From Treponema sp. (GTDB lineage Bacteria; Spirochaetota; Spirochaetia; Treponematales; Breznakiellaceae): a stretch of 64,000 nucleotides of DNA. The translations under genes were made by a program, and so were the position numbers. Shown here in pieces: positions 1 through 64,000 of this stretch. The notes under the pieces were generated by a model. The model searched no databases and had not been told where the DNA came from. It saw nothing but the letters and a program-made list of their open reading frames with translations. Within the stretch, counting starts at the first letter, position 1. Each line of letters begins with the position of its first letter. The stretch is taken from the NCBI GenBank assembly GCA_009782955.1, contig WRIB01000001.1, forward strand, positions 1 through 64,000, given 5' to 3'.

Positions 1-2112
1 TGCCGAATTGTCCGGCGGTTGTCCAACTCTTTCACTTAATGCCCATATCCTTTCCAAAAAACGGGAAACGCCGACAAGCCCTGCGGTACTCCAGGGTTTG
101 CTTACTTCCAGAGGGCCCATAAACATTTCGTATACCCGCAATGAGTCGGCGCCGTAATCCCGTACTATTTCGTCGGGGTTAATGATGTTTTTAAGGCTCT
201 TGCTCATCTTGGCGATAACTTCGGTTACTTCTTCGCCTGTGGCTTTTTCTGTAAAAAGACCACCGGGTTTTTTTTCTATCTGGTCGGTCGGAACAAGGGT
301 TTTGTCCTTCCGCTGATAGGCAAAGCTTGTGATCATGCCCTGGTTTACAAGCCGCTGAAAGGGTTCTTTGCTGTTTACAACTCCGAAATCGTAGAGGACT
401 TTGTGCCAGAACCGTGCATAGAGAAGATGCAGCACCGCATGTTCCACCCCTCCTACATAAAGATCCACCGGCGCCCAATAATCAATCTTGTCCCTTCCGG
501 CAAATACTTCGGTGTTATTTGGATCCAGGTAACGCAGATAGTACCAGCAGGAACCGGCCCATTGGGGCATGGTATTGGTTTCACGCCTGGCTTTTCCGCC
601 GCATTTTGGACAGCTTGTATTTACCCAGTCTTCGATAGCAGCTAGCGGTGATTCACCGGTTCCTGTGGGAGTGTAGGATTTTACGTCGGGCAGTTTGAGC
701 GGAAGATCTTTTTCGCTTAAGGGTACAATCGGTGTTCCATGTTCGGCGCCGCATTTTTCGCAGTGTACCACGGGGATAGGTTCCCCCCAGTAACGCTGAC
801 GGCTAAAAACCCAGTCCCGGAGTTTGTAGTTGACGGCAAATTGTCCAAGGCCTTTTTCTTCCAGCCATTGTGTTATCGCTTTTATTGCTTCGGGAGTAGA
901 GCGGCCGTTGAGGAAGCCTGAATTAATTGCCCAGCCGTCGGCAGTGGTACATTGTTCGGGGGTTGTGTCTGAATCGGCATTTGTTTCCTCAGGAGGGGTA
1001 TCACTTACAACCTGAATGATGGGAAGATTGTAAATTTTTGCAAAATCCCAGTCTCTTTCGTCATGGGCAGGAACCGCCATGATTGCTCCTGTGCCGTAGG
1101 AAATCAACACATAGTCTGCAATCCATATGGGGATTTTTTCGCCGTTTACCGGGTTGATTGCATAAGCGCCGGTAAAAACACCGGTTTTTTCTTTTGCAAG
1201 ATCGGTTCTTTCCAGGTCGCTTTTTTTTGCCGTTGCTTCAAGGTATGCATTTACATCTTTTTTTTGCTGTACAGTGGTAATTCGTTCTACCATGGGATGT
1301 TCGGGAGCCAAAACCATGTAGGTTGCTCCAAAAAGAGTATCGGCCCGGGTTGTGAATATTTCCAGAGCTGTATTATTTGTACCGTCCTGGTGTCCGTCGA
1401 TTTTAAAAATTACGTTAGCGCCTTCGGAACGGCCGATCCAGTTTCGCTGCATCATCTTGACCGGTTCGGGCCAGTCCAGGCCTTCCAGGTCTTCCAGCAA
1501 ACGCTGGGCGTATGCGGTTATTTTTAAAATCCATTGCCGGATACGTTTGCGAATTACTTTGGTTTTACATCGTTCACAAAGGCCGTCTACGACTTCTTCG
1601 TTGGCAAGTCCGGTCAGGCAGGAAGGACACCAGTTGATGGGGCTTTCCGCTTCGTAAGCAAGGCCTTTCTCGAAGAGTTTAAGAAATATCCATTGAGTCC
1701 ATTTATAGTAATCTTCGTCGGAGGTGGCGACTTCCCTGTCCCAGTCGTAAGAAAAACCCAATTCCTTAATTTGGCGGCGGAAATGATTGATGTTGTCTGC
1801 CGTGGTTTTTGCAGGATGAACTCCCATTTTGATCGCATAGTTTTCCGCGGGAAGGCCAAAGGAATCAAAACCCATGGGATGAAGCACATTGTAACCATTC
1901 ATCCGCAAGTAACGGCAGTGAATATCCGTTGCGGTATATCCTTCGGGATGCCCTACATGAAGCCCTTGTGCAGAAGGGTAGGGGAACATATCCAGTACAT
2001 AGCGGCGCTTTTCCTTTGGGATCGAAGAATCTTCGATCGCCTTGAAAGTTTTGTTTTCTTCCCAATACTTTTGCCACTTGGGTTCAATGGTGCTGAAAGG
2101 ATACCTGGCCAT
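1..2112 (-). CDS. leuS: Leucyl-tRNA synthetase, N-terminal 704 codons; gene runs off the left edge
   Basis: Open minus frame from ATG at 2112 to base 1: [23 protein letters not shown]...[24 protein letters not shown] (HIGH-type motif), ...[15 protein letters not shown] (KMSKS). Absent from the ORF track only because it has no stop in the window. Confidence 0.97.
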
Positions 2113-2603
2113 AATATAACATCATACTTTTTGTATGGTTTTGTAGCAATACTACAAAAAAACTTCAATTTACTGCTGAGCCAGTCTTACAGTGTAATTC
2201 GTAATAATCATGAAAAAAGGACTGGCAAACGCCTTGGTTTGAACGCCTGTAGAATTCGCTAAAACAGCTTCCCGGCATCTATTCAGTTACTCGGAGGAGA
2301 ATGTAAATAATTTACTCTTTTTTATAAAGCGATTAAAAAAAACCTGCGTTTAAAACTAGCACTCTATAGCCTTATTGCCAAGCGCCAGCAATGTATGAAT
2401 AATGACATAGAATTTATCACTTATCAAGTAAGATTTTACCTTAAAGTACATAAATTCAGTAAAAATGTTACAAAAATCACCAGCCAGCTTTCATTCATAC
2501 AGTAAGCCAGGTTTCATCATAAAACGCTAAAATTAAACGCAAGTTTTTTTTTAGCAGGGACGGATACCACCCCAAGTACAACTTTAATTAAGGGAGCAAA
2601 AAG

Positions 2604-3893
2604 ATGAATAAACTGTTTAAGAAAGAAGTTTCCAGGGGAATACTTTTACTTGGCATTATCCTGGTATTCGCAATGGCGCCCATTTGCGCCCATGCGCAGA
2701 ACAGCGGGAGTTTAACGGTATGGTCATTCACCAATGAAATAAAGGATATGATCAACAACCATTACAAGCCGGCCCATTCAAAAGTAAAGATTACTTTTTC
2801 TATGACTGAACTAGATAAAGATTATCGAAAGAAACTGGACACGCTTCTGGCTTCCGGCAAAAAAGCGCCGGATGTTTTTGCCCTTGAAGCTGCTTTTGTA
2901 CGCAAATATGTCGAATCGGGGCAACTTTTGGATCTGACCGATGTGTACATGGCCAACAGACAAAAACTTATGCAGTACCCTGTGGACGTAGGGACATACA
3001 ACGGAAGGGTGTACGCACTATCCTGGCAGGCAACCCCCGGCGCCATGTTCTACCGCCGGAGCCTTGCCAAAAAATACCTGGGCACCGACGATCCAAAAAC
3101 TGTGCAGACGTATTTTGCCAATATAAATAAATTCCTTGATACGGCAAAGCTGCTAAAAACAAAGTCCAACGGCGCCTGTATAGTGGTACCCCAATATTCC
3201 GAACTTATAAACCCTTACCTTAGCGGACGCAGCAGCCCCTGGATTGTAAACGGAAAACTGGTAATCGATCCGATGGTGGAACGATTTATGGATATGGCCA
3301 AGACTGTTCACGATTCCAATTATCATATTCTCGAGGCATACGCATGGTCAGATCAATGGTATGCCGGAATGAGAGATGAACTAAAGGACGGAAGCGGAAA
3401 GGCTGTAGAAGTTTTTGCATACTTTCTTCCCACATGGGGTTTGAGCTATGTGCTCAAGGCCAACGCTCCGGCAACTTCGGGCGATTGGGCGATGATACAG
3501 GGCCCAATTCCGTACAGTCAGGGCGGCACATGGCTTGCCGCATGGAAGAACACCCCGAACCCTGCAGCGGCAAAGGAGCTAATCCGGTATTTAACCGCCG
3601 CCGACGATTTTATGGAGATGCATGCAAGAGTTACGGGAGACTTGGTAAGCAATCAGACGGTTGTGGACAGAGTTAAAGGCAGTTATTCGGAACCCTTCCT
3701 GGGCGGACAGAACCACTATGCCGAATTTGCGGAAATGGCAAAGAACGTTAATGGCAAACTACTCCAGGGAACCGATTATGATATTATGGTATTTTTCAGT
3801 GAAGCTGTGAACGATTTCGTGTTTGGGGGAAAAACCATGAAGGACGCCCTTGCCGGATTTACAACCAAGGTAGAAAACTACCTTAAGAGGTAA
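2604..3893 (+). CDS. ABC transporter extracellular solute-binding protein (sugar-binding type)
   Basis: 429 aa, signal peptide, SLTVWSFTNEIKDMINNHY... typical of family 1 solute-binding proteins. Confidence 0.85.
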   Translation: MNKLFKKEVSRGILLLGIILVFAMAPICAHAQNSGSLTVWSFTNEIKDMINNHYKPAHSKVKITFSMTELDKDYRKKLDTLLASGKKAPDVFALEAAFVRKYVESGQLLDLTDVYMANRQKLMQYPVDVGTYNGRVYALSWQATPGAMFYRRSLAKKYLGTDDPKTVQTYFANINKFLDTAKLLKTKSNGACIVVPQYSELINPYLSGRSSPWIVNGKLVIDPMVERFMDMAKTVHDSNYHILEAYAWSDQWYAGMRDELKDGSGKAVEVFAYFLPTWGLSYVLKANAPATSGDWAMIQGPIPYSQGGTWLAAWKNTPNPAAAKELIRYLTAADDFMEMHARVTGDLVSNQTVVDRVKGSYSEPFLGGQNHYAEFAEMAKNVNGKLLQGTDYDIMVFFSEAVNDFVFGGKTMKDALAGFTTKVENYLKR

Positions 3894-3988
3894 CGGTATT
3901 GTAAAACATACCGGATTATAAGTACACGCAGCGGCAGCTCCCATTCTGTCTGGTACCGTTTCAGGGGTAAGCCGCTTAATTGACGTTT

Positions 3989-5101
3989 CTATCGGCTTGT
4001 TTTAAGCTTTTTTTCTTTCTCAAACCGTTCTATGGCAAGTTCTATCAATTGTGTGATTAATTCTGTATAGCTAATGCCGCTCTTTTCCCAAAGCTTTGGA
4101 TACATGCTAATTTTTGTAAAACCCGGCATGGTATTAATTTCGTTGACCAGTACGGCGCCGTCTTCTTTCATAAAAAAATCCACACGGGAAAGGCCCTGAC
4201 ATTCCAGAACCTGGAAGGTTTTTACGGCAAGCGATTGAATTTCCCTAATCTTTTCTTCGGGAAGTTTGGCGGGAATTTCCAAAACCGCCCCGTCTGCGTT
4301 AACGTATTTTGCTTCGTAGGAATAAAAATCCTTTGTCGCTTTTACTTCGCCGGGAAGGGATGCCCTGGGATTTTCGTTTCCCAACACAGAACATTCTATT
4401 TCTCTGCCGGGAATGTTTTCTTCCAGAATTATCTTGGTATCGTACTGAAAAGCTTCATTAACGGCACAGCTGTAATCCTCTTTACTGCCTGCTTTGCTAA
4501 CCCCTACACTGGAGCCCATGTTGGCAGGTTTTACAAAAACCGGATTTCCCAATGCGGCGCATACTTCTTCAAAAGGAGGAATGATCTCCCAATCACGCAG
4601 GACGAGGAATTTTCCGATGGGTATACCGCTTTGCAACAGCAGACGCTTCATCACATCTTTATCCATACCGGCTGCCGAACCAAGCACGCCGGAACCGACA
4701 AAGGGAATGTCCGCCAGTTTTAAAAGGCCCTGAACAGTACCATCTTCGCCGAACGGACCGTGGAGTATGGGGAATATTACATCAAGCCGGACGGATTGAT
4801 CGGGATCTCCGGGTATGGAAAGAAGGCCTTCGCTTTTTGCAGGCAGCTGCGCTTCTGCACTGTTTGAGTTAAGGCTTATTGTAACGGGATTATCGGTATT
4901 GTCGATAAAGTCACTTGCCTTTGTATGGGCGCCGTAAAGCCATCTGCCGCTTTTATCTATGCCGATTAAAACAGGATTATATTTTTCCCGGTCTATGGCT
5001 TCGTAAATATTTTTTGCAGATTGAAGGGATACTTCGTGTTCGGCGGATTTTCCGCCGCACAGTATTCCCACGTTGAGTTTTCGAGAATCACCCTGCTTCA
5101 T
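3989..5101 (-). CDS. ddl: D-alanine--D-alanine ligase
   Basis: NVGILCGGKSAEHEVSLQSAKNI, FVKPANMGSSVGVSK, VNEINTMPGFT motifs. Confidence 0.95.
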   Translation of the reverse strand: MKQGDSRKLNVGILCGGKSAEHEVSLQSAKNIYEAIDREKYNPVLIGIDKSGRWLYGAHTKASDFIDNTDNPVTISLNSNSAEAQLPAKSEGLLSIPGDPDQSVRLDVIFPILHGPFGEDGTVQGLLKLADIPFVGSGVLGSAAGMDKDVMKRLLLQSGIPIGKFLVLRDWEIIPPFEEVCAALGNPVFVKPANMGSSVGVSKAGSKEDYSCAVNEAFQYDTKIILEENIPGREIECSVLGNENPRASLPGEVKATKDFYSYEAKYVNADGAVLEIPAKLPEEKIREIQSLAVKTFQVLECQGLSRVDFFMKEDGAVLVNEINTMPGFTKISMYPKLWEKSGISYTELITQLIELAIERFEKEKKLKTSR

Positions 5102-5102
5102 T

Positions 5103-5933
5103 TTATCCTGCCTTTAAAAGATAATTTGCCACATCGTTAAAACACATTTTCAGCCGGCCTGTTGTTTTGTCTTTACTGTCCCTTATTTCTGCTTTAAGGG
5201 TTAGCGGCCTGTCTCCATCGGATTTTTGAAATGTACAACGGCCCGGAGGAATATGCAAAGAAACATATTGTTTGTTCATTATAAGGGAAACATAGTCATG
5301 TACCGAAGATAGTTTTGATGTTACAGAAATACCATAAGGTCCGCCGTTTCTTCCCAAAATGGATATACCATGGGCATCCGAACCGGCTACGGCAGGAAGA
5401 CCCAATATACGGGCATACTCAAAAGCCTGTGCATCGTATATCGCATCGTGGTTTCCCGCATTGGCTGCTTCTATGGCATCAACCAAATACGGAGAAAGGG
5501 TTACGGTGCTGAGATATGCGTGTTGCCTGAATGAATGGGCATGAACCACACAGCCTCCGTAACGGTGTACTTCCCAGAATTGTTCTTCTCTTGTCCACCG
5601 TACCATTTCAGGATGTTCAAGGAGCCATGTTTTGTCCAGACCGTAGATTAAATAATCGTCGCCATCAAAGGTTTCTTCCCAGCCAAAAAACACGTCCAAT
5701 CCCCGTTTTTCTCCTTCGTTCCGTGCGTCTTCGTAACCGGAACAGAAACCTTTTACCCATTCCCTCCAGTGTTTGCGGCGATCAAAGGTAGTATTGCTGT
5801 TAAAAAAATGATCGGTTACCATAATTCCGGTAAAACCCAGATCGATGTACCTTTGAACATAGTCTTTACCGCGGGTAGTGGCGCAGGCGCTGGCCTGACT
5901 GGTATGAAGGTGTGTTTCGTATAAATAATCCAT
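5103..5933 (-). CDS. PHP-domain metal-dependent phosphoesterase
   Basis: YETHLHTSQASAC, GIMVTDHF, AGSDAHG motifs. Confidence 0.85.
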   Translation of the reverse strand: MDYLYETHLHTSQASACATTRGKDYVQRYIDLGFTGIMVTDHFFNSNTTFDRRKHWREWVKGFCSGYEDARNEGEKRGLDVFFGWEETFDGDDYLIYGLDKTWLLEHPEMVRWTREEQFWEVHRYGGCVVHAHSFRQHAYLSTVTLSPYLVDAIEAANAGNHDAIYDAQAFEYARILGLPAVAGSDAHGISILGRNGGPYGISVTSKLSSVHDYVSLIMNKQYVSLHIPPGRCTFQKSDGDRPLTLKAEIRDSKDKTTGRLKMCFNDVANYLLKAG

Positions 5934-6479
5934 TTACTTTTTGAGCAGTCTTTTAAACCTGATTTCGCAGACTCCTTCTCCTTTGGCAATAGTCTTCTTT
6001 AGTTCCAGGGTGCAGCCAAAAGCTTCCGCAATACCGCGGTCTCCTTCCATGGCCCAGTCGCAGAGTTTATCGATTTCTTCGTCTGAGCAACCCTGCTTCT
6101 GCCATGCGTTTACCAGCGGGCAATAGTGAAAATCAACGTCGAAGGCATCATCGCTGAGTGACAGGAATACCATTTCAAAAATAGCCTTGCCGGCCGGCGG
6201 AAAGAGTTTTTTCTGCAGCATACGGCAACTTTGCGAACTATTGTTTGCGGCGCCATCGTTGCCAGTGTTTTGTACTGCAACATCTTTCCCGGTAAGCGCC
6301 CGCATGCCGTGGTATATTCCGCAGCGCCGTATTGCAGCCGGAACAAAGCTTTCCGGCTTGGTTCCTTTTTTACGTGCTTCGTCGACAAGAAAGTACATCC
6401 ACAGTGCGCGGTGTTCAAAAAAATTCCGCAAATTGCGTACAAGGAAGCCGTTTTTTTTGGCTGTGTTCTTAATGCTCAT
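5934..6479 (-). CDS. L-2-amino-thiazoline-4-carboxylic acid hydrolase-like protein
   Basis: HRALWMYFLVDEARKKG...FDVDFHYCPLVNAWQKQGCSDEEIDKLCDWAMEGDRGIAEAFGCTLELKKTIAKGEGVCEIRF. Confidence 0.55.
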   Translation of the reverse strand: MSIKNTAKKNGFLVRNLRNFFEHRALWMYFLVDEARKKGTKPESFVPAAIRRCGIYHGMRALTGKDVAVQNTGNDGAANNSSQSCRMLQKKLFPPAGKAIFEMVFLSLSDDAFDVDFHYCPLVNAWQKQGCSDEEIDKLCDWAMEGDRGIAEAFGCTLELKKTIAKGEGVCEIRFKRLLKK

Positions 6480-7492
6480 TCTTCATTTCCCCTGCTGTTT
6501 GAATTTTTATTTTCGGCATCATTTTTCTTTATGTTATTTCCATGCATGGCAGAACGAAACGCTTTTTTCAGAATTCCGACTTTGCCAAAAAGCAGCCAGT
6601 AAGCGATAAGGCAGATAAGAATGATTGGAACAAGATAAATAATTATCCATAGAATACCCAGCAGTACATTTGAAGCAAAACCGCCAAACCCGCTGAACAA
6701 TTGTTTAACCCGATCTCCAAAGGTATAAGCCGGCGTACTGTAATAGGTGTACACGGTAAGTTCCACAGTGGCATAATCCACGAGGTTTCCAAGCCGGGTA
6801 AGCTGATTACCCAGCCAGTCAATCTCATTCTGCAGTTCGGCAATGCGGGTTTCCACTTTCATAATATCGTCAATACTGGCGGTGCGGCTCAGGTAACCCT
6901 GGAATGTAGCAAGCAATGTTTTTTTGGTATTAAGCCGCCCTTCCAGGTCGTAGTATTTAATTGTTACATCTTCGGCGGTTTCTGTCCGTGAGCGGGTCTT
7001 CCCCAGTACACTGGTACCTGCGATCAACGATTCATAAAAAACCTCAGGTACTCTGATTGTAAAATGAGAAGTGTTTTCGTCGGAACGGGTGCTTTCCGAA
7101 TAGGCTCCGTATCTATTCATAAGCTCATCGACTTTTTGATTTACACCGGAAAGTTTTCCTTCGCTGTCGATGAATGACGGATCCGCTTCTATTCTTAGAT
7201 CAGCCTGCTTAATCAGTTTCCGTGCAATCGGCATTGCGGTACTGTCTGTCTGAATTGTTTGCTGGTTATCGGTTTCCCGATAACGTTCCATTTCGGGAGG
7301 AACGGAAGGACTATCGCTAAAGCCGGTGCCGTGGTATGTTGTATCATAGCGGGATTCAGATTCAACCGCAAACAATTTTTCAGCCATACCGCCGCTGGAT
7401 TTTCCGCTGCAACCAATTAACAAAGCCAGAATCACTAACAGCAAGACAATTGTTATTTTTGATTTTTGAAAAATCATTTTAAGTCCTTCCAT
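6476..7492 (-). CDS. DUF4349-type lipoprotein with C-terminal TM segment
   Basis: Lipobox LLIGCSG; KQADLRIEADP..., RVPEVFYESLI, ETRIAELQNEIDWLGNQL coiled coil, C-terminal TM. Confidence 0.75.
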   Translation of the reverse strand: MEGLKMIFQKSKITIVLLLVILALLIGCSGKSSGGMAEKLFAVESESRYDTTYHGTGFSDSPSVPPEMERYRETDNQQTIQTDSTAMPIARKLIKQADLRIEADPSFIDSEGKLSGVNQKVDELMNRYGAYSESTRSDENTSHFTIRVPEVFYESLIAGTSVLGKTRSRTETAEDVTIKYYDLEGRLNTKKTLLATFQGYLSRTASIDDIMKVETRIAELQNEIDWLGNQLTRLGNLVDYATVELTVYTYYSTPAYTFGDRVKQLFSGFGGFASNVLLGILWIIIYLVPIILICLIAYWLLFGKVGILKKAFRSAMHGNNIKKNDAENKNSNSRGNEE

Positions 7493-7508
7493 GAATTTAT
7501 TTCAGAAT

Positions 7509-7547
7509 TGAGGCTGTTCTAAAACTTCAGTTTTTGGAACAAGCTCA
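7509..7547. repeat. Intergenic hairpin family, copy 1
   Basis: tgaggctgttctaaaacttcagtttttggaacaagctca. Confidence 0.7.
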
Positions 7548-7548
7548 A

Positions 7549-9870
7549 CTATAGGTTTCGGTAACATTCATCAATTACCGGATTTATCGAAGGCAGGTCG
7601 AAACCCATGGTCATAAGATTTTTTCTGTCATTGCTGGTTTCCCAGTCCATATAGGGATCCGAATAATGATCCCGGAGGAAGTTGTACACAAGGTCTTCCG
7701 CTTCTTCCGGAAGTGAAAAGAACAAGCCTTTTCCGGTTCCCAGAACTTTTCGGATCGAAGAACGGGCTTTTGTAAGGAAACGGTCTTCGTAAACATCGTA
7801 AGAACGTCCTGAAAGTTCTTTGAGCCGGTCGGATACCGAACCTTTTGCTTTGCCCAGTGTTTTATTGGAAAAAACCCTGGGGGCGGCGGGTTTTGGTTTG
7901 GACGGGGAAACCGGAGTAAATGGAGTTGATTGATAACCGGTAACTTTAACAGGTGAAACAGGAGGCTTTGGAGTTACAGCCTTGGGCTGTATTACCGGCC
8001 CAGGTATTGTTGGTTTTGCTACTGTTGTTATTGTTGCCGGTTTTCCAACTACCGGTTGTATTGGAGTTTTTGGAATAGGAGCAGCAATTGGCTTTGGTTG
8101 TATAGGCATTTTTTGTACTGGAACTGGAGTCGGTCTTGGCTGTATCGGCGTTTTCTGAACAGGAGCCGGAGCTGGTTTTGGCTGTACTGCCGGCTTTGGC
8201 TGTATCTGTGTTTTGGGAACAGGAATCGGAGCCGGTCTTGGTTGTACAGGCGTTTTCTGAACAGGAGCCGGAGCTGGTTTTGGCTGTACTGCCGGTTTTG
8301 ACATTATCGTGGTCTTTGTCTGTTCGGCTGGTTTTAGTTTATACGGCACTTTAACCGGCTTGACCTTTGCAAGGCTTGTTCTGCGTTGTGTAAGCTGCGT
8401 GCTTTTTACTGCCGGCCGTGCAACTACTGCAACAGGTTTTTTTACTGTAGTTGCTTTGGGAGCAATTTTCGGCGCTGCCCGGGATTTTGGTTTTGGTGCG
8501 ATCCTGGAAACAACCTGTTCCTTTTTTACAGGTTCTTGTTTTATTGTCTTGGAAACAATTCCGGGCTTGGTCTTTTTTATGCCGGTTTTTTTGGACTTAA
8601 CTTCGGGTTTTTTAACTTCCGGAGCGGAGTACCCGGCAGTGAATCTTTGCACTTCGGGCCCGGCGGAGTACCCGGATGGCCTGACCGCTTTAAAGTGGCC
8701 AGGTGAGGCGGAGGACACCGGTTTTGCCGGTATTTGTTTTGGCTCCGGTTTAACAGGGACAGGAAGTTTTTTTGGTGGTACGTTCTTTTTCCTTACGGGC
8801 TTCTTTTCTGCAGCGGCGTTAAGCGACACTGCTTTTGCAGGCGTCTGTGAAGTGGATTTTGGCGCGGGCAACGCCTTATGCTGTCCCTGATTTGTCAAAG
8901 CATGTTTTATTCCATTCCAGTTTCGCTGGAGATATAAATCGCCCTGAATGGAGTAGTAATATCCTGTAACGAGTATGCTCATTATTGAAGAAAGGATTTC
9001 ATCATCTCTGCGTTTGGCCATCTGGCCTCTGCGTATTGTCATGTAAACATCGTAATTCTTTTTTCCGTATTTTCGGGAATAGAGAAAGAGTATCCGTTCA
9101 AAGGCAGGATCTTCGACATTATTCCAGTATTTGATGCAGTAACCAAGTATCTGATCTTCAACACGGCTAAATGGCGGAATCTCAATCCGTGCCAGATCCT
9201 CCTGAGAAAAGACAACTGTCGAAAGATCCATAAACGGCATATGAATGCCGTATTTCTTCTGGTAGTAGTAACTGTCCCAGTCTGCCTGAGCCAGACGTTT
9301 CCGGTTTTCTTCGTCGGCATGCCGTTTGGCGTTCATACGCCGCCGCCGCTCTTCTTCTACAACCGAAAGTGTATCGGTCAGATAGGCGCGCACCAGTTCC
9401 GTTGCTTTTGCAATGGATTTAACTTTAAGTTCCAGGACGACGGAATAACGGAGAAATCGCTCCATTCCTGCCACCGCTTCGTAGCGTTCCGGTGAAAGGA
9501 ATTTAAGGATTTCTTCCGCTGTCTTAATGGTGGAATATACATCTTTTTCGTTATAAGCATCAGCTTTTTCGGCGATAATCAGAAGTATCTGTTTTATCCG
9601 TTCCAGAGACCGGGCACCCAGCATACGGTAACCTTTGGCCAAAAGGCTCCTGAAGGCCGGATCATGGCTGCGATAGCAGCGTAGCAGCCAGGTGCGGAAT
9701 TCATTATCCGGATACCGAATAACAAGCCGGTTTTGATAAATGCTCAGGGCATCACGGGATTGACCGGTAGAGCGGAGATAGTAGTATCTTTCAATATCAG
9801 GATCGTGATCAGGCAGCAGGTTTGGAAACTCCAATCGAAGCAGTTCATCCTGAATCTCGGTAATGTCCAT
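7549..9870 (-). CDS. Large hypothetical protein with Pro/Lys/Gln-rich repeat linker between N- and C-terminal regions
   Basis: 773 aa; about 300 aa of K/P/Q/V-rich sequence with tandem QPKPAPAPVQKTPIQPRP-type repeats. Confidence 0.8.
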   Translation of the reverse strand: MDITEIQDELLRLEFPNLLPDHDPDIERYYYLRSTGQSRDALSIYQNRLVIRYPDNEFRTWLLRCYRSHDPAFRSLLAKGYRMLGARSLERIKQILLIIAEKADAYNEKDVYSTIKTAEEILKFLSPERYEAVAGMERFLRYSVVLELKVKSIAKATELVRAYLTDTLSVVEEERRRRMNAKRHADEENRKRLAQADWDSYYYQKKYGIHMPFMDLSTVVFSQEDLARIEIPPFSRVEDQILGYCIKYWNNVEDPAFERILFLYSRKYGKKNYDVYMTIRRGQMAKRRDDEILSSIMSILVTGYYYSIQGDLYLQRNWNGIKHALTNQGQHKALPAPKSTSQTPAKAVSLNAAAEKKPVRKKNVPPKKLPVPVKPEPKQIPAKPVSSASPGHFKAVRPSGYSAGPEVQRFTAGYSAPEVKKPEVKSKKTGIKKTKPGIVSKTIKQEPVKKEQVVSRIAPKPKSRAAPKIAPKATTVKKPVAVVARPAVKSTQLTQRRTSLAKVKPVKVPYKLKPAEQTKTTIMSKPAVQPKPAPAPVQKTPVQPRPAPIPVPKTQIQPKPAVQPKPAPAPVQKTPIQPRPTPVPVQKMPIQPKPIAAPIPKTPIQPVVGKPATITTVAKPTIPGPVIQPKAVTPKPPVSPVKVTGYQSTPFTPVSPSKPKPAAPRVFSNKTLGKAKGSVSDRLKELSGRSYDVYEDRFLTKARSSIRKVLGTGKGLFFSLPEEAEDLVYNFLRDHYSDPYMDWETSNDRKNLMTMGFDLPSINPVIDECYRNL
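8030..8310 (-). repeat. In-frame tandem repeats encoding (K/R)TPIQPRPxPxPVQ units
   Basis: Repeated 'ggagccggagctggttttggctgtactgccgg' / 'ggcgttttctgaacagga' blocks on + strand. Confidence 0.85.
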
Positions 9871-9923
9871 TATTTTGTATTATAGATTGAAAAAGACCTA
9901 ATGTCTATGGTAGGATTTATTGT

Positions 9924-11009
9924 ATGATTATCAAACTTAGCCCTCAAATGGTGTATTCGGTGATTTTTTTTGTTATGTTTTCGTCTGTGTTCTTTGCCTG
10001 TTCGGAAAAATTCCCCCAAAATATTGCTCTGAACGAAGCTGCGGCGCAAAGTTCTCCCGGTAATAGCACTTTGGGAGACGGTCTTTTTGCCAGAATCAAC
10101 ACTTCCAGAGGTGAAATCCTTCTCAGGCTTGAATTTGAGAAAACGCCGCTGACTGTCTGTAGCTTTGTTGGTCTGGCGGAAGGTAAAATGGATGTTTGCG
10201 GCGGTAAACCTTTTTACAATGGCCTTGTTTTTCACCGGGTAATTCCCGATTTTATGATCCAGGGAGGAGATCCTCTGGGGAATGGCAGCGGAGGTCCCGG
10301 GTATCAGTTTCCCGATGAATTTGATCCTTCCCTGCGTCACAATGGACCGGGAATACTTTCCATGGCAAATGCAGGACCGGGCACAAACGGGAGTCAATTT
10401 TTTATTACTCACAAGGAAACCCCCTGGCTGGACAATCGCCACACTGTATTCGGCAAGGTAGTGGAAGGCCAGCAGGTTGTTAACTCAATTCAGCAAGGCG
10501 ATAAGATTACCGGTATTGTCATTGTGCGGAATGGAGCTGCAGCTCAGGGCTTTAAAGCAGACCAGCAGACATTTAACAGTTTACTATCGAAGGCGGCGGC
10601 AGCGGCAACTGACAGGGAAAAAGCACAACGGGAAGCTGATCTAAAAACTATTGCCTCAAAATACCCGGGACTCAGTACAGATGCCAATGGCGTTCAATAC
10701 ATAATCCAAAAACAGGGGACCGGTGCCAAGCCCGTACAGGGCAGTACTGTGCAGGTTAATTACAAAGGGATGTTCATTTCCGGCGAAGTATTCGACGCAT
10801 CGGATGCTCATGGAGGTCCTTTGGAGTTTCAGGCAGGGATGGGTCAGTTAATTCCCGGTTGGGACAAAACAGTTCTTGACATGAAGCTTGGCGAAAAACG
10901 TCTTGTTGTAATTCCCCCCGAATTGGCATACGGAGCACGGGGCGCCGGCGGGGTAATTCCTCCCAATGCATTTTTGGTATTTGAAATGGAATTGGCGGGA
11001 ATTAAATAA
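9924..11009 (+). CDS. Lipoprotein-like peptidyl-prolyl isomerase, cyclophilin domain followed by FKBP domain
   Basis: Cyclophilin: [102 protein letters not shown]. Confidence 0.95.
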
Positions 11010-11013
11010 AGCA

Positions 11014-11478
11014 ATGACCGAAATTTGGGGAAAAGCTAAAAACTTCCGCATGGTACCTGCGGTAATTTTTATTTATGATTGTTCCCGGCTTCTCTTTTTG
11101 GTTATGGTGTCCGGGTTTTTTTTAAGACCGGAGCCGGATCTAAAAACTATTAATTTTCCTCTTATGATGTTTGTTTCTCCCAATGCACTCTTTCCCCTGA
11201 TATCATTTTTTCTGCTGATACGTTTTGATATTTCCAAAGCTTATATTCCGCTGTACATAACAGGAAAAGCACTGTGCCTGGTTTGTTTGACTGTTTGGCT
11301 GTTTTTTGGTTTAAGGCATATATTAAGTATACGGGAAATCCCGTGGCCTGTTTTTTTATGCGCTGCGGATCTGGTTACAATAATGGGGATAGCTCTGCAA
11401 GGCATAGAATCCCCGCATGGTAATTCCGTAGTAGAAGCGCCGCGGACAAATGTTCAGGCTGCAGAAGGAGGCGAATAA
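11014..11478 (+). CDS. Hypothetical membrane protein
   Basis: Hydrophobic segments; stop overlaps start of the MinD-like gene. Start position uncertain (track start 10966 overlaps the PPIase gene). Confidence 0.55.
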   Translation: MTEIWGKAKNFRMVPAVIFIYDCSRLLFLVMVSGFFLRPEPDLKTINFPLMMFVSPNALFPLISFFLLIRFDISKAYIPLYITGKALCLVCLTVWLFFGLRHILSIREIPWPVFLCAADLVTIMGIALQGIESPHGNSVVEAPRTNVQAAEGGE

Positions 11479-12623
11479 TGGTTGTTATCCCAATCGCCAG
11501 CGGTAAGGGCGGAGTAGGTAAATCACTTGCGGCAGCAAATCTGGCAGTAGCCCTGGCACAGGCGGGTAAAAGAGTAGTGCTGGTTGATTTGGATCTGGGT
11601 GCATCAAACCTCCATCTGGTTTTGGGGTTTCGTTCACCTGCCAGGGGGATTGGGACTTTTCTTAATAATACCAAGGGGGATTTTTCCCAGGTAATTACAA
11701 AAACTGATGTGCGCGGTTTGCGTTTTATTCCCGGCGATCAGGAAATGCCGGGACTTGCAAACTTAAAGTCCTTTCAGCGGAATGCTTTGGTCAGGCGGCT
11801 TTTGTCGCTTGAATCGGATACAGATATACTTATTCTTGATTTGGGCGCGGGAACCCATCAGTCTATTCTGGATTTCTTTCTTCTTTCGGGCCAGGGGATC
11901 GTTATCAGTTCCCCCGCAGTTACTGCAACGCTTAATGCTTATGTTTTTTTAAAAAATTCTGTTTTTCGGCTTATGTATACAAAATTTACAAAAGGTACGG
12001 AAGCGTACAATTATCTGGAAAGAGTCCGCAAAGACAGCTCTGGGAATCAGCATTTATACATACCTCAAATGCTGAAGGAAATCGAAAAGATCGATCCGGA
12101 ATCCCATAAAAGATTTACTGATGCGGCGGTACACTTTCATCCCCGTTTGATCATGAACATGATCGAAGATCCCAAGGATGCAGAAGTTGCAATGAAGATA
12201 CGCCGTTCCTGTGAAGAATATTTGGACATTAAGGTGGAGCATCTTGGGGTAATGTACCGGGACGGAATTCAGGATACAGCCCTGTCTTCCCGGCTGCCTG
12301 TAGTGCTTTACAAACCTCAGGCGGTAATTTCCCAGGCAATATACCGCATTGCCGACAAAATTCTTGAAAGTCAGGAAGATAATTTTACCCTGACCAACGA
12401 GGCCATAGACGATAGTTTTCACGAAGCAAGTCTGGAAGCGGAAATTGACTTCGAAAACAAGATGGAATATGTGGAAGAATTGCTGCATACGGGAGCTCTT
12501 ACGCAGGGAGATTTGCTGGAAACCGTTAAGTCCCAACAATTGGAAATATCCAAACTGAGAAAGGAAAATAACTATTTAAAGCTAAAACTGACTCAGGCAG
12601 CTTCCAATGGTTTAAAGGTTTAA
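11478..12623 (+). CDS. MinD/ParA-family P-loop ATPase
   Basis: IPIASGKGGVGKSLAAANLAVALA deviant Walker A; VVLVDLDLGASNLH; LILDLGAGTH. Confidence 0.9.
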   Translation: MVVIPIASGKGGVGKSLAAANLAVALAQAGKRVVLVDLDLGASNLHLVLGFRSPARGIGTFLNNTKGDFSQVITKTDVRGLRFIPGDQEMPGLANLKSFQRNALVRRLLSLESDTDILILDLGAGTHQSILDFFLLSGQGIVISSPAVTATLNAYVFLKNSVFRLMYTKFTKGTEAYNYLERVRKDSSGNQHLYIPQMLKEIEKIDPESHKRFTDAAVHFHPRLIMNMIEDPKDAEVAMKIRRSCEEYLDIKVEHLGVMYRDGIQDTALSSRLPVVLYKPQAVISQAIYRIADKILESQEDNFTLTNEAIDDSFHEASLEAEIDFENKMEYVEELLHTGALTQGDLLETVKSQQLEISKLRKENNYLKLKLTQAASNGLKV

Positions 12624-12671
12624 GCTGTTCATCTTACTGAAGTTTTTTTTACATATCAGGAGAATTTTAAA

Positions 12672-15600
12672 ATGCCTAAAAGGACAGATATCAATACTGT
12701 TATGATAATTGGGTCCGGACCCATAATCATCGGACAGGCCTGTGAATTTGACTATTCCGGAACACAGGCCTGCAAGGCGCTTAGAAGTTTAGGATATAAA
12801 GTTATTTTGGTAAACTCCAATCCTGCCACCATTATGACAGACCCTGTCGTTGCCGATGTAACGTATATTGAACCGCTTAATGTTGCACGGCTTACCGGGA
12901 TAATTGCCAAAGAAAGGCCCGACGCTTTGCTGCCCAATCTGGGAGGACAGTCGGGGCTTAATCTGAGCCTTGAATTAAAAAAAGCCGGAGTGCTGGACAG
13001 GTACAATGTTAAAGTAATAGGCGTTCAGCTTGATGCAATTGAACGCGGCGAAGACCGTATTGAGTTTAAGAAGACAATGAACAGGCTTGGTGTAGAAATG
13101 CCGAAAAGCTTTGAAGCATTGTCTGTTGAACAGGCTGAACAGGTTGCCGGAGATCTTGGGTATCCGGTTGTAATCCGGCCTGCTTTTACAATGGGCGGGA
13201 CAGGCGGAGGCATCGTATTTAACAAGGAAGAGCTGCAAATAGTTGCCGGCAGGGGAATACAGGCGTCGCTTATTGGACAGATACTGGTTGAAGAAAGCGT
13301 TCTGGGCTGGGAAGAACTTGAAGTAGAAGTTGTCAGAGACTCGAAAAACCAGATGATTGTTATTTGCATGATTGAAAATATCGATCCAATGGGTATTCAT
13401 ACCGGCGATTCATTTTGTGCGGCGCCCATGCTTACCATCAAAGAAGAACTGCAGGAAAGGCTGAAACAGATTGCGTTTAACATTGTTTCCGGAATCGGAG
13501 TTATCGGCGGAACCAATGTACAATTCGCCCATGATCCTGTTACGGACAGAGTTGTAATTATTGAAATCAACCCCAGAACATCCCGCTCTTCGGCGCTTGC
13601 TTCCAAAGCAACCGGGTTTCCCATAGCCTATGTTTCAGCACTTTTGGCTGCAGGGCTTACACTGGACGAGATCCCGTACTGGAAAGAAGGCACAATGGAA
13701 AAGTATGTGCCTTACGGAGATTACATTGTTTTAAAGTTTGCCAGGTGGGCTTTTGAAAAGTTTAAGGGGATTGAAGACAAGCTTGGTACGCAAATGAAAG
13801 CTGTCGGAGAAGTCATGAGTATAGGACGGACTTTTAAGGAAGCTTTCCAGAAGGCAATTCGTTCGCTGGAAACCGGCAGGTACGGCCTTGGCTTTGCAAA
13901 AAACTTTAATGAACTTGATGCAGAGGAACTGCTTTTAAAAATAGCCGCGCCGAACAGTGAAAGGTATTTTGCCGTATACGAAGCGCTGCGCAAAGGAGTA
14001 AGTACAGATACTATTCATACTATTACAAAGATAAAACAGTATTTTCTTGAACAGATGAAGGAACTGGCCGATCTGGAAAAGGAAATTCTTGCATATAAAA
14101 AAATGGTTTTACCGGATGAATTGCTGGTCAGGGCAAAAAAAGACGGCTTTGCCGACAGGTACCTTTCAAAACTGCTTGAAGTACCGGAAGAATATATCAG
14201 GCTGCACAGAAAAGTCGTTGGAATCAGCGAGGAATGGGATATTGTCCCGGTCAGCGGTGCCGATGCCGAATATTTTTACTCAACCTATAATGGGCTCGGC
14301 AATCTTGGCAATGAACTAAAAATGTCCCGGGAAAAACGCGGCATCAAGGCAAAAGCGGATAATCGTAACAAAGTTATTATTCTGGGAGGCGGTCCGAACA
14401 GAATAGGTCAGGGCATTGAATTTGATTACTGTTGTGTACATACCGCTTTTGCACTTCGTGAATCAGGCTTTGAAACAATTATGATAAACTGTAATCCTGA
14501 GACAGTTTCTACGGATTACGATACTTCGGATAAACTGTATTTTGAGCCGTTAACCGTAGAGGATGTTTTATCAATTTGCCAGCACGAAAACCCGCTGGGA
14601 GTTATTGTTCAGTTTGGAGGGCAGACGCCGCTTAATATCGCAATGGAACTGAAAAAAGCGGGAGTAAAGATTCTGGGAACCACTCCGGAAGTTATTGCAC
14701 TTGCAGAAGACAGAGCTTTGTTCAGAAAGATGATGGATAATATGAATATTCCCATGCCGGAATCCGGTATGGCCTGCAATTATGAAGAGGCGATTAACAC
14801 TGCGAACAGGGTAGGGTTTCCGGTTATGGTCAGGCCGTCGTATGTGCTGGGCGGACAGGCTATGGAAATTGTTTTCGGCAATGAACAGTTAAAAAATTAT
14901 ATCCGCGTTAATGCGCAGTATATCAGCAATGAAGCGCCGTTGCTTATTGACCGTTTTTTGGATAACGCCCTCGAATGTGAGGCGGATGCCATTGCAGATG
15001 GCAGTAATGCATTTATGCCGGCTGTTATGGAGCATATTGAATACGCGGGTATTCATTCCGGCGATTCAGCCTGTGTAATTCCTACCATAACAATTACGGA
15101 AAAACAAACCGAAACTATCCGGGATTATACATGTAAAATTGCCGGGGAATTGGGAGTTGTAGGGCTGATGAATATTCAATATGCCATTCACCAGGACAAG
15201 GTATATGTTTTGGAAGCAAATCCGCGTGCCTCCAGAACCGTACCGCTTGTTTCCAAGGTTTGTAACATTAACATGGCAAATCTTGCTACAAAGCTAATTA
15301 TGGCGGAATATACCAGTGCGCCTGTTGATCTCCTGGCGATGAAAAAGCCGGAAACCGGATATTACGGCGTAAAAGAAGCGGTTTTTCCGTTTAACATGTT
15401 TCCCGAAGTCGATCCGCTTTTGGGACCGGAGATGAGATCGACCGGCGAAGTTTTAGGGATGTCGGATTCATTCGGGCTTGCATTTTACAAAGCGCTTGAA
15501 GGCAGCAAGAGTATCCTGCCCCTTTCCGGTTCGGTACTGATTTCTGTAGCAAAAAAAGACAGAGAAGAACTGGAGGAAGTCGCAAAACAATTTGAAGTTC

Positions 15601-15935
15601 TGGGATTTAAAATCTATGCTACCAGGGGAACCCATTCATACCTTACATCGAAAGGTATAAAAGCGGAGGCAATTAATAAACTGTACGAAGGCCGCCCTGA
15701 CATTGAAGATGCAATAAAAAACCGCCAGTTGGATGTGATCATAAACACGCCAAGCGGAAGTATACGCAGTGAAGCTGACGACTCTTATATCAGAAAATCT
15801 GCAATCAGGAACAATATCCCGTATGTAACAACATTAACTGCGGCATTGGCCGCTGCAAAAGGAATTGCTGAAAAATTAAAGAGCCCTGACGAAAATGTAT
15901 ATTCATTGCAGGAATACCATAAAAGAAAGGGCTGA
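12672..15935 (+). CDS. carB: Carbamoyl-phosphate synthase large subunit
   Basis: 1087 aa, two ATP-grasp halves: [57 protein letters not shown]. Confidence 0.97.
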
Positions 15936-15951
15936 TGTAACCGGAGTAGAT

Positions 15952-16905
15952 ATGAAAAGTGATAAAGAACTGAATGATTACATAGATACTCAAACCAGAC
16001 AAATACGGCAGCAGGTAGGAGAAGAAAAAGTACTTCTTGCGCTGTCGGGCGGTGTTGATTCTTCCGTATGTGCAGGTTTTTTATCCAAGGCAATACCGGG
16101 CCAGCTTACATGTATTTTTGTCGATCACGGCTTTATGCGGTTAAATGAAGGCGACGAAATTGAAAAGATGTTTTCAAAACACGATCTTCGTTTTATTCGT
16201 GTAAACGCTCAAAAGCGGTTTATTGCCAAATTAAAAGGAATATGCGATCCCGAAACAAAGCGGAAGTTAATCGGCGAAGAGTTTATCCGTGTGTTTGAAG
16301 AAGAGTCTGCAAAGCTTGGGACTGTTCCGTTTCTTGCACAGGGAACAATTTACCCGGATATTGTTGAGTCCGGCGGTAAACACGGCGCTGTAATAAAAAG
16401 CCACCACAACGTAGGAGGGCTTCCTGCCAATCTTGGCTTTACCGGGCTTGTTGAACCTCTGTCGGGACTTTATAAAGATGAAGTTCGCATTCTTGGCAGG
16501 AAGCTGGGGCTGCCGGCATTCCTGGTAAACCGTCAGCCGTTTCCGGGGCCCGGACTTGCTGTTCGTGTATTGGGCGAGGTTACTGAAGAAAAACTTGACG
16601 TTTTACGCAGGGCAGATGCGATATTACGTGAAGAAATTGATCGTACAAAACGCAGACCTGACCAGTATTTTGCCGTATTAACCGGCATCTTATCTGTTGG
16701 TGTAAAAGGGGATAAGAGAACATATAATCACGTAGTCGCAATTCGTGCCGTAACAACGAATGATTTTATGACATGTGAATATGTACCATTGCCGCATAAG
16801 CTTTTGGGCCGTATATCATCACGAATTACAGGTGAGATACCTGCGGTCAGCCGTGTTGTTTACGATATTACATCAAAGCCGCCGGCTACGGTGGAATGGG
16901 AATAA
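15952..16905 (+). CDS. guaA: GMP synthase ATP-pyrophosphatase domain only (no glutamine amidotransferase domain)
   Basis: [50 protein letters not shown]; starts 17 nt after the carB stop, leaving no room for a GATase domain. Confidence 0.92.
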
Positions 16906-16910
16906 ATTTT

Positions 16911-17516
16911 ATGATTAAAATAATAGACTACAAGGCAGGGAACGCACCGAGTGTAATGCATGCGGTTGCCCATCTTGGATATCAAGCCGGTTTTGCACGT
17001 TGTCCGGATGACCTCGAAGATGCAACACATATTTTATTGCCGGGAGTAGGCAGTGCGAAGGCGACAATGGAATCCCTGCGTGAGTTGGAATTAATACATG
17101 CAATAGAAGAAGCAGTGTTAAAGAAAAAAGTTCTGTTTTTGGGCATTTGTGTCGGCCTGCAGATTCTTTTTGAACATAGCGAAGAAGAAAATGCCGATTG
17201 TCTTGGGTGGTTAAAAGGCCAGGTTGTAAAATTTGATGTTTCCAAAGTCAGGGTTCCGCAGATGGGCTGGAATCAGGTGCACTTTACAAAAGCTCTCCCA
17301 TTGAACGGTGAAGATGATTATTTTTATTTTGTTAATTCATATTATGCAACGCCGGAAGATGAATCCGATATATGGGGCGCAGCGGATTATAATGGTCCGT
17401 TTGCAGCAGCGGTTCAGAAAGAAAACATTTATGCCGCGCAGTTTCATATCGAAAAAAGCGGCGAAGCCGGGCTCAGGCTGCTGAATGGCTTTCTTGGTTT
17501 AAAGCAGGGAGACTGA
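16911..17516 (+). CDS. hisH: Imidazole glycerol phosphate synthase subunit HisH
   Basis: IIDYKAGNAPSV, LGICVGLQILFEHSEE, PQMGWNQVHF, AAQFHIEKSGEAGLRLL (Cys/His/Glu triad present). Confidence 0.93.
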   Translation: MIKIIDYKAGNAPSVMHAVAHLGYQAGFARCPDDLEDATHILLPGVGSAKATMESLRELELIHAIEEAVLKKKVLFLGICVGLQILFEHSEEENADCLGWLKGQVVKFDVSKVRVPQMGWNQVHFTKALPLNGEDDYFYFVNSYYATPEDESDIWGAADYNGPFAAAVQKENIYAAQFHIEKSGEAGLRLLNGFLGLKQGD

Positions 17517-17519
17517 TCT

Positions 17520-18326
17520 ATGCTTACAAAAAGGCTGATTGCCTGCTTTGATATCATAAAAGGCCGGGTGACCAAGGCGGTACAGTTTCAGGATAACATA
17601 GACGTCGCCCTTGCAGAGGAACTGGCCTGTGCCATGTATAAAGCGCACATTGACGAGCTGATTTTTTACGATATTACCGCAAGCTCCGAGAAACGCAGTA
17701 TCGACATTGAAACAGTAAAAAAAGTTGCAAGCCATGTTTTTATTCCTTTTACCGTTGGCGGCGGAATCAAAGATTTGAATGACATGTACGAGGTTCTTAA
17801 AGCAGGAGCAGAAAAAATCAGCATTGACTCAATGGCTGTAAGGAACCCTCACATTATTACGGATGGTTCCAAAGCCTTTGGTTCCCAATGCATTGTACTG
17901 TCCACCCAGGTAAAAAAAACGGGAACAACGCCGAGCGGATATGAGGTGTTTATAGACGGGGCGAGGGTTGCAACCGGGATGGATGCTGTTGAATGGATTA
18001 AACGAGGGCAGGATCTCGGCGCCGGGGAAATATGTTTAAACAGTATCGACAGGGATGGAACATTGTCCGGTTATGATCTTGAATTAATGAAGCTGGCAGA
18101 CAATGCTGTTTCGGTTCCCCTTATTGCTTCCGGCGGTGCCGGAAAGCCGGAACACCTGAAAGAAGTATTTGAAAACACGGAAACCCATGCGGCGATAATC
18201 AGCAGTATGCTGTACTCGCCCAGGCTGGAAAAAAATTATTCTGTGAGCGAGCTTAAGGAATACCTCCGGCAAAACAACATAAGCATACGTCCGGTATGCG
18301 GCGAGGAAAGCAGATGTCAAAATTAA
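17520..18326 (+). CDS. hisF: Imidazole glycerol phosphate synthase subunit HisF
   Basis: LTKRLIACFDIIKGRVTKAVQF, PFTVGGGIKDLND, EICLNSIDRDGTLSGYDLELM. Confidence 0.93.
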   Translation: MLTKRLIACFDIIKGRVTKAVQFQDNIDVALAEELACAMYKAHIDELIFYDITASSEKRSIDIETVKKVASHVFIPFTVGGGIKDLNDMYEVLKAGAEKISIDSMAVRNPHIITDGSKAFGSQCIVLSTQVKKTGTTPSGYEVFIDGARVATGMDAVEWIKRGQDLGAGEICLNSIDRDGTLSGYDLELMKLADNAVSVPLIASGGAGKPEHLKEVFENTETHAAIISSMLYSPRLEKNYSVSELKEYLRQNNISIRPVCGEESRCQN

Positions 18327-19321
18327 TTGTTCCGCAGAATTACCGGTCTGTTCTGACCATTTACGAAACCCAGACCGCCATAGGATCCATAAAAAAGATA
18401 TTTGAGGAAAATTTGTGCAGCGCCCTGAATCTTAAACGTGTCTCCGCTCCGCTCTTTGTTGAAGTGCAAACGGGCCTGAATGATGACTTAAACGGCGTGG
18501 AGCGTCCGGTTGAGTTTGATATAAAGGAAACGCAGACAAATGCACAGGTTGTTCATTCGCTTGCCAAATGGAAACGCATGGCTTTGCATAAATACTGTTT
18601 TCCCGCGGGCGAAGGGCTGTATACCGATATGAATGCTGTAAGGCGCGATGAAGAACTGGATAATCTCCATTCAATTTATGTTGATCAGTGGGATTGGGAA
18701 ATAGTTATTGATAAGTCTTCACGTAACGAAAACTTTTTAAAAGCTACAGTCATTAAAATTATAAATTCCATTTGTAATACGGCGGAAAAAATCAATGAGT
18801 TGTTTCCTGTTTTGAATATTATTCTTTCGCGGAATGTGCAATTTATAACGACACAGCAGCTTGAAGATCTTTACCCGGATTTAACGCCGAAAGAGCGTGA
18901 AAATATATATGTAAAGGAATATAAAACAGTGTTCATCATGCAGATTGGTGATGTTTTAAAATCAGGAAACAGACACGACGGACGCGCCCCTGACTATGAC
19001 GACTGGACATTAAACGGCGACATTTTATTCTGGGATGATATTCTGGGATGCGCCATGGAAATTTCTTCAATGGGAATCCGTGTAGATGAAGTATCAATGG
19101 ATGCACAGTTAAAAAAAGCAAATTGCGGCCAACGCCGTGAGCTGCCGTTCCATAAAATGCTGCTTGAAGGAAAACTGCCGCTTTCCATTGGCGGCGGAAT
19201 AGGCCAATCTAGGCTGTGTATGCTTCTGCTGAAAAAAGCGCATGTCGGCGAGGTGCAGGTTTCCGTTTGGGACAGGGATACGCTTTCTGCATGTAAAGTC
19301 GCAGGTATTGAATTGCTGTAA
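18314..19321 (+). CDS. asnA: Aspartate--ammonia ligase
   Basis: TQTAIGSIKKIFEENLCSALNLKRVSAPLFVE, YTDMNAVRRDEELDNLHSIYVDQWDWE, SIGGGIGQSRLCMLLLKKAHVGEVQ; start overlaps the hisF end. Confidence 0.95.
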   Translation: MSKLIVPQNYRSVLTIYETQTAIGSIKKIFEENLCSALNLKRVSAPLFVEVQTGLNDDLNGVERPVEFDIKETQTNAQVVHSLAKWKRMALHKYCFPAGEGLYTDMNAVRRDEELDNLHSIYVDQWDWEIVIDKSSRNENFLKATVIKIINSICNTAEKINELFPVLNIILSRNVQFITTQQLEDLYPDLTPKERENIYVKEYKTVFIMQIGDVLKSGNRHDGRAPDYDDWTLNGDILFWDDILGCAMEISSMGIRVDEVSMDAQLKKANCGQRRELPFHKMLLEGKLPLSIGGGIGQSRLCMLLLKKAHVGEVQVSVWDRDTLSACKVAGIELL

Positions 19322-19343
19322 AGCGATACTTTCTAAATTTTCT

Positions 19344-19369
19344 CTCGTGGAGGCGCGGAGAGCGCAAAG
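19344..19369 (+). repeat. Left copy of a 26-bp inverted repeat bounding an AT-rich islet
   Basis: ctcgtggaggcgcggagagcgcaaag; 22/26 match to the reverse complement of 21353-21378. Confidence 0.85.
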
Positions 19370-19547
19370 TTTTCAGTCTTTGCGCAAAAATGACTGTTGT
19401 AAAATGACATTATTTTTGAATATTTGTGAGTATTTTTATAAAAAAGTGAATAAAAAAAGTATTGACATTATTGATTTTCGTGGTAATGTATTTATGTGGT
19501 GCAAGACTTTATATTATTTCAGTTTGGAAAGATCGTAGGGGTATAAA

Positions 19548-20090
19548 TTGTCTAAGCCTAAAATTCAAAAAGAAGCCATATTTACGATTCTTGAAAATAT
19601 ATTTGGAACAGGAAGTGTGCAAAAAGAGGTTTCATACAACTGGATGGCCTCTCCAGGTAAAATGGATGACGCAGGGGAATATACAAATATCATTCAATCC
19701 CTTGTAAATTATAGAAATAAAATAGAATTTGTTAAAACACATAAACCAAATTGTGATTTTGTAATAGAAAGCAAAAAAATTATTGTTGAATATGATGAAC
19801 GTCAACATTTTTCCGAAGCAAGAAAAATTGCATTAGAAGCATATCCTTCTAATGTTATGCTATTTTTTGATAAAGAAAAATGGATTGAATATTGTGAGAA
19901 AATTAATGCAAAAGACAACGATCCGCATTTTAGGGATGAACAGAGAGCATTTTATGATTCCGTCAGAGATATAGCAAGCGATAAAAACGGCTATAATCTT
20001 TACAGAATAAAAGATAATGAATTTGATTGGACATCTAAAGATGCAGAATCAAAGATGAGATATTTATTAAGTATTAGAGAAGAAAAATAA
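19548..20090 (+). CDS. Hypothetical protein, possible PD-(D/E)XK / Vsr-like nuclease fold
   Basis: NCDFVIESKKIIVEYDERQHFSEARK (Asp ... E-x-D-E-R-x-H). Annotated start is TTG at 19548 as in the ORF track; exact start uncertain. Confidence 0.5.
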   Translation: MSKPKIQKEAIFTILENIFGTGSVQKEVSYNWMASPGKMDDAGEYTNIIQSLVNYRNKIEFVKTHKPNCDFVIESKKIIVEYDERQHFSEARKIALEAYPSNVMLFFDKEKWIEYCEKINAKDNDPHFRDEQRAFYDSVRDIASDKNGYNLYRIKDNEFDWTSKDAESKMRYLLSIREEK

Positions 20091-20917
20091 TGTCAATGTC
20101 AATAAATAACCCAACTAATATTTCCATTTCAAATGAAATTAAAATGAAAAGCCCTTGCTTAAACATTTCAAAAATTGGTATCGTTTCGAGAAATTATAAT
20201 GATAAAGAAGATTTTTCCGAAAGTTTTTATGATATTCTGCAATATTTAGACAGTCAAGGCTGTGATTGTGCTTTATTTTCTCTGTTTACGTTGCTTGCAA
20301 AAAACAGTTTGAACTTAGATATTTTAAGGTTTAAATATTTAAGGAGTATCTTTATAGAAGAATTCGAGAAAAAAGATAACAAAAGGCAAGCAACCTGTTA
20401 TATTGTTTATTATTCGGAAAATGGAAACAGCTGGAAATCGCATCCATTTACTCAAATGTTTGGGTCTATAAGCAACAAAAAACCAGAATACCTTAAAGAA
20501 TTTATTGATGAAGAAGTTCCAAATAAAAGAATCATGGGAAATGCTCTTGTTTTACTTTGCGGTGAAAGTAATATTGTAAAATATAATAAGAAACAAATAA
20601 GAGTTGAAGATATATATGGAATTCTCAAAAAGATACCAAACAATACAAATATTATATTAAACCCAATACATGATAGAATGACACGATTTGAGATGAAAAA
20701 GAAAAGGGAGTTTTTATCAGAAAATAATAGAATTGTTATTTCCGTATGGAATAAAGGAAAAACTTTTAAAAATGATCGAATAGACAATAAAAGTCCTGCA
20801 TATACTGTTTTTTATAATGGCAAAGAAAAACTAATAAAAAAGGAACATTATATATCAAAAAACGATCCTTCAATTGAAGTAGCAATTATTGAAACTGAAT
20901 TAATAATTTTGAAATAA
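20090..20917 (+). CDS. Hypothetical protein, possible nitrilase/C-N hydrolase-like fold
   Basis: NALVLLCGESNIV, NNTNIILNPIHDRMTRFEMKKKREFLSENNRIVISVWNKGK; overlaps the end of the preceding gene. Confidence 0.45.
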   Translation: MSMSINNPTNISISNEIKMKSPCLNISKIGIVSRNYNDKEDFSESFYDILQYLDSQGCDCALFSLFTLLAKNSLNLDILRFKYLRSIFIEEFEKKDNKRQATCYIVYYSENGNSWKSHPFTQMFGSISNKKPEYLKEFIDEEVPNKRIMGNALVLLCGESNIVKYNKKQIRVEDIYGILKKIPNNTNIILNPIHDRMTRFEMKKKREFLSENNRIVISVWNKGKTFKNDRIDNKSPAYTVFYNGKEKLIKKEHYISKNDPSIEVAIIETELIILK

Positions 20918-20993
20918 TGTTGAGAACGAGAGATAGGGGTGAAAGGCGAATAATGAAGGCAAAATACCGAGCCTATCAGATGCCGTTTGCTTT

Positions 20994-21347
20994 TTATATT
21001 CTTTTCCACCCATTTTTTAATAATTCATCAAGCATATTATTTTCATGAAATTCTTTAACTGATATTTCTTTATAGATTCCTTTTTCCAAAGAACCATTTT
21101 TTGCAAAAACAAATAATTTTGCAAACATATCATTATATATTACATCATTACCATTTTTCATTATAGGAACTACAGATATACAACATCCAATATGACCTTG
21201 ACAAATATACCTTTCATAAGTATTCAATTCTTCAAAAGGTGTATTACTCCATGGCCCTAATTCTGTCATAAAAACATTGGAGGTAAAATGTTTTCGCTTT
21301 CTGTTAATATTCAATTCGTTTAAATTCGTGTAATTCGTTGATCTCAT
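20994..21347 (-). CDS. Small hypothetical protein
   Basis: 117-codon ORF; its first ~25 codons read through repeat-like sequence (aattcgtttaaattcgtgtaattcg), so the true start may be MTELGPW. Confidence 0.4.
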   Translation of the reverse strand: MRSTNYTNLNELNINRKRKHFTSNVFMTELGPWSNTPFEELNTYERYICQGHIGCCISVVPIMKNGNDVIYNDMFAKLFVFAKNGSLEKGIYKEISVKEFHENNMLDELLKNGWKRI

Positions 21348-21352
21348 ATTTC

Positions 21353-21378
21353 CTCTGCGTTCTCCGCGCCTCCGCGTG
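21353..21378 (-). repeat. Right copy of the 26-bp inverted repeat
   Basis: + strand ctctgcgttctccgcgcctccgcgtg; inverted relative to 19344-19369. Confidence 0.85.
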
Positions 21379-21394
21379 AAATATTTTGGAGGAA

Positions 21395-23206
21395 TTACAT
21401 TTTAATAGCGGCGGCAATTTCCGTTACAGCTTCAGACGGGGAAATAAGATGCGCTTCCTTTTCGCTTCGTCGCTTTACTTCTACCATGCCGTTGGCAAGA
21501 TTTTTGTCCCCGACTACTATTCGCCAGGGAATGCCCAATAGATCGGCGTCGTTAAATTTAACGCCGGCCCGTTCGTCCCTGTCGTCGAGTAATACTTCGG
21601 CACCGGCCTCTTCCAGTTCGCAAGTGAGTTTGTCGCAGGCTTCCTGAACAGAACCCTGGTATTTTATGGGGATAACGATTACATGGTATGGGGCAACTGA
21701 AACAGGCCAGATGATCCCCTGTTCATCGTGATGTTCTTCGATAATGCTGGCAAGGGTACGATCCAAACCAATGCCATAACAGCCCATAAGCGGCACATGG
21801 CTTTTTCCGTTTTCATCCAGGTAGGAAACTCCCATAGAATCGGTGTATTTTTTGCCCAGTTTAAAAATGTGGCCCAGTTCGTTTCCTTTTTTTTCGTATA
21901 GTTCTCCGCCACATTTAATGCAGCAATCTTTGGCTTTTACCGTTCGGATGTCGGCAGTTAGCCATGCGTTATAATCCCTGCCGCAGACGGCATGCCGATA
22001 ATGCTTATCTTTTTCCAGGGCTCCGGTAACAGCGTCATTCATGCCGGTTACTGTTTGATCAATAATTATTGGTACAGATTCCAGCCCCACCGGCCCTGCA
22101 AAGCCTACCGGCGCTCCGGTAATTCTTACCACATCTGCTTCCGCTGCAAGGCTTACTTCGGCTGCTTTTAATACAGCTGCAAGTTTTGTTTCGTTTATAT
22201 CCAGATCGCCGCGTATGGCTACGGCAAAAAATGCTTCGTTATAGCTTACCGGTGCGCCGGTAGCGGTAGGATTTTTGACAAGGTTTTTGCAGCCCGGAGC
22301 GGAGGACAGATCCGTTTCAACATTGACCGCTTTATAGATCAACGTTTTAATAAAACTCTTTGCATCGGTTTTAAGGAAGGTACATAGTTCATCTATGGTT
22401 TTTACTTCCGGTGTATCGATCTTTTCTACCGGCGGGGTGTTGATCGCATCACGGGCATTTTCGGGAGAAGGCCGGGTGATGTAGTCGGATTTACATTCAG
22501 CTTTTTCAACATTGGCAGCATAGTCGCAGTTTTTACAGAGGAGCAATGTGTTGTCTCCAATATCACTTTCCACCATAAATTCTTCCGATCCCGAACCGCC
22601 CATGGCCCCCGAATCAGCTTTGACGGGAATTACCGTAAGACCGCAGCGTTTGAATATCTGCCGGTAAGCTCTTCCCTGTGCCTGATAATGTTCATCCAGG
22701 CTTTCTTCGCTGGTATGAAAGGAATAAGCATCCTTCATAATAAATTCGCGGCCTCTCATTACACCGTACCGGGGACGAATCTCGTCGCGGTATTTGGTAT
22801 TGATTTGATAAAGGGAAAGAGGAAGCTGACGATAGCTGGAAAGTTCGTCCCGGACAATACTTGTAAAGGCTTCTTCTGCTGTCGGAGAAATTACAAAATC
22901 CGCACCTACTCTGTTTTTTACCCGCAGCAGTGCTTCTCCCATGGAATCCCAGCGGCCGGATTCTTTCCAAAGTTCGCCGGGTACAACAACGGTGGGTTTT
23001 ATTTCCAGAGATCCGATGGCATCCATTTCTTCCCGGACTATTCTTTCTACTTTACGAAAACAGCGAAGGCCCAGGGGCAGGTAGGCAAAGAGGCCGTTGG
23101 AAAGTTTACGGATCATCCCGGCACGGAACATTAACCTGTGGCTGGCTATAATTGCATCCCCCGGAACTTCACGAAGCGTGGGAATAAATGTCTGAGAATA
23201 CTTCAT
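21395..23206 (-). CDS. proS: Prolyl-tRNA synthetase
   Basis: SNGLFAYLPLGLRCFRKVERIVREEMDAIG, RDEIRPRYGVMRGREFIMKDAYSFH, C-terminal LLDDRDERAGVKFNDADLLGIPWRI. Confidence 0.97.
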   Translation of the reverse strand: MKYSQTFIPTLREVPGDAIIASHRLMFRAGMIRKLSNGLFAYLPLGLRCFRKVERIVREEMDAIGSLEIKPTVVVPGELWKESGRWDSMGEALLRVKNRVGADFVISPTAEEAFTSIVRDELSSYRQLPLSLYQINTKYRDEIRPRYGVMRGREFIMKDAYSFHTSEESLDEHYQAQGRAYRQIFKRCGLTVIPVKADSGAMGGSGSEEFMVESDIGDNTLLLCKNCDYAANVEKAECKSDYITRPSPENARDAINTPPVEKIDTPEVKTIDELCTFLKTDAKSFIKTLIYKAVNVETDLSSAPGCKNLVKNPTATGAPVSYNEAFFAVAIRGDLDINETKLAAVLKAAEVSLAAEADVVRITGAPVGFAGPVGLESVPIIIDQTVTGMNDAVTGALEKDKHYRHAVCGRDYNAWLTADIRTVKAKDCCIKCGGELYEKKGNELGHIFKLGKKYTDSMGVSYLDENGKSHVPLMGCYGIGLDRTLASIIEEHHDEQGIIWPVSVAPYHVIVIPIKYQGSVQEACDKLTCELEEAGAEVLLDDRDERAGVKFNDADLLGIPWRIVVGDKNLANGMVEVKRRSEKEAHLISPSEAVTEIAAAIKM

Positions 23207-23221
23207 TATACTTACCTTAGC

Positions 23222-24379
23222 TCACCTGACCGTAACCCGAATCATGCTTCCGTTGGCCAGGGCAATTATTCCTTTTAACGGATGGGTTCCCTGTTTTTTA
23301 TAGGGAGATGTCTCCGCTATGGCCTGTGAATCCATTGTTTGAACGGTAAACCGCAATAAGTTCCGGCCTATCCGGACAACCTGATTGTTTTCGTTGCCGA
23401 TGCCGGGCAGTATGGCTGACGGTGAATTAAGCATAAAACCCCCGAAAGGCGGGATCTTTTTTATCAGTGTTTCTTTTTCATCGGTGATAACAATCTCTTT
23501 GGTTTTAAAAGCTCTGATAAGAAACACAATAAGAAGGATTAAAAGAAGCGGTATCAGTATCAGGCATGCAATAAGCGCCGGCAGCGGAATACCCAAAGAT
23601 TCGGCTAATCTGCGGAGAAAACCCATAATACCGGCGTTTTGCTGTTCATTCAGTTTTTGTTCTTCTTCCAGCCGGCGTGCTTCTTCTTCCCTTGCCCGCT
23701 CCTCTTCTTCCAGTTGAGCTATAAGAGCGTTAGTTTCTATTCCGCTTAAATCTGAATCGGTGTTTAATAATTCCGAACCGGGAATGAGTCCTGCTACATC
23801 ACCGGCAGCAGTCTGGTCTCCTATACCAATTACATAAAGAAACCATGCGCCCCGGGAAATCCTGTTTCCAATGGATTTGAATCGTTCATCCACGGACAGA
23901 TCAACTCCCCGGTATTTACTGTCCGGAGGCGGAGCGTTAAGGCCATCTGTAATAAAGAGGATCACGCGCCGTGTTCCGGCTTTTTCCGGCCTTTCAATAA
24001 TTTCTGCAGTTTTTTCCATGGCAACGCCGATGTCAGTAAAATTGTCGGTTGGTTCCAATCGGGCCAGATCAGCTTTTAGCGCTGCCCTGTCGGCATCGGA
24101 ATTAATGGTACGTGTGAACTGTTCTCTTGCATTCGTACCAAAAAGAACCAGGGTAAAATCATCGCCGTTTTTAAGAAGGCCGTCAATCACCTCACGATCC
24201 AGATAATTCTTTACATTGGTAAACCTGTTTTCTTCCTGCATACTCCCCGAAACATCCAGGATTACGACAAAATCCCGTCTTTTAGTATCCTGGTCTGCCT
24301 GAGACTGGGCAAAGAGAGAATATCCACCAATAAAAAATATTATTCCGGTAATTAGTAAAACGATCCTGAGGTTTTTCAT
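23222..24379 (-). CDS. VWA-domain membrane protein
   Basis: DFVVILDVSGSMQEENRF (MIDAS), LFITDGLNAPP; TM near residue 265. Confidence 0.88.
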   Translation of the reverse strand: MKNLRIVLLITGIIFFIGGYSLFAQSQADQDTKRRDFVVILDVSGSMQEENRFTNVKNYLDREVIDGLLKNGDDFTLVLFGTNAREQFTRTINSDADRAALKADLARLEPTDNFTDIGVAMEKTAEIIERPEKAGTRRVILFITDGLNAPPPDSKYRGVDLSVDERFKSIGNRISRGAWFLYVIGIGDQTAAGDVAGLIPGSELLNTDSDLSGIETNALIAQLEEEERAREEEARRLEEEQKLNEQQNAGIMGFLRRLAESLGIPLPALIACLILIPLLLILLIVFLIRAFKTKEIVITDEKETLIKKIPPFGGFMLNSPSAILPGIGNENNQVVRIGRNLLRFTVQTMDSQAIAETSPYKKQGTHPLKGIIALANGSMIRVTVR

Positions 24380-24485
24380 CTAATTCCTCCTTGGGATTAT
24401 TCCTCTTTGGAAGCATTGCTTAAACATTCAATTGCCTGAATAGTATACCGGATTACAGAGAATAAATCAATGTTTACGGAAAGGA

Positions 24486-24518
24486 TGAGCTTTTTAAAAC
24501 TTCAGTTTTGGAAAAGCC
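24486..24518. repeat. Intergenic hairpin family, copy 2
   Basis: tgagctttttaaaacttcagttttggaaaagcc. Confidence 0.6.
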
Positions 24519-25344
24519 CCGGATAGTAAAACCTGCTTCCTTTACGGAAGGTAATCCAGATTCCGGCTGCAAAAAGCAGTACGCTTATTATAATGGATAC
24601 TTTGTCCGCCGTTTTAAAGGGTTTTCCGGAATACCAGCTGCGTTTTTTGTTTTTACCGAACCCCCGCAATTCCATGGCACGGCTTATCACCTCAATGCGA
24701 TCCAGGGATGAAAGGATTAGCGGCAGCAGAAGGGGAACGGTTCTTTTAAGCCGTTTGACAAATGACACTTTTTTGGAAAGTTCCAGGCCGCGCGCCTGCT
24801 GGGCCTGGGAAATTGCTTCGTAGTCCCGCTGAATGTCGGGAATGTAACGCAGTGTCAGGCTTACGGAAAAGGAAGCTGTATAGGGAACACCAATTTTATT
24901 AAGGGATGAAGCAAATTCACTTGGATGGGTAGTTACAATAAGCAGTATGGCCGGCGGAATAATAGTAATATATTTAAGCAATATATTGAATTCGTAAAAA
25001 ATCTGTTCCATGGTAAGGGTAAAACGTCCGGCTCCTTCCAAAATTACATTTCTGGACTGATAGATTGTTACACCCTGTTCCGGGGCAAAAAGATAAATCG
25101 CCAGAAGATTTAATGTTAAAAACAAACCCGCCAATTTTAAAATAAAGGATATTTCGGAAAAACGGATTTTTGAAATACCGAATAAGATTATCCCTGAACC
25201 TGCCAGGATAATAAGAATAGGAGTATTAAAGCTTACCATTACCAGGACAGACCACAGCAAAAATATAATTAGTTTTGCGGCGCCGGTAAGGGCGTGAACA
25301 GGGGAGTTTCTTTCAATATATGACAACATTCTATAACCTGTCAT
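24502..25344 (-). CDS. ecfT: ECF transporter transmembrane protein EcfT
   Basis: SLTLRYIPDIQRDYEAISQAQQARGLE, ISRAMELRGFG; start set at MTGYRML to reduce overlap with the ATPase gene. Confidence 0.85.
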   Translation of the reverse strand: MTGYRMLSYIERNSPVHALTGAAKLIIFLLWSVLVMVSFNTPILIILAGSGIILFGISKIRFSEISFILKLAGLFLTLNLLAIYLFAPEQGVTIYQSRNVILEGAGRFTLTMEQIFYEFNILLKYITIIPPAILLIVTTHPSEFASSLNKIGVPYTASFSVSLTLRYIPDIQRDYEAISQAQQARGLELSKKVSFVKRLKRTVPLLLPLILSSLDRIEVISRAMELRGFGKNKKRSWYSGKPFKTADKVSIIISVLLFAAGIWITFRKGSRFYYPGLFQN

Positions 25345-27073
25345 TATTTGCCCTTTTTTTTCTGTCAAATGCAATATATCGTCCTGCAAATCCCCGCGGA
25401 TCGGGAAGAGAAGCGTTCATAGCCAATGTGTAAAGACTGGTCTTTTTTAAACTTGCTTTTTCTATAATTTCATCGTCGGTAAGTATTTCAAAAGGCTTCT
25501 GATCAGCTATAAGATTTCCGTCGGACAGAACCACCGCCCTTGTACAATATTCCAGCATAAGATGCATATCATGGGTAATAAGAAGCAGGGAAATATCCAG
25601 TTCCCGGTTAAGGCGAAGGAGGAATTCCATAAATTCGGTATAATGACGGTAATCCTGCCCTGCTGTCGGTTCGTCAAGGATCATTAAGGAAGGACGCAAA
25701 ATCAAAATCGATGCAATGGTAAGCCGCTTTTTTTGACCGTAACTTAATGCATTTACCGGCCAGTTTCTGAAAGGATAAAGTCCGCATATCTTAAGGGCTT
25801 CGTAAACTCTTGTTTTTATTTCTGTTTCCGGAACAGCTCTGGTTCTGAGTCCCAGTGCCAGTTCATCATATATAAGGGGGAAACAGATCATCTGATTGGG
25901 ATTTTGCATTACATAGCCTATCTTTTCCGCTCTTTCCATTATGGAAAGCCCGGCTAAATCCTGTCCGCTGTAAAAAATCGTACCCGAATCGGGCTTTACA
26001 AAACCGCATATACATTTGGCTATGGTTGATTTTCCCGAACCGTTTCTGCCTACAAGTCCCATACATTCTCCGGGAGCCAATGCAAAGGAAATATCGTTTA
26101 AAGCTTCCTCCTTCTGCCCGATATAACGAAAATGTAAATTTTTGATTTCCAAACCGCCCTGACAAGGCGGCGCCTGTACCGTACCGGCATACTCAACATG
26201 CAATTCATCTTTTTGTTCTTCGGCAAGCTGTTTGTCCCATTCCCTCAGCGGCTGGTAGTCAGGCTGGATGTTCATGCCGGTTCCTGCTTTTATTCCCGCA
26301 TAGGCAAGGGCGCTTAGGTACAAAGGTTCCCGTATACCTGTTTCTTTAAGAATATTCAACGCCAGCAGTTCATCCGGTTTTTTGTCTGCGATTATCCTTC
26401 CGCGATCCATTACAATAATCCGATCCACCGGACGGTAAAGAACATCTTCAAGCCGGTGTTCCACAATCAGAATGGTCTTGTCTGTTTTTTTGTGGAGTTC
26501 ATCAATTAGTTCTATTGCATCTTCTCCCGCAGCCGGGTCCAGATTTGCCAGCGGTTCATCAAAAAGCAATATGTCTACATTGTCTATCAGGACACCTGCC
26601 ATGGAAATTCGCTGTTTCTGCCCGCCCGAAAGATCCTGCGGACTTTTTTCCAGATGCGCTTTCATGTTTACCAGCATTGCGGTTTCCTGAACCCTGCGGT
26701 GCATTTCTTCCGTAGGAATACAATCGTTTTCCAGGGCAAAGGCAATATCCTCTGCGGCGCTAAGTCCGACAAACTGTCCGTCGGTATCCTGTAAAACCGT
26801 ACCTGCTTTTTTTGAGATGTCAAAAATATCAAAGTTCCGGATGTCTTCTCCAAATAGCTGCAGTGTTCCTGTGTTTTCGCCCTTGTAGGCATGGGGAATA
26901 ATTCCGTTAATACAGTGAACCAGAGTGGACTTTCCCGATCCGGAAGGGCCCAGGATTAGAATTTTTTCTCCCTGATTTACCGTCAGGGTAATATCAATAA
27001 GGGTTGGCTCTTTTTGAGATCTATATTTAAAAGAAAAATTATTAAATAAAAGAGCGGGATTTTTCTCAATCAC
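25331..27073 (-). CDS. ECF transporter ATPase, two fused ABC domains
   Basis: Two Walker A (GPSGSGKST, GRNGSGKST) and two signature regions (DLSGGQKQR, ALSYGQKKR). Confidence 0.93.
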   Translation of the reverse strand: MIEKNPALLFNNFSFKYRSQKEPTLIDITLTVNQGEKILILGPSGSGKSTLVHCINGIIPHAYKGENTGTLQLFGEDIRNFDIFDISKKAGTVLQDTDGQFVGLSAAEDIAFALENDCIPTEEMHRRVQETAMLVNMKAHLEKSPQDLSGGQKQRISMAGVLIDNVDILLFDEPLANLDPAAGEDAIELIDELHKKTDKTILIVEHRLEDVLYRPVDRIIVMDRGRIIADKKPDELLALNILKETGIREPLYLSALAYAGIKAGTGMNIQPDYQPLREWDKQLAEEQKDELHVEYAGTVQAPPCQGGLEIKNLHFRYIGQKEEALNDISFALAPGECMGLVGRNGSGKSTIAKCICGFVKPDSGTIFYSGQDLAGLSIMERAEKIGYVMQNPNQMICFPLIYDELALGLRTRAVPETEIKTRVYEALKICGLYPFRNWPVNALSYGQKKRLTIASILILRPSLMILDEPTAGQDYRHYTEFMEFLLRLNRELDISLLLITHDMHLMLEYCTRAVVLSDGNLIADQKPFEILTDDEIIEKASLKKTSLYTLAMNASLPDPRGFAGRYIAFDRKKRANNDRL

Positions 27074-27082
27074 CGGGAAAGT

Positions 27083-27118
27083 CTAAATCCCAATGGGCTA
27101 AAAAGCCCATTGGGGATT
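27083..27118. other. Perfect-stem hairpin between ecfS and the ECF ATPase gene
   Basis: aaatcccaatgggct-aaaa-agcccattggggattt (one bulged base). Confidence 0.8.
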
Positions 27119-27672
27119 TATTCCTCCTTTAAACTGCCTGCTTTGGTTCTTGTTTTGGAATATGCAAAGGCAAGCAGTGTTCCCAGAATCAACACTACTA
27201 AAATATTCAGGGCTGCGGCTACAAGGCCCTGAAGGTATACTTTATCTGAAGGTTCCTGATAAATAAAAATATCCAGCGTCGGAGCGATTCCAACCCAGGC
27301 TATGATATTGGCTGCAACCTGAATGCCGTTAAAAATGACTGCTTGCTTTATTCCGAATTCACCTTCTTCCAGTCGGTAGAGCTTCCAGAAAACACCTATT
27401 GCCAGTCCGTAGAGAGCATCGGCAATTACCCATGTCCACCAAATACCCCACCCAAAAGTCAGGTCTACCAAAGTATGACCGATAAAGCCTATTAAAAGGC
27501 CTGCAATGGGGCCAAAGATAGCGGCAAAAATGGAAAGGATTGCAATACCAAGATTAAGATTTGTATTGGGAACGCCGGAAGGAAGAGCGACAAAGCGCAT
27601 CAGGACAAACATTAATGCCGAGCCAATGCCAATAGCAACCACGGTTTTTACAGAAAGCGTCTTTTTTTCCAT
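27118..27672 (-). CDS. ECF transporter S component, UPF0397-like
   Basis: VKTVVAIGIGSALMFVLMRF...GFIGHTLVDLTFGWGIWWTWVIADALYGLAIG. Confidence 0.88.
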   Translation of the reverse strand: MEKKTLSVKTVVAIGIGSALMFVLMRFVALPSGVPNTNLNLGIAILSIFAAIFGPIAGLLIGFIGHTLVDLTFGWGIWWTWVIADALYGLAIGVFWKLYRLEEGEFGIKQAVIFNGIQVAANIIAWVGIAPTLDIFIYQEPSDKVYLQGLVAAALNILVVLILGTLLAFAYSKTRTKAGSLKEE

Positions 27673-27749
27673 AACTTTTTCCTCCGAATGTAATCAAAAA
27701 TAAGCAACATAATAATTATGTCAATATTTTCTTGCAGTGTCTATAGCTC

Positions 27750-28547
27750 ATGGTTACGAAAAACTGGAATATATTGTATACTTATACCAGAGTGCGTGAT
27801 TTTTTTGTTGAAATACTATATACTCTGGGGTTTTTGGCCAAGACATTAAGAGGGGTAGGGGCTTTTATTTTTCGGGGAAAGGCATCCCGAAAGATCCTTG
27901 TTATGCAGATCCTTTTTACCTTTGTGGATGCTTTAAGCATTTCCGCCCTTTTGGCCATAGGCATTGGGGCAGCGGTAAATGTTATTGGTATTCCGTATTT
28001 AACCATGCTCGGTCAGCAAAAGATGATATACCCCCTCTTAATCATTATAATTACCCGGGAATTAGGACCGCTTCTTGGAGCTTTTATTATCATTGCACGT
28101 TCGGCAACTGCTATTGCCACAGAAATGGCCACCATGGTAATTTCACACGAAGTTGAAGCGTATGTTTCTGTTGGAGTTGACCCAATAGAACATTTGGCCG
28201 TTCCCCGTTTTTTGGGTGTTACCGTTTCTCTGTTTCTCCTGAATGTGTTTTTTTCCATTTTTGGCCTGGTGGGATCCTTTGCCGTGGCCCAGCTGTTTAA
28301 TCCCCTGCCCCCGTCCATATACTTTAACTATCTTCTGGAAGATTTAATGATCAGTGATATTATTGTTTCGTCGGTAAAGAGCATTTGTTTTGGGATGATT
28401 ATCTCTCTTATGGCGATCATGAGGGGTTTTGGTGTGGAACGTGCCAGTACAGAGATCCCTGTAGCAGGGCTTCGGGCGGTGGGTTCTTCTTTCCTTTGGG
28501 TCATTATTGTGGATATCATTATTTGCGCTGTGTATTATATGAGCTAG
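27750..28547 (+). CDS. mlaE: MlaE-family ABC transporter permease
   Basis: IIITRELGPLLGAFIIIARSATAIATEMATMVISHEVEA. Confidence 0.9.
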   Translation: MVTKNWNILYTYTRVRDFFVEILYTLGFLAKTLRGVGAFIFRGKASRKILVMQILFTFVDALSISALLAIGIGAAVNVIGIPYLTMLGQQKMIYPLLIIIITRELGPLLGAFIIIARSATAIATEMATMVISHEVEAYVSVGVDPIEHLAVPRFLGVTVSLFLLNVFFSIFGLVGSFAVAQLFNPLPPSIYFNYLLEDLMISDIIVSSVKSICFGMIISLMAIMRGFGVERASTEIPVAGLRAVGSSFLWVIIVDIIICAVYYMS

Positions 28548-28561
28548 GTGTGAGGTTTAAT

Positions 28562-28756
28562 ATGAGGGCCTACGGCCCTCGAGCGCAAGGAAATTATACT
28601 AGTTCGCCGCAAGGAGCGGCGTGTGCATGAGGGCCTACGGCCCTCGAGCGCAAGGAAATTATTTTAGTTCGCCGCAAGGAGCGGCGTGTGCATGAGGGCC
28701 TACGGCCCTCGAGCGCAAGGAAATTATTTTAGTTCGCCGCAAGGAGCGGCGTGTGC
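28562..28756 (+). repeat. Three tandem 65-bp repeats, each containing two hairpins, an SD and a micro-ORF
   Basis: Units 28562-28626, 28627-28691, 28692-28756: atgagggcctacggccctcgagcgcaaggaaattat(acta/ttta)gttcgccgcaaggagcggcgtgtgc. Confidence 0.97.
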
Positions 28757-29485
28757 ATGGAGATTTTGAATTTAAAAAGCATTTCCTTTTCTTCCCAAAG
28801 TACAAATATTATTCAAGGGGTTAATCTTTCCATTAATGAAGGAGAAAGCATAGCTTTTGTCGGTCCATCGGGCTGCGGCAAGAGTACCCTTCTTAAACTT
28901 TGTGCAGGATTGATAATCCCTTCCGAAGGGGAAGTTTGTTACAAAGGCAAAAATATACAAATTATGAACCGTGTTGAAAACCTGGAATTCCGCCGTGAAA
29001 GCGCTTTTGTCTTCCAGGATTCGGCCCTTTGGGCAAACCAGAGTCTGCAGCAATGTCTGGAACTTCCCTTGCGGATACATTTTCCGGAAATGCCCGTAAA
29101 AGAGCGGCAGCGGCGTATCGATGAAGTGGTAGAGATTGTTGGTTACAAACGGAGTCTTGCAATTCGGCCTTCAAATCTTTCCATGGGTGAACAAAAACTA
29201 ATTGGTTTTGGACGGGCGCTGCTGTGCAGGCCATTGCTGCTCTTTTTGGATGAATGGGTTGAGTCTTTGGATGATTATGCGGCTAACCGCCTTATCGCTC
29301 TTGTAAAACAGCACAAGAAAGATAATAATACAATTGTATTTATTAGTCACAATATGGGGATAATCCGGAGTTTGGCGGATCAAGTGATTATGCTGGTGGA
29401 GGGTCAAATTCATCTTAAAATGACCCATGAACAGATCGACAGCAGCCGTGAACTCTCGGATTTACTTGAAAAGGGAATCACGTAA
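28757..29485 (+). CDS. mlaF: MlaF-family ABC transporter ATPase
   Basis: VGPSGCGKSTLLKLCAGL, LSMGEQKLIGFGRALLCRPLLLFLDEWVESLD; ATG follows the third repeat's SD. Confidence 0.92.
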   Translation: MEILNLKSISFSSQSTNIIQGVNLSINEGESIAFVGPSGCGKSTLLKLCAGLIIPSEGEVCYKGKNIQIMNRVENLEFRRESAFVFQDSALWANQSLQQCLELPLRIHFPEMPVKERQRRIDEVVEIVGYKRSLAIRPSNLSMGEQKLIGFGRALLCRPLLLFLDEWVESLDDYAANRLIALVKQHKKDNNTIVFISHNMGIIRSLADQVIMLVEGQIHLKMTHEQIDSSRELSDLLEKGIT

Positions 29486-29497
29486 AAAGGTACGGAA

Positions 29498-30388
29498 ATG
29501 AAATTTAAAATCCGGTATGCAGAACAAATAGTCGGTCTCCTGATAGTCATTGCCCTGCTTTCTCTGATTTTTGTGGTTTTTATGCTTGGCAGAACCCAGC
29601 GCTGGTTTTCCAGAAACTATACCTATAAAGCATATGCGTCGAGCGCTTCTGGCTTAAGTTCAAATTTGGCCGTAACCTGTCGCGGTATTGTTATTGGGAA
29701 TGTTAAATCTTTCGTCCTTACCGAAGATAACAGGGTTGAAGTAATCTTTACAATTCAGGATGAGTACAATGACAGAGCCAAGCTGGGATCGCTGGTTGAA
29801 GTGATGGTAAGTCCAATTGGTTTTGGAAGTCAATTTATCTTTTATCCGGGCAATGGTGATGCCCTGGAAGAAGGCGCGACAGTGCCGATGCGGGATTCTC
29901 TGGAAGGAAGGGTTTATATAGCAAACGGCCTTGCACATATTCCGCCTCAGGAAGATGCAATTGCCGATCTTCTTGAAAAAGCAATGGAAATAGCTGACGG
30001 ACTGACCGTAAGACCGAACGAGAAGCCAACCATCGCTTTGGGTCAGATTATTGCCAACATAGAAAAGTTAACCGCAAACCTGGCTGCAGATATGGCCAAT
30101 CCAAACGGCGTCAGAAGTATTATTAATGGCGATGCTCAAACGCTCAATGCCCTGGAAGCGTCTCTTGTTGCTCTGGCAGGAACTCTGGATAATATTGAAA
30201 AAACTACCAATTATATTCCCCGGGAAATGCCGCAAATACTCAGTCTCCTGACCGAAGCGCGTACTGCAGTCAGAGCTGCCTCAGACGTGCTCATTTCTCT
30301 CCGGAATAATCCCCTGCTAAGAAAAGGGATCCCTGAGCATGCCGAAATTGATTCCAGCGGTACTAATCCACGGGATATCCGGTTCTAG
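29498..30388 (+). CDS. mlaD: MlaD/MCE-domain protein
   Basis: N-terminal TM; SASGLSSNLAVTCRGIVIGNVKSFVLTEDNRVEVIFTIQDEY. Confidence 0.88.
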   Translation: MKFKIRYAEQIVGLLIVIALLSLIFVVFMLGRTQRWFSRNYTYKAYASSASGLSSNLAVTCRGIVIGNVKSFVLTEDNRVEVIFTIQDEYNDRAKLGSLVEVMVSPIGFGSQFIFYPGNGDALEEGATVPMRDSLEGRVYIANGLAHIPPQEDAIADLLEKAMEIADGLTVRPNEKPTIALGQIIANIEKLTANLAADMANPNGVRSIINGDAQTLNALEASLVALAGTLDNIEKTTNYIPREMPQILSLLTEARTAVRAASDVLISLRNNPLLRKGIPEHAEIDSSGTNPRDIRF

Positions 30389-30403
30389 GGTGGGAGAGCA
30401 AAG

Positions 30404-31294
30404 ATGAGAAAAATATATATTAATATTTATACAGGATGCATACTTGCTCTTTTAATGGCGCTGTTATTTTCCGGTTGTTCTTCTGTTCCAAAGCGGCCGC
30501 CCGAGGTTTTTACTGTTCAGTCCATGGCCGATACTCTGATAGGTCAGGCCAATCTGGAAGCAGATCAGGCAAATTTTAGAGAAGCGCTGTTAATGTTAGA
30601 CGAAGCATGGCGGCTTGCTATAATGACCGACCGTCCGGCTTTGCGGATTCGGGTAAACCTTGCCAGGGCAAGTACCATGTATTCTCTGGGGCGTATTGAG
30701 GATGCGGAAAGAATCTGGAGAGGAGCGGAAATAGAAGCTGAATTTTCCGGAGAACCTCTTCTTGCTTCGGCCAGCCGGGTGTTCCGTGCCAGAAGCCTGT
30801 TGCTGGCCGGGAAAGCAGATCCGCAAGAAACGCTTGCCCTGGCTCAAGCCGAACTGGACAAACTTAAACATGACAGAATGCTCTATGCAGTATGCTGGAC
30901 TGTAAAGGGTCTGGCTGAAAAAGAATTGGGTCTTTATGCAGACGCTGAAAAGTCCATAATGAATGCACTTTCCATTCATACAAAAGATAATTATCTGGAA
31001 CAGGCCGGCTATGATTGGTACCTTATCGCTTCTGTTCGTTCTGTTTCCGGAAACTATCGCGGCGCTCTGGAAGCCTTAAACCGCGCTGTAGATTTTGACC
31101 GCCGTGCAGAAAATACCTTTGGGTTGGGAATGAACTGGGCCGCCATAGGCGATGTATTCAGCAAACTTGGAAACCAAAATGCTGCAAACATGTCCTGGCG
31201 ACGTTCGGCGGAAATTTTCCGAGCCATGGACAAACCTGCCATGGCCAGAGAAGTGGAAAGTCGTGTCATTCCGACTGACAGTCGGCGAAGATGA
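30404..31294 (+). CDS. TPR-like lipoprotein of the Mla-type operon
   Basis: Lipobox LLFSGCSS, TPR-like helical repeats; same strand and close spacing. Confidence 0.75.
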   Translation: MRKIYINIYTGCILALLMALLFSGCSSVPKRPPEVFTVQSMADTLIGQANLEADQANFREALLMLDEAWRLAIMTDRPALRIRVNLARASTMYSLGRIEDAERIWRGAEIEAEFSGEPLLASASRVFRARSLLLAGKADPQETLALAQAELDKLKHDRMLYAVCWTVKGLAEKELGLYADAEKSIMNALSIHTKDNYLEQAGYDWYLIASVRSVSGNYRGALEALNRAVDFDRRAENTFGLGMNWAAIGDVFSKLGNQNAANMSWRRSAEIFRAMDKPAMAREVESRVIPTDSRRR

Positions 31295-31336
31295 ATAACC
31301 TGACCACAGTGGTCAAAGAGGTTTTGGAAAAATATA

Positions 31337-32518
31337 TCACCTCAGCATTTTCTTTAGTATTTCCAGTCCCTGATCTATTTCTGCATCACTAATAATGTAC
31401 GGCGGAAGAAGCCGCAGGGTATTGGTTCCGGCGCTTAAAAGAAGTAGTCCGGGATTGTCTTTCAGAGATGCCTCCAGAATTGGCCATGCTTCGATATCAA
31501 GGTCAATGCCCAGCATCATTCCCCGTGCACGGATTTCCTTAATGTGAGGGTGATTCCACGATTCCAGTACGGTTTTAAATTTTTGCCCCTTGCGTTTTAT
31601 CTCGCCAAGAAAAACAGGATTGGCTACTGTATCCAGAACAACCGCTCCCGCCGCACTGGCCAAAGGGTTTCCTCCGAATGTGGAACCGTGATCGCCTGTC
31701 TGTAAAACTTCGGCGGTTTTTTCTCCTGCAAGAAATGCTCCTGCGGGAACGCCTCCGGCCAGACCTTTTGCAAGGGTAACAACATCAGCTTTTACTCCGT
31801 ATTGTTCACAGGCAAGAAAGGTTCCTGTTCTTCCCAGACCGCATTGAATTTCGTCAAACATTAATAATATGTCCCGTTCGGCGCAGAGTTTTGCTGCCGC
31901 CCCGATAAATTCATCGCTTTGTGGCCGTATACCGCTTTCGCCCTGTACAGCTTCCAGTAAAAATCCCGCCACGGTTTTTTGGTCCAGCGCCTTTTCCAAA
32001 GTATTTAGATCGTTGCCTTCTATATAAACAAAACCTTCGGTAAATGGGCCGAAATCCTTGTGGAACTTTTCCTGTCCCGTGGCGGACAACGTGGTAATTG
32101 TCCTGCCATGGAAACTTCCTTTAAGTGTTACGATGGTATGGCGGCCTGGTCCGTATTTTGCCAGTGAATATTTTCTGGCAATTTTACAGGCTCCTTCATT
32201 GGCCTCGGCGCCGGAATTACAGAGAAAGACTTTTTTCATAAAAGCTCCGGCGCAGGCGGCAACAAGCTTTTCGGCAAACAGCAGGGCGGTTTCGCTTTGA
32301 AAATAATTGCAGGTATGGATTAGTTTTTCCGCCTGTGCAGCGATTGCATGCACCAGGGCAGGATGATTGTGACCGAGGCAATTAACAGCAATGCCGGAAG
32401 TAAAATCCAGATAAGGTTTTTCCGAACTGTCGTAGAGCCATGCACCATTGCCTTTTACAAAAGTAACAGGGAGCCGGTGGTAGGTATTCATTAAAAAATT
32501 ATTCATTGGTATCTCCAT
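31337..32518 (-). CDS. argD: Acetylornithine aminotransferase
   Basis: YLDFTSGIAVNCLGHNHPALV, KVFLCNSGAEANE, LAKGLAGGVPAGAFLAGE. Confidence 0.93.
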   Translation of the reverse strand: MEIPMNNFLMNTYHRLPVTFVKGNGAWLYDSSEKPYLDFTSGIAVNCLGHNHPALVHAIAAQAEKLIHTCNYFQSETALLFAEKLVAACAGAFMKKVFLCNSGAEANEGACKIARKYSLAKYGPGRHTIVTLKGSFHGRTITTLSATGQEKFHKDFGPFTEGFVYIEGNDLNTLEKALDQKTVAGFLLEAVQGESGIRPQSDEFIGAAAKLCAERDILLMFDEIQCGLGRTGTFLACEQYGVKADVVTLAKGLAGGVPAGAFLAGEKTAEVLQTGDHGSTFGGNPLASAAGAVVLDTVANPVFLGEIKRKGQKFKTVLESWNHPHIKEIRARGMMLGIDLDIEAWPILEASLKDNPGLLLLSAGTNTLRLLPPYIISDAEIDQGLEILKKMLR

Positions 32519-33389
32519 TAACTATCATCGTACCGATTCCTTCGTTGGTAAACAATTCTATCAGCAAAGCGTGGGGAAGCCGCCCGTCAATAACATGGGC
32601 TTTTTTTACTCCGCCGTCCAGGGCTATGGCACAGCAATCCGCCTTGGGGATCATCCCCTTGCTTATCACGCCATCTCGTTTTAATTTGTCCAGCTCGGAA
32701 CGGGTTAGTGTTTTAATAAGTGAGTTTTCGTCCTTTACTTCTTTAAGGATGCCCTTTATGTCGGTCATAAGAATTAGTTTTTCCGCTTTCAGAGCGGCAG
32801 CGATTTCGGCGGCAGCCGTATCAGCGTTTACATTAAAAACCTTGCCTGCGTCAGTTCCTGTTCCCAAAGCAACGGAAGACACTACGGGGATTGTTCCGTT
32901 GGCCAGAATATTTTCCAATATCCGTGCATCAACCGATACAATTTCTCCGACAAGGCCAATGTCTTCGCCATCCGGTTTGTACTGCTTTGCCCTGATCAAT
33001 GCACCGTCTATGCCGCAAAGCCCAAGAGCGCTGCCTCCGGAATTTTCTATTAATGCGGTAATCTCCTTGTTTACTTTACCGCAAAGAACCATCTGAACAA
33101 TTTCCATTGTTTCTTCGTCGGTATAACGCAAGCCCTGTACAAAGCGGCTTTCTTTTCCCAGCGCTTTTAGCATACCTTCTATTTCCGGCCCGCCGCCGTG
33201 AACAAGCACTGTTTTAATTCCGACACAGGACATGAGGATCAGGTCTTCCATTACCGCTTTTTTCAGCTCGGCGTTAATCATGGCATTGCCGCCGTACTTT
33301 ACTACCATGGTACTGCCTCTGAATTGTTTGATGTACGGCAGTGCGCAAATTAGTATTTCTGCCCGATCGGCATTGTTTATTTCCTTCAT
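32499..33389 (-). CDS. argB: Acetylglutamate kinase
   Basis: VVKYGGNAMIN, VLVHGGGPEI, VNADTAAAEIAAALKAEKLILMTDIKG. Confidence 0.95.
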   Translation of the reverse strand: MKEINNADRAEILICALPYIKQFRGSTMVVKYGGNAMINAELKKAVMEDLILMSCVGIKTVLVHGGGPEIEGMLKALGKESRFVQGLRYTDEETMEIVQMVLCGKVNKEITALIENSGGSALGLCGIDGALIRAKQYKPDGEDIGLVGEIVSVDARILENILANGTIPVVSSVALGTGTDAGKVFNVNADTAAAEIAAALKAEKLILMTDIKGILKEVKDENSLIKTLTRSELDKLKRDGVISKGMIPKADCCAIALDGGVKKAHVIDGRLPHALLIELFTNEGIGTMIVNGDTNE

Positions 33390-33410
33390 TGCAGCCTCTG
33401 TTTCCGGTAT

Positions 33411-34634
33411 TTACGAGCGGTAATCGCCGTTAATTTTTACATAGTCGTAGGAGAGATCACAGCCCCAGGCAACAGCTTCGCAGTTTCCGTTTCCGACAAT
33501 GGCATGAATATCTATTTCTTCTTCCATTAATATTGTTTTTGCTTTTTCTTCCGAAAAAGAAAGAACTTCGCCGTTTTTAAAGACCGGAAGGGAACCTGCC
33601 GGGGAAGCAAATGTTACCGATGCTTCTTCCGGCTTAAAAGGAATGCCTGCATAACCCAGGGCGCACAGTACCCTTCCCCAATTTGCATCGGCGCCGAAAC
33701 AGGCAGCTTTTACAAGACTTGAACCAGCCACCGAACGGGCCAGGGCGGCTGCATTTTCTTCACTGGCTGCGCCGCTTACCGTTACTGAAATAAGCCGTGT
33801 AGCGCCTTCTCCGTCCCTGGCCATAGCTTTGGCCAGTGTGGTACAAACCGTCTCCAGCGCCGAAGCAAAAGTTTCCCATGCAGGTCCTTCGCCGTTAATC
33901 AGATTATTTTCCGCCGCTCCGTTTGCCATGACAATGGCCATGTCGTTGGTTGACATATCTCCGTCTACGGTAAGCCTGTTAAAAGAACGATTCACCGCCC
34001 GTCGCAGTGCCTTGTCAAGCATAACAGCATTAATTGCCGCATCAGTTGTGATTACGCATATCATTGTTGCCATGTTGGGATGAATCATTCCCGATCCTTT
34101 TGTCATTGCACCGATTCTGACAGGGGAAGCATTTCCGGGTAATTCAAATTCTATTGCCGTAAATTTTTTCCTGGTATCGGTTGTCATAATCGCTTCGAGA
34201 GCAGCATCACCGCCGTTATCGGTAATACCGGCAGCAAGTTCTGCCATTCCGGCTTCGATTCGTTCTATAGGCATAGGTACGCCTATTACACCTGTGGACG
34301 CAACGGCAGTTTCTTCTGTTGCAATGCCGAGTTTTTCCGCCGTCATTTCTGTCATGCGCCGGGCTGCTTCCAATCCGGCTTGTCCAGTGCAGGCATTGGC
34401 ATTTCCCGAATTGGCAATAAGCGCTCTGATCTTCCCGGATTTACCATGTTCCCGGCTTACAATAACGCTGGCTGCCTGAACGATGTTTGAAGTAAACACT
34501 GCCGCTGACGTACAAGGCTGCTGCGAGAAAACAAGCGCCAGATCCCGCTTGGATGCACTTTCTTTTATACCGCAACGAATACCCGAGGCAAGAAAACTAT
34601 TGGGAGCGCAGATTCCCCCATTAATCTCTTTCAT
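33411..34634 (-). CDS. argJ: Bifunctional ornithine acetyltransferase / N-acetylglutamate synthase
   Basis: AAVFTSNIVQAA, ASTGVIGVPMPI, GSGMIHPNMATMICVITTDA (autocleavage site AT-M); start set at MKEINGGICAP. Confidence 0.94.
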   Translation of the reverse strand: MKEINGGICAPNSFLASGIRCGIKESASKRDLALVFSQQPCTSAAVFTSNIVQAASVIVSREHGKSGKIRALIANSGNANACTGQAGLEAARRMTEMTAEKLGIATEETAVASTGVIGVPMPIERIEAGMAELAAGITDNGGDAALEAIMTTDTRKKFTAIEFELPGNASPVRIGAMTKGSGMIHPNMATMICVITTDAAINAVMLDKALRRAVNRSFNRLTVDGDMSTNDMAIVMANGAAENNLINGEGPAWETFASALETVCTTLAKAMARDGEGATRLISVTVSGAASEENAAALARSVAGSSLVKAACFGADANWGRVLCALGYAGIPFKPEEASVTFASPAGSLPVFKNGEVLSFSEEKAKTILMEEEIDIHAIVGNGNCEAVAWGCDLSYDYVKINGDYRS

Positions 34635-34675
34635 AATTCGAGTATGCCCGTTTTTTTCTTTTTTTTCTATATGGG

Positions 34676-34716
34676 TGAACTTGTTCCAAAATTCTGCCAG
34701 TTTCGGAACAAGTTCA
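34676..34716. repeat. Intergenic hairpin family, copy 3
   Basis: tgaacttgttccaaaattctgccagtttcggaacaagttca. Confidence 0.7.
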
Positions 34717-35301
34717 TTTATCAAATTCCAGTATTATTGCATCCTGTATTGAACCATCTCCCTGTATTTTACCGCTTCCGGTTTCTTCGTCCAATAAGGA
34801 TAATACAAAAAAATAATTATCATATTCAGGGGAAAACTTATTCATTTCATATACAGTTTCATTACAATAGGCATACTCCGTAACAAGAACAGGTTTATCT
34901 GTATTGCCGCCTGAAATTGCCGTAACAGCGTCAATTTCTATTGCACGCCACCAGCCGTCCACAAGGTATATTACACCTTTATAAGGCTCCATTCCCTCAA
35001 CTGTACTGGTTTCACTTTTATACTCACCCCAGTTTGCCCCGTAAAAAGATATAGGTTTGTTCATCGCCGTTTTATTTTTTAATGTACCGACTGCTTCTTT
35101 AAAAGTAACATTATCATATGTTGTAAGAATAATGACATCGTCCAGTTCTTCTATTTCAAATTTTTTCGCAAGTTCATTCAGTTCAGGCGCATGTTCAATA
35201 ATATCAGCTCTGGTATTTCCTTCACAGCCTTTGGCTCCCAATGCCAATATGGACGATAATACAGCAAATGCCGCAAAGAGGCGCAGTCTGTTCTTTTTCA
35301 T
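34714..35301 (-). CDS. Hypothetical secreted protein
   Basis: Signal peptide MKKNRLRLFAAFAVLSSILALGAKGCEG; 195 aa. Confidence 0.65.
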   Translation of the reverse strand: MKKNRLRLFAAFAVLSSILALGAKGCEGNTRADIIEHAPELNELAKKFEIEELDDVIILTTYDNVTFKEAVGTLKNKTAMNKPISFYGANWGEYKSETSTVEGMEPYKGVIYLVDGWWRAIEIDAVTAISGGNTDKPVLVTEYAYCNETVYEMNKFSPEYDNYFFVLSLLDEETGSGKIQGDGSIQDAIILEFDK

Positions 35302-35327
35302 AGTCAGCCGCGGGATGCGGTTTTTCC

Positions 35328-35741
35328 CTAATCTTTAAGTTTTGCCAAATACGGGGCGTATTGCTTGTCCGCTTCAGCAATATGTGTAAGTAACCAATTT
35401 TTAAGGAACTGGGCCAGTTCAAAAGGTTCTGTGGATCCTGTATTAAAATCCTGAATTGCCTTTCCGACCACAGCTAAAAAATCATCGTGCAGCTTTCTGT
35501 GATCATTCAGATTTGGAAAATTGGCTTCCAGCATATACTTGTCTTCGTCAGAGAAGTGGTTTCTGGCGTATTCTGCGGCTCTTTTAATCGTTTGTAAAAA
35601 GGCTTTGTCAGCAGCATCAGTTCCCTGTTTGCAGCTCTCAAAGAGTTCATTAGTCATCTTTACCAGCTCTTTGTGCTGGGTGTCTATGGGTTCGAAACCT
35701 ACTGAATACGCGTCATTCCAAACAACAGAATCTTCATTCAT
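35328..35741 (-). CDS. Bacteriohemerythrin
   Basis: WNDAYSVGFEPIDTQHKEL, NHFSDEDKYM, DHRKLHDDF, HIAEADKQYAPY. Confidence 0.93.
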   Translation of the reverse strand: MNEDSVVWNDAYSVGFEPIDTQHKELVKMTNELFESCKQGTDAADKAFLQTIKRAAEYARNHFSDEDKYMLEANFPNLNDHRKLHDDFLAVVGKAIQDFNTGSTEPFELAQFLKNWLLTHIAEADKQYAPYLAKLKD

Positions 35742-35811
35742 ACATAACTCCTTCTTTGATTAATTAGTACAATTCTTGTTAAGAATAGCACGAGACATTG
35801 AAATAATCAAG

Positions 35812-36969
35812 CTAAAATAATGCCGGCAGGGCAGTAAGTCCTTCTGTTTCGTCAAAGCCGCAGATGATATTCATGTTTTGTACTGCCTGTCCCGCCGCTC
35901 CTTTGACCATGTTGTCGATTGCAGATTCGACAATCAGCACCGAACCGGTATGATCCAGATGAACCGACAAATCGCAATAGTTGGATTGCCGGACTCTGTT
36001 GGTGGATGCATACGCATTTTCCGGCAGTACACGAACAAAGGGTTCGTCTTTATAGAACAGTGCATAACCATTCCGGGCTGTCGCTTCCTTTTCGGCTATT
36101 TCTTTTGACTGCGGTCTTGTTGAGGATGTAACAGGATCGTGTTCCAGAGGAATATACACTGTGGCGAGAATCCCGCGGTTTAACGGTCCCAGATGGGGGG
36201 TAAATATCAGGGGAACAAAACGGCCGGCCATTTTTGCAATGGTACTGTTAATTTCCGGAGTATGGCGGTGGGCGCCAACCTTGTAGGCGCTTACCGAATC
36301 TGAACATTCAGAAAAGTGATTGGTACGGCTTGGTTCCCGGCCAGTTCCGCTTACTCCCGAAATAGCATCGGCAATAATCTGTCCCGGTCCATGTTTTATG
36401 TAATTATTGCCGGCAGTATTGGCATTTTCACAGAGAGCCGGATAACAGGCCAGGCTTACCGCAGTAGGGTAACAGCCGGGATTACCGATTATGCAAGGGC
36501 CTGCAGCGGCGAGTTTTTTGATTCGTTCTCTATTGAACTCCGGAAGGCCGTAAATTCCGCGTTGATGGAGTTCCGGGTGCTGCCAGGGTTTTCCGTACCA
36601 GGCAGAATAAGTTTCGTGGTCATCAAAACGAAAATCCGCCGAAAGATCGATGTAGGAAATCCCTTTTTTAAGACATAAGGCAGCATAGCCTTCTCCGGTT
36701 CCTGCGGGAAGGGCGCCGAAAACAATATCGGATGCAGAAACACACGCTTCCGGCGTTGTCAATATTGATCCGGTATCTCCGAATTTTGCCAATGCAGGAT
36801 TGCATTCTGCTTTACCGGCACCGAGAAAATTGGGGTATATCGAAGTAATGGTTTCACCCGGTTTGCTTACCGATGCCAAAACAAAGCCGGTAATTTTTGG
36901 ATGAGCGGTCAATAATCTGACAAGTTCGGCTCCGGCATAACCTGCAGCGCCAATTATTCCTGCAATCAT
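35812..36969 (-). CDS. argC: N-acetyl-gamma-glutamyl-phosphate reductase
   Basis: IAGIIGAAGYAGAELVRLL, IIGNPGCYPTAV, GLPEFNRERIK. Confidence 0.94.
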   Translation of the reverse strand: MIAGIIGAAGYAGAELVRLLTAHPKITGFVLASVSKPGETITSIYPNFLGAGKAECNPALAKFGDTGSILTTPEACVSASDIVFGALPAGTGEGYAALCLKKGISYIDLSADFRFDDHETYSAWYGKPWQHPELHQRGIYGLPEFNRERIKKLAAAGPCIIGNPGCYPTAVSLACYPALCENANTAGNNYIKHGPGQIIADAISGVSGTGREPSRTNHFSECSDSVSAYKVGAHRHTPEINSTIAKMAGRFVPLIFTPHLGPLNRGILATVYIPLEHDPVTSSTRPQSKEIAEKEATARNGYALFYKDEPFVRVLPENAYASTNRVRQSNYCDLSVHLDHTGSVLIVESAIDNMVKGAAGQAVQNMNIICGFDETEGLTALPALF

Positions 36970-36976
36970 AGTATTG

Positions 36977-37849
36977 TTATACACTTGTTTTCTTTGAAAG
37001 GTCTATGGTAGAAACCATTACAGCGGCAATAATAATTAATCCGCCCAGCATGGCGATAATTGTAGGTTTTTCTCCCGTTACCAGAAGTACCCAAACAGGA
37101 TTAAGAATTGGCTCAATTGCGGCGGTAAGCATGGCCTGAACAACGGGAACACGTTTGATTCCGTATGCAAAAAGCAGCGAAGCCATGCCAAGTTGTACTA
37201 CGCCCATAAACAGAATTGATGTGGTGTTTGCGATAGTAAAGGAAGGCGGGTGCAGAAATAAAAAGGGTATACTTGCAAAAAATGTAAGAATATGGGCAAG
37301 AATCAGGGCGTCTGCCGGGTTGCCGTCTTTTTGGATACGCAAAAAAACCGAGTTAGCTCCAAAACTGATTCCCGACAGCAAAGCCAGGAGATTCCCCGTA
37401 GAAGAACCGCCGGCAAGACCATTTTTAAAAAAGAGGCACAGGCCGCCAATCACCATTGCCAGGCTTATCCAGTTTACCATTCTGGGTTTTTCCTTTGCCA
37501 GAATCCAGCCTAACAGTGCAGCCCAGACCGGAGCGCTGTACTGGAGTAAAATTGCATTGGCGGAAGTGGTAAGTTTATTTGCCGATACAAAAAGAAGCAT
37601 CGTAATGCTATAGGCGAAGCCTCCGCCCCAGAGATAACGAAGTTTAAAAGGAACCATTCTTCGCCTGGCTGACAGAAAGCGGATTGTTAACATAAACAAC
37701 CCTGCAATTAATGAACGCAGCCCGGCAATAACTATTGGGTCCCAGTTAATTAATTTGATAAACAGACCGCTGGTACTCCACAGGACGGCACAGAGAAATA
37801 CCGCTCCCTGCCCCAAACGCGTAGAGTTGTGATTAAAGACTTGACTCAT
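36977..37849 (-). CDS. EamA/DMT-family transporter
   Basis: 10-TM-like pattern, two EamA halves. Confidence 0.85.
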   Translation of the reverse strand: MSQVFNHNSTRLGQGAVFLCAVLWSTSGLFIKLINWDPIVIAGLRSLIAGLFMLTIRFLSARRRMVPFKLRYLWGGGFAYSITMLLFVSANKLTTSANAILLQYSAPVWAALLGWILAKEKPRMVNWISLAMVIGGLCLFFKNGLAGGSSTGNLLALLSGISFGANSVFLRIQKDGNPADALILAHILTFFASIPFLFLHPPSFTIANTTSILFMGVVQLGMASLLFAYGIKRVPVVQAMLTAAIEPILNPVWVLLVTGEKPTIIAMLGGLIIIAAVMVSTIDLSKKTSV

Positions 37850-38592
37850 GAATTGATTTCCAGAATCGATAAAGCTTTATCGAACAGTTCGCTGTCTTCG
37901 TTTTCTATGGTTGATGAATTCATGGACGATCTGATTATTCCGATCATTTTGATTTTTACGTCCGGTTCGTCTATTACACCATCCAGCAGGCGCTGTGTAT
38001 AGCGTCTGCTTAAATAGGAAACAGACTGAGCTTCGTCTTCGTTTTCCCACCGGTGCATTTCTATAAAACCATTTTTATATTCAAGCGTTCCTGTTTCATA
38101 ACAATTAATATACACTTTTTCACAGTCGCCCTGTTCGGTAAATAATACTTTGCAATAATTTCTTGTAAAATCCGCACGTAATTCTTCGCAGTATTTTAAA
38201 ATAATTGTTTCGTTAATATGAAGCAGTATAACCCGTGATAATTTGCCGCAAATATAATGTTTATAATGCTTGAATACATCGTCCGGGTATCTTCCGCTGA
38301 AGTGGGCTGTTATTCTTTCGATTAAAGGTTTAGTGGTTTCCAGCAATTTTTTGGGAGGGATGTCTTTGAGCATAAGACGCAGCCCTGAATCAATCCATTC
38401 CTTTTTAACAATGTAAGGTTCATTGAGTATATCCCTTATTTCCCAGCGATCTTCATCTGCGCCTTTTGGAAAAAAGATTTCCAGCGCTGCAGTACCGGGA
38501 ACTGTATCCAGACGGACAAAACAATTTTTTACACTGCCGGACAATATTCCGTTTTCCAGAATGAGCTTTGAATCTTCGCTGGTTTGCACCAT
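37846..38592 (-). CDS. Hypothetical protein
   Basis: 248 aa ORF, overlaps next gene by 4 nt. Confidence 0.6.
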   Translation of the reverse strand: MVQTSEDSKLILENGILSGSVKNCFVRLDTVPGTAALEIFFPKGADEDRWEIRDILNEPYIVKKEWIDSGLRLMLKDIPPKKLLETTKPLIERITAHFSGRYPDDVFKHYKHYICGKLSRVILLHINETIILKYCEELRADFTRNYCKVLFTEQGDCEKVYINCYETGTLEYKNGFIEMHRWENEDEAQSVSYLSRRYTQRLLDGVIDEPDVKIKMIGIIRSSMNSSTIENEDSELFDKALSILEINS

Positions 38593-38609
38593 GCCTTATG
38601 ATACTCTTA

Positions 38610-39023
38610 TTACAGGATTAGTGCAAAGGTACCGGCAGTGATCAATATTCCGCCTATAATTGTTTTTATTGTAACAGCTTCTTTCAGGACAATAAAGGCC
38701 AAAACCATGCCTATTACGACACTGAATTTATCGACGGGAATTACTTTTGATGCTTCTCCGATTTGCAGGGCACGGTAATAACAGAGCCAGGATAAACCTG
38801 TTGCAATACCGGATAAAACCAGGAAAACAATATTTTTTCTGCCCAGGTGTACAAGATCCTGTTGTTTTCCGGTAATAAAAACAATGCCCCAGGCAAGAAG
38901 AAGCACTACGACGGTACGGATCGCAACCGCCAGATTGGAGTTAATGTTTTCTATGCCGATTTTGGCCAGAATTGAAGTGAGTGCTGCAAAAACAGCCGAC
39001 AAAAACGCAAATAAAATCCACAT
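38610..39023 (-). CDS. Single-domain EamA-type transporter
   Basis: 137 aa with four predicted TM segments, AFLSAVFAALTSILAKIGIENINSNLA. Confidence 0.8.
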   Translation of the reverse strand: MWILFAFLSAVFAALTSILAKIGIENINSNLAVAIRTVVVLLLAWGIVFITGKQQDLVHLGRKNIVFLVLSGIATGLSWLCYYRALQIGEASKVIPVDKFSVVIGMVLAFIVLKEAVTIKTIIGGILITAGTFALIL

Positions 39024-39062
39024 GGTGTCCTCCGGTAATATATAGGATAATTTGAATTTGTT

Positions 39063-40145
39063 TTACTTCAAATTAATACTATAAATTGTGCCTGAATCAG
39101 AACCAAAATATATTTTACCTTTATATATTGACGGAGAAGATAATACATCTTCTTCAACCTGTCCTTGCCAAAGTTTTTGCTTGCTTTTGGTGTCATATTC
39201 AATGATATATGATTTATTAAATGTTGAAATGGCAATTACATTTTCTCCGTTAAGAACAGGCTGCGTGTAGACATTCACTTCGGTCGGAAACGAATGCAAT
39301 AATTCTCCTGTCTGTTTATTTATTGAGACAATTGTATGTTCGTCGGAAGTACCGGTATACAGGATATCTCCTACAGAAACTGAACCTCCCGAAAACCATG
39401 TTGTTTTATTAAATGAAAATGTTGACCATATTACTTCGCCGCTGGTTCCGTCAATACAGTGCATTTTTGTACTTCTTCCGCCGGCGTATAATTTTCCATT
39501 GTCTATATGAATGGGAGCATAAACTCTGTCGCCTATGAAAGTTCTAAAAACCAATTGCCTTTTTTCTGTATCAACACAGCACATGTATCCTGAATAATCT
39601 GTATAGTAAAGTTTTCCATTGTCATAATTAACGCCTGAGTATGACACTCCCGGACTTTCTGAAGGCAGCGTCCAGATTATATTGCCCTTGTTTATATCAA
39701 CAGCCACAAGTTCACCGTCAAGCGTAAGATAGTATGCAATTCCGTTTGAAACTGCAACATACGAATCGTTAAATGTCCATCTGTCCTGACTTGCTCTTGT
39801 TGATTTTTTGGAAGGATGTGTTACCTTATAAAGTTCATTTCCATTTATACAATTTAAAATATACAGGGTATTTCCCGCATTAAAGATAATTTTGTCATCG
39901 GTAATTACCGGCCATGTTTCAACTGCTTCGTCGGTAGAATACATCCATGCCATTTTCTTGCCGGAAATATTTATCGCATAAAATTCGCAATTCTCATTTC
40001 CAAAATAAAGCCTGCCATTGTCTGTTACAATGGCTGAACGAATTTTGGAATTGGTTTGAAAAAACACTTTTGGCGTTCTTTCAAATTTGTTTATTCCGCA
40101 TGAAGAAAGTAAAACACAACTCATAAGCAAAGCAATCAACTTCAT
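39063..40145 (-). CDS. PQQ-type beta-propeller repeat lipoprotein
   Basis: Lipobox VLLSSCGI; repeated GKLYxG.. / vDixxGkxIW blades. Confidence 0.85.
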   Translation of the reverse strand: MKLIALLMSCVLLSSCGINKFERTPKVFFQTNSKIRSAIVTDNGRLYFGNENCEFYAINISGKKMAWMYSTDEAVETWPVITDDKIIFNAGNTLYILNCINGNELYKVTHPSKKSTRASQDRWTFNDSYVAVSNGIAYYLTLDGELVAVDINKGNIIWTLPSESPGVSYSGVNYDNGKLYYTDYSGYMCCVDTEKRQLVFRTFIGDRVYAPIHIDNGKLYAGGRSTKMHCIDGTSGEVIWSTFSFNKTTWFSGGSVSVGDILYTGTSDEHTIVSINKQTGELLHSFPTEVNVYTQPVLNGENVIAISTFNKSYIIEYDTKSKQKLWQGQVEEDVLSSPSIYKGKIYFGSDSGTIYSINLK

Positions 40146-40287
40146 TTTTTCATCCTAAATTTAATGCTGATATATGATTTATTTTTTTTGCGTAAAATGT
40201 CAAGATATCAATTCTGCAAGTTTCAATGAAACTTATTCCCTGTTTTTATCCCAAATTAAAAGTTTCTGCTGCATATTTTCAATAATA

Positions 40288-40884
40288 TTACCAGGTAATG
40301 TTATATGTACAGGTTTCCGCGCCATTAGAACGACACTCTTTGGTATCATCATGTTTTACCAGCGCGTCCGGTTGAAATTTATGCGCCATTGCAGTAATGA
40401 TCCCGTGATCAAACGCACACGGATAGGGGTTTCGGCTTACACTGATGATCAGGTTCTTCCCGGAACGATCCCGATCGTAACCGTAATGACCGATTCCTTC
40501 AATCATGGTTCCGTCATTAATGTCAAACAACGGAGCGCCGTTTTTTCGATGGTTCAAATGATAGGCAATGTCAATTGCTTTAATTGCGGTATCTATATCT
40601 ACAACCCACGGCGGAAATTGCGCATTTTCCGGTACAGACAGGCCTATCTTAAAGAGTACCCGGTCGCCTACCTGTTCCGCTATGTTTTTAAACGCTTCAA
40701 GCCATGCGTGCTGAGGATACCAACCATTCATATCTATGTGCAATTCTTTATTTACCACGGTCCCGATGTTGACTCTGCTAAAATAACGCCGCGATAAATT
40801 GGTAAAGTACCCCAACCCGGCAATAATCGAATATACGGTTGATCCGTTAACTTCAATATCAGGTTCAAAAACTTTATACTGCAT
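40288..40884 (-). CDS. Hypothetical protein, possible V4R-like sensor partner of the adjacent receptor
   Basis: C-terminal [16 protein letters not shown]; start immediately next to the chemotaxis receptor stop. Confidence 0.4.
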
Positions 40885-41965
40885 TACCGATCCTTTGTGC
40901 TTCTTCATGAATTTGTCCGGTACGTTCCGCTAATGTTGAAACACCTGCGGTTATTTTCCTGGTTACAGATTCCACGTCTTCAATATTGTCCATCAATGTA
41001 TTGATAGACTTGCTGATATCAGCGGTTTCTGTTTCCAAATCGGTTACACCGGAGAGAATCAGAGAACTGGATGCTGTAATTTTTCCCGCTTCATCACGGA
41101 CTTCGGCAGTAACTTCCTGTATCTGGTGAGTAGCCTGCAGAATCTGAGCGCTGCCTGTTTCCTGTTCATTCATAGCGTTACGAATTGTCTGCTCCTGACT
41201 GCGTACTTGATCTACAAGAGCGGCAATTTTTTCAAACTCGTTCTGGGATTGTCCGGCAAAAACGGTAACGCTGGCAATCTCATTCTGTAGATCCTTCAAA
41301 ATTTTAGTGATGTATTTTCCCTGTGATGAAGAATTTTCCGCAAGTTTTCTAATCTCGTTAGCCACTACCGCAAAACCCTGACCGTACTGGCCGGCATGAG
41401 CTGCTTCTATCGCGGCATTCATGGCAAGCAGATTGGTTTGAGCCGCTATTGTCTGAATCATTCTGTTTGCGTCTTGCAGGCCCTCGGAATTCGTAACAAG
41501 TGTTTTCATAATTTCAGTTACCTTTTGAATTCCCTCAGTACCTTCATTTGAGGCAACAAGGAGCGCGTTCATTACCTTGTTGTTTTCAGCCAATATATTC
41601 GATACCGAAATAATGTTGGCGTTCATCTGTTCAATAGCTGAAGATGACTGGCTAACCGCTGCGGCTTGTTTATCAATCATAGAATCCAGAGCGGTAATAT
41701 TCCTGTTAATCTGTTTTGTCTGTAAAAAAATATCCGAAACTGACACAACATGGTTAATCGCTCTTGATATACAGGCAAGAAAAGTTTTGTCCATATCCGC
41801 AGTTATCTTTACCGCTTCATCTGTCGGTTTTATCAGTTCGCTGACAGCAGTTTTCAAAGTCTCAATTTTTTCTGAAATAAAACCTGTCCGGGAAAAACTT
41901 GTCTGTTCTTCATCTTTTACCGCAAGGGGCGGTACCTTTTTCTTTTTAAACAAATCTGTCATCAT
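40874..41965 (-). CDS. Soluble methyl-accepting chemotaxis protein
   Basis: [46 protein letters not shown]; no TM segment. Confidence 0.93.
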
Positions 41966-42153
41966 AAATTTTACCTATTAGCTGTTATATTATCGGATAA
42001 AAATTAATAAAAACAACTTTTTTACAAAGGCCATGTGTAGTACCATGCACTTTTTTCTCTTTAAAGGTAAGTTAACCGGATTTTTCCTGCCAAAAACCGC
42101 CTTTTGCATGAAACATTAGAAATTCGACATGAATCACAGCACTAAATTATGGT

Positions 42154-42912
42154 CTATCGCCGGCATTTCTCCATTTGTTTAAGCAGTGCTGCCATGTCTC
42201 TGGGTAAGGGCGCTTCAAACACTTTTTCGTTAAGTGTAATTTTGAGAGCATGCAGACCCAGTCGATCCAAAAGCGGCCGTTCATCAGCCTCGTTACCCTG
42301 CCAATTACGTTTAAATGAAGAAAGATAAACTCCCTTTTCTGTGCCGTTTCGTGAATGTTTACCGTACAGCGGATCACAAACAATGGGAAAGCTCAACGCC
42401 GAAAGATGAACACGTATCTGGTGGGTTCTTCCTGTCTGCGGATATGCTTCTACAACACTGTAATTTCCGGCAGAAAAGAGCAGGGTAAAACCGGTATGGG
42501 AACTTTTGCCACGGAATTTATCAATAATAGTAAGGTGTTTTTTGTTGCCGTCCGGTACAAGGAGCAGTTCGCAGCTTGTCTTGCCATCGGGCCAGAATGG
42601 ACGGCCATGGATTACGGCAATGTATGTTTTTGCTACCTGCCGTTTTTCAAAAGCAACAGAAAGCTGCTGGTGGGTTTTTCTGTCTTTTGCAAATAGCACA
42701 AGTCCGGAAGTGTCTTTGTCGATGCGGTGTACAACAAAAAGTTCCGCTTCATCGTTGTTTGGTTTTAAAGCCAATTGATTTTTAAGCAGCAAATCAAGCC
42801 TGGGCGCATTTTCGTCCCAGCGTTCTCCGGTAACGGCAATACCGGAGGCTTTATTTACCGCTATGATCGAATCATCCTCATGGATGATCGTAAAAGGTTT
42901 TAGTGTCGCCAT
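42154..42912 (-). CDS. RluA-family pseudouridine synthase
   Basis: FVVHRIDKDTSGLVLFAKDRKTH, YPQTGRTHQIRVHLS. Confidence 0.93.
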   Translation of the reverse strand: MATLKPFTIIHEDDSIIAVNKASGIAVTGERWDENAPRLDLLLKNQLALKPNNDEAELFVVHRIDKDTSGLVLFAKDRKTHQQLSVAFEKRQVAKTYIAVIHGRPFWPDGKTSCELLLVPDGNKKHLTIIDKFRGKSSHTGFTLLFSAGNYSVVEAYPQTGRTHQIRVHLSALSFPIVCDPLYGKHSRNGTEKGVYLSSFKRNWQGNEADERPLLDRLGLHALKITLNEKVFEAPLPRDMAALLKQMEKCRR

Positions 42913-42928
42913 ATTTGCATGATAAACA

Positions 42929-43552
42929 TCACTTTGATTTCCGGGAACCGGGCTTTACCGCCGGGGTTCCCTGTCTGCACAGGTCGCACGAACCGGCATC
43001 CCAGTTTTTTGCCTCTGCCTTACAGGCGGCATAGATTGGCCATGTTGTTTCCTCAGGTGATTTGGAATCTGCTGCCCTGCGGTCTACAATACATGCAATG
43101 GCAGCAATTTCCGCACCGAGTTTTTCCAGCACAGCGGCACATTCACCGAAAGATTTTCCCGTAGTGATCACATCTTCTACTATAAGTATACGTTCGCCCT
43201 GCCGTATCTCAAAACCCCGGCGCAGGGACATTTCTCCTTCTTCGTTACGTTCCGTAAAAAAAGAACGGAGTCCGAGTTGCCGGCCCAGCTCCCATGCAAC
43301 GATGATTCCCCCCATGGCCGGTCCCGCTACAGCATCCAGGGCAAGTTTCTTCATGTCGGCTTTAATACGCTCCGCAAGCGATGTTAATGCTTCCGTTGTC
43401 CTGTCCGGGTACTGGAGGAGTTTTGCACATTGAAAATATTTATCCGAATGACGGCCCGATGAAAGAAGAAAATGGCCTTCCAGCATGGCTTCCGATTCGC
43501 GGAGCAATTCCAGTACTCTTTGTTCCGCTGCGTTTTGTATTGGTTCAATCAT
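42929..43552 (-). CDS. pyrE: Orotate phosphoribosyltransferase
   Basis: HFLLSSGRHSDKYFQCAKLLQYP, ILIVEDVITTGKSFGE. Confidence 0.92.
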   Translation of the reverse strand: MIEPIQNAAEQRVLELLRESEAMLEGHFLLSSGRHSDKYFQCAKLLQYPDRTTEALTSLAERIKADMKKLALDAVAGPAMGGIIVAWELGRQLGLRSFFTERNEEGEMSLRRGFEIRQGERILIVEDVITTGKSFGECAAVLEKLGAEIAAIACIVDRRAADSKSPEETTWPIYAACKAEAKNWDAGSCDLCRQGTPAVKPGSRKSK

Positions 43553-43611
43553 GGTTTAATGGTAGAATCTATGCTGATGAAAATCAACCGTGGTATACCG
43601 GAGAAAAAGCA

Positions 43612-44172
43612 TTGAAACTCCTCCTCCATGTTTGCTGTGCGCCGTGTTCTGTTGCAAGTATCGTCTCTTTACGGGAAGAGGGGATTGAGCCTGTTTTGTT
43701 TTGGTACAACCCCAACATTCATCTTTTTACCGAGTATTCCATGCGGCGTGATGCCCTTCTTCAATATGCCGGGGATCTGGGTGTACCTGTTATTGCAGAA
43801 GATGAATATGGCCTTGTGCAGTTTATTGGCGCTTTGCAGCAAACTGCCGGAAAAAACGGCTTGCCGGCCTGTTTCGATTCTCCCCATCGCTGTATGCACT
43901 GTTATCGTATCCGTATGGAAAAGGCCGCTATTGCCGCTAAAGAAAATGGTTTTGATGCCTTTAGTACCACACTTTTTATCAGCCCTTATCAGAATCATGA
44001 ACTGCTCAAGAAAGAGGCGGAAACTGCAGCGGAAAAGTACGGTGTTACTCTTTTATACCGCGATTTTCGCCCCTTGTTCAGGGAAGGCCGTGCAGAAGCC
44101 AGGGCTCTTGGGCTTTATATGCAAAAGTATTGCGGGTGTATATTTTCCGAGGCTGATCGGTACAATAATTAA
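43612..44172 (+). CDS. queH: Epoxyqueuosine reductase QueH
   Basis: LKLLLHVCCAPCSVASI, FDSPHRCMHCYRIRMEKAA, YCGCIFSEADRYN; start probably TTG at 43612 (the track's 43381 start lies inside pyrE antisense). Confidence 0.88.
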   Translation: MKLLLHVCCAPCSVASIVSLREEGIEPVLFWYNPNIHLFTEYSMRRDALLQYAGDLGVPVIAEDEYGLVQFIGALQQTAGKNGLPACFDSPHRCMHCYRIRMEKAAIAAKENGFDAFSTTLFISPYQNHELLKKEAETAAEKYGVTLLYRDFRPLFREGRAEARALGLYMQKYCGCIFSEADRYNN

Positions 44173-44207
44173 AACTCAATGCAAATATCAAACCGGGCAG
44201 TATATGG

Positions 44208-45047
44208 CTAATGGTTCTTCTTTCTTAATACCTGCTTTATCTTTTGTACAAGATGGTCGGGCCGGGCAGGTTTTGCGATAAAATCGGCAGCTCCCAGATT
44301 TAACGAAGTGTTTATGTGCTGTTCAAAGCTGTTGCCCGATACTACAATAACAGGAATATTACAGAGTTTTTGATCCTTCTTTATTTTTCGGAGAAAATCA
44401 TAACCATTCATTTCTTCCATTGCCAGATCCAGAAGAATTATATCGACTTCCATGTTTTGAATCATTTCAAGCGCCTGTAAAGGAGACTCACAGGTGTAGA
44501 CATCGTAGTGCGGCAGGATATTTTTAAATTGGGTAAGCTGGGTTTTTGAATCGTCAACGGCAAGGACAATTTGTTTTTCCGTACCGCTTTGTTTTCTCAT
44601 GGTAATTTTGCCGAGTCTGCCTTTTCTTTGGAGGTTCAAAAGGTAGTCACCTAATTTGCTGTCTACTATGGCTATGTGGGACAGTACCCAGTCCCGTAAA
44701 AATCTGACAAATTGATGAGGAACAAATTGTTTCCCGCTTTCAAAATTTGTTACATCTGTTAAAACTTTTTGGATAAATTCCGCATGGTGTTTTTTATGGG
44801 CTGTAATTTCAGGAAAGGCGGTCTTTTCCATTATTTGTTCTTCGGTGGAAAAATGGTATTTTACGTAAGTAACCGCTTCTTGTACTGTTTTTTTGAATTG
44901 CTGTTTTGCCAGATCTGAACCAAGGTGACAGGCTTTGTACAGTTCATTTGTGGTTATTAGTAACTGTTTGTGCTGACTGTCAATAACGGGAATCCCTACC
45001 GAATATCGCTCTTCCCATTCAATTAAAGTATGGTTTTTTTCATTCAT
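44208..45047 (-). CDS. Hemerythrin domain fused to a response-regulator receiver domain
   Basis: WEERYSVGIPVIDSQHKQL, YHFSTEEQIM, HKKHHAEF, SHIAIVD; then VLAVDDSKTQL, DIILLDLAMEEMNGYDFL, VIVVSGNS, FIAKPARP. Confidence 0.92.
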   Translation of the reverse strand: MNEKNHTLIEWEERYSVGIPVIDSQHKQLLITTNELYKACHLGSDLAKQQFKKTVQEAVTYVKYHFSTEEQIMEKTAFPEITAHKKHHAEFIQKVLTDVTNFESGKQFVPHQFVRFLRDWVLSHIAIVDSKLGDYLLNLQRKGRLGKITMRKQSGTEKQIVLAVDDSKTQLTQFKNILPHYDVYTCESPLQALEMIQNMEVDIILLDLAMEEMNGYDFLRKIKKDQKLCNIPVIVVSGNSFEQHINTSLNLGAADFIAKPARPDHLVQKIKQVLRKKNH

Positions 45048-45135
45048 GTATATCCCACTGTGAATTATATCCGAGTATTCCGTTGTAGACAAGTATGGTA
45101 TACACAGAAAAATTAATATTGCATAATACATTATT

Positions 45136-46194
45136 ATGGTAACAATTTTCTGCCTGGTTTTTCTCTTGACTTTTTTTGCATCCTGCCGTTCTCAGCAAAC
45201 TCCGCATTTTGACGAAGCGGACTGGTTGGATCGGGTAAATGCCACAGATGCTTCTTTGCTTTATGCTGCTCATGTAAATGAAGAAGGGGAATTTTTTAAT
45301 CCCTGGATGCCCCGTTCTATGGAACCGGCCAAAGAGGGGAGAAGGTTTTTTTTCCGCAAAAAAATGGTTTTTAACGATTTCCCTGCCGGGCAATACGGGC
45401 CGGTAACAAATGATTACGATTATCTTGCAGCCCCGGTAAATAACAGTATTTCTTTTGTTGGTCATGCTTCTTTTTTTATTAAAATTGATGGCGTAACAAT
45501 AGCGCTCGATCCTTTTTTCTCCAACAAGGCACTGGTAATCGGCAAGAAAGTCAAAATTCCCTTTGATTATTCAAAGCTTTCGCAGAATCCGGTGGTTTTA
45601 ATCAGTCACAATCATTACGATCATCTGGATACAAAAACGGTAAAAAAGTTAATTAAAAAAGAAGCCGTGTTTATTGTTCCGCTGGGGCTAAAGAATTTTT
45701 TTGAAAAAAAAGGCGCCAAAGAAGTGCATGAACTTGACTGGTGGCAAAGTGTCAGTATTGGAACGGTACATTATACACTGCTTCCCGCCCAGCATTGGTC
45801 CCGGCGTATTGGCCAGAAAGCCAATACCACATTATGGGGTGGTTTTATGATAGAAGCTTCCAAAACCATTTATTTTTCCGGAGACACCGGTTATTTTTGC
45901 GGCTTTAAGGAATTCGGAAAAAAATACAAAATTGATTATGCCATTGTTACGGCCGGCTCCTATGAACCCCGCTGGTTTATGTATTATCAGCACATGAATA
46001 TTGAAGAATTTTTCCGTGCTGCCGGTGACCTTAATGCGAAAACCGTCATTCCCATGCATTTTGGAACTATCAGCCTGAGTGATGAACCTTTGGTTTATCC
46101 TCTTCATGCAATAAATACGTATCTTGAACAGAATTCTCAATATGGCAATCAGGTAAAAACTCTCCGGGTTGGTGAATATTTGAATATTCCATAA
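45136..46194 (+). CDS. MBL-fold hydrolase, UlaG/NAPE-PLD-like lipoprotein
   Basis: Lipobox FFASCRS; VLISHNHYDHLDTKTVKKL, LPAQHWSRRIG, YFSGDTGYF. Confidence 0.9.
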   Translation: MVTIFCLVFLLTFFASCRSQQTPHFDEADWLDRVNATDASLLYAAHVNEEGEFFNPWMPRSMEPAKEGRRFFFRKKMVFNDFPAGQYGPVTNDYDYLAAPVNNSISFVGHASFFIKIDGVTIALDPFFSNKALVIGKKVKIPFDYSKLSQNPVVLISHNHYDHLDTKTVKKLIKKEAVFIVPLGLKNFFEKKGAKEVHELDWWQSVSIGTVHYTLLPAQHWSRRIGQKANTTLWGGFMIEASKTIYFSGDTGYFCGFKEFGKKYKIDYAIVTAGSYEPRWFMYYQHMNIEEFFRAAGDLNAKTVIPMHFGTISLSDEPLVYPLHAINTYLEQNSQYGNQVKTLRVGEYLNIP

Positions 46195-46261
46195 GAATTT
46201 GACAAAGCAAGAAATATTTACTATCCTGAGTATACATAAAAATTTATTGAGGAGTAAAAAC

Positions 46262-46669
46262 ATGAATCGAAGCATCGGAGGTTTTATTCTCTACATTGGG
46301 GTTGCCCTTTATCTGCTTTCGGCAGGCCTTATTGGGATCTTCAGCAACGGCGGTGAATTCAGCATGATGGTCGGCAGCATTTTTGGCGGTGGCGGTCTTT
46401 CTACGGCAATTGCAATTATCTTTTCTGTGGCTGCAATTATTGCAGGGGTATTATTATTACTCCAGCTTTTTGGCATGGAATTCGGGATTATCAATATTAT
46501 CCTGATTGTTATTGCCATTTTGTGGATACTCTTTATCATTGTTCACGATATTTTTGGGCTTTTCAGGGGTCCCGGTAATTTCTTGTTCTGGCTCAGTGGA
46601 TTTGCCATTCATCTGGTGGTTCTGGGGGCAATTGCTACCGGCACCAGTATATTTGGCGGCGGTTATTAA
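46262..46669 (+). CDS. Hypothetical membrane protein
   Basis: Multiple TM segments, MNRSIGGFILYIGVALYLLSAGLIG. Confidence 0.7.
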   Translation: MNRSIGGFILYIGVALYLLSAGLIGIFSNGGEFSMMVGSIFGGGGLSTAIAIIFSVAAIIAGVLLLLQLFGMEFGIINIILIVIAILWILFIIVHDIFGLFRGPGNFLFWLSGFAIHLVVLGAIATGTSIFGGGY

Positions 46670-46830
46670 TTGATCCATAATTTAGCACCAGTGTGTTTTG
46701 AAGTAAAATAACGGAACAATTTAACCAGGGTTGCTGTGTAAGCTTCTGTGGAGTTTTGTGTTTCCTTAATCTGCATCGCTGAATAATCATTTAACGCAAA
46801 ACTCCAAAACAAAAACGAATAGCGATTTTG

Positions 46831-49032
46831 TTACTCAACCTTAAACCGGGAAACCTCCTGCAGTAAAAGGGCAATGTCTTCGCGGTTCTTGCCGCTTATC
46901 ACATTAACATGATCTATAGCAACGTTAATCTGTTCCGCACCGCTTGCCATCTCATTCATGCCGGAAGTGATTTCCTGCGTAACTTTCTCCAGATTGTTGC
47001 TTTCCGTTATTACTTCCTTGCTGCCTTCGAGCATTTCATGTGAGCCGTTCTGTACCTGCTTTGTTATCACAGTTACTTGAGTTACCCCGTCGATAATCTG
47101 CCGGCTGCCCACTTCCTGTTCCTCCATTGCATTAAGGATATGTTCTTCCTGTTCCGAAACGATCTTAACGCTTAAGTCAATGGCCTCGAATTTTGTTAAC
47201 ACGTTTTCCGTAGCAGTTGTGATCTTGTCGATAGATTCCTTTATCTTTTTTAAAACAGTACTTATCGTTTTGGACTGCACACCGGAACTTTCCGCCAGCT
47301 TGCGAATTTCGTCGGCTACTACCGCAAAGCCCTTCCCGGCTTCTCCCGCATGCGCCGCTTCTATTGCTGCGTTCATCGAAAGCAGGTTTGTCTGGCTGGC
47401 GATATTTTCCATAACCTTGTTAATCTCCAGAAGCCCTTCGGATTCGCGGGCGATTCCCTGTATGTCCGCCGCCACATCCTGTAATCCCGTCCGGCCCACT
47501 TCGGACGCTTCGCGTAAAGTTTTTACATTGGCCGCATTTTTGGTAAGTGTTCCTGTAACCGACTGAATATTGGCTACCATTTCCTCAATGGCGGAGGATG
47601 CGTTGGAAACATTAGTAGTTTGTTTTTCCACAAGCTCGTCGAGTTTATGGATATTACCCATAACCTGTTCCATGGTCGAATGGGTTTCGGTTACGCTGGC
47701 GCTCTGATTTAAGACACGGCTTTTGATACTCTTGATATTGGCGGTGATCTGGTTGATCGCTGCGGCGGTTTCGGTCATATTACTGGCGAGTTCGCTGCCG
47801 GTATCAGAAAGCATTATCGCCTGTTTTTTGATAATAATGATCAGGTTTTTGATTTTTTCCAGAGTCTGGTTAAAGTAATGAGCAAGGCTGCCAATTTCAT
47901 CTTTTGAATTGGCGGTGATAGTACGAGTCAAGTCTCCTTCGCCTTCGGAAATGTCTTTAAGGGTTTCCGCTACTTTGATGATAGGCTTGCTGATACTTCT
48001 GGAGAAAAATATTGCCGCCAGAATCACCACTATAAGAATAACGATGCTGATGATACTGCCCGTTTTTATCATAGTGTACACCGGGGCCATAACGGTATCT
48101 GTCATTACCCCTATTGCAAAGTTCCAGGGAGTTTTGGATTCTCCGACAATAACGGGAACAGTAATAATTTCCATATCAGCATCGAATGCTGCAATATGAT
48201 TGGAAAAAGTAAATTTTTTGCCCTCTTTGATGGCATTTACATAATCGTCCATACGCGAACCGACTATATCCTGTTCGGTCTCCTGCAAATTTTTTCCGAT
48301 ACGATATTCGTCGAAATGACTGACGACTGTACCGTCATTGCTGAATACCGCTGTTACGGCATCTTCATACGGTTTGTTCCGTTGGGCGATGCCCTGGATC
48401 ATATTAATATCTATGTCGATACCTACAACTCCCAGGACTTTCCTGTTCCGTGAATGTATTGGAAAGGCAATTGAAGTTAACAACGTAGGTTTTCCGCCCA
48501 CATCATATATATAAGGATCAAGAATCACTCCGCCATCCAAATTCCTGACCAACAGATAGAATTCTCCTTCTCCTGAGTTATCATTGTTTCCCAGAAGGCC
48601 TATTTCTATATTATCACCGTCACGGTACCAGTAAGGGCTAAAGCGTCCATTGGAATAACTGCCCGATTCACCTGCAAACAGGCGATCATTACCTTCCAGA
48701 ACATCCGGTTCCCAGCGGCACCATGCAGCGATAAGTTCGGAGTTTTCTACTACCATACCTTTGAGTATGGTGTTTATCACATTCCTCCGGTTATCTTCGG
48801 AGAAGCTACCGTACTGTTGTAAAACCTGTGACAGAGTCTCCGCAGAATACCAGTAATCTTCAAGATAACCCTTTACCTCGCTGCAGGATTTCTCTGCAAG
48901 ATTAACAATTGATGTATGTGTGTGTTCGGTAATAGCAGCACGGGACTGGACAAGCAGAACAATACCGACTGAGCCGACGCCGAACAGACTGAGCATAATC
49001 ATAATAGCAGTTAGTTTAAAATTAATTTTCAT
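46831..49032 (-). CDS. Methyl-accepting chemotaxis protein with dCache sensor and HAMP
   Basis: Two TMs, [52 protein letters not shown]. Confidence 0.93.
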
Positions 49033-49171
49033 TATTCAATCCTTTAAAAAAAATTCTGTTTGTTTAAGTATAGTTAAATAATTTGCGGAAATAAAATTTT
49101 TTATTGTTTTTTAGCTGATATAAAATTAATCTTTCTTATGCAGAATATTAATTTTACTTTGATATTTTATT

Positions 49172-50611
49172 TTAAATGCGGCTGTAGTTGGGCGCTTCCT
49201 GGGTAATGGTTATGTCGTGAGCATGGCTTTCGCGCCAGCCTGCAGCTGTAATCTTTGCAAAGTTACGGTATTGTTTTAATTCTTCCAGATTCTTACAGCC
49301 GCAGTAACCCATTCCTTTACGAAGGCCTGAAATAAGCTGGAACAGAAAACTTTTTAATTCACCTTTATACGGCACGCGGCCTTCAATTCCTTCCGGTACC
49401 GGTTTTTCGTCTTTTCCAATCTGGTAGCGATCCCCTGCGCCGTCGTTGATTGCACCAATGCTGCCCATGCCGCGGTATTCCTTGTATATTCTCCCGTCAA
49501 AGAGAATTTCCTTGCCGGGCGCTTCTTTTAGGCCGGCAAACAAATTACCAATCATTACCGAGCTTGCTCCGGCTCCGACAGCCTTTGCCAAATCCCCGGA
49601 ATATTTAATTCCCCCATCGGCAATTACCGGTATGCCGTTTTTGGCGGCTTCTTCGGAACAATCCCAAACAGCGCTGAACTGAGGTACGCCTATACCTGCA
49701 ACAATACGGGTAGTACAAATGGAGCCGGGACCTATTCCCACCTTAACAGCGTCGGCGCCTGCGTCTATGAGTCTGCGGGTTCCGTCTTTTCGCGCCACAT
49801 TGCCGCCGATAATGGGGATGTTATACTGTTTTTTTATTTCTGTAATGGTATCCATTACATTTTTTGTGTCTCCGTGCGCAGTATCAACAACAACAAAATC
49901 AACCATTGCATTTTTCAGAAGCGGCATACGAACAGAATAATCCTGGGGTGAAATTGCCGCCCCTACAATAAGCCTGCCGCTTTTATCGGTGGCAGCTCTC
50001 GGAAAAAGGTCGTGTTTTTCCATGTCTTTTACGGTGATAAGCCCTTTTAGTCTTCCTTCTCCGTCTACAACAGGAAGTTTTTCTATCCGGTGGTTGTTGA
50101 ATTTTTCCCGTGCTTCCGCTGTAGTAGGTTCACCCTGAACCACAGTCGGGTTTCTTGTCATTACTTCTGTTACTTTTAACGTATCATCTCTGCAAAACCG
50201 GAGATCTCTGCTTGTAATTATTCCTGTTAGTTTTTCGTCTTTGTTAAGGACAGGCATGCCAGAAACATTGAATCGTTCCATCATGATCTTTATATCACTG
50301 ATGCTTGCGTCTTCTCCCACAGTTACAGGGGAAGCTATGATCCAATTAAGAAAACGTTTTACATTGGCGACCTGCTGGGCCTGATCTTCCGGACTTAAGC
50401 TGCGATGAATTACCCCTGCGCCGCCTTCCAGGGCAATTGCGATAGCCATTTTTTCTTCGGTTACTGTATCCATGGCACTGGAGACAACCGGTATATTTAA
50501 TGTAATCCCGGTACATAAAACAGTAGTAATATCACAATCACGGGGAAGTATATCGCTGTATCCCGGCAGTAGTAGTACATCATCGTAGGACAGGGCTTCT
50601 TCAAATTGCAT
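49172..50611 (-). CDS. guaB: IMP dehydrogenase
   Basis: [10 protein letters not shown]-type N-term, CBS pair, [20 protein letters not shown]. Confidence 0.97.
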
Positions 50612-50634
50612 ATTCGCTGTTCCTCCCGAAACAT

Positions 50635-52089
50635 CTATAGTTTGTTCATTATGTTACGGTATTTAACCGCCAATTTTTTTGCTTTTTTTGACGACAAACC
50701 TTTGTAATTTTCCGGTTTGGCGAAAAATGCAGTTGCCGCTTCTGTTGGCTCTGTTGTGTTTTTTTCAAGACCAAGTTTAACAAGCTGTTCTCCGATTCGC
50801 TTTAGTATGTCTTTTTCTGCGGCAAGAGCTTCGCTGAAAGAAAGGTTTTTTGTTTCCGCTTCCAGAGTGATCTTTCGTATTATTTCGTGGGCATCGGAAA
50901 TTCCGGATTCTGCAAGAAGTATATAAGCCGGTTCTGCAAGTACAGCGCCCGGAATACCGCCGCCGGAGTGGAGATTAAGAAGGCATTTTTCCCTGTCTGC
51001 CGAAAGACTTTCCATTATATGCGACATGCGGCTTATCGCCAGACAAAAACCTGTTATATAATCGGCAATAAAACGCTGGCTTGCCGAATTGGAAAGATCC
51101 CGCTGATGTTCACTGATCTGATCCATATAAAAAGTAATTACCCTGGGCATAAAAGTTTTCCAGAGGCTTTTTACATGCTCAGAATTCCATGGATTCCGTT
51201 TTTGTGGCATTGTAGATGATCCTACCTGGTCCGGGGCAAATCCTTCGCGGAGTTCTGCAATTTCGGTTCTCTGAAGATTACGCAAGTCGTCGGCAAGGTT
51301 TGCTATAATCCCAAAGGCAGTGTTGTATTCCAGTAAAAGCCGAAGGAGGTATTCGGGTTCGACAAGCTGAGTCGAATGTTCCGACGGTTCCATGTCCAAT
51401 TCTGCAAGGTATAACCGTTCCAGTTCTTCGGGATCCTTTACAAGCATACTGGTTGCATTATATGCCCCCACGGCGCCCGCAAGTTTTCCTTTTAAAAGAT
51501 TCGAGAGGCGTTCAATTTCCAGAATTGATTTTCCCAGCCGTGATACATACTCGGCAAAAGTAAAACCTACCGTAACGGGCACAGCATGCTGACCGTGGGT
51601 GCGCCCAACCTGAGCCGTATCGGCTTCCTTTTCGGTAAAATCACAAAGAAGAGCTTCCAGTTTACACAAAGCGGGCAGTATAACATTACGGCAGCAACCC
51701 TTCATCCGGCAGGCCATAGAAGTGTCCAGAATATCCACGCTTGTTGCTCCAAGATGAACAAGCGGTGCAATTTCCGCCGGGACTTTTTTCTTTAGTATAT
51801 TTACCAGAGCCCGGATATTGTGGCGGGTTTTTTCTTCTTCTATATATACTTCTTCCGGTGTAACAACAACATTGTCAGACCATTTTGAAGAAATAGTCTG
51901 TTCGTTCCGAATGGCAAGGTGTGCCTTAACAAGGGCAATTTCCGCTTTTACACAGGCGGTAATAGATCCTTCTTCAGAAAGCCAGGGTACAAGGACGTTA
52001 AAAACTTCTTTTTCCGAAAGTGAATAGCGATGATCGAGGGGAGAGATATTACGAAAAATATCACGGGTTTCCATACTCGAGCTTAACAT
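50635..52089 (-). CDS. purB: Adenylosuccinate lyase
   Basis: QVGRTHGQHAVPVTVGFTFAEYV, GSSTMPQKRNPWNSEHVKSLW; start probably MLSSSMETRD. Confidence 0.93.
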   Translation of the reverse strand: MLSSSMETRDIFRNISPLDHRYSLSEKEVFNVLVPWLSEEGSITACVKAEIALVKAHLAIRNEQTISSKWSDNVVVTPEEVYIEEEKTRHNIRALVNILKKKVPAEIAPLVHLGATSVDILDTSMACRMKGCCRNVILPALCKLEALLCDFTEKEADTAQVGRTHGQHAVPVTVGFTFAEYVSRLGKSILEIERLSNLLKGKLAGAVGAYNATSMLVKDPEELERLYLAELDMEPSEHSTQLVEPEYLLRLLLEYNTAFGIIANLADDLRNLQRTEIAELREGFAPDQVGSSTMPQKRNPWNSEHVKSLWKTFMPRVITFYMDQISEHQRDLSNSASQRFIADYITGFCLAISRMSHIMESLSADREKCLLNLHSGGGIPGAVLAEPAYILLAESGISDAHEIIRKITLEAETKNLSFSEALAAEKDILKRIGEQLVKLGLEKNTTEPTEAATAFFAKPENYKGLSSKKAKKLAVKYRNIMNKL

Positions 52090-52126
52090 AGAAAAGGGGT
52101 TTTGTCCAGCGGTCACGACGTCCGGA

Positions 52127-52636
52127 TTGTATTTTACATTATCAATATTTTACAATATGATGGAAAGCATGAACATTATACCCTTAGACGTGTTACCCGC
52201 GGACATTCCATCAATTGATGAAGATGTTAATGACATCATCAATTCATTCCCTGAAATACAATTTAAAGCAATGGAAATTGAGATATTCAGGGATCTATGC
52301 GGCAATAACAATTTGATAACCTGGGACCCTCAGGATATAATTAATTTTTTTAAAACACCGGGAATTATAATTTCTGGTTGTATTCCGGATATAAAATTGA
52401 GTATGTTGGAAACAAACGCAGTAATTGCCGCTCAATTTAATACTGTACAAATAAAGAACATAAAAAAAATAATGTTTTGCGTATATGGCACTGCTGAAAG
52501 CCTAAATTCATATGGAAGGCTTATGAATTTTTGTGTTAAATTTCTTCCTACAGAAATTGAAATTTTATCCGGACTTATTGATGATAAAAATACAGAGAAG
52601 GATAGTTATACCTTAAAGTATATTGCTATCTGTTGA
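52127..52636 (+). CDS. Hypothetical protein; C-terminal half resembles FtsZ/tubulin C-terminal domain
   Basis: KKIMFCVYGTAESLNSYGRLMNFCVKFLPTEIEILSGLIDDK..YTLKYIAIC. Confidence 0.45.
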   Translation: MYFTLSIFYNMMESMNIIPLDVLPADIPSIDEDVNDIINSFPEIQFKAMEIEIFRDLCGNNNLITWDPQDIINFFKTPGIIISGCIPDIKLSMLETNAVIAAQFNTVQIKNIKKIMFCVYGTAESLNSYGRLMNFCVKFLPTEIEILSGLIDDKNTEKDSYTLKYIAIC

Positions 52637-52668
52637 GTTTTACCTTCCTCTTTTTTTCTTTATCCTAC

Positions 52669-52842
52669 CTAATCATTTATTTCTCTTTTGTCCCGGTTCT
52701 CAGGAGAAGTTGAAATCCAAGGCCATTTTTTTACGAAATTAGCAAGAGTCCTTGTAAGGTTTAAAATATAGTCTTTTTGTTTGTTATTGAGGGTATTAAA
52801 CTCCGAGGAAAGTTCTTTTTTCCGTTTTTCCTCTGTCATCTT
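52669..52842 (-). CDS. Small hypothetical protein
   Basis: MKMTEEKRKKELSSEFNTLNNKQKDYILNLTRTLANFVKKWPW; downstream of promoter module A; track start (52869) lies in a degenerate third operator repeat. Confidence 0.5.
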   Translation of the reverse strand, partial: KMTEEKRKKELSSEFNTLNNKQKDYILNLTRTLANFVKKWPWISTSPENRDKREIND

Positions 52843-52873
52843 CATCCTTATTGCTTTTTTTAAAAGCATAGTA

Positions 52874-53018
52874 TGGTTCTTTTAGAAGCATTGTATAGTA
52901 TCTTTTAGAAGCAAGTCAATCAATAACCCCTCAGTACATATAAATATTCCATATAACTACCATATACATATAAAATTCCAAAAACTTCATTTTTTTGGGC
53001 GAATTTGCCCAAAAATGC
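52874..53018 (-). promoter_or_regulatory. Promoter/operator module A: TTGACT-N18-TACAAT with two TGCTTCTAAAAGA direct repeats and upstream palindrome
   Basis: Minus strand GGGCAAATTCGCCCAAAAAAATGAAGTTTTTGGAATTTTAT...TTGACTTGCTTCTAAAAGATACTATACAATGCTTCTAAAAGAACC. Confidence 0.8.
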
Positions 53019-53050
53019 ATCGCTGCGGCCTTGCTTGCTATCTGTTGGAG

Positions 53051-53068
53051 GATTCATTAGAATGAATC
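53051..53068. promoter_or_regulatory. 18-bp palindrome directly before the XRE start codon, possible autoregulatory operator
   Basis: gattcatt-ag-aatgaatc. Confidence 0.6.
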
Positions 53069-53422
53069 ATGCCCAAAAAGAAAGCTGTAAAGAAAGACGC
53101 TGAAACGGTTAATGACCGGATAAAACAGGTCCGCCTGACTTTAGGGCTGTCTCAGGCAAAATTCTGCCGGATAATTCCTCTAACTAGAGGGCATTACGCC
53201 GAAATAGAATTGGGGAACAGGAAGGTAAATCAGCGAACGCTAAAACTGCTTGCCGCTTCCTATGGGGTGAATGAGAATTTTCTTAAAACAGGCAAAGGAT
53301 CGATGTTTGATACGAGGCCTGACCCAAAACTGGAAGAACTAACTCATCTATTCAGCGGCTTGCCGGTGAATTTTCAAAATTTTATTTTAAGCCAAATAAA
53401 AGAACTCAAAAAACTCCAATAA
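53069..53422 (+). CDS. XRE-family HTH transcriptional regulator
   Basis: RIKQVRLTLGLSQAKFCRIIPLTRGHYAEIELGNRKVNQRTLKLLAASYGVNENFLKTG. Confidence 0.88.
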   Translation: MPKKKAVKKDAETVNDRIKQVRLTLGLSQAKFCRIIPLTRGHYAEIELGNRKVNQRTLKLLAASYGVNENFLKTGKGSMFDTRPDPKLEELTHLFSGLPVNFQNFILSQIKELKKLQ

Positions 53423-53471
53423 TGTAATGTATGTATTGACTTTTGCCTGACCGCTATTTATCCTTTTTAAA

Positions 53472-53750
53472 ATGGCAAACGGACAATGGGGCGAAAACCT
53501 GATCCAACAGACCCGCAAAGAATTTGAAGATATGATTAGCCATGTTGATTCGGAAGGCGTACGCCACTGGCTAATCGGGAGCCATGATCTATTGGAAGCC
53601 CGTTTCAAAAACAGCGACGGGGAACGCTTTGGCCGTATAAGCGCCGGCAATGCGCATGCACGTAACTACCTAATTGAACTGGAAGGTGGCGGGCAGGAAC
53701 AATACCCCACTGTAAATGCATTGCTTGAAGCCGGGTGGGTTTTGGATTAA
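53472..53750 (+). CDS. Small hypothetical protein
   Basis: 92 aa, MANGQWGENLIQQTRKEFEDMISHVDSEG. Confidence 0.6.
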   Translation: MANGQWGENLIQQTRKEFEDMISHVDSEGVRHWLIGSHDLLEARFKNSDGERFGRISAGNAHARNYLIELEGGGQEQYPTVNALLEAGWVLD

Positions 53751-53767
53751 AAATTTTTGGAGGATTT

Positions 53768-54313
53768 ATGAATAAGAAGGCACTGGAAACTTTACTAGGA
53801 AAAATAAGATTTGATGAAAATTATATTGAAGCTACTTTTCAATTCCATTTATTAATGGAACTGGCATCAGGGTATAATCGAAATGCTATTTTTCCGGAAA
53901 GAAATATCAAACATCATGATTTAACGAAGCTGACCAAAAAAGAAATAGATATAGTTATTGTGCCGGATAAAAAGCACAGTGATACTATTGCCATAGAGTT
54001 AAAAATGCCCATGAACGGTCAAGTTCCGGAACAAATGTTCAGTTTTATTAAGGATATTAAGTTCCTTGAAGAATTAAAGGAAAGTAATAAATTTTCAAAA
54101 TGCTATCTAATAACGGTAACAGACAACCAAAATTTTTGGGTAGGAGAAGAAAAAAACGGCATATACCCCTATTTCAGAAATGGAAAAATTATTACAGGAA
54201 CATTTACAAAACCAACCGGAAATAAGGATAAGGAATACAAACTTAACAAAAAATATAAAGCGGAATGGCAGGATCTGAAAGATGGATTCAGATACTTTAT
54301 CATAGAAGTTTAG
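53768..54313 (+). CDS. PD-(D/E)XK nuclease-like hypothetical protein
   Basis: KKEIDIVIVPDKKHSDTIAIELKMPMNGQ (D ... E-x-K). Confidence 0.6.
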   Translation: MNKKALETLLGKIRFDENYIEATFQFHLLMELASGYNRNAIFPERNIKHHDLTKLTKKEIDIVIVPDKKHSDTIAIELKMPMNGQVPEQMFSFIKDIKFLEELKESNKFSKCYLITVTDNQNFWVGEEKNGIYPYFRNGKIITGTFTKPTGNKDKEYKLNKKYKAEWQDLKDGFRYFIIEV

Positions 54314-54425
54314 AATTAACTTCTATCCACTTATTGCTCTTTATTCACAGATTATTTTAAATACCTCCAAATGGGAAAAAAAGGCAAGATATGGCTCGTT
54401 GCGGCTTCCATCGGGCGTAGGTTTC

Positions 54426-54863
54426 CTATCCTTCATCGCCGGGATGGCTTCCGGTTGTTAATAACGCCAGCAATTCATAAGGGCTTACAACAGGCAAAGT
54501 AGCAGAAGCAAAGTCGGCTTTATTGCGAGTTACAATATAATCAACCGCAATAGATTCCCCTGCGGCATATTGCACCGCATCTTCAAAATCGTCCCAATCT
54601 AAACTGACAGCTTGCCGTATTTCATTGCCCGTTACTGCGGCAACATCTACACTTTCCAGTAAATCTTTTATCAATGACATGGCAATTTTTTTGCTTTTCT
54701 TCGCTCTGGAAACAATGTAATAAATATCGGTAATAGCGGAGGCTGATAAAAAAAGCTTAATGCCTAGTTCTGCAAGCCCAAATACTTTAACGCTTGAAGC
54801 CAAAAAAGGCTGGTTTTCCAGAATCACATCAATGGTAACATTGGTGTCTATAAGTATTTTCAT
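54426..54863 (-). CDS. PIN-domain toxin
   Basis: MKILIDTNVTIDVILENQPF, DWDDFEDAVQYAAGESIAVDYIVTRNKADF. Confidence 0.9.
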   Translation of the reverse strand: MKILIDTNVTIDVILENQPFLASSVKVFGLAELGIKLFLSASAITDIYYIVSRAKKSKKIAMSLIKDLLESVDVAAVTGNEIRQAVSLDWDDFEDAVQYAAGESIAVDYIVTRNKADFASATLPVVSPYELLALLTTGSHPGDEG

Positions 54864-55147
54864 TTAAAATACTCGCCATACTTTTCCTCAAGCCGCATTT
54901 GCCGAATATCTTTCATGGTTAGATTTTCTGGTAAACCCGCATCTTTAAGCACGCCCACGAGGGCTTGTACTTTCGGTGAGTTAGCCGCTTCTTCGATCTG
55001 CGCCATAGTAAATCTCGGCATTGCTTCGGCAGTATGTTCCGTTTCCGTGTCATCTATGGTTATTGTAACTTTCTTTTTCTGCGGAATAGAAACCGGTCTA
55101 TCGGGAATAAATCGTTCATTATCAAAAATGCCTGTTACCACGAGCAT
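54860..55147 (-). CDS. Antitoxin of the PIN toxin
   Basis: Overlaps the toxin start by 4 nt; MLVVTGIFDNERFIPDRPVSIPQKKKVTITI. Confidence 0.75.
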   Translation of the reverse strand: MLVVTGIFDNERFIPDRPVSIPQKKKVTITIDDTETEHTAEAMPRFTMAQIEEAANSPKVQALVGVLKDAGLPENLTMKDIRQMRLEEKYGEYFK

Positions 55148-55243
55148 ATCAGCCTCCAAGAAAGGTATCTATGCTTCTATTATATCATGGTAAAAAAAGA
55201 AGAAACAAGCGTAATCGTCGCTGTTCCGGCGTTTATATTTTAT

Positions 55244-56842
55244 TTATAAACAAAGAGAAAAGCCATTGATAAACTCCCGTAGCTTATCCAGAATTTTAAC
55301 CATTGCAAGGGTATCCAGGCGGCAGTAGGCAAGGAGGGCGGCGCGTATACGCTGCCGTTCCTGAGGGTTTTTACCGGGCAGTTGTGCGAAGGCGGTCATG
55401 GCCTCGCCACCATTATGGATAAGGTCAAGGGCGTTGTAGTCAAGTTCGGGATCATCCGGGCAGAGGGCAGGGAGTACCTTTTTGATCGAATAGGATTTGC
55501 CGAGTTCCCGGCTGTAGTACGATCGTGTCTGAAAGGGCTGCATAAGGTCTTTAATGTTATCGCGTATGTTTAAAAGATGTTCCGATAGATCGTCAAAGAG
55601 GGCGGCAAGTTCCTTTATGCGTCCTTTTTCATAGCCCATGCTGTACACAAGCACGCAAACATTTTTTGGTATATCGGTACAAAGACTTTCGGCAAGATCA
55701 CGGCGGGGGTCCCGGCCTTCCTGTGCCAAAAATTCGCGGTGTTCGGTTTCAGCGCCGGGGGCTTTTTGTATATGCAAAGAATACTGGAAGGGAATTTGCA
55801 TATAGGGGCGCTGCCCGTCAAAACCGGGGATGGCTTCCATAAAACTTTCAAAGTCAAGGAAATAAAGGGGCCAGCTTAAGGTGTTAAGGAATGAACGGAT
55901 ACCTTCCATATAAATGGTTGGAGGACGGTTGTAGACTGTTGTTGTTAGCTGGAGGAGTGTGTTGTCGTTAAGTTTTTCGCCGCTTTCCAGGAGCTGTTCA
56001 AAACTGACAATGCCCCTGCGGTAAAGGTTTAGTTTCTTGTCCATACGCAGTGAATGGCCGGAAATGTCAAAAACGCTGTTCTGGGGAATATGCCGCCAAC
56101 AATAAGCACAATACGCACATTCGTAAGGATCAAAACAGTGTTCCCCGATATCCCTTTCTGGTTCTTCTCCTGCTATGGTATCCCTGAAACGGCTGATATT
56201 GGAGGCTACTTCTTCCTGCATGGAGAGGACTTTTTTTGTACAGTTATGGACTTTAAATAAACCGTGTAAGTCGAGTTCACCCCGGCGTTCGTATTTGTTA
56301 TTGACATACATTAATGAAACTTTTTTAACCTTTATGCCTATGGAAGAAAGCACAAAATATTGAAACGCCGCATCGTCATTGTAGATTGGCTTTAGCTCCG
56401 TTGAGCTTTTTACTTCGACAATTTCTACACATGCGGAAGTTTGCGCGCATGCGCCAGCTTGTGAACAAGCTGTAGCTTGCGAGCCATCATCAAAAACACG
56501 AAGTATGTCAACACTGCAAAAATTTCCGGCATTTGCAAAAGAAGCTTCGCAGATGGTTTTTGCTTTTTTGTCCAGAAGCTCTTTAGTATGGGCAAGCATA
56601 ATCGATTTATCTTCGTGGTAGGATACTTCGGCAAATTCGCCGTAGTAACCCATTGCAATATCCCCGACTTTGTTTCCTGTGTCCATGACCGCCTGATTCA
56701 ATACGGAATCGTCACGGACTTCGCTTTTATGCTCGTCCAGCCAGAGTATCTTTGGACATTGGATGCCTCTGCAATAGCGGGATTTGGATAGTTTTTTATT
56801 TGCCTTATACTCATCAGAAAAAACCATATCGAAGATGTTCAT
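55244..56842 (-). CDS. DUF2779 protein: N-terminal Cas4-like PD-(D/E)XK with Cys cluster plus C-terminal DnaQ-like exonuclease
   Basis: SKSRYCRGIQCPKILWL, SVDIL...VEIVEVKSSTE, CFDPYECAYCAYCW, YFLDFESF...YCRLDTLAMVKIL. Confidence 0.85.
   Translation of the reverse strand: MNIFDMVFSDEYKANKKLSKSRYCRGIQCPKILWLDEHKSEVRDDSVLNQAVMDTGNKVGDIAMGYYGEFAEVSYHEDKSIMLAHTKELLDKKAKTICEASFANAGNFCSVDILRVFDDGSQATACSQAGACAQTSACVEIVEVKSSTELKPIYNDDAAFQYFVLSSIGIKVKKVSLMYVNNKYERRGELDLHGLFKVHNCTKKVLSMQEEVASNISRFRDTIAGEEPERDIGEHCFDPYECAYCAYCWRHIPQNSVFDISGHSLRMDKKLNLYRRGIVSFEQLLESGEKLNDNTLLQLTTTVYNRPPTIYMEGIRSFLNTLSWPLYFLDFESFMEAIPGFDGQRPYMQIPFQYSLHIQKAPGAETEHREFLAQEGRDPRRDLAESLCTDIPKNVCVLVYSMGYEKGRIKELAALFDDLSEHLLNIRDNIKDLMQPFQTRSYYSRELGKSYSIKKVLPALCPDDPELDYNALDLIHNGGEAMTAFAQLPGKNPQERQRIRAALLAYCRLDTLAMVKILDKLREFINGFSLCL
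56429..56479 (-). repeat. In-frame palindromic insertion encoding QATACSQAGACAQTSAC
   Basis: Contains cagcttgt-ga-acaagctg and gcgcatgcgc palindromes within the DUF2779 gene. Confidence 0.7.
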
Positions 56843-56934
56843 CCTTTTTTCTTACCATGATATACCGCCGGTGAATTCTCCTCAAGCAACTACCATATAC
56901 AGAGATTTTTAAAAAACCTTCAAAAAAAATACTA

Positions 56935-57060
56935 CATTTTTGGAACAAATTCATCCAAAAAAATGAAGTTTTTTGAATTTTATTTGTATATTGTGTTTGT
57001 ATGGAATGTTCATTGACATGCTTCTAAAAGATACTATATAATGCTTCTAAAAGAACCAGG
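56935..57060 (+). promoter_or_regulatory. Promoter/operator module B, inverted homologue of module A; TTGACA-N18-TATAAT
   Basis: CATTTTTGGAACAAATTCATCCAAAAAAATGAAGTTTTTTGAATTTTAT...TTGACATGCTTCTAAAAGATACTATATAATGCTTCTAAAAGAACC. Confidence 0.85.
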
Positions 57061-57065
57061 AGTTT

Positions 57066-58250
57066 ATGATGAAGAAAATTATTTTGTTATTGATGATCTT
57101 ATTACTGGCAGCTGCCGTCTATGCCCAAAAGCCGGAGGATTTTAAGGTGGCGCAATTACCGGACAACACCATTAAAATTACCAAATATAACGGCAGCGTA
57201 ATGAATGTGGTTATCCCCGATACCATCCAGGGTCAAAAGGTAACAGCCATCGGAGAGGGTGTATTTAGTCAAGTGAGAGTAACCAGAGTAGTGATTCCTG
57301 AAGGAGTAACGGAAATTGTGGATGGATTATTCAAATTTTGTGGTACACTTACCAACGTAACATTGCCCTCAACTCTTACAGAAATAGGAAAAGAAGCTTT
57401 TTATGGGTGTGGTGCTTTAACCACAATAACACTGCCGCCCAATCTGAAAAAAATAAGAAGAGCTGCGTTTAGTGGATCTGGATTAAAAACCATTGTTATT
57501 CCCGAGGGTATAACTGAAATAGAGGAAAGTGTGTTCGTTGGTTGTAACCAGCTTACCACCATAACACTACCTTCAACGATTGCAAAAATAAATCAAACTG
57601 CCTTTTATGGGTGTAGCGCTTTGACCGCTATAACACTACCATCTAATCTGAAAGAAATAGAAAGAGCTGCGTTTAGTGGGACTGGATTAAAAAATATTGT
57701 TATTCCCGAGGGTGTAACAGAGATAGGTGAAGGTGTGTTCATTCGTTGCCTTCAGCTTACCGCTGTAACGCTACCTTCAACACTTACAGAGATAGGAGCA
57801 GAGGCTTTTTTTGAATGTATTGCTTTAACTGCAATAACTCTGCCAAAAACGCTTATTAAGATAGGAGCAAATGCGTTTGAAAATTCCGGATTAAGAAGCA
57901 TTGTTATTCCTGAAGGCGTAACAAAAATTGAAAAAAGAGCGTTTGCAGGCTCTGGGTTAAGAAGTATTGTTATACCTGAAGGTTTAACAAAAATTGAGGA
58001 AAGTGTGTTCGTTGGTTGTAACCAGCTAACCACCATAACACTGCCTTCGACACTTACAGCAATAGATTATGAGGCTTTTAATAGTTGTAGTGCTTTGGTC
58101 ACCATTAATATTCCCGCTGCATTGACAGAAATAAATTGGACTTGGGGAGATCGAATTTATCCTAATAATAATGCTTTTATGCGCTGTTCCAAGATCCCCC
58201 CGGCAACCCAGGCAAAATTAAAAGAATTGGGCTATGAGGGAAGGTTCTAG
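57066..58250 (+). CDS. Secreted BspA-type leucine-rich repeat protein
   Basis: Signal peptide; repeated IVIPEGVTEIGEGVF..C.QLT.ITLPSTLTEIG..AF. Confidence 0.95.
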   Translation: MMKKIILLLMILLLAAAVYAQKPEDFKVAQLPDNTIKITKYNGSVMNVVIPDTIQGQKVTAIGEGVFSQVRVTRVVIPEGVTEIVDGLFKFCGTLTNVTLPSTLTEIGKEAFYGCGALTTITLPPNLKKIRRAAFSGSGLKTIVIPEGITEIEESVFVGCNQLTTITLPSTIAKINQTAFYGCSALTAITLPSNLKEIERAAFSGTGLKNIVIPEGVTEIGEGVFIRCLQLTAVTLPSTLTEIGAEAFFECIALTAITLPKTLIKIGANAFENSGLRSIVIPEGVTKIEKRAFAGSGLRSIVIPEGLTKIEESVFVGCNQLTTITLPSTLTAIDYEAFNSCSALVTINIPAALTEINWTWGDRIYPNNNAFMRCSKIPPATQAKLKELGYEGRF

Positions 58251-58300
58251 GAGTATTCTGTACATAACATATTCATAGGAAACTATAAAGGAGTTTTACA

Positions 58301-58867
58301 ATGAAGAAAACACTGTATTTCCTGTGCGTAATAGCACTGCTGTTGTTTGCCGCCTGCCAGAAACAAGAACAGGAACAGGAAAAAGAAACCATTCCCGAAG
58401 CCGCCAAAGGCTACGGAGAAGTATCATGGGGGGCGAGTGTTGAGGAAGTCAGGAAGGCTTACGGTATCGGCGAAGAAGTCGATGCAGTAGCCAACGAAAA
58501 CGACCCTAATTTAACAACCCTGCGGCAAGACAAAGTTTCCGAAGTTATTAGCGGACGGGTGTTCAATTTTAATGAAGGTAAACTGTACGCTGTTTCTGTA
58601 GGGTATGACCCGAAAAAAGTCAGTGCAGATAATCTTGAAAAAACCCTGGATGAAAAATACGGGCCGTACTTTCATGAATACCGGCGTTTTATCCTTGGCA
58701 GTGCTTATACCGATTATCGGTGTTATACCACTTATTTACCGCGCCATTCTGTTGAATACGGCAAATCTTTTCAAGGCGGACTGAATGATTATCTTTTTGT
58801 TTATTACCGGTGGGCAGAATTTGATGATAAGTATAAACAATCAAAAATTGAACGCGTAGAATTGTAA
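58301..58867 (+). CDS. Hypothetical lipoprotein
   Basis: MKKTLYFLCVIALLLFAACQKQ lipobox; 188 aa. Confidence 0.75.
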   Translation: MKKTLYFLCVIALLLFAACQKQEQEQEKETIPEAAKGYGEVSWGASVEEVRKAYGIGEEVDAVANENDPNLTTLRQDKVSEVISGRVFNFNEGKLYAVSVGYDPKKVSADNLEKTLDEKYGPYFHEYRRFILGSAYTDYRCYTTYLPRHSVEYGKSFQGGLNDYLFVYYRWAEFDDKYKQSKIERVEL

Positions 58868-59400
58868 TTATTCCTCTTTTTAATGCGCACTTTTTTTGAT
58901 AATGCCGGCTGCGGAAACATCATCGCCTGAACCTTTTTGGGTAAATAAGGGCAGTATTTCACGAAACTGGGTTTCACCTCTGCATAACCCTTCATCAAGA
59001 AAATGCTGATACACGCTCCGGTAAAAACGGGCAAGGTGCGCCTCGTTTTCATTCAGGGGAAACGAATCGTCAATTCCGTCGCTTCCCAGAAAAATGGCAA
59101 GCGGCAGTTTTTCGCTGTAAAAATGACGAAAAAGGTTTTTCGCATCTTCATCGCAAAGTGACGTTGTTCTGTTAAGGAAGCACCTGTCGTCCCAGATACT
59201 GCCGCTGTTGCTTTTATTTGAGTCAATTGTTTATTCAAGGCTACCTGCTTTACCGACATGGCCGGATTTCCGGCGTCACCTCCGCCGGCTGTAGATCCGT
59301 TTGCCGGTACCGTTGAGGCGGCAGCCGGTTTCACTGCGCTTACCTGAACACTTTTGCTTGCAACCTGGGAAGCCCGTACTGAAACAAACTTTATTCGAAA

Positions 59401-59475
59401 GTCTGGTTTAATACCCCGTGGCTTGCCACGGCTGAAAGGAATTAAAGTACGAGAGTGTATGGTATTAAACCAGAC
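59401..59475. repeat. Nested palindromic element 1
   Basis: gtctggtttaatacc ... ggtattaaaccagac (perfect 15-bp IR) enclosing ccgtggc-tt-gccacgg. Confidence 0.9.
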
Positions 59476-59499
59476 GGTATAATAAATTTCCTATCGAAC

Positions 59500-59561
59500 G
59501 AGGCTCCCCGGCGGATTATGTAACGTTTACAGATACCTCGAGGCTTGCCTCGGGGAGCCTC
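59500..59561. repeat. Nested palindromic element 2
   Basis: gaggctccccg ... cggggagcctc (perfect 11-bp IR) enclosing cgaggc-tt-gcctcg. Confidence 0.85.
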
Positions 59562-59744
59562 ATTGTTTTACGAAGCATTGCTGCGCGGTGGACTTCCAGT
59601 ATGGACTCCATTGATCCGGTAAATTCAGCAAGATGGTCTTTATTATACTATGCGAGTTTTTTAATCAAATAATCGAAAAATGACAAAAAAAAATGGTTGA
59701 CAGATAAGTCTGAATATGGTATCTTATTTGTACTGGAGGATAAA

Positions 59745-60029
59745 ATGGCATTAAATTTAAGGAATAATGTAAAACCAATTTCTTATGTAAAAACCAATGC
59801 AGCCGAAATGATGAATTATGTAAATGAACACAGAAACCCAATAATAATAACACAAAATGGTGAGGCAAGAGCCGTTTTAATGGATATAAATACCTATCAG
59901 GATAATGAAGATGCATTGGCTCTATTGTGTTTGTTAAGAATGGCAGAAAAGGACATTGAAAACGGAGATGTAAAAGATTCCGAAGCAGTATTTAAAGAAT
60001 TAAGGGAAAAGTTCAAAAAAAATGGTTAA
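59745..60029 (+). CDS. Phd/YefM-type antitoxin
   Basis: NVKPISYVKTNAAEMMNYVNEHRNPIIITQNGEARAVLMDINTYQ. Confidence 0.9.
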   Translation: MALNLRNNVKPISYVKTNAAEMMNYVNEHRNPIIITQNGEARAVLMDINTYQDNEDALALLCLLRMAEKDIENGDVKDSEAVFKELREKFKKNG

Positions 60030-60387
60030 AAAAACAACTAAATATAAAAAATATGTTGTTAAAATTACACAAAATGCAGAAAATGATTTAACTGAAATTA
60101 TAAATTACATTTCCCAAAATAATCCACAAACAGCATTGGTAATTATGGAAAAAATAATTTCAAGGATAAAAACATTGGATCGTTTTCCTTATAAGGGAGG
60201 ATATGTTCCTGAATTACTGGTTAGGAATATTAAAGATTTTAGAAAAATAACAGAAACTCCATGGAATATTTATTATAAAATAAATGACAATATTGTAAAT
60301 GTATTGGCTGTAATTGATTCAAGAAGAAATTTAAAAGATATATTAATAAATAAACTATTAGGAGATGAAGCAGCCAACTTCGTTTAA
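60022..60387 (+). CDS. RelE/ParE-type toxin
   Basis: YVVKITQNAENDLTEIINYISQNNPQTALVIMEKIISRIKTLDRFPYKGGYVPE...RKITETPWNIYYKINDNIVNVLAVIDSRRN. Confidence 0.92.
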   Translation: MVKKTTKYKKYVVKITQNAENDLTEIINYISQNNPQTALVIMEKIISRIKTLDRFPYKGGYVPELLVRNIKDFRKITETPWNIYYKINDNIVNVLAVIDSRRNLKDILINKLLGDEAANFV

Positions 60388-60605
60388 CAAACGGGTTAGG
60401 AGGCGGCAGTTTTTGCCATTTCCCGGACAGTTGCTGCCCAGCGTTCTACCAAAGGTTTTGGGGCCAGGGGGTGGGCAAAATGTGGTGGAGTAAAATCCCA
60501 CAAAGGCGCTTGCGCCGACTGGGATTTTACGGAGCCTAGCCGCCGTAAGGCTCTTAAAATTACTGCATTAGCAGTAACCTTGCGCTAACCGTTTGTTAAG
60601 CGAAG
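60380..60605. repeat. attC-like composite element with near-identical 21-bp inverted arms
   Basis: cttcgtttaacaaacgggttag ... ctaaccgtttgttaagcgaag; contains nested palindrome 60490-60530 (gtaaaatccca..ggcgcttgcgcc..tgggattttac). Confidence 0.6.
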
Positions 60606-60618
60606 TAATATTTGTTTT

Positions 60619-61356
60619 TTATACCTTACCCAATTGTAATATAAAGACCCTGATAAGCCCCAATATTATCATATGCGCGGGACAATAAATATAGAAAAAC
60701 CATTTCATCCCTTTCCAGTTTCCCCTTTGTCCATTATATTGATGTAATAAGGGAATAGCCAATACGATTAGCATTTGCAATAAACCGTACACTTTATTTA
60801 AAAAAATAAAATATCCTATCGAATATATTGTTATAAAAAATATTAACCACAGCATTTGCTTTTTGAAATCGCCTCTGTTCCTTCCCATGTGCAATATCGC
60901 AAGAGCCGCAGGAGAACTCCAAGCTGCGGGAAAAGCAGCGCATATAACAGGAATGACTACTATATTTTTTTGCCATGTTATTAATTTGCTTTTTTCCCAT
61001 ATCACCAATGCGATTAACCCCAACATATATGCCCAAATAACGTATGTCTGATCAAACCCGATAGGTATAAAACTTTTATCAAATGCAAAAGCATAGGCAA
61101 AATGCGTTATAACAGCCCAAATGAATAATCTTAAAATGTATTTTTTTATATTTCTTGTATGGTGATAGCCTTCCACAATTAGAAACATCATAATTGGGGC
61201 GGCTAATCTTCCGATTATGTGCATAAACAACACAGGTATATCCAAACTATAACGAGGGAAAAGAATGAGGGCGGTATGATCTATTGTCATCGCAACAATG
61301 GCGATAATTTTTAGAGCATTCGATGTAAGTCCCTTTATAATTCTTTCATTAACCAT
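60619..61356 (-). CDS. TraX-family membrane protein
   Basis: LKIIAIVAMTIDHTALILFP, MHIIGRLAAPIMMFLIVEGYHHTRNIKKYILRLFIWAVITHF. Confidence 0.9.
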   Translation of the reverse strand: MVNERIIKGLTSNALKIIAIVAMTIDHTALILFPRYSLDIPVLFMHIIGRLAAPIMMFLIVEGYHHTRNIKKYILRLFIWAVITHFAYAFAFDKSFIPIGFDQTYVIWAYMLGLIALVIWEKSKLITWQKNIVVIPVICAAFPAAWSSPAALAILHMGRNRGDFKKQMLWLIFFITIYSIGYFIFLNKVYGLLQMLIVLAIPLLHQYNGQRGNWKGMKWFFYIYCPAHMIILGLIRVFILQLGKV

Positions 61357-61543
61357 AATTTAACCTCCGTAATTATTTTATTTCAAATGCCATGTAGCAA
61401 TTAATCTGACACAAGAAAACTTCCATTCCCGATCATAATCGGGAGTTATTGGATTTTTCTATCTACCAGCGTTTTTCATAAGTATTATAAGGATTAGGCA
61501 GCACTTTGAGATTAAAAAATTGACAAGATACAAAAAAATGATA

Positions 61544-61951
61544 CTAAGATGCAGAATCGTCTATTTCTTCATCGCGTTTTCGTAATAATTGGTTTATCAT
61601 TTCTGTTTCTTTCCGAATTTTTAAAATATCGAGTATTACAGCCAATACATAAATTGCAACTGCCATGATAACAAGAACAAACACAGGTATATCATCCCAA
61701 TTAAAAATTTTCCAAAATGCGACAAGAACAATGATAATATAGCAAATATCCAACAGATATTCCATGATAAGATACCGTGTATCAAGTTTATGCAATAGCA
61801 AAATACCAAGATTAATTATAATATTTGCTCCCAATATTTCAAATACAGTATTAACAGTGATGTTTTTTAAATCAAAGAATACATAAAATAAAGCCAAAAT
61901 TGTTAATGTGGCTCCATGTGTAAAAATGACATTTTGAATGTTTTTTTTCAT
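61544..61951 (-). CDS. DUF3021-type membrane protein
   Basis: Four TM segments; adjacent to the LytTR gene. Confidence 0.75.
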   Translation of the reverse strand: MKKNIQNVIFTHGATLTILALFYVFFDLKNITVNTVFEILGANIIINLGILLLHKLDTRYLIMEYLLDICYIIIVLVAFWKIFNWDDIPVFVLVIMAVAIYVLAVILDILKIRKETEMINQLLRKRDEEIDDSAS

Positions 61952-62392
61952 TTATACTCCTTTTTGCAATATTTGCCTTATGTTGGCTAAATATTTCCTT
62001 GTAACATATAAGCACTTTCCGTTTGATAAAATCGCTTCCAGATGGCTATTTACCATAGGTTTGATCATTTTTAATTTATTGACATTCAAAACACAATATT
62101 TGCTGATTTTAATAAATCCTATGCTTTTTAATTTCTCATGCACCTGAATTAGGCTGCTTTTAACAGTAAAATTTCCCTCTTCAGAACATATTATTGTTTT
62201 TTTATCGACACTTTCAATATAATAAATATCGGAAGTATTAACAAATACTATCCCATCATCTGAATAACATTCAATTTGGGTATCAAACGATTTTATTAAT
62301 GCAAGTATACGATCAATGGTTTTATTTTTTACAGGATACGTAATAAATATTTCAATATCCTTTTGTATTTTTCGCTCATGTTTAATAATCAT
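61952..62392 (-). CDS. LytTR-domain DNA-binding regulator
   Basis: DIYYIESVDKKTIICSEEGNFTVKSSLIQVHEKLKSIGFIKISKYCVLNVNKLKMI. Confidence 0.88.
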   Translation of the reverse strand: MIIKHERKIQKDIEIFITYPVKNKTIDRILALIKSFDTQIECYSDDGIVFVNTSDIYYIESVDKKTIICSEEGNFTVKSSLIQVHEKLKSIGFIKISKYCVLNVNKLKMIKPMVNSHLEAILSNGKCLYVTRKYLANIRQILQKGV

Positions 62393-62489
62393 AGTTTATT
62401 CCACTAGCTAAATTCTAATACATTTTAACATTGCTACCATTTTTGTCAAGTATATTTAAGAATAATTTCAAAACATTTTAGGGCGTATA

Positions 62490-62558
62490 GCACATAACGT
62501 TCCGGCTGAGCCCGAGCCGCCAAAAAGGCGGCGCAGCGCTAACAGACCTGTTATGTGC
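62490..62558 (-). repeat. attC-like element
   Basis: gcacataac...gagccgcc-aaaaa-ggcggc...gttatgtgc; follows the stop of ORF 62598-63113. Confidence 0.65.
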
Positions 62559-62597
62559 AGTAACCCCCCTTATTCTTCTATACATTGTAAATGAAAA

Positions 62598-63113
62598 TTA
62601 ATTAAAATCTTTTCTAGAAACTATACATATCTCATCATTACGATCATTATTTAAGAGATACTTTCTAAATATTTTTATTAGTTCTTCACTCTTTTTAACA
62701 GAAATTTCATCAATAATTATTAGGACAGAAACATATGAATAAATTATTTCTGATTTTTTACGAGAATCATAATTTGCTTTTAAAACCCTTTGTTCTACAC
62801 GACCATGCATCGTTGAAATATCATCATATCCAGGCATAACATTAAGTTCGCTACCAACAGGAACTTCTGGATTAAATCCTGTACCTTCATATGTTGTACG
62901 ATATGTTTCTTTTGAAAGAACTGAACCTTCAATATTATAATGAAAATAAACAAATATTATTGGGTTTTCATATCCTAATGACAGAAGAATTTTTTCTGCA
63001 TTTTCATATATATTAAGCCTCTCCCTTTCAATATAATTAAAAGTTTGCGTACTTGTACATCCAAAAAATATTAGCATAATGATTATTATAAAAAAAGATG
63101 AGGCTTTATTCAT
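62598..63113 (-). CDS. Hypothetical lipoprotein (cassette gene)
   Basis: MLIFFGCTSTQTF lipobox; 171 aa. Confidence 0.7.
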   Translation of the reverse strand: MNKASSFFIIIIMLIFFGCTSTQTFNYIERERLNIYENAEKILLSLGYENPIIFVYFHYNIEGSVLSKETYRTTYEGTGFNPEVPVGSELNVMPGYDDISTMHGRVEQRVLKANYDSRKKSEIIYSYVSVLIIIDEISVKKSEELIKIFRKYLLNNDRNDEICIVSRKDFN

Positions 63114-63188
63114 AATAAAATTATAATATATATTTTCTTTTTTTCAATACATCTAATAAAAATAATAATAAATATTTTGTGGTTATTT

Positions 63189-63252
63189 CGCATAACGTTC
63201 AAGGAACCCGAGCCGCCGTAAGGCGGCGAAGCGCTAACCGTTTGTTATACGA
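63189..63252 (-). repeat. attC-like element
   Basis: cgcataac...gagccgcc-gtaa-ggcggc...cgctaaccgtttgttatacg; follows the stop of ORF 63281-63817. Confidence 0.7.
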
Positions 63253-63280
63253 AGTGTACCCGTATTTTTATTACTAATAT

Positions 63281-63817
63281 TTAAGTAATTGTTTTTAATT
63301 TTATATCGCATTCATTATATATTTTCTCAGCTTTTTCTAATGTTTCTCGACCCTTTTCTTTATATTTGCTTTTATTAAGTATATCATCTTCCTCTTTTGT
63401 TATAATTACAAATTCGAGTTCAGATAACGTAGTTTTTATTTCATTAATTGAACCACATTCTTTACATCTTTCAATAATGCTTCCTAATGGTACAATATGT
63501 TCGAAGAATAATGGCTCATATATTGGGTCTTTTCTTTTTTTATACCATTCTTTATACATTTTGCTGTTTAATAAATTTATTTTTATTCCATTTATACACG
63601 ACAAGAATGCTCTTTCAGAGATTCTTGTCGGTTTGAATTTCTGTCCAAAAATATGTAATACTTCTGATATTCCCTTTTTTAATGATGAACGTATATCCTC
63701 ATTATCAAAAGCAGAACAATGAGTTACAATATAAATATATTCACATATATCCTTAAATTCTACTTCCATTGAATTGGATTCTAGTGGAATCATATTCATT
63801 AAAGGGCTGTTTTTCAT
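63281..63817 (-). CDS. Hypothetical protein with EHIVPL motif, possible HNH-like (cassette gene)
   Basis: EPLFFEHIVPLGSIIERCKECGSINEIKTTLSELEFVIITKEEDDIL. Confidence 0.6.
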   Translation of the reverse strand: MKNSPLMNMIPLESNSMEVEFKDICEYIYIVTHCSAFDNEDIRSSLKKGISEVLHIFGQKFKPTRISERAFLSCINGIKINLLNSKMYKEWYKKRKDPIYEPLFFEHIVPLGSIIERCKECGSINEIKTTLSELEFVIITKEEDDILNKSKYKEKGRETLEKAEKIYNECDIKLKTIT

Positions 63818-63980
63818 TTATTCTCCTTTTCTAATTCATTTTATATTTTAATATTCCTTTTGTCAAAATATTTAGGGAGCATTTCGCATAACTCTATATA
63901 TACGCAATTAATGGCGTATAACATCCATAATTGACATTGTATGCGCAACAAAACTGTACGCGCAATACCAATCCTCTCTT

Positions 63981-64000
63981 TTTCCTCTGTGATCTCCGCG
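63981..64000 (-). repeat. Truncated third copy of the 26-bp islet-boundary repeat at the window edge
   Basis: tttcctctgtgatctccgcg, 17/20 identical to tttcctctgcgttctccgcg at 21349-21368. Confidence 0.65.

Follow-up and report, generated by a model that had tools for sequence, protein, structure and literature searches.

What occupies the space between asnA and proS in this Treponema genome, and what could have put it there? The two genes form a convergent pair, and the islet in their spacer is bounded by a left repeat at 19344-19369 (+) and a right repeat at 21353-21378 (-), inverted relative to each other and identical at 22 of 26 positions, as an earlier note on the window (the whole stretch of DNA analysed, 64,000 nucleotides) had described. 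That note read the islet as a non-transposase cassette that a dispersed repeat mobilises or at which it recombines. We examined the islet genes, the repeat and its relatives across bacteria, the same locus in a congener and the nuclease genes found between similar repeats.

The asnA-proS islet and its genes

Between the repeats (19370-21352), GC content is 27.9%, against 42.7% for asnA and 47.7% for proS, in agreement with the AT-richness described from the sequence. The distance from the asnA stop to the left repeat is 22 bp and that from the right repeat to the proS stop 16 bp, so that the convergent spacer is taken up by the element. Three ORFs make up the gene content. Profile searches of the islet genes found no transposase, and the islet likewise holds no integrase.

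Gene 1 (19548-20090, +) encodes a 180-amino-acid PD-(D/E)XK nuclease-like protein matching DUF7255 (E = 4.5e-11) and, weakly, DUF559; its D...VEYD..H motif appears typical of Vsr/DUF559-like PD-(D/E)XK nucleases. Gene 2 (20090-20917, +; 275 amino acids), which overlaps the gene 1 stop, could not be assigned to any family with confidence. Gene 3 (20994-21347, -), a 117-amino-acid orphan, has its first codons within a second, AT-rich tandem repeat of the CACGAATTA type (21313-21342, -), and its true start may lie further in than 21347. Tandem repeats of this type also bracket this genome's GxxExxY gene.

Among 398 class genomes searched, the gene 1 family and gene 2 were absent from the 397 others. 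Neither gene has a second copy in this genome, and no homologues of either were found in plasmids or phages. Genes 1-3 gave no match to PF13366 or TIGR04256, and Padloc placed the islet genes in no confident defence family; genes 1 and 2 may possibly serve in defence. PDB sequence matches to gene 2 were discarded as noise, and single-sequence structure models were also set aside (mean pLDDT 35 for gene 2 and 43 for gene 1).

A dispersed two-arm hairpin element

The GC-rich 13-bp core of the boundary repeat, GGAGGCGCGGAGA, occurs exactly twice in the 64-kb window. Across the whole genome, a 24-bp form of the repeat with up to 3 mismatches has 7 copies (0 for the reversed control) and a looser, degenerate form has 18 matches (1 for the control), bearing out the proposal that the repeat is dispersed. 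The partial third copy that had been noticed where the window ends (63981-64000, -) is complete at contig position 63985-64008 (-), and its inner side faces accessory DNA of 27-28% GC. Accessory DNA that is AT-rich fills 59500-64000 of the window and encodes TraX, a LytTR regulator and a Phd/ParE toxin-antitoxin pair; the third arm forms the right edge of this island, and the left edge has no arm.

A consensus built from 30 aligned arms of this genome and of congener G004 reads tTCACGCGGAGGCGCGGAGAACGCAGAGGAaA, that is, tandem CGCAGAG-type units of 8-9 bp. For many of the arms, an inverted partner lies one short loop away, and the layout of the element is an arm of CGCAGAG/CACAGAG-type tandem units, a short loop and the inverted arm, with loops mostly unrelated from copy to copy. 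Six copies folded as single strands gave long hairpins (z-scores -3.1 to -6.6), and Rfam gave no match. Given this dispersed two-arm anatomy, the boundary repeats of the islet are the two arms of one palindromic element: the 26-mer taken for a boundary is present, but it is really one arm of a hairpin built from 8-9-bp units. The right arm has a position weight matrix score of 51, the top score in the genome sample; the left arm scores 28, and its degeneracy counts against the explanation that we favour below.

In all, G004 carries 26 arms. Three of its draft contigs (C41, C43 and C149) end about 100 bp or less from an arm; the elements therefore probably break assemblies and are under-counted. 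A separate dispersed repeat of the CTAAAGCATTGGAA...CCGCCCTCCATGGCGG type (L065:3358-3450, L068 near 6660, L045:1-270) recurs in congeners and interrupts an arm in L065.

What demonstrably comes and goes between species is the short palindrome to which the arms belong. We searched the flanks of G004 copies in this genome and aligned the orthologous places. In G004, trmD is interrupted in frame by an insertion of exactly 41 residues that is absent from the intact gene of this species; two further sites (L067/L092 and L081/L093) are also empty in this species, and a one-arm insertion of roughly 73 bp occurs in this species only (L060/L083). Within G004, near-identical elements have different flanks (L068 and L075). 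The cysteinyl-tRNA synthetase gene (L083:4710-6251; L060:2047-3576) contains an in-frame element of about 40 residues at the same place in both species, with unrelated loops. No target-site duplication was visible at four filled/empty pairs, and no recombinase was found; both findings count against the explanation favoured below. The filled/empty pairs could be losses rather than gains, although an in-frame insertion in a conserved enzyme such as TrmD argues for gain. Elsewhere, about 3 kb in G004 (L077:482-3475) corresponds to about 60 bp here, and a CACAGAG palindrome lies close to one end of the additional sequence.

Beyond the genus, the exact 24-base arm pattern occurs in at least 120 stretches from many phyla, including Verrucomicrobia, Cyanobacteria, Acidobacteria, Planctomycetes, Chloroflexi, Bacteroidota, Proteobacteria and Bacillota, against a chance expectation of about 0.1 (18 fixed and 6 two-fold positions, 264 billion bases, both strands). 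An inverted arm lay within 376 bp in 34 of 83 arms examined, compared with 6% of random stretches. The 82 ORFs beside arms included the recurrent nuclease families PDDEXK_3 and Uma2, and their 25 most frequent families contained no transposase.

Of the kinds already described, the Rickettsia palindromic element (RPE) comes closest: a dispersed palindrome of about 100-150 bp that is found between genes and in frame in conserved proteins and has no known mobiliser (PMC2229807, PMC10969869). The arm family resembles RPEs in its in-frame copies in TrmD and CysRS; the asnA-proS copy itself is intergenic. It is set apart from them in organism group and, going by their description, in sequence, as well as by its tandem 8-9-bp units, by loops unrelated between copies, by some copies that enclose whole genes and by its presence in many phyla. 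Bacterial MITEs (Correia/NEMIS, RUP, ERIC) similarly have inverted termini and short, non-autonomous dispersed copies, but the arm element shows no visible target-site duplication, no parental transposase that we could find and no conserved interior. A search of the open-access literature returned no publication containing the arm strings.

Constant arms and differing contents in a congener

Congener G004, whose AsnA and ProS are 94% and 91% identical to those of this species, retains asnA, both arms, 31 bp inside the left arm (19370-19400, +), 10 bp inside the right arm (21343-21352, -) and proS; one 9-bp unit is missing from its left arm. Between these shared points the two species are wholly unlike: 1942 bp here (19401-21342), and in G004 about 0.5 kb of 29% GC with a VapB-like ORF and a VapC gene truncated at the junction. 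The islet genes are therefore not conserved at this locus, and the 31 bp inside the left arm are probably a remnant of the original loop. The empty asnA-proS junction that the earlier note suggested looking for in relatives was not found, because G004 is the only relative that keeps synteny; the other AsnA-bearing relatives examined had no adjacent ProS match.

On this comparison, we read the asnA-proS arms as those of one ancestral element whose loop is occupied by genes and whose contents differ between the two species. The locus looks like a gene-exchange site without a recognisable transposase, a reading that rests on the same arms and flanks enclosing different contents here and at a second locus (L065 in this genome, L074 in G004), where the outer flank is common at 93% and the inside differs. 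The converse also occurs: L065 and L084 share an arm and its leader of about 50 bp but are flanked differently on the outside. Among 17 arms without a close partner, the inner 400 bp were more AT-rich than the outer 400 bp in 14, with a median inner-minus-outer difference of -12 GC points.

These observations bear on a passive alternative, in which a palindrome happens to lie in a tolerant spacer that collects unrelated indels in each species, and the arms are irrelevant to gene content. The spacer of convergent genes would be a neutral target, and such a history would suit a differing segment whose ends lie 31 bp and 10 bp inward of the arms, as it would a VapC gene truncated at the junction, which looks more like debris than like a clean cassette. 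What speaks against it is that the pattern recurs at L065/L074, that the arm-plus-leader unit recurs with different flanks and that AT-rich DNA lies specifically on the inner side of long arms. We regard this history as unlikely, while granting it real weight. Of the cassette proposed earlier, the dispersed repeat and the islet free of transposases stand, whereas the 2-kb islet may or may not have moved as one unit.

Integron cassettes (attC) offer another comparison, with palindromic sites, variable centres and a position beside accessory and toxin-antitoxin genes. Here, by contrast, a single pair of inverted arms encloses the genes, where integron cassettes have direct sites; the islet has no integrase, and there is no array. 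Direct repeats of about 100 bp that contain an arm flank a PIN-toxin-like gene and its small partner at L059:6722-7500, an arrangement that a circle or a duplication might leave on integrating at an element.

Nuclease genes between arms as candidate mobilisers

A motif scan of arm-pattern loci uncovered four GxxExxY genes that start 66-77 bp inside a CACAGAG arm. We then gathered GxxExxY (PF13366) genes irrespective of arms. By eye, the eight from genomes of the genus and order sit between inverted arms whose tandem units are of several types; at one of the eight (L236) the upstream arm is further away. For a cross-locus test, the upstream flank of each gene was compared with the reverse complement of its own downstream flank, and the threshold was set at the 95% level of mismatched pairs. 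The threshold was exceeded by 23 of 35 GxxExxY genes, by none of 32 other ORFs and by 1 of 114 arbitrary positions. This genome and G004 have one GxxExxY gene each, and the arms around the one in this genome are of a different unit type (CACGAAT), which weighs against the account that we favour. When the dispersed arms of each genome were compared with its own GxxExxY arms, the copies available were few.

Most of 15 DUF559 loci showed, again by eye, another arm type, CCCCTCCC...GGGAGGGG; only 4 of the 15 beat their own cross-locus threshold, because DUF559 arms are common to several loci. In many genomes of the phylum (L267-L283, for example L267 and L281), DUF559 genes lie between inverted repeats of the CCCCTCCCTTGATGGGAGGGG-TTAGGGGAGGGTGA type, an arm family apart from the CACAGAG one. 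Within the open-access literature, no publication treats DUF559 together with inverted repeats, and GxxExxY appears in only two, one of which brings it up in a different context.

We consider it moderately probable that the asnA-proS islet marks a transposase-free mobile palindrome, shared by the two species at this site, most of whose loop has been replaced in each lineage and whose family is driven in trans by GxxExxY nucleases. A copy of the element, as we infer from other loci, would have inserted between asnA and proS before the two species diverged. Foreign AT-rich DNA would then have replaced most of the loop separately in each lineage, leaving three genes, including the PD-(D/E)XK-like nuclease, here and a VapB/VapC remnant in the congener, with the arms as the constant part of an exchange site. 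Small PD-(D/E)XK nucleases of the GxxExxY type, encoded between such arms, would move the family in trans, and contents would be exchanged when a broken loop is mended from other DNA, anchored by the arms or by sequence near them. We infer this nuclease-driven mobility from the bracketing of GxxExxY genes by inverted arms (23/35, against 0/32 and 1/114 in controls). The surroundings of GxxExxY (TIGR04256/PF13366) genes, with their CACAGAG-type inverted tandem units, belong to the same arm family as the islet; the islet differs in having no GxxExxY gene and a nuclease of DUF7255/DUF559 type, and arm copies without a GxxExxY gene are the majority.

Could the islet instead move itself, with the arms as its ends and the gene 1 nuclease as its mover, a counterpart of a GxxExxY element? 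Gene 1 is PD-(D/E)XK-like, and two other PD-(D/E)XK families, GxxExxY and DUF559, do lie between inverted arms. We nevertheless find self-mobility improbable: genes 1 and 2 lack a second copy both here and in the 397 other genomes, the congener has the same two arms without gene 1, and the arms are of the GxxExxY-associated type rather than a private one. A still weaker case can be made for the arms as REP elements that a RAYT (Y1 HUH) transposase disperses, or as the ends of some undescribed insertion sequence. The dispersed, extragenic palindromes and the one Y1_Tnp gene of this genome might recall such a system, but we judge it very improbable given arms that are not self-complementary on their own, no transposase among the frequent arm-adjacent families and no Rfam match; RAYT was rejected as the main driver since G004, the arm-richest congener (genome about 85% complete), has no Y1_Tnp match.

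The link between such nucleases and arms may extend further. We advance, tentatively and with less confidence than the account of this locus, that small PD-(D/E)XK nucleases (GxxExxY, DUF559 and similar) form a class of transposase-free elements found across phyla, bracketed by arms, spreading empty arm pairs and leaving exchange sites behind. Spreading would turn empty arm pairs into dispersed palindromes, some of them in frame within proteins, and the leftover exchange sites would take up accessory genes such as those of the asnA-proS islet. The tight linkage of GxxExxY and DUF559 genes to inverted tandem-unit arms points to a specific candidate mobiliser of protein-coding palindromes such as RPEs, and suggests what two common but uncharacterised families of nucleases might do. 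If true, this would account for one way in which individual accessory genes are exchanged at set positions on the chromosome, with neither a transposase nor an integrase involved.

Follow-up and report, generated by a model that had tools for sequence, protein, structure and literature searches.

Genes A and B, which overlap in a 64,000-nucleotide stretch of a Treponema genome (hereafter, the window), may represent a split and divergent member of an uncharacterised nuclease-nitrilase family. This family would most likely act in anti-phage or anti-plasmid defence, with the nuclease, A, held or triggered by its partner, B, and we give this reading as a whole about an even chance. We hold more tentatively a wider version of it, namely, that a modular defence family (head, PD-(D/E)XK nuclease, and nitrilase, with swappable C-terminal modules) is widespread in bacteria and archaea, and that the nitrilase of the window is a pseudoenzyme gating the nuclease. 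Several facts weigh against the preferred reading: the pair in the window was recorded from one genome and lacks two modules of its relatives, B has no significant sequence match to nitrilases and a model of low confidence, 16 of the 35 loci with relatives of A fall outside the nuclease-nitrilase pattern, and the fused proteins match no PADLOC model. The features of the pair are as follows.

19548 to 20090, + strand: gene A, 180 aa, starting with TTG, taken as a nuclease of the PD-(D/E)XK type (DUF7255, with a DUF559/Vsr-like core)
20090 to 20917, + strand: gene B, 275 aa, starting with ATG, probably a nitrilase-fold partner in degenerate form (C-N hydrolase superfamily)
20088 to 20092, + strand: TAATG, in which the stop of A overlaps the start of B, read from the sequence
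19755 to 19808, + strand: predicted catalytic core of A, D70 ... E81-Y-D83-E84-R-Q-H87, invariant in 27 aligned relatives
20558 to 20560, + strand: Cys157 of B, placed by alignment on the nitrilase nucleophile, with Leu (FSLF) in the Glu column and Thr in the Lys column

Both frames are open, as proposed in the sequence-only reading, and have one base in common: the last base of the TAA of A (20088-20090) is the first of the ATG of B. The motifs quoted in that reading (NCDFVIESKKIIVEYDERQHF, CGES, IILNPIHDRMTRFEMKKKREFLSENNRIVISVW, and CDCALFSLFTL) were all found in the sequence. The TAATG overlap would be expected to couple the translation of A and B.

The nuclease gene and its linkage to nitrilases

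In our reading, the product of gene A belongs to the PD-(D/E)XK nucleases and, among these, to the DUF559/Vsr type. The protein matched Pfam DUF7255 (PF23913) above the cut-off (4.5e-11, 43.1 bits; cut-off, 27), and its match to DUF559 was just under the cut-off (8.2e-4, 19.7 bits; cut-off, 20.6). A scan of species genomes returned 32 relatives with identities of 34-63% in Bacillota, Bacteroidota, Chloroflexota, Deltaproteobacteria-type lineages, Planctomycetota, and methane-cycling archaea. D70, E81, Y82, D83, E84, R85, Q86, H87, and F88 were invariant in a 27-row alignment of the family, and an RDExRAFYDSxRD block further along was nearly invariant. The profile of A reached one solved endonuclease-like protein, PDB 3hrl (E=0.02), in which both conserved halves, D..ExDxxQH and D..R..G..R, were matched in order. 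The DUF7255 match, the invariant motif, and the 3hrl match all agree with the core that had been proposed for this gene from the letters.

The link between this nuclease and nitrilases is real. Among 35 loci with relatives of A (Bacillota, Bacteroidota, archaea, Chloroflexota, and others), the nuclease was fused to or near a CN-hydrolase in 19, with 13 fusions and 6 cases of separate genes. Therefore, the pairing of a nuclease with a nitrilase-fold protein, which was suggested for the window, holds for its relatives, and the homologues do occur together. The usual relative is a protein of 575-775 aa with an N-terminal head, an A-like nuclease, and a C-terminal module. This module is a CN-hydrolase in L005-L008, L010-L013, L015 (broken by unread bases, although counted), L017, L036, L049, and L050. 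In Bacteroidales (L016, L019, L021, L024, L025, and L026), a separate nitrilase gene is located downstream of a nuclease gene of 187-199 aa; one small gene intervenes in L025. In L024 (8513-10222), the head is joined to the nitrilase and not to the nuclease, which indicates that the head is an independent module. The fused, split, and L024 arrangements suggest that the three modules recombine, yet keep together. Matches of the partners to CN_hydrolase (PF00795) ranged between 1.6e-12 and 1.2e-9 in four tested relatives, with 3.8e-5 in L049, and the nitrilase Glu, Lys, and Cys were retained in all 15 of the aligned partners.

The remaining 16 loci depart from this pattern: the C-terminal domain is another one, a partner is missing, or the gene is broken or cut short. 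Another domain is present in ANME-type archaea (L009, L018, L020, L023, and L027) and in L014, and a domain with no family assignment in L003, L004, and L034. There is no C-terminal module in L028, L029, and L031 and no partner for L030/L032, while the copies in L022 and L033 are disrupted or incomplete. The loci devoid of a partner are what would be expected if A were a stand-alone restriction or repair endonuclease, with B independent of it and their pairing a matter of operonic convenience. However, fusion to or adjacency with a nitrilase recurs across phyla, and we consider this explanation to be very unlikely.

Several observations were made on the other modules. The head follows the pattern W..I..DVI.AI..F..PEYPEPRSTFLVYNGKKLPAKHIRGMAY...GG.ETVRFF..LGF and did not match any Pfam family; a suspected resemblance to the N-terminal part of ScoMcrA-type enzymes was not confirmed. 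Head-nuclease relatives extend to archaea: in L009, L020, L023, and L027 (ANME-type), the head and nuclease are fused to a different C-terminal domain, of no assigned family, with the pattern ACGTxAFKHLHLHPTTS...CAINEGPIFTL, and a conserved gene is located directly upstream of the fused gene in L009, L020, and L027. The C-terminal domains of L003 and L034 ('GCHDL') were considered as degenerate nitrilases; alignment scores did not support this. The partner nitrilases carry a C-terminal extension of 190 aa (A5; e.g., L005:9288-9845 and L016:9306-9881) with a conserved RAMENxC motif. Pfam gave no match to this extension. Its motif resembles the nitrilase RAIENxC (hhalign score of 30.5 against 19.1 or less for 60 column shuffles), and the extension may correspond to a second half of a nitrilase that has degenerated. 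When 201 genomes were screened both ways, the nuclease was found in two and A5 in the same two, with the hits falling in the same 765-aa frames.

The nature of gene B

B is probably a degenerate nitrilase. Ordinary searches of genome contigs, viral contigs, plasmids, phages, and 393 Spirochaetota genomes returned no relatives of B. The protein did not match CN_hydrolase (PF00795), was also missed when its own genome was searched for the family, and showed no match to the C-terminal extension of the partners. Weak matches to zf-C2H2_13, PD-T4-4_B, and NanE were short and under the cut-off, and were rejected. The hhalign score of B against the partner nitrilase profile (17.5) was not significant: 25 of 200 shuffles and 18 of 94 natural proteins scored at least as high; the path was collinear over almost the full length (B 14-270 on profile 28-284). 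In a MAFFT alignment of B with 15 partner nitrilases (A3), KIGIVS of B falls on strand 1 and DCALFSL on the strand with the pattern D-x-x-V-F-P-E; KKKREFLSENN is matched to the conserved KVRAIENN, and Arg206 and Glu211 are in nitrilase positions. The input set for A3 was selected after an earlier set had given a poorer register, which was a freedom of the analyst. The global alignment score of B against the nitrilases (49) exceeded those of all 100 shuffles (best, 46), and among 56 unrelated natural proteins, 55 scored below B and one as high. This score favours kinship only moderately. The alignment score of L004 against the nitrilase partners was as high as that of B.

Structure prediction was consistent with this result in one of two forms. 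AlphaFold with the single sequence of B gave a pLDDT of 36 and a pTM of 0.23, and a PDB search with this model returned nothing, as would be expected of so poor a model. With the nitrilase alignment as an input, confidence was still low (pLDDT 45, pTM 0.43), and the best PDB matches, which spanned the whole length, were to structures of the nitrilase superfamily (E 5.5e-4, TM 0.38); this match is partly circular because the nitrilase rows were in the input.

A different explanation is that B is an unrelated protein that occupies the place of the nitrilase beside the nuclease, and that the motif resemblance arose by chance. The hhalign controls and the lack of a Pfam match are in keeping with this, and archaea do pair A-type nucleases with unrelated-looking C-terminal modules. 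On the other hand, the alignment is collinear over the full length with the Cys and the Arg/Glu in register, the global score of B surpasses nearly all controls, and the position and gene order of B are those of the nitrilase partner in relatives. We regard an unrelated B as unlikely, but as deserving some weight. The resemblance of B to nitrilases, which was first noted from its motifs, received some support from the collinear alignment and the register of Cys157, but none from profile matches. If B is a degenerate nitrilase, the catalytic Glu is gone, as was suspected from the altered N-terminal region, and the Lys is probably also gone; the Leu in the Glu column has this meaning only with a nitrilase fold, which is itself probable.

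We propose the following mechanism for the preferred reading, in which A and B act as one defence unit. A and B would be made together and form a complex; members of the nitrilase superfamily usually oligomerise. Within this assembly, the nitrilase-fold subunit would keep the nuclease inactive; infection would lead to its release or activation, and the nuclease would then cut DNA. Where relatives retain the whole Glu-Lys-Cys triad, their nitrilase is probably also active on a cell metabolite, hydrolysing an amide that it bears, and would be a possible second effector. Since the B protein of the window appears to lack the Glu, it is expected to serve as a non-catalytic sensor or scaffold.

The islet and its spread

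The pair is located in an AT-rich islet in a region with carB, hisH, hisF, asnA, and proS as neighbouring genes. The source assembly (2.56 Mb, 94 contigs) is 86% complete. The features of the islet are as follows.

19401 to 21342, no strand: AT-rich islet between asnA and proS, defined by a GC drop and replaced in the same-genus genome G567
19332 to 19369, + strand: left arm of a GC-rich inverted repeat, 38 nt, 79% complementary
21353 to 21390, - strand: right arm of the repeat, with a near copy at the same edge in G567
20994 to 21347, - strand: 117-aa open reading frame within the islet, without a family match and of uncertain status as a gene

The GC content over the islet is 27-31%, against approximately 45% outside, and the repeat sites that flank it are the only two such sites in the window. 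Both flanks align with G567 at approximately 90-92%, and approximately 519 bp stand there in place of window positions 19401-21342. This replacement encodes antitoxin-like and PIN-like genes (VapB 0.0058, PIN 0.002; both under the cut-off), a VapBC-like pair. The fall in GC, together with the presence of another pair of genes in this place in G567, supports the proposal that the islet is mobile. An Rfam scan of the islet returned nothing, and promoter-like sites in it were no commoner than chance. In contig 47 of G567 (L054), 1.2 kb matching window positions 22588-23819 (the initial portion of proS and some of the gene after it) are absent, by either a deletion or an assembly fault.

The spread of A is patchy. 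Gene A was found in none of 393 Spirochaetota (the same-phylum set) or 200 same-family genomes except that of the window, and showed no match in phages and plasmids; one relative copy is located in a serine-recombinase element. Phyla were intermixed in the nuclease tree, in which the position of the window's A was weakly supported.

Occurrence in a single genome may also be viewed as a sign of decay, with the pair being a non-functional remnant of a three-module system that lost its head and whose nitrilase was inactivated. The pair lacks both the head and the 190-aa C-terminal extension of the partners, as well as (by alignment) the catalytic Glu, and broken copies occur elsewhere, such as L022. 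However, the frames of A and B are intact and overlapping, A retains every invariant nuclease residue, and split forms with a nuclease gene lacking the head also exist in Bacteroidales. Decay is, in our opinion, improbable. We give slightly less credence to a toxin-antitoxin-like unit, in which A would be a toxic nuclease and B its antidote, despite the overlapping two-gene layout and the VapBC-like pair at the same chromosomal site in the sister genome G567. Many relatives fuse both domains with the nitrilase triad intact, unlike a labile antitoxin, and B, at 275 aa, would be a large one.

Defence context and known systems

The neighbours of the relatives suggest an enrichment of defence genes, and the expectation that homologues would be found near such genes was confirmed for some of them. 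Defence-type neighbours include BrxL (L010) and AbiU-like and SNF2-helicase genes (L013), while PADLOC candidate-defence genes adjoin L003 (PDC-S11 and PDC-M57A) and L012 (PDC-S26). The neighbours in L005 include an HNH gene that shows a PtuB-like match, and a macrodomain protein and a serine recombinase are also among the neighbours of the relatives. In the Bacteroidota set, a distant DUF7255 nuclease gene (L090:6094-9892, - strand) adjoins DUF2130 and OLD/GajA-like (ATPase-TOPRIM) genes. The PADLOC models gave only short and weak matches to A (E 0.017) and B (E 0.006) and no match to eight relatives, including fused proteins. A nuclease-nitrilase system was absent from PADLOC and from the literature searched, the coverage of which excluded many subscription papers and preprints. 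If the preferred reading of A and B as a defence unit is correct, a nuclease-nitrilase family in several bacterial phyla would represent a second and independent use of nitrilases in immunity. Furthermore, natural versions seemingly with and without an intact active site would help to separate the catalytic and structural roles of nitrilases.

A shares with DUF559/Vsr-like endonucleases, such as PDB 3hrl, the residue order D...ExD..QH followed by D..R...G...R. In contrast, the A-type domain is longer (approximately 170 aa) and has its own conserved RDExRAFYDSxRDI block, and a mismatch-repair context was not seen for its relatives. A and the tested relatives clear the Pfam cut-off of DUF7255 (PF23913); however, this is a family without a known function, named in no paper of the literature searched (many subscription papers and preprints being outside its coverage), and the assignment files A but explains nothing. 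The partners in the relatives are clear members of the CN_hydrolase superfamily (PF00795) with Glu-Lys-Cys, whereas B has no match to the family profile and appears to lack the catalytic Glu.

Nitrilases are uncommon in antiphage defence systems (PMC13275509), and in the literature searched, with partial coverage, they appeared in this role only as fusions with reverse transcriptases. In DRT1, nitrilase domains form the core of the assembly and the system works by abortive infection; the nitrilase substrate in reverse-transcriptase defence systems is unknown (PMC13275509). A reverse transcriptase domain was found in neither A, B, nor the fused relatives scanned. The family described here resembles the DRT1-type reverse transcriptase-nitrilase systems (PMC13275509, PMC9122126) in that a nucleic-acid enzyme is tied to a nitrilase domain. 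However, the enzyme is a predicted PD-(D/E)XK nuclease and not a reverse transcriptase, the relatives carry a head domain of no assigned family and a C-terminal extension, and the nitrilase-like gene of the window stands separate and probably without the Glu.
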